From: Syntrophobacterales bacterium
GTDB taxonomy: Bacteria > Desulfobacterota > Syntrophobacteria > BM002
NCBI GenBank assembly: GCA_030613915.1
Contig: JAUWKY010000011.1
Span: 1 to 14,584 of the forward strand
Length of the DNA stretch: 14,584 nucleotides
Direction of reading: 5' to 3'
The notes beneath the pieces were generated by a model. That model ran no database searches. It worked only from the letters and a program-made list of their open reading frames with translations, and had not been told where the DNA came from. The translations under genes were made by a program, and so were the position numbers. Of this stretch, positions 1 to 14,584 are shown piece after piece. Each line of letters starts with the position of its first letter. Positions within the stretch are counted from its first letter, which is position 1.

Positions 1-1
1 A

Positions 2-598
2 GAGACCCTGGGTGAGGCCAGGGAGATGATGAAGAAGGACGTCCCGGTGGGGATGACCAAGGATATCTTCATAGAAATGAAGGTTGAGCAGGCCCTGGTG
101 GAGTCCAATGGCTTCGACCTCATGGTTATGGGTCGACCGGAGGGGCCGGGGTGTTACTGTGCTGCCAATAGCCTGCTGAGTAAGTTCATCGAACGGATGA
201 TGGATAACTACCCCTACCTGGTGGTTGACAATGAGGCAGGGATGGAACATTTCAGCAGGCTTACCACCAAATACATTGATTTGCTTTTGATAGTGAGCGA
301 TTCCAGCCGGCGTGGGATTCTTTCAGCCCGTCGCATTTATGACCTGGTGGATGAGCTTAATATCAGAGTGGGCAGGAAGTACCTTTTGGTTAACCAGTAT
401 CGCGATAAGCTGGAGGGGTTGGTTACTAAAGAGACGGAGACCTTCGGTCCTGACTCCGTGAGCACCATCCCTGAGGATGATCTCATTTACCAGTTTGATC
501 TGGAAGGGAAGCCCACGGTGGAGCTGCCGATCGAGTCTGTGGCACTACAGGCGGCCAACGAGATTTTCAGGAAACTCTTACTTGAGAATGTGGCTTGA
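2..598 (+). CDS. cooC: CooC-like nickel-insertion ATPase (3' part; 5' end outside window)
   Basis: This is the C-terminal part of a MinD/ParA-type P-loop ATPase of the CooC family, which uses ATP to help insert nickel into carbon monoxide dehydrogenase (or CODH/acetyl-CoA synthase). The frame is open from base 2, before the first ATG at 26, so the gene enters from the left and its Walker A region is missing. What is seen: the segment VMGRPEGPGCYCAANSLL contains the family's CxC pair, known in CooC1 as the metal-binding and dimer-interface cysteines. It is followed by YPYLVVDNEAGMEHFSR, a Walker B-like strand, and by LLLIVSDSSRRGILSA and KYLLVNQYRD, typical of the C-terminal half. About 198 codons remain of a usual 250-270. 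A CODH partner is expected upstream but is not visible. Family membership is well supported; the exact client enzyme is inference. Confidence 0.85.
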   Translation, partial: ETLGEAREMMKKDVPVGMTKDIFIEMKVEQALVESNGFDLMVMGRPEGPGCYCAANSLLSKFIERMMDNYPYLVVDNEAGMEHFSRLTTKYIDLLLIVSDSSRRGILSARRIYDLVDELNIRVGRKYLLVNQYRDKLEGLVTKETETFGPDSVSTIPEDDLIYQFDLEGKPTVELPIESVALQAANEIFRKLLLENVA

Positions 599-613
599 GG
601 CGACGTCTGTTGT

Positions 614-669
614 GCGCTGCGGAAACACCAAACCAATCAATCAATTTCTGCTGTAGTACTCCGCAGTGC
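614..669. repeat. Inverted repeat (possible hairpin) after cooC
   Basis: GCGCTGCGGA at about 614-623 pairs with TCCGCAGTGC at 660-669, giving a 10-bp stem with one G-U pair when read as RNA. The loop is long (about 36 nt, AT-rich, containing AATCAATCAAT). It lies 16 nt after the cooC stop codon. There is no U-tract, so it is not a classical intrinsic terminator, although it may stabilise the mRNA 3' end. Confidence 0.4.
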
Positions 670-716
670 CATACAGCCAGAGGTGGTTACACTCTGCTAA
701 TGTTTATAGAAGAGCT

Positions 717-790
717 GTGGGAGCGGCTTTCGAGCCGCGATTCGCTGGTGGTTTAACGAAGAAAAGTCGCGGTTGGAAAGCCGCTCCTAC
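717..790. repeat. REP-like inverted pair (REPIN/BIME-like)
   Basis: Two copies of a roughly 24-nt REP-like unit face each other: one at 717-740 (GTGGGAGCGGCTTTC...) and one at 767-790 that reads GTAGGAGCGGCTTTC... on the minus strand. They share GGAGCGGCTTTC and a CGCGA-type end and are separated by 26 nt, so the RNA can fold into a long hairpin. The G(T)AGGAGCGGCTTT...CCGCGA type is familiar from bacterial REP sequences mobilised by RAYT (TnpA-REP) transposases; no RAYT gene is in the window. The element ends 12 nt before the purH ribosome binding site and contains the out-of-context upstream ATG at 773. Confidence 0.75.
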
Positions 791-814
791 AGTATGCCGC
801 GAAAGGGGAGTTCT

Positions 815-1420
815 ATGTCAAGGAAGATCCAGCGGGCAGTTCTCAGTGTCACGGATAAATCTGGGCTGCTCGAATTTGCTCAAGAGCTAGAGAAGTTCGG
901 GGTGGAGATTCTGTCCACAGGTGGCACCGCCCGCATGATGAGGGAGGGCGGGGTCACTGTGCAGGATGTTTCAGATTTTACCGGTTTCCCCGAAATGCTG
1001 GACGGGCGGGTCAAGACCCTGCATCCCAAGGTGCATGCGGGAATTCTGGCGCAGCGGGACAACCCGGAACATATGAAAACCATGGCTTCCCACCATCTGA
1101 AGGTGATCGATATGGTGGTGGTAAATCTCTATGCTTTTGAGAAGACCGTTGCTCGCGAGGGTTGCACCCTGGAGGAGGCCGTAGAGAATGTAGACATAGG
1201 CGGTCCCACCATGCTGCGCGCTGCTGCGAAAAATTATCGGGATGTGGCCGTGGTGGTGGATCCGGGGGACTATGCTTCCATCATAGAGGAAATGAAGGCC
1301 AATGGAGGTCAACTCAGCCTTGAGACTCGTTTCCGCTTGGCCAAAAAAGTCTTCCGCCTAACACATGAGTACGACGGCGCCATTACTCGCTATTTGGAGG
1401 GAATAGCCTCAGCCCTTTAA
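815..1420 (+). CDS. purH: Stand-alone IMP cyclohydrolase (PurH N-terminal domain)
   Basis: This enzyme closes FAICAR to IMP, the last step of de novo purine synthesis. The 201-residue product covers only the MGS-like cyclohydrolase domain of PurH. The catalytic set known from vertebrate ATIC (K66, Y104, D125, K137) is matched by K67 in [14 protein letters not shown]105 in VVNLYAFE, D126 and K138 in [18 protein letters not shown], so the domain should be active. The AICAR formyltransferase domain (about 300 residues) is absent. The reading frame ends naturally, with a strong terminator 10 nt later, so this is not a frameshift. The start at 815 is chosen because AAAGGGGAG (about 802-810) sits 4 nt before it; the ATG at 773 in the same frame lies inside a REP-like repeat. 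The formyltransferase must be encoded elsewhere (a separate PurH-C-type or PurP-type protein). Confidence 0.93.
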
Positions 1421-1429
1421 CCCAAAAAC

Positions 1430-1471
1430 AATAACCCGGTTGGGAATCACTCCTGCCCCAACCGGGTTATT
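1430..1471. terminator. Bidirectional intrinsic terminator between convergent genes
   Basis: A perfect 15-bp stem (AATAACCCGGTTGGG at 1430-1444 with its complement at 1457-1471) encloses a 12-nt loop. Reading plus, it follows purH by 9 nt and runs into CTATTT. Reading minus, it follows the 1492-2421 gene and is trailed by TGTTTTT (complement of 1423-1429). The A/T-flanked GC stem placed between two convergent genes fits a shared terminator. Confidence 0.9.
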
Positions 1472-1491
1472 CTATTTGAGACTGGGATTAC

Positions 1492-2421
1492 TTAAGTGCG
1501 AAGGAATTTCTGAGTGAGTTTCTCCCATGACAGCTCAGGAACTCTACCGACAACATCATCAATGGCACCACCATCGGCATAGGTCATCCCCACTGAGCTG
1601 ACCATCTCCGCCAGAGCCTGGTGTTCCGTCTGAAGCCATTCGGTGCTTTCTTGGCCGTAGAGGAGAGCCTTCAGGTCTTCTTTCATCTCAGTTGGTTCGA
1701 GAACCATCAACCAGCCCTGGTTATAAGGCTCCTCTTTCACCATGCTAGGATCTTTGGTCGTTTGATAATTGACCGCAGCAACCACCCCCGAGATGGGAGA
1801 GAGCGCTTGAGCCTCCTTGCCCATCCGCTTAAAGGCAAGGCCAACTTCACTAAATTTTACCTCCTCCCCGGTCAGCGGCAGCTCTAGTGAATCCATCTGT
1901 CCGAAAACTTTCACCGAGAAGTCATCCAGTCCAACCCGGATGCGACCACCATGCTCAATCCTGGCCCATGCATGTCCGAGATGGAAGAAATGTCCCTCGG
2001 GCAGTCCATAGCCGTCCACCTGGGGGATGTTGGTTAGCCGAGACGGAATCTGTAACTGCCAACTATCCTCCAGCATTTGGTCGAACTCACACTTGTGGCA
2101 TTCAAACTCATAGGGGCAGAGCCGATAACTAGTCCTGCCGGTGAGCGTGTGGCGACACTCGCGCTGTGCTCCTGGGCGCTTTTTCATTTTTTCCTGCCAG
2201 GAGATGATGTGCGCCTTTTTGCCTGAGGGCTCCAGTCCCTGCCGACCTATTTCCGCATTCTTATCGGCGACCTGCTGCATGGCCTTATCAAAGGGACACG
2301 CAGAACAGTTATAGTAATAGTTACACAATTTGTAGTCGATGACGCCAGCTTCCATCCATATACACTTTTCCTCGCCATTGGGTACGGCCTTGAACCCTGA
2401 CATTTGACTTTTTGCTTTCAT
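1492..2421 (-). CDS. Cys-rich GcvH-like (lipoyl-fold) protein, sigma-54 promoted
   Basis: This 309-residue protein has two parts. Residues 20-45 and 89-114 are tandem copies of C-x12-C-x5-C-x2-C followed by xFD (C20, C33, C39, C42; C89, C102, C108, C111), which look like metal- or Fe-S-binding units. Residues about 135-270 resemble glycine cleavage H protein (a lipoyl carrier): HFFHLGHAWARIEHGGRIRVGLDDF, then LSPISGVVAAVN, then EEPYNQGWL. In ordinary GcvH the lipoylated lysine lies seven residues before the S/A-P of the SPVSG motif; here that position is Gly201, with Lys202 next to it, so lipoylation is uncertain. The length is more than twice that of GcvH. Translation has a strong AAGGAGG 7-8 nt before ATG 2421. 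A consensus sigma-54 promoter lies 71 bp upstream, and the adjacent kinase/NtrC pair suggests the regulator. No other glycine cleavage genes are near. The biochemical role is unknown; a redox or metal-linked adaptor is a guess. Confidence 0.85.
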   Translation of the reverse strand: MKAKSQMSGFKAVPNGEEKCIWMEAGVIDYKLCNYYYNCSACPFDKAMQQVADKNAEIGRQGLEPSGKKAHIISWQEKMKKRPGAQRECRHTLTGRTSYRLCPYEFECHKCEFDQMLEDSWQLQIPSRLTNIPQVDGYGLPEGHFFHLGHAWARIEHGGRIRVGLDDFSVKVFGQMDSLELPLTGEEVKFSEVGLAFKRMGKEAQALSPISGVVAAVNYQTTKDPSMVKEEPYNQGWLMVLEPTEMKEDLKALLYGQESTEWLQTEHQALAEMVSSVGMTYADGGAIDDVVGRVPELSWEKLTQKFLRT

Positions 2422-2491
2422 GGCGAAACCTCCTTCTCAAAAATGAATATTAAATTCTATAAGTGCTTATCTGGGTTTTGTCCTTACTACG

Positions 2492-2507
2492 AGCAAGGAG
2501 CGTGCCA
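2492..2507 (-). promoter_or_regulatory. Sigma-54 (-24/-12) promoter for the GcvH-like gene
   Basis: Read on the minus strand, 2507 to 2492 is TGGCACGCTCCTTGCT, matching the RpoN consensus TGGCAC-N5-TTGCW at every fixed position, with GG and GC correctly spaced. The predicted transcription start is near 2481, giving a 60-nt leader before ATG 2421. Sigma-54 promoters require an NtrC-type activator, and one is encoded at 3334-4680. The match is direct; use in vivo is inferred. Confidence 0.88.
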
Positions 2508-2757
2508 TTCTTGTTTTTGACGGATAAGTTGCTGAACATACTAACAATAAGTCGCAATAGAGGTGAGTGCGATAGCTGCAAGAAATGTAGGATAAATCCA
2601 CACCAAAGATAAATTATTAAGATAACATATTGATATAATTATTAAACTATAATATGAGGTAAAATGCTACAGGGAGTTGCTTTTTGCCACACATGCAGTT
2701 TAGAGGGGGAAGGACAATGGCGGTTGAGACAAGTTACACTTGGTGAGTCTAATGGGG
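2508..2757 (-). promoter_or_regulatory. Candidate enhancer/IHF region upstream of the sigma-54 promoter
   Basis: This 250-bp AT-rich gap contains no convincing gene. Two elements suit a sigma-54 control region. An inverted repeat TCGCA-N11-TGCGA (2552-2572) sits about 70-90 bp upstream of the predicted start. On the minus strand, 2635 to 2623 reads TATCAATATGTTA, which fits the IHF consensus WATCAA-N4-TTR. Because the stretch around 2605-2655 is very AT-rich, the IHF match could be chance. The same gap must also hold whatever 3' end the archaemetzincin operon has; only a 5-bp hairpin (about 2730-2742) without a U-tract is visible there. Confidence 0.35.
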
Positions 2758-3327
2758 CTAGGCCTTCAGAAAGAGGTCGGTGCTAAGATGCCAGAGCATG
2801 AGCTCTCGACAGGCAGTACAGAAGTAGGAGAACTTGCGATCGGCGCACTCCAGTCCAACAGAATACTTCATGACGCAATCGGGATCCACACAATGCCTCA
2901 ATCCGAAGGTGTGGCCCAGCTCGTGAATCGCCTCTTTTTCCAAGCGGCTGATGAGCGGCGGGCAGCCGATTTTGGTTTCGTTCTCTGGATTGCCCCGGAG
3001 TCTATGGCTGGAGATCACCGCACACTTACCTTTGAACTGGGCCTCTCCAAACACAAAAGAAAAGATTGGGTTAAAGAGGTCAGAAGTGGTCACCCCCAGG
3101 ACCTTCAGGGCATCTGGCGCTGCGTTGTCGATCAGTTTCCGCAGAATCAGATTGGAGTTGTACTGCTCTCGATCCGCATCCAGGGCATAGACGGGCAGCC
3201 CCTGATTAGCGGCAATCTTGACTGGCAGGTCAAACTGCTCCTGGATACTTTCTGCGATGATTTCAAGATGTTTATCACCTACATCCCCCAGGGGTATCAG
3301 GTAGATGAATTGGGGGTTATTTTTCAT
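2758..3327 (-). CDS. amzA: Archaemetzincin-family zinc metalloprotease
   Basis: This 189-residue, soluble, signal-less protein belongs to the archaemetzincin (AmzA) family of metzincin peptidases. The diagnostic motif is complete: H135-E-L-G-H139-T-F-G142-L-R-H145-C146-VDPD-C151-V-M153, matching HExxHxxGxxHCx4CxM, followed 16 residues later by CTAC (CxxC). E136 would be the catalytic base, H135/H139/H145 bind the catalytic zinc, and the four cysteines bind a second, structural zinc. The length is typical. The start lies only 6 bp after the response-regulator stop, and no strong Shine-Dalgarno sequence is seen, so translational coupling is likely. Physiological substrates of bacterial archaemetzincins are not known. 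Its position as third gene of a kinase/regulator operon suggests a job in that signalling response, but this is inference. Confidence 0.92.
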   Translation of the reverse strand: MKNNPQFIYLIPLGDVGDKHLEIIAESIQEQFDLPVKIAANQGLPVYALDADREQYNSNLILRKLIDNAAPDALKVLGVTTSDLFNPIFSFVFGEAQFKGKCAVISSHRLRGNPENETKIGCPPLISRLEKEAIHELGHTFGLRHCVDPDCVMKYSVGLECADRKFSYFCTACRELMLWHLSTDLFLKA

Positions 3328-3333
3328 GATAGC

Positions 3334-4680
3334 TTATTGTTGTCTTTTCAGACCGGACTTCTTGATTTTCTTGTGAAGGGTGGTGCGATCTATATTCAAA
3401 AGACGTGCTGTTTTGGTGATGTTCCAATCATTACGTGCAAGCATTTTTTCAATGTGGAGCTTTTCCACATCCTGCAGCGTCTGGAGATCCTCAGTAGGGA
3501 GCAGTTCAACATTACAAAAGGGCAAGTGATTTACCTTCACTTCAGGACCTTGGTCTATCACTGTGGCCCGTTCAATGACGTTTTCCAGTTCACGTACATT
3601 ACCAGGCCAGTGATAATCGATCATCATGTCCATAGCCTTCCGTTCTATGCGGTCGAACTTCTTGTTGAATTCCACATTATACTTGTTCATGAAATGGGCT
3701 GCTAGCAAGGGAATATCGTCTTTGCGTCCCCGTAGGGGCGGAAGGTGGATGCTGACTACATTGAGGCGGTAGTAAAGGTCATTGCGAAAAGACCCCTCGT
3801 CTATAGCTGCGACTAAATCGCGGTTGGTGGCAGTTATCAGGCGGGCATCCACTTCAATGAGGTCAGTCCCTCCGAGGCGACGAAAGCTCTTTTCCTGTAG
3901 AGCCCGCAGGAGTTTGATCTGGGTCTTCATGCTAGTGTCACCCACTTCATCCAGGAAAAGGGTGCCGCCATGGGCCAGCTCAAACCTCCCTTTCTTGGTG
4001 CGATCGGCACCGGTGAAAGCACCCTTTTCATAGCCAAACAATTCGCTCTCCAAGAGGGTCTCGGGAAGGGCGCCACAACTCGTGGCCACGAAGGGACCAT
4101 AGCGCTGGGAACTGTTGCTGTGAATAGCCCGGGCCACCAGTTCTTTGCCAGTGCCGGTTTCCCCGGTAATCAGTACGGTGGCGTTGGTGTCGGTCACGGC
4201 TTTGATCGTTTCGAAGACCTCCTGCATGGCCTCGCTCCGACCAATGATGTCCTCGAACTCATATTGTTCGGTCAAACTCTTTCGAAGCAGGATGTTTTCA
4301 GTGATCAACTGTTGATGCTCGACAATTCTGTTAAGCATCAGGGTGAGCTGATCCACATCGAGAGGTTTGACAACGTAGTCGTAAGCTCCCTCTTGCATAG
4401 CCTGAACCGCTCCGGGGATGGAGGCATAGGCAGTCATCATGATGACCACGGTCTGGGGGGCAATCTCTTGAACCTGCTTCAGCACCTCGATACCGTCCAT
4501 GCCTGGCATCCTTAGATCAAGAATCACAATATCCCAGTTTTCCTCGCGCAAGGAGGCGATAGCCTCTGGACCACCCCCAACTGCCTTGGTAAAATAATTC
4601 TCCTCCTCAAGCCAATTGGTAAGGGCAAGACATACCATTGGCTCATCATCAACCACCAAAATCCGTGCATTTTCTTTCAT
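3334..4680 (-). CDS. NtrC-family sigma-54-dependent response regulator
   Basis: This 448-residue transcription activator has the order receiver, AAA+ and Fis-type HTH. Receiver: acidic pocket D11-D12 and phospho-acceptor D55 in ILDLRMPG. AAA+ domain: Walker A GETGTGKE (173-180), the sigma-54-contacting GAFTGA loop (220-225), Walker B GGTLFLDEVGD and the sensor region ATNRDL. C-terminus: DWNITKTARLLNIDRTTLHKKIKKSGL, a Fis-like helix-turn-helix. All residues needed to activate RNA polymerase-sigma-54 are present. The gene lies 102 bp downstream of the kinase and 6 bp upstream of the archaemetzincin on the same strand, so the kinase is its likely partner. The perfect sigma-54 promoter at 2492-2507 is the nearest plausible target; autoregulation was not visible, because no -24/-12 match was found upstream of the kinase or in the 102-bp gap. 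Confidence 0.95.
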   Translation of the reverse strand: MKENARILVVDDEPMVCLALTNWLEEENYFTKAVGGGPEAIASLREENWDIVILDLRMPGMDGIEVLKQVQEIAPQTVVIMMTAYASIPGAVQAMQEGAYDYVVKPLDVDQLTLMLNRIVEHQQLITENILLRKSLTEQYEFEDIIGRSEAMQEVFETIKAVTDTNATVLITGETGTGKELVARAIHSNSSQRYGPFVATSCGALPETLLESELFGYEKGAFTGADRTKKGRFELAHGGTLFLDEVGDTSMKTQIKLLRALQEKSFRRLGGTDLIEVDARLITATNRDLVAAIDEGSFRNDLYYRLNVVSIHLPPLRGRKDDIPLLAAHFMNKYNVEFNKKFDRIERKAMDMMIDYHWPGNVRELENVIERATVIDQGPEVKVNHLPFCNVELLPTEDLQTLQDVEKLHIEKMLARNDWNITKTARLLNIDRTTLHKKIKKSGLKRQQ

Positions 4681-4782
4681 TGATTCACCCGTCGGTAATG
4701 TGTTGAAATTGGGGGGTTCGTTCTTTCTTTTGCTGCCAACTGCCAGCTGGGCATCGCTCCCTATGCTAGGCGTCTTCCTTTC

Positions 4783-6738
4783 TTATTTATCGAGGGCAGC
4801 AGCCTGGAAGACACCCTCTTCGTCCTTCTGGTCTTCAATGGACAGGGTGCGAGGACCTGCAGGAAACTGAATGGTACAATGAACGCCCTTACTCTCGCTT
4901 TGGATGTAGAGCTCGCCCTCATGCTGGCGGATGATACCATAGGCTACGGAAAGTCCCAGGCCGACGCCTTTGCCCTCGTCTTTGGTAGTAAAGAAGGGCT
5001 CGAAAATCTTCTCCACATCATCTTCCGAGATGCCCACGCCGGTATCACTGATCTTAACCTCGATAATATTCCGCTGCCGGTCAAAATTTGTGGAAACTGT
5101 AAGCACTCCACCTTCTGGCATTGCCTCAATCCCGTTCCAGAGGATGTTAATAAATGCCTGCTGCAAGCGCTTGAAGTCGCATGACAGAAATGGCAGCTCA
5201 GCGGCATAATCGGTATGAATCTTGATCTCGTCCAACTCGGCTCGATGCCGCAGGATATTGAGTGTTGTATCCAGAATTTCATGGATGTCATTGTCTCTAA
5301 TCTCGATTTGACTCTGGCGGGAAAAATCTAATAAGTTTCGAGAAATTGTGGCGCACCGTTCAGTCTCGCTGTGCAAATAGGAGATATAGTCCCGCAACTC
5401 AGCCACTCGATGTACCGGAAAAGGCTCCTGCTGGAGGACGCTGGTCACTAGTTTGCTGAAAGTGAGAACACTCGTCAGAGGATTGTTCATCTCGTGAGCG
5501 ATTTCTGCTGCCAGCCTGCCGATGGAGGCCAGCCTTTGTGATTGCCACAGGGCCTTCTGCCCTTTTTTCCTCTCGGTGATGTCCCGGAGAAAACCGATGG
5601 TAGCTACCTCGCCGTCATGCTGAGATAGGGCAACAGTCTCGTACACTGTGATGGACGCTCCATCTTTGCGGACCATCTTGAATTCATGGCCCTTGGGCAG
5701 AATTTCTCCGCGCTGTCTGAGTCGGTGGCGTTCCATGGAAGCTTGCAGAATATCTGGATGGACAAGGTCAGCTAAACTCTTTTGCAGCAGCTCATCCGGC
5801 TCATAGCCGGTGATCCTGGAAAAAGCCTCGTTCGCGTAGCGAAATTTTGCCTCCGCGCCCTCATGATTCTGCAGGATAAAGATGCCCAGCTCAGCGCTAT
5901 TGGCCGCATCAGTAATGGCCTCCTGCCGGCCTGCGAATTCCTTGATCTCCAGTTGCAGCTTTCTCTTTTCGGTGACATCTTTCAAGTGGGCCAGTTTGCC
6001 GATGGAACCGTCCTGCAGCTTGATGGGAATACATCTTACTTGAAGGGTTCTTCCTGTTTTCGGGAAGCAATATTCCTGAAGACAGCAACCGTCTTCCTGC
6101 TCGATCTGATCCATCGATGACCAGGGACACGGCGTATCTCGTTGAAACAGGGCCTCATAGCACACCTCGCCTATATGGTTACCGATGAGATCAATCAGCG
6201 TCTGGTTCATAAAGACGATCCGGTGGTCTTCTGAAATGACATAAATACCATCGTTGAGACTGTTTGCCCACTCAAAGTTATCATTCTCGAGCTCATGTGC
6301 AAGTTGGCCATATTTCTCGACCGTGATGTCATTCAAGACTCCTTGTACAGATAAGAAGTCACCATTTGCATCGGTAGTGATAAAACCCCTTATCTTTATC
6401 CAGGATAAATCACCAGATTTTTTGACGATTCGGTATTCGGCAAGATAGTATTTATCGGTTTTTAATGCCTGCCTCACTGCATCTCGGGCTATCTCTTCGT
6501 CTTTGTCGTAGACGATGTCCAGCCACTTTACCTTTCTGTCTAGAAAATCTTCCAATTTATAGCCGGTGATGTCTTCTATTTTTCTGTCGTACAAATCCAA
6601 CGACCAATCCCTATATCCCTTAAAATAGATGAGATCTCTGGTGTCGAAGTAGAATTCTTGCGGGGAAATCTTGAAGTTGACCATTTTCTCCAGCTCCCCC
6701 ACCCGGCGCTGGAGCTCTTCGTACGTTGGTTTGGCCAT
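4783..6738 (-). CDS. Cytoplasmic three-PAS sensor histidine kinase
   Basis: This 651-residue kinase presumably phosphorylates the regulator encoded downstream. It has a short N-terminal coiled-coil-like stretch (YEELQRRVGELEKM), three PAS domains (about 30-140, 150-260 and 270-395, the first and third ending in DITVEK/DITERK), a HisKA domain with phospho-acceptor H415 in AAEIAHEMNNPLTS, and a HATPase domain with N-box (ILWNGIEAMPEGG), DTGVGIS, FEPFFTTKDEG and GKGVGLGLS. No membrane segment or signal peptide is seen, so sensing is cytoplasmic. PAS2 carries a cysteine cluster (C193, C204, C218, C219, C224, including CYEALFQRDTPCPW), which could hold a metal or Fe-S centre or act as a thiol switch; this is inference. 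AGAGGA 5-6 nt before ATG 6738 is the ribosome binding site. An extended -10 promoter is seen 45 bp upstream. Confidence 0.94.
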   Translation of the reverse strand: MAKPTYEELQRRVGELEKMVNFKISPQEFYFDTRDLIYFKGYRDWSLDLYDRKIEDITGYKLEDFLDRKVKWLDIVYDKDEEIARDAVRQALKTDKYYLAEYRIVKKSGDLSWIKIRGFITTDANGDFLSVQGVLNDITVEKYGQLAHELENDNFEWANSLNDGIYVISEDHRIVFMNQTLIDLIGNHIGEVCYEALFQRDTPCPWSSMDQIEQEDGCCLQEYCFPKTGRTLQVRCIPIKLQDGSIGKLAHLKDVTEKRKLQLEIKEFAGRQEAITDAANSAELGIFILQNHEGAEAKFRYANEAFSRITGYEPDELLQKSLADLVHPDILQASMERHRLRQRGEILPKGHEFKMVRKDGASITVYETVALSQHDGEVATIGFLRDITERKKGQKALWQSQRLASIGRLAAEIAHEMNNPLTSVLTFSKLVTSVLQQEPFPVHRVAELRDYISYLHSETERCATISRNLLDFSRQSQIEIRDNDIHEILDTTLNILRHRAELDEIKIHTDYAAELPFLSCDFKRLQQAFINILWNGIEAMPEGGVLTVSTNFDRQRNIIEVKISDTGVGISEDDVEKIFEPFFTTKDEGKGVGLGLSVAYGIIRQHEGELYIQSESKGVHCTIQFPAGPRTLSIEDQKDEEGVFQAAALDK

Positions 6739-6782
6739 GGAATTCCTCTATGAGTTTGGGTTTGTCTACACCGAATCCAATT

Positions 6783-6791
6783 ATTATAACA
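6783..6791 (-). promoter_or_regulatory. Extended -10 promoter for the kinase operon
   Basis: On the minus strand 6791 to 6783 reads TGTTATAAT, a perfect extended -10 (TGnTATAAT). No good -35 hexamer is seen 16-18 bp upstream, which is common for extended -10 promoters. The predicted start is near 6776, leaving a leader of about 38 nt. The upstream side abuts the 184-bp palindromic element. Confidence 0.6.
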
Positions 6792-6802
6792 CACTGTTTT
6801 AT

Positions 6803-6986
6803 TAGCCCGGATCTTTCATGAATTGTCGTCGCGAGACCGTGAAGATGGACGTGCCACCGGGCAACCGCAGGGGGTTGGATCCGAGGCGTACTAAAACAGT
6901 ACGTCGCAGGGTCCGACACCCGAGGACGCCCGGAAGGACGCTTATATCCGCGGTCGTAGCAGACAATTCGTGAAATATTCTGGCTA
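6803..6986. mobile_element. 184-bp imperfect palindrome (MITE/fold-back-like element)
   Basis: The ends at 6803-6827 and 6962-6986 are inverted copies matching at 21 of 25 positions (TAGCC...TTTCAyGAATTGTC at each end). The similarity continues inward: GACCG, CCGGGC and GGGxGTxGGA are mirrored, down to a central GTACT-AAAAC-AGTAC loop centred on 6895, exactly midway. The whole segment can therefore fold back on itself. It contains no credible gene. The outermost bases are TA/TA, which would fit a TA target-site element (IS630/Tc1-type MITE), but no clear longer target duplication is seen. A structured RNA or a transcription barrier between the divergent kinase and purD genes is the main alternative. 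Confidence 0.6.
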
Positions 6987-7012
6987 GGTAGTCATAGCGA
7001 TTTTAAACACTA

Positions 7013-7040
7013 TTGCTCTCATAAGGCTGCGATAGAGCAA
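7013..7040. repeat. Small inverted repeat upstream of purD
   Basis: TTGCTCT (7013-7019) and AGAGCAA (7034-7040) form a 7-bp stem with a 14-nt loop. The overlapping CTATTGC and GCGATAG can pair alternatively with one mismatch. It lies upstream of both candidate purD promoters, so an operator is possible, but it resembles no site I can name. The sequence from here to about 7090 shows nothing else. Confidence 0.3.
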
Positions 7041-7129
7041 GCCCACTTTGTCTGATGGACGCAGTGGAGGCAGGGAGGGGACGGATTTTCAATTTGACTC
7101 GTCTTTGCCTTTTTGATACCTTCCAACAG

Positions 7130-7157
7130 TAGTCACAAGGAAAATTCTCTTTATAGT
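7130..7157 (+). promoter_or_regulatory. Candidate sigma-70-type promoter for purD
   Basis: TAGTCA (7130-7135) and TATAGT (7152-7157) are separated by 16 bp and match the -35 and -10 consensus at 4/6 and 5/6 positions. An alternative is TTGACT (7094-7099) with TACCTT (7117-7122), spaced 17 bp. No purine riboswitch core was recognised in the leader. Either promoter would transcribe through the heptamer repeat just before purD. Confidence 0.35.
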
Positions 7158-7193
7158 TGGTCAGTTAGCAGGGAACAGCGCAAAAGATTGAAA

Positions 7194-7221
7194 TTTCGAA
7201 ATTCGAAATTCGAAATTCGAA
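7194..7221. repeat. Heptamer tandem repeat (about four ATTCGAA units)
   Basis: TTTCGAA is followed by three exact ATTCGAA units. Each unit contains the palindrome TTCGAA, so the array can form short hairpins. It ends 9 nt before the purD ribosome binding site and so lies in the 5' untranslated leader. Copy-number variation here could alter leader length, though not the reading frame. Confidence 0.8.
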
Positions 7222-7240
7222 ATCAAAAATGGGGGAGCGC

Positions 7241-8536
7241 ATGAAGGTACTTGTCATCGGCAGTGGTGGGCGCGATCACACTATCGCTTGGAAGTTTTCC
7301 CAGAGTTCCAGGGTGAAGAAAATCTATGTGGCCCACGGGAACGCCGGGATTTCACAGACGGCAGAGTGTGTTAATGCCCGGACCATAGAGGAAATGCTTG
7401 CTTTTGCCGCCCGTGAGAGTATCGACCTTACCTTTGTAGGGCCGGAGAGCCCTCTTTCAGCCGGCATTGTCGATCTCTTTGAGAAGGAAGGGCTGGACAT
7501 AATTGGACCGAGCCAAGCCGCAAGCCGGCTGGAGTCTTCCAAATGCTATGCGAAAGAAATAATGCGTGATCTTGGCATTCCGGTGGCTGATTTCGAGATC
7601 TTTGACGACCCGGATAAGGCCCGGGACTATGTACGCGGCGTGGGATATCCGGTGGTGGTCAAGGCGGACGGCTTGGCGGCAGGTAAAGGCTCTCTGGTTT
7701 GTGATGATGTGGCCCAGGCAGAGGATGCCGTCCACCTGCTCATGGAAAAGAGAATCTTCGGGGACTCGGGTAACAAGGTGGAAATTGAGCGGCGGCTGTA
7801 TGGTCGAGAGCTCTCATTCTTCTGTTTCACAGACGGCAACTCGGTGATGCCCATGGTGGCAGCCCAAGATTACAAGAGGGCTCGGGATAACGACGAGGGC
7901 AAAAACACCGGTGGCATGGGATCCTACTCTCCCCATCCCTGGCTCACCGAAGAGATGAGCCAGACCATAATGGATAGAGTGGTGCAGCCGCTCATTACAG
8001 GCTTCAAAGAAAAGACCGGCATCGTTTACAAGGGCGTTCTCTACGTAGGGCTGATGTTGGTGGAAGAGCAAGATACCATCACTCCTTATGTGCTCGAGAT
8101 TAATATTCGCCAGGGCGACCCCGAGGCCCAGGTTATCTTACCGAGGCTGGAAACCGATCTGGTTGATATATCAGAGGCTATTGTTCAGGGACGACTCCAC
8201 GAAATAACGCCAAAGTGGAACCCAGATTATCGATTGTGTTTGATTGCTGTGAGCGGCCGCACGAAAGGTAAGAAAGGGTGGTACAAGGGATATCCTGAGC
8301 GTTACAAGATTGGCTTGCCCATACACGGGCTGGACGAAGTTGATCCTGAATGCCTGGTGGTTCATTCAGGGACTGGATTCGGCGGCGAGGGTCAGTTGAT
8401 CACCACCGGTGGCCGGGTTTTGTGCGTAGTCAGTCGTGGCAAGACTCTGAGGGAGGCGAGGGAGAAGGCGTACGCGGAGATGGAGAAGGTAGAATTTACA
8501 GGCATGTACTATCGCAGTGATATAGGTGAGGAGTGA
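7241..8536 (+). CDS. purD: Phosphoribosylamine-glycine ligase (GAR synthetase)
   Basis: This ATP-grasp enzyme makes glycinamide ribonucleotide, step two of purine synthesis, in the cytoplasm. The 431-residue length is normal. Seen in order: the N-terminal fold [18 protein letters not shown] (usually GGGREHA), [17 protein letters not shown], the ATP-grasp strand [44 protein letters not shown], and [25 protein letters not shown], the metal- and ATP-binding segment (usually EFNVRFGDPE). It ends with the C-terminal domain [21 protein letters not shown]. Several otherwise rigid positions are conservatively changed, but the catalytic framework is intact. The start at 7241 is preferred because it begins the fold directly and follows GGGGGAG (7231-7237); the in-frame ATG at 7229 overlaps that site. 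The gene is followed immediately by purE, with the purE ribosome binding site inside the purD end. Confidence 0.95.
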
Positions 8537-8541
8537 GCCGG

Positions 8542-9093
8542 ATGCAGCACAGCAAAGAGTCTAATCAGCACCCGGTGAATTCCCAGCAGCATCCCATGGT
8601 CGGTGTAGTTATGGGAAGTGACTCTGATTTGCCGGTAATGCAAGAAGCTCTGGAGGTACTAACAAGTTTCGGAATTCCTGCCGAGATCACGGTGGCGTCA
8701 GCGCACCGCTCACCAAAAAGGGTGTATGAGTATGCAAGTTCTGCCAGTAAACGGGGTCTCAAAGTACTGATAGCAGGTGCTGGTGGAGCTGCCCATTTGG
8801 CTGGTGTCCTGGCGGCTGAAACCGCGCTGCCGGTAATCGGTGTGCCCATAGCCTCTTCTCCTTTGGCGGGGTGGGATGCACTTCTAGCCACCGTACAGAT
8901 GCCGGCGGGTGTGCCGGTGGCCACCATGGCTGTGGGTAAAGCCGGAGCCAGAAACGCAGCCATTCTGGCGGCACAAATACTGGCAGTGGCCGACAGCGAG
9001 TTGGAGAAGCGACTTGAGCGCTACAAGGAAGAGTTGGCTGAGCAGGTGGCCGAGAGAGCTGCAGGACTGCACGAGAAGTTGTCCACTCCGTAA
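8542..9093 (+). CDS. purE: N5-carboxyaminoimidazole ribonucleotide mutase (class I PurE)
   Basis: PurE moves the carboxyl group of N5-CAIR to give CAIR in purine synthesis, and the class I enzyme works as an octamer. The 183-residue product has [14 protein letters not shown] (phosphate and substrate loop, about residues 20-33), VASAHRSP with the catalytic H55 and class I Arg56, [27 protein letters not shown], and the long loop [31 protein letters not shown]. About 18 N-terminal residues precede the fold. The start at 8542 is preferred: GAGGAG (8528-8533) is 8 nt upstream. An in-frame GTG at 8533 would overlap that site and the purD stop. The gene is translationally linked to purD. A class I enzyme normally needs PurK, which is not in this window. 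Confidence 0.95.
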
Positions 9094-9113
9094 TCAAGGC
9101 AAACCAGGAATCG

Positions 9114-9181
9114 AACCACGAAGGACACAAAGAGCACAAAGTTAGTAACTTGCCTTTGTGCCCTTTGTGATCTTTGTGGTT
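9114..9181. repeat. Imperfect inverted repeat between purE and the tsaC-type gene
   Basis: AACCACGAAGGACACAAAG... (from 9114) and ...CTTTGTGATCTTTGTGGTT (to 9181) are near-complements around a central AAGTTA-G-TAACTT dyad (9139-9151). The arms are also internally repetitive (GGACACAAAG, GAGCACAAAG). ACCACGAAGGACAC-type repeats occur widely between genes in many bacterial genomes. It can fold into a long hairpin but has no U-tract, so termination is uncertain. Confidence 0.7.
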
Positions 9182-9199
9182 TAGGTATTGATTGTTAAG

Positions 9200-9844
9200 A
9201 TGCCACTCATACTCAAAGTGGAGAAAGATCCTTCCCGAAGCGAAGAAGCCATAAGGCGAGCCGCCCAGCTCATTGTCAACGGCGGGGTGGTAGCTTTTCC
9301 GACGGAAACCTTCTATGGTCTGGCTGCCCTGGCCACTGACTATCAAGCCATTGATAAGCTGTATCAGCTTAAGAAAAGGCCGGCTCAAAAATCCCTCAGT
9401 ATTCTGATTGCGGATCCAGCGGAACTTGATGACTGGATTGAAACCATCCCCAATCAGGCGCTTCATTTGACGGCACGCTTTTGGCCTGGTCCCCTCACCC
9501 TTGTCTTTGATGCCGCAACACACCTGCCAACCAATCTCACCGCTGACACCGGCAAAATAGGTGTAAGGATTTCCTCTCATCCGGTTGCTCAGGCTCTGGT
9601 CCGAGAGGTAGGTGAACCCATCACAGCCACCAGCGCCAATCGGTCAAAATCCCCTAGTTGTCGCAGTGCGGGTGAAGTAATAACCCAACTGGGTTTGGAC
9701 CTGGAGGCCATTCTAGATGCTGGCTTGACGCCCGGGGGCAAAGTCTCTACAATTGCCGACGTAACTACTCGTCCTCCCAAGATTTTACGAATCGGGGCAA
9801 TTGCCGCCCAGGAGATTTTTTCTTGCTGGGAGCAAGATGCATAG
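9200..9844 (+). CDS. tsaC: L-threonylcarbamoyladenylate synthase (Sua5/YrdC/YciO family)
   Basis: This enzyme uses threonine, bicarbonate and ATP to make threonylcarbamoyl-AMP, the precursor of t6A37 in ANN-decoding tRNAs. The 214-residue product is a single YrdC domain. What is seen: VVAFPTETFYGLAAL (34-44, PTET-YGL signature), the basic motif LKKRPAQKSLSILI (KKRP 58-61), FWPGPLTLVF, GVRISSHPVAQALV and the nucleotide-site segment PITATSANRS. There is no C-terminal Sua5 extension, so it is of the short TsaC type. YciO-like paralogues share these motifs, so the symbol is provisional. ATG 9200 and an in-frame TTG at 9188 are both possible; neither has a strong Shine-Dalgarno (TTAGG at 9181-9185 favours a start somewhere here). 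It lies 106 bp after purE and 112 bp before the murJ-murG fusion on the same strand. Confidence 0.88.
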   Translation: MPLILKVEKDPSRSEEAIRRAAQLIVNGGVVAFPTETFYGLAALATDYQAIDKLYQLKKRPAQKSLSILIADPAELDDWIETIPNQALHLTARFWPGPLTLVFDAATHLPTNLTADTGKIGVRISSHPVAQALVREVGEPITATSANRSKSPSCRSAGEVITQLGLDLEAILDAGLTPGGKVSTIADVTTRPPKILRIGAIAAQEIFSCWEQDA

Positions 9845-9956
9845 GTGCCGTGTTGCCTATGACCACAGAAGCCTCTCTGCTACATCCCTGCGCCCCAAAT
9901 AGCTCACGGCCCCATGCGCACCCAGTCTTGGAGCGAGTCAGGGACGCGGGAGCCTC

Positions 9957-12900
9957 ATGAGGAAATCCTTTTTTAGAAAATTTTTCGATATGGTGCAAGG
10001 AAACCTTGTCTCCCGAATGTTTGGGTTCATAAGGGAGATGGTTATTGCCGGTTATTTCGGCACCACTCGAGCCACTGACCTCTTCGCCATAGCCTTTACC
10101 ATCCCCACCCTTTTCCGGCGGATTCTGGGAGAGGACATGGTGGAAAAGGCTTTCTTACCCACCTTCCGCCAACTGATCGCCGCCGGGGAGTATAGGCGGG
10201 CCTGGATCCTGGCCTCAAGGATTTTTAACCTCATGATGCTTCTGCTATTGATCATCATGGGGCTCTTTTATTTCCTGACACCGAATCTGGTCAGGGTAAT
10301 CGGGGCTGGCCTCGCTGCCAGCGAGTTTCACCAGGCCGAGGTCATGACCTATTTTATCCTTCCTTTCATGGTTGCCATTGGTCTGGCCTCCTTTGTGGGT
10401 GGACTCCTGCTTTTCCTGGACGCTACTGTCACCTATGCCCTGGCGCCGATAATGCTCAGTATCGGGGTCATTATCGGTATCATTGCTCTAAAACCCTATC
10501 TTGGCATGTATAGCATGGCAGTGGGTTTTGTCCTGGGGGGAGTTCTCCAGTTTCTCATCCAGATTCCTGCTCTCATTAGGGCCTCGCGGCACAGCGACTT
10601 GAGAATGCGTTATTCGGTAACATCAGGTGAACCTTGGCGGGAACACAAAGAAGTGGGGCGGCAGTCAGGTTGGATCTTCGGGCAGTCCGTGGCCAGCAAG
10701 ACCGTGGAGGTGGTAGATCGGGTGCTTGCTTCCTTTCTCGTGCCCGGCAGTATCGCTGCTCTCTATTTTGCCCAGAGGCTTGTCCAGTTGCCCAACTCCA
10801 TTATTGGCCTCGCCGTGGGAAGGGCGGGGGTCACCGAGCTCAATGATCAAGTGCAACAGGAAGATTGGCAGGGGTTCCGCAATACGGTGATTACCGGAGT
10901 TCGCTACAATATCGTCTGCATGGTGCCCCTCACCGTGCTGGTGGTGGTACTGGTGGGACCCATAACTTCGGTGGCTTTTCAGCGTGGAGCCTTTGACAGT
11001 TCGGCGGTGAAGCTCACGGCTTTAGCCTTTGCTTTCTACGCTTTGGGCCTTTTGGGTATGGGGCTGTGGAATCTCTACAGCCGCGTTTATCCAGCATTGG
11101 CCAAGAATCAGATCCCCCTCTACTCCTCGCTGCTTTGCGCTTTTGTGAATGTGGGGCTGAGTCTGCTTTTGGTGCGGACGCCAATCAAACATGGAGGGCT
11201 AGCACTCGCCTCTTCCATCGCCTTTACCCTAAACGGTGTGCTACTGTTCGCTGCTTTTAATTTTGAACTACGTCGCTTGGGGCAGAAGGGTATTGGCTGG
11301 CAGGATCTTGGCGACACGCTTCTTTCCACCACTGTTGCCAGTGGCGTGGGTGGCTTGACCGCCTGGATTCTGTTTCCTCGATTCAGCGAAATCCATTTGC
11401 TGGCCCGCCTGCCGCATCTGATTTTTCATTGGGGCGAGGTTGTCGCCCTGGGGCTTGCGGCTGCTGCTGGCATGTTCATGTTTTTGCTGACCCTCGGCTA
11501 TTGGGGCCGATTTCGGGGCGGGGGTGCAGCCGGGCCAGAACGGGTCATTTTGACAGGAGGTGGTACCGGTGGCCACGTGAACCCGGCTCTTGCCATAGCC
11601 GAGGCTATCAAACAGAAGGAGCCACATTCCCAATTTCTCTATGTGGGCTTACGGGGAAAAGCCGAATCGGTTATCGTTACCCGTGCCGGCTATCCTATTC
11701 GATACGTGTTGGCCAGTGGCTATCCCGGTTCTCAACCGAGTCTGGCCCTGGTGCGTTTTGTTTGTGCCTTATTCGTGGGAATCATGCAGTCTTTTTATCG
11801 TATTGCCACCTTTCGACCCGGCACGATTGTGGGTACGGGAGGGTATGTTAGCGCTCCGGTCATATTTGCCAATACCTTGATGCGCGGCCTTGGCATGAGT
11901 CGGGCTCGGGTCTTTATCCACGAGCAGAACAGCGTGCCGGGAAAGCTCAATCAGTTAATAGGTCGCCGGGCTGACAAAGTGTTGCTCACCTTCCCGGAGA
12001 CCAAGGGATTTTTTCCAGAAAATGGAGTGGTGGTAGGCTATCCGGTACGGCATTCGGTCACCAGCATGCTAAGCTCGGACAGAGGCAAGGCCATGCCGTT
12101 GCCAATACCTGAGGGCAGACGAGTGGTTTTCGCTTTTGGTGGTTCCCAGGGGTCTCGGACCATCAATCGGGCTTTGGTGGACGCGCTGGCCTACCTACGA
12201 CCGCGGCGGAATGACATTTTTGTCATTCACGGTGTGGGGTTGATGAAAGCTTCAGAATACCACGCCTGGGAGGATACCTCTGAGCGGTTGCAACGTGAGT
12301 ACAATGAGCAAGAGCGAGAGCAAATCGATTCTTTCTACTACGCCCAGGACTATTTTCATAACATTGGTGACATCTACGCAGTGAGCGATCTTATAGTATG
12401 TCGCGGCGGTGCTGGGAGTCTCAATGAGATCTCGGCAATGGGAAAGTCGGCTCTCATTATTCCCAAGGCCAATTTACCAGGCAACCACCAGGTAATGAAT
12501 GCTCGTGCCATGAAACGGGCTGGTGGAGCTGAAGTGATCTTCGAAGATACTGTTAAGGACGGGGGGATGCTGTTGGAGGAGGTTGAAGGTCAGAAGCTGG
12601 CAATGAAGATTCTTTCTTTGCTCGATGCCAAGCAGCGGTTGGAAGAGATGGGTAAATGTTCTCGCGCCTTCATGAATCACTATGCTGCAGAGCGTATTGC
12701 TGCGGAGATTCACGGCAGCCCACTGCCCAGCAGCTCCCTGAATGATATTTCTGCTAAAGATCTGGATCCACTTTTGAGCGATAATGAGCTGTTGTGGCGG
12801 CTCAGAAGTGCTTGGCAAGAGGATCAGAAACAATATGAGCCTCGAAAAGTTATTGTCGATGCTGACGATTTGGATTACTACCTCCATCGAGCTGCATCCT

Positions 12901-13556
12901 TGTTAACCTCGCCCAGTTGGCCGGAACGCAATCTGGGAGTCAAGCTCATAGGGCTCCTCAAACATGAAGAGAAACTCTCTTCACTGCTTCATCTCTTGGC
13001 GGATCGGACTCCCGCAAGTCGATTGCAGAAGTTTTTTGGAGGTGATTATCGGCAGGTCGGCTTCATCCGGCGCAACGCTCTGATCTCTTTGCAGATTTTG
13101 AATAAGTGGGGGCCAGAGGTGGAAGCCCGGGTTTTCGAGGCCCTGGGCGATGGTTACTATGAAGTTCGGGCCCAAGCTGCCCGTACCATGGGCCATTGTG
13201 CTGAAGAGCTTCTCCAGAGGCAGGCTGTGACCGAAAAACTCCTGTCGCTTATCAATGATAGATCGTTTGAGGTGGTGCGGGAGGTTGCTTTAGCGCTGGG
13301 CGCAGTGGGCGGTAATCGAGAGGTGGCAAAGGGTTTACTGGGATTGAAGGAGCACCATTACTGGCAGGTTCGCGAGGCTGCCCTCAGGGCTGTCACCATG
13401 CTAGTAGAAAGGGAAATCGTTACTGACCGAGATTGGCTACTCAAAGAGACTTCACGCTTTATTCTTACAACCACGGATTTTCGCTCCTATTTTGACATTA
13501 AGGAGACGTATCGCAAGCTTCACGCCCTTTGCAAAGGAGATGAAGAGGAAAATTAG
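9957..13556 (+). CDS. MurJ-MurG-HEAT fusion: lipid II flippase plus lipid II synthase
   Basis: One 1199-residue frame carries three modules. (a) Residues 1-516: MurJ/MviN lipid II flippase, with about 14 hydrophobic helices and conserved charged positions R20 and R26 (SRMFGFIRE) and R54/R55 (IPTLFRRI). (b) Residues 529-920: MurG, which adds GlcNAc to lipid I. It has GGGTGGH (534-540), HEQNSVPGKLN, FGGSQGSRTIN, CRGGAGSLNE and NHQVMNA, i.e. the donor and acceptor motifs. An extra acidic stretch near EDTSERLQREYNEQERE looks inserted. (c) About 975-1199: HEAT-like helical repeats (VRAQAARTMG, VVREVALALGAVGG, VREAALRAV). Only about 12 residues separate TM14 from MurG, and no in-frame start codon with a Shine-Dalgarno lies there, so separate translation is unlikely. 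A 14-helix MurJ leaves the C-terminus in the cytoplasm, where MurG works. GGGAG 4 nt before ATG 9957 supports the start. mraY follows 39 bp downstream. Confidence 0.93.
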   Translation: MRKSFFRKFFDMVQGNLVSRMFGFIREMVIAGYFGTTRATDLFAIAFTIPTLFRRILGEDMVEKAFLPTFRQLIAAGEYRRAWILASRIFNLMMLLLLIIMGLFYFLTPNLVRVIGAGLAASEFHQAEVMTYFILPFMVAIGLASFVGGLLLFLDATVTYALAPIMLSIGVIIGIIALKPYLGMYSMAVGFVLGGVLQFLIQIPALIRASRHSDLRMRYSVTSGEPWREHKEVGRQSGWIFGQSVASKTVEVVDRVLASFLVPGSIAALYFAQRLVQLPNSIIGLAVGRAGVTELNDQVQQEDWQGFRNTVITGVRYNIVCMVPLTVLVVVLVGPITSVAFQRGAFDSSAVKLTALAFAFYALGLLGMGLWNLYSRVYPALAKNQIPLYSSLLCAFVNVGLSLLLVRTPIKHGGLALASSIAFTLNGVLLFAAFNFELRRLGQKGIGWQDLGDTLLSTTVASGVGGLTAWILFPRFSEIHLLARLPHLIFHWGEVVALGLAAAAGMFMFLLTLGYWGRFRGGGAAGPERVILTGGGTGGHVNPALAIAEAIKQKEPHSQFLYVGLRGKAESVIVTRAGYPIRYVLASGYPGSQPSLALVRFVCALFVGIMQSFYRIATFRPGTIVGTGGYVSAPVIFANTLMRGLGMSRARVFIHEQNSVPGKLNQLIGRRADKVLLTFPETKGFFPENGVVVGYPVRHSVTSMLSSDRGKAMPLPIPEGRRVVFAFGGSQGSRTINRALVDALAYLRPRRNDIFVIHGVGLMKASEYHAWEDTSERLQREYNEQEREQIDSFYYAQDYFHNIGDIYAVSDLIVCRGGAGSLNEISAMGKSALIIPKANLPGNHQVMNARAMKRAGGAEVIFEDTVKDGGMLLEEVEGQKLAMKILSLLDAKQRLEEMGKCSRAFMNHYAAERIAAEIHGSPLPSSSLNDISAKDLDPLLSDNELLWRLRSAWQEDQKQYEPRKVIVDADDLDYYLHRAASLLTSPSWPERNLGVKLIGLLKHEEKLSSLLHLLADRTPASRLQKFFGGDYRQVGFIRRNALISLQILNKWGPEVEARVFEALGDGYYEVRAQAARTMGHCAEELLQRQAVTEKLLSLINDRSFEVVREVALALGAVGGNREVAKGLLGLKEHHYWQVREAALRAVTMLVEREIVTDRDWLLKETSRFILTTTDFRSYFDIKETYRKLHALCKGDEEEN

Positions 13557-13595
13557 CAGCGCACATAGCTAAGCAGGAACATACAAGGAAAAACG

Positions 13596-14584
13596 ATGAT
13601 TTATCACATTGGTCGCTGGATTCAGAGCCAGGCTGATGCCTTTGGATTTCTCCGGCTGCTGAATTACTTGAGCTTCCGATCTATCATGGCAGCATTGACC
13701 GCCGTGCTGATCGTATTTCTCCTGAGTCCGCGCTTCATCCGGGCGATGCACCGGAGGAACTTCCTGGATCGGGTGAGGGAAACCGGCATTGACTCAGCCT
13801 TTGACAAGGCTGGTACACCCACCTTGGGTGGGGTGTTGCTGATTGTGGCTATGACAGTTTCCATATTGCTCTGGTGCAATCTGGCCAATCCCTTTTTGCT
13901 CCTGAGTCTCGCCGCCCTCCTTTGGTTCGGTGGTATTGGTTTTTGGGATGACTGGCTGAAGAGTTCCCGCGGCAGCGGTGACAAGGGCCTGGGAGAGATA
14001 ACGAAACTTGTACTGCAGGGATTGTTTGCTTTGGCTTTTATCGCGGTCTATGTGGGACCATTTTCTCCGGTGGAGCCCGGGACTGCCACCCAGCTGTACG
14101 TACCTTTCTTGAAGAGACCTTTATTGGATCTGGGGATTTTCTATGGGTTTTTTATCTTTCTCTTCATGTTGCTGGTTGCCAATGCTGTAAACATCACCGA
14201 CGGTTTGGACGGCTTGGCCATCACTCCGTCAATCTTTGTGGCTGGGGTATTGGCGGTGTTTGCTTATGTCATGGGCAACACGATATATGCGGGCTATCTG
14301 CAATATCCTTATCTGCGGGGAGTCGGTGAGTTGACTGTTTTTGTCTCTTCCTTTATCGGGGCAGGTTTGGGTTTTCTCTGGTATAATGCTTATCCGGCCC
14401 AGATATTTATGGGTGATACAGGATCTCTCGCCATTGGTGGGATGCTGGCGGTTCTAAGCGTCCTGCTCAAGCAGGAATTGCTTTTTCCCCTGCTTGGAGG
14501 CCTTTTTCTGGTTGAGGCACTGACCTCGCAAATACAGGATAAAATCGGGGTGCGCTGGCTGGGAAGGAGAATCTTCTACAGGGC
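13596..14584 (+). CDS. mraY: Phospho-MurNAc-pentapeptide transferase MraY (3' end outside window)
   Basis: MraY links UDP-MurNAc-pentapeptide to undecaprenyl phosphate, making lipid I in the inner membrane. The open frame runs to the window end with 329 residues of about 360. What is seen: DKAGTPTLGGVLL (usually K-GTPTMGG), FWDDWLK with the magnesium-site DD pair, NAVNITDGLDGLA, and PAQIFMGDTGSLAIGGMLA, separated by hydrophobic helices. The frame ends in LTSQIQDKIGVRWLGRRIFYR, where MraY normally continues into the PLHHHFE histidine motif just beyond the edge. AAGGA 6 nt before ATG 13596 is the ribosome binding site. It is 39 bp after the fusion gene with no terminator between, so the two are probably co-transcribed. 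MraY and its neighbour together cover lipid I formation, lipid II formation and flipping. Confidence 0.95.
   Translation, partial: MIYHIGRWIQSQADAFGFLRLLNYLSFRSIMAALTAVLIVFLLSPRFIRAMHRRNFLDRVRETGIDSAFDKAGTPTLGGVLLIVAMTVSILLWCNLANPFLLLSLAALLWFGGIGFWDDWLKSSRGSGDKGLGEITKLVLQGLFALAFIAVYVGPFSPVEPGTATQLYVPFLKRPLLDLGIFYGFFIFLFMLLVANAVNITDGLDGLAITPSIFVAGVLAVFAYVMGNTIYAGYLQYPYLRGVGELTVFVSSFIGAGLGFLWYNAYPAQIFMGDTGSLAIGGMLAVLSVLLKQELLFPLLGGLFLVEALTSQIQDKIGVRWLGRRIFYR

Follow-up and report, generated by a model that had tools for sequence, protein, structure and literature searches.

Positions 9957-13556 on the forward strand of the window (the whole stretch of DNA analysed, 14,584 nucleotides) are occupied by a single uninterrupted frame that opens with ATG and comprises 1199 codons, giving a protein of 1199 aa. 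The frame encodes, in order, a MurJ-type flippase and a MurG-type glycosyltransferase, both complete and joined by a short linker, followed by a tail of HEAT repeats. The features of the locus are as follows.

7229..9844, forward strand: purD, purE and sua5 (assigned by Pfam), upstream of the fusion and a shared anchor of the locus in relatives
9957..11507, forward strand: MurJ module, residues ~1-517, with the last helix modelled at 492-520
11508..11537, forward strand: linker, residues ~518-527, with pLDDT below 50 at 521-525
11538..12716, forward strand: MurG module, residues 528-920, with a strongly hydrophobic helix near 596-619
12780..13553, forward strand: C-terminal helical domain with HEAT repeats, residues ~942-1199 (PF13646 at 1060-1145; PF02985)
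13596..14584, forward strand: mraY, 329 codons, truncated by the contig end (TIGR00445 over its cut-off)

The Pfam domains recognised in the frame are MurJ at residues 30-466 (E 7.9e-80), Glyco_transf_28 at 530-676 (E 1.8e-25; 90 bits against a gathering score of 26.2), Glyco_tran_28_C at 723-905 (E 3.2e-23; 83 bits against a gathering score of 22) and HEAT_2 at 1060-1145 (E 3.9e-11). Together with the uninterrupted frame these bear out an initial annotation of this DNA, which had proposed complete MurJ and MurG modules in one polypeptide. The MurJ part scored over the cut-off of the NCBIfam equivalog murJ_mviN (TIGR01695; residues 5-511, 282.9 bits against 235.55) and MurJ families were the only transporter families matched over cut-off by the fusion. 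The MurG part scored below the cut-off of the equivalog murG (TIGR01133; residues 528-918, 211.9 bits against 250.25). This curated cut-off is the threshold of one model, exceeded in 9 of 14 control genomes and in 1 of the 59 genomes searched, and because it was missed here the module is referred to as MurG-type and divergent. Both GT28 Pfam domains, the MurG fold and the substrate motifs are present, and the retention of MurG motifs claimed earlier was confirmed by alignment of GGTGGHV, HEQN, GGSQG and the CR-G glutamate to E. coli MurG.

In the predicted structure the last MurJ helix ends at residue 520 and the first strand of MurG begins at 529, in agreement with the short linker described previously, and the C-terminal HEAT part is almost all helix. 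The start of mraY lies 39 nt past the stop codon of the fusion, and the best solved relative of its product is 8g01 (E 9.7e-73). Inspection by eye gave no convincing internal start from which a free MurG could be made: the in-frame ATGs fall within the last MurJ helix and lack a convincing ribosome site. A GTG start after an AGGAGG stretch was rejected, as the G-loop would be lost. A promoter and terminator scan added nothing. Post-translational cutting of the polypeptide, leaving separate MurJ and MurG-HEAT proteins at work, could exploit the low-confidence residues 521-525, but the linker is short and a convincing internal start was not seen, so that we consider such processing highly improbable. 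Barring cleavage, the 1:1 ratio of MurJ to MurG put forward in the initial annotation follows from the single frame.

The window is one contig of a fragmented MAG (79% complete, 351 contigs), a setting in which an artefact of assembly or frame might be suspected. Other genomes and assemblies, however, have the same frame open at identities of 54-95%, which makes a frame error unlikely, and an artefactual origin is scarcely conceivable. The fusion is a real architecture and, as had been suspected, a non-standard one.

Elsewhere in the window, positions 773-1420 hold a PurH-like frame of 215 aa with an MGS domain, in which the AICARFT/IMPCHase domain is represented by no more than its first 58 of 311 positions. 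A frame of about the same length, with a start that looks alike, is found at an f3 locus (L048). Between the purH-like frame and a set of two-component genes, the reverse strand (1492-3327) encodes a GCV_H-domain protein and a protein of peptidase family M54.

Distribution of the fusion and murG content of the genomes

All 55 available genomes of the class were searched for the fusion with a 301-residue query, f1 denoting the family of the window itself and f2-f6 other families of its class. Every one of the 12 f1 genomes was matched. The whole frame, with the modules in the same order, was found in 10 of them and in two of three f4 genomes, the third (G018, 68% complete) being without a match. 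In the two remaining f1 genomes the fusion looks to have been split by assembly. In G005 it lies in two distant pieces, the first followed by a run of 100 N, that share 224 bases at 91%. In G008 each of the two pieces runs to the end of a contig, and 123 bases are common to both at 99%. The chromosome record of G005 (CP070843; loci L042 and L044) contains runs of exactly 100 N, with the fusion gene divided between distant places. No match to the query was obtained in the single f2 genome, in which one contig ends in purD-purE-sua5-MurJ (MurJ to residue 406) and another opens with HEAT-mraY, an arrangement that is consistent with a fusion but does not prove it. Among f3, f5 and f6, 37 of 39 genomes were matched, the other two giving no match, and the frames of 710-895 aa are therefore without a MurJ module.

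In a protein collection, 48 clusters were found at an identity of at least 54%, 47 of which combine the Pfam domains of MurJ and MurG in a single chain; below these came MurJ-containing proteins, at 24-36% identity. Other MurJ-containing multidomain proteins were also seen (P0050, P0052, P0058 and P0053), with PF04932, which we take to be O-antigen ligase-like, and one, named CsaB, with several glycosyltransferase-type Pfam entries. The 14 loci compared, 13 of them whole or part fusions, come from MAGs labelled Desulfobacterota, Syntrophobacterales, Desulfobacteraceae or Deltaproteobacteria. Every fused relative with an organism name is a MAG, and absences consequently rest on incomplete genomes. 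Sequence and alignment queries, each scoring ~8,000 candidates, returned the same 59 proteins, and no further independent MurJ-MurG fusion was among these or among the matches listed from another search (120 of 972); with only ~8,000 candidates scored and the same proteins returned twice, other fusions may exist. A published MurJ-MurG fusion was not found in the open-licence literature, represented mostly by titles and the starts of abstracts.

The initial annotation had offered as an alternative that the module is a paralogue of a canonical murG elsewhere. This is not supported, since neither the genome of the window (79% complete) nor its f1 and f4 relatives contain another strong MurG match. 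Each f1 or f4 genome having any strong match to TIGR01133 has one (in two pieces in G005 and G008), and the remaining matches are partial and below 45 bits. The dcw cluster is likewise without murG in the four genomes examined. In G002 and G006 it is unbroken and free of N, and Pfam gives the order Mur ligase-murD-ftsW-Mur ligase (murE, murF and murC being assigned by order), with no space for mraY before murD nor for murG after ftsW. The same gene spacing without mraY and murG was seen in G000 and G009, the G009 stretch having two runs of N. In these uncultured bacteria mraY and murG thus sit outside the dcw cluster. That f1 and f4 genomes have no other strong MurG match supports the proposal, drawn from sequence, that the module would add GlcNAc to lipid I.

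Origin of the fusion and conservation of its MurJ half

In f3, f5 and f6 the unfused MurG-HEAT protein has a single hydrophobic helix directly before MurG in all 27 genomes examined (best 19-residue mean 1.68-3.51); this helix is absent from the single f7 and f10 rows. In the genomes compared, the unfused gene has sua5 directly upstream in 26/27, mraY downstream in 27/27 and purE upstream in 24/27 (the retrieved flank being short in some), and the gene order of the f3 locus L048 was checked by Pfam. At the fused f1-type loci purE-sua5 lies directly upstream in 10/10 compared, and neither gene was found within 1.5 kb upstream of the two f4 fused loci. The fused proteins group as one clade with a support of 100/100 in two trees: that of MurG-HEAT, where they account for 9 of 37 rows, and that of MurJ, where they make up 19 of 58 rows, some of them near-duplicates. 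In the latter, branches are long and the fused clade has a long stem. The simplest reading of these data would be that MurJ was joined once, replacing the single-helix anchor of MurG-HEAT. The opposite course, with the single helix left over from a former MurJ, is less likely, since the helix is present in f3 too. The hydrophobic helix of the MurG module at ~596-619 has a best 19-residue mean of 1.84, against 0.62 for E. coli MurG and 1.09 for P. aeruginosa MurG, and the same helix averages 1.79 in 28 single-helix rows (some loci counted twice), which suggests that close contact of MurG with the membrane is probably older than the fusion.

The MurJ half has a predicted MurJ fold over nearly its whole length. 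In MurJ, a putative substrate-binding triad has been assigned to R24-D25-R255/R270 and a thin gate to E57-R352/K368, the cavity arginines R24 and R270 being essential and the gate residues K368 (E. coli) and R352 (MurJ-TA) sitting one helical turn apart (PMC6465408). Equivalents of R18, R24, D39, R52, R53, E57 and R270 are kept in 19/19 fused rows, and that of D25 is E in all 19. In a further alignment (A2) the R18 equivalent is K in one of 17 rows, P0018. The column aligned to K368 holds N in 15 fused rows, G in two, S in one and A in one, with an invariant arginine (Arg376) four residues on. The MurJ half is under purifying selection, with dN/dS of 0.06-0.15 in seven pairs, ratios that are rough for four of them because dS exceeds 1. 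The corresponding values are 0.05-0.16 for MurG, 0.06-0.47 for HEAT (six pairs, the seventh not being computable) and 0.11-0.31 for standalone MurJ (five pairs); in the pair G000-G002, dN is 0.202 for the standalone MurJ against 0.090 for the fused MurJ. Most of the MurJ interior is missing in frame from P0062 and P0063 (70% identity in MurG), leaving the first and last helices; this reduction may be real in P0063, which is recorded on 13 contigs.

The search for second copies, which yielded no second strong murG, did reveal a second, standalone murJ in several f1 genomes. With TIGR01695 it was found in G000-G005, G007, G008 and G010, and it is uninterrupted in seven f1 genomes (G000-G004, G008 and G010), including that of the window. 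The G007 copy is cut by a contig end and the G005 copy has an in-frame TAG. The fused MurJ was the only match in G006, G009, G011, G014 and G016, and in G012 the only match was the MurJ piece before a contig end. In G002, G004 and G010 the standalone gene is next to rpsT or no more than ~2 kb from it (rpsT identified by TIGR00029 in G002 and G010 and by eye in G004). In G006 murJ is absent from the usual leuS-lptE-rpsT locus, which is continuous, without N, and contains leuS, lptE, a thioesterase (Pfam) and rpsT (TIGR00029). The two f4 genomes with the fusion yielded no standalone murJ; around rpsT in G014 and G016 there is no murJ, but the gene organisation is different there. For G009 and G011 the absence is weak because rpsT was not found there by TIGR00029. 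A run of 100 N is the usual size of a scaffold gap, and since runs of exactly this length occur in the loci of the single-contig records G002, G005 and G009 these were not treated as finished. Amj, considered as an alternative flippase, was found in none of eight genomes. In families without the fusion (f3, f5 and f6) the standalone MurJ-like rows (L071-L095, L100 and L101) have R52/R53 or E57 in 0/27, and N-Y and G instead in 21/27, an unusual type of MurJ.

These observations bear on the possibility that the MurJ half is mainly a membrane anchor or scaffold for MurG, with a standalone MurJ or another protein acting as flippase. Such a role would fit the single N-terminal helix in the same place in 27/27 unfused rows, the uninterrupted standalone murJ of the seven f1 genomes, the little that P0062 and P0063 retain and the change in the K368 column. 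One helix would suffice for anchoring, however, and what has been kept is a full MurJ with conserved cavity arginines and low dN/dS; no other MurJ was found in G006, G009, G011, G014 and G016, and in the pair G000-G002 it is the standalone copy that changes faster. As a general explanation anchoring is regarded as unlikely, and the MurJ half may be only an anchor in lineages like those of P0062 and P0063 or in those with a standalone murJ. Still less probable, and in our view very unlikely, is that the MurJ half flips a different lipid-linked glycan with MurG merely its neighbour: apart from this partner the genome has no strong MurG match, mraY adjoins, only MurJ families were matched among transporters, the cavity arginines are kept, and G006 and the two fusion-bearing f4 genomes gave no other MurJ.

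A putative lipid II synthase-flippase

The interpretation that we favour, with a probability of roughly 70%, is that the fusion is a bifunctional lipid II synthase-flippase. It draws on the single frame with complete modules, the conserved architecture, the sole strong MurG, the purifying selection and the lack of a second MurJ in some genomes. Against it stand the standalone murJ of seven f1 genomes, the reduced P0062 and P0063, the changed gate column, the E in place of D25, the long stem of fused MurJ in its tree and the MurG score below cut-off. Transport by the fused MurJ half is likely, and the activity of both modules, the hand-off between them and the role of HEAT are what we infer from sequence.

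MraY, the product of the neighbouring gene, would make lipid I, to which the MurG module, held at the membrane by the last MurJ helix and its own hydrophobic face, would add GlcNAc at the inner membrane surface. The adjoining MurJ module would then take lipid II into its arginine-lined inward cavity and pass it outward, and the HEAT tail probably serves as a surface on which other cell-wall proteins dock. For E. coli, tighter binding of lipid II by MurJ than by MurG or MraY has been reported, and MurJ captured all of the lipid II made in a coupled in vitro reaction, taking it from both enzymes (PMC9046198); tethering would raise the local concentration for such capture. Substrate channelling from MurG to MurJ, as proposed in the initial annotation, is plausible, the model of the full protein (pTM 0.56) being too uncertain to fix how MurG is placed against the MurJ cavity. 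That annotation stands as regards the fusion and its non-standard nature, but had missed the HEAT domain, the adjacent mraY, the dcw cluster without mraY and murG, and the single-helix MurG-HEAT relatives. The fuller proposal, that the single chain passes its product directly to its own transporter and has allowed some lineages to lose the ordinary murJ, seems to us evenly poised. Signs of such loss would be the empty slot in G006, the in-frame stop in G005 and the lack of a standalone copy in the two fusion-bearing f4 genomes.

The identity of the lipid II flippase is still argued, and the fusion bears on this debate. If the proposal is true, there is a natural tie between MurJ and the product of MurG, with ordinary murJ lost in some lineages. 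That the only strong MurG is joined to MurJ in a conserved fusion under selection provides independent evolutionary support for MurJ acting on the product of MurG, and the fusion offers a single-chain object for structural and transport work.

With MurJ, the lipid II flippase of the MOP superfamily, the fusion shares its fold, an NCBIfam equivalog score, the cavity arginines and E57; it differs in being joined to MurG-HEAT, in having E for D25 and in a gate column that is not K/R, with an invariant arginine four residues on. With MurG, the lipid II synthase of GT28, it shares both Pfam domains, motifs and fold, whereas its score is below the equivalog cut-off and the MurG part is extended by a HEAT tail and tethered by the MurJ module. 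Unfused MurG-HEAT of f3, f5 and f6 has the same MurG and HEAT modules with mraY downstream, one N-terminal helix standing in place of MurJ. The MurE-MurF and MurB-MurC fusions are of soluble enzymes with one another. MprF, an aminoacyl-phospholipid synthase-flippase, has domains presumably unrelated to MurJ and MurG. It too unites an enzyme that makes a lipid with the corresponding flippase in a single chain, for a different substrate, and MurE-MurF of Bordetella (PMC6420597) and MurB-MurC of Verrucomicrobium (PMC4803751) resemble the fusion in uniting two peptidoglycan-precursor enzymes in one chain, but include no transporter.
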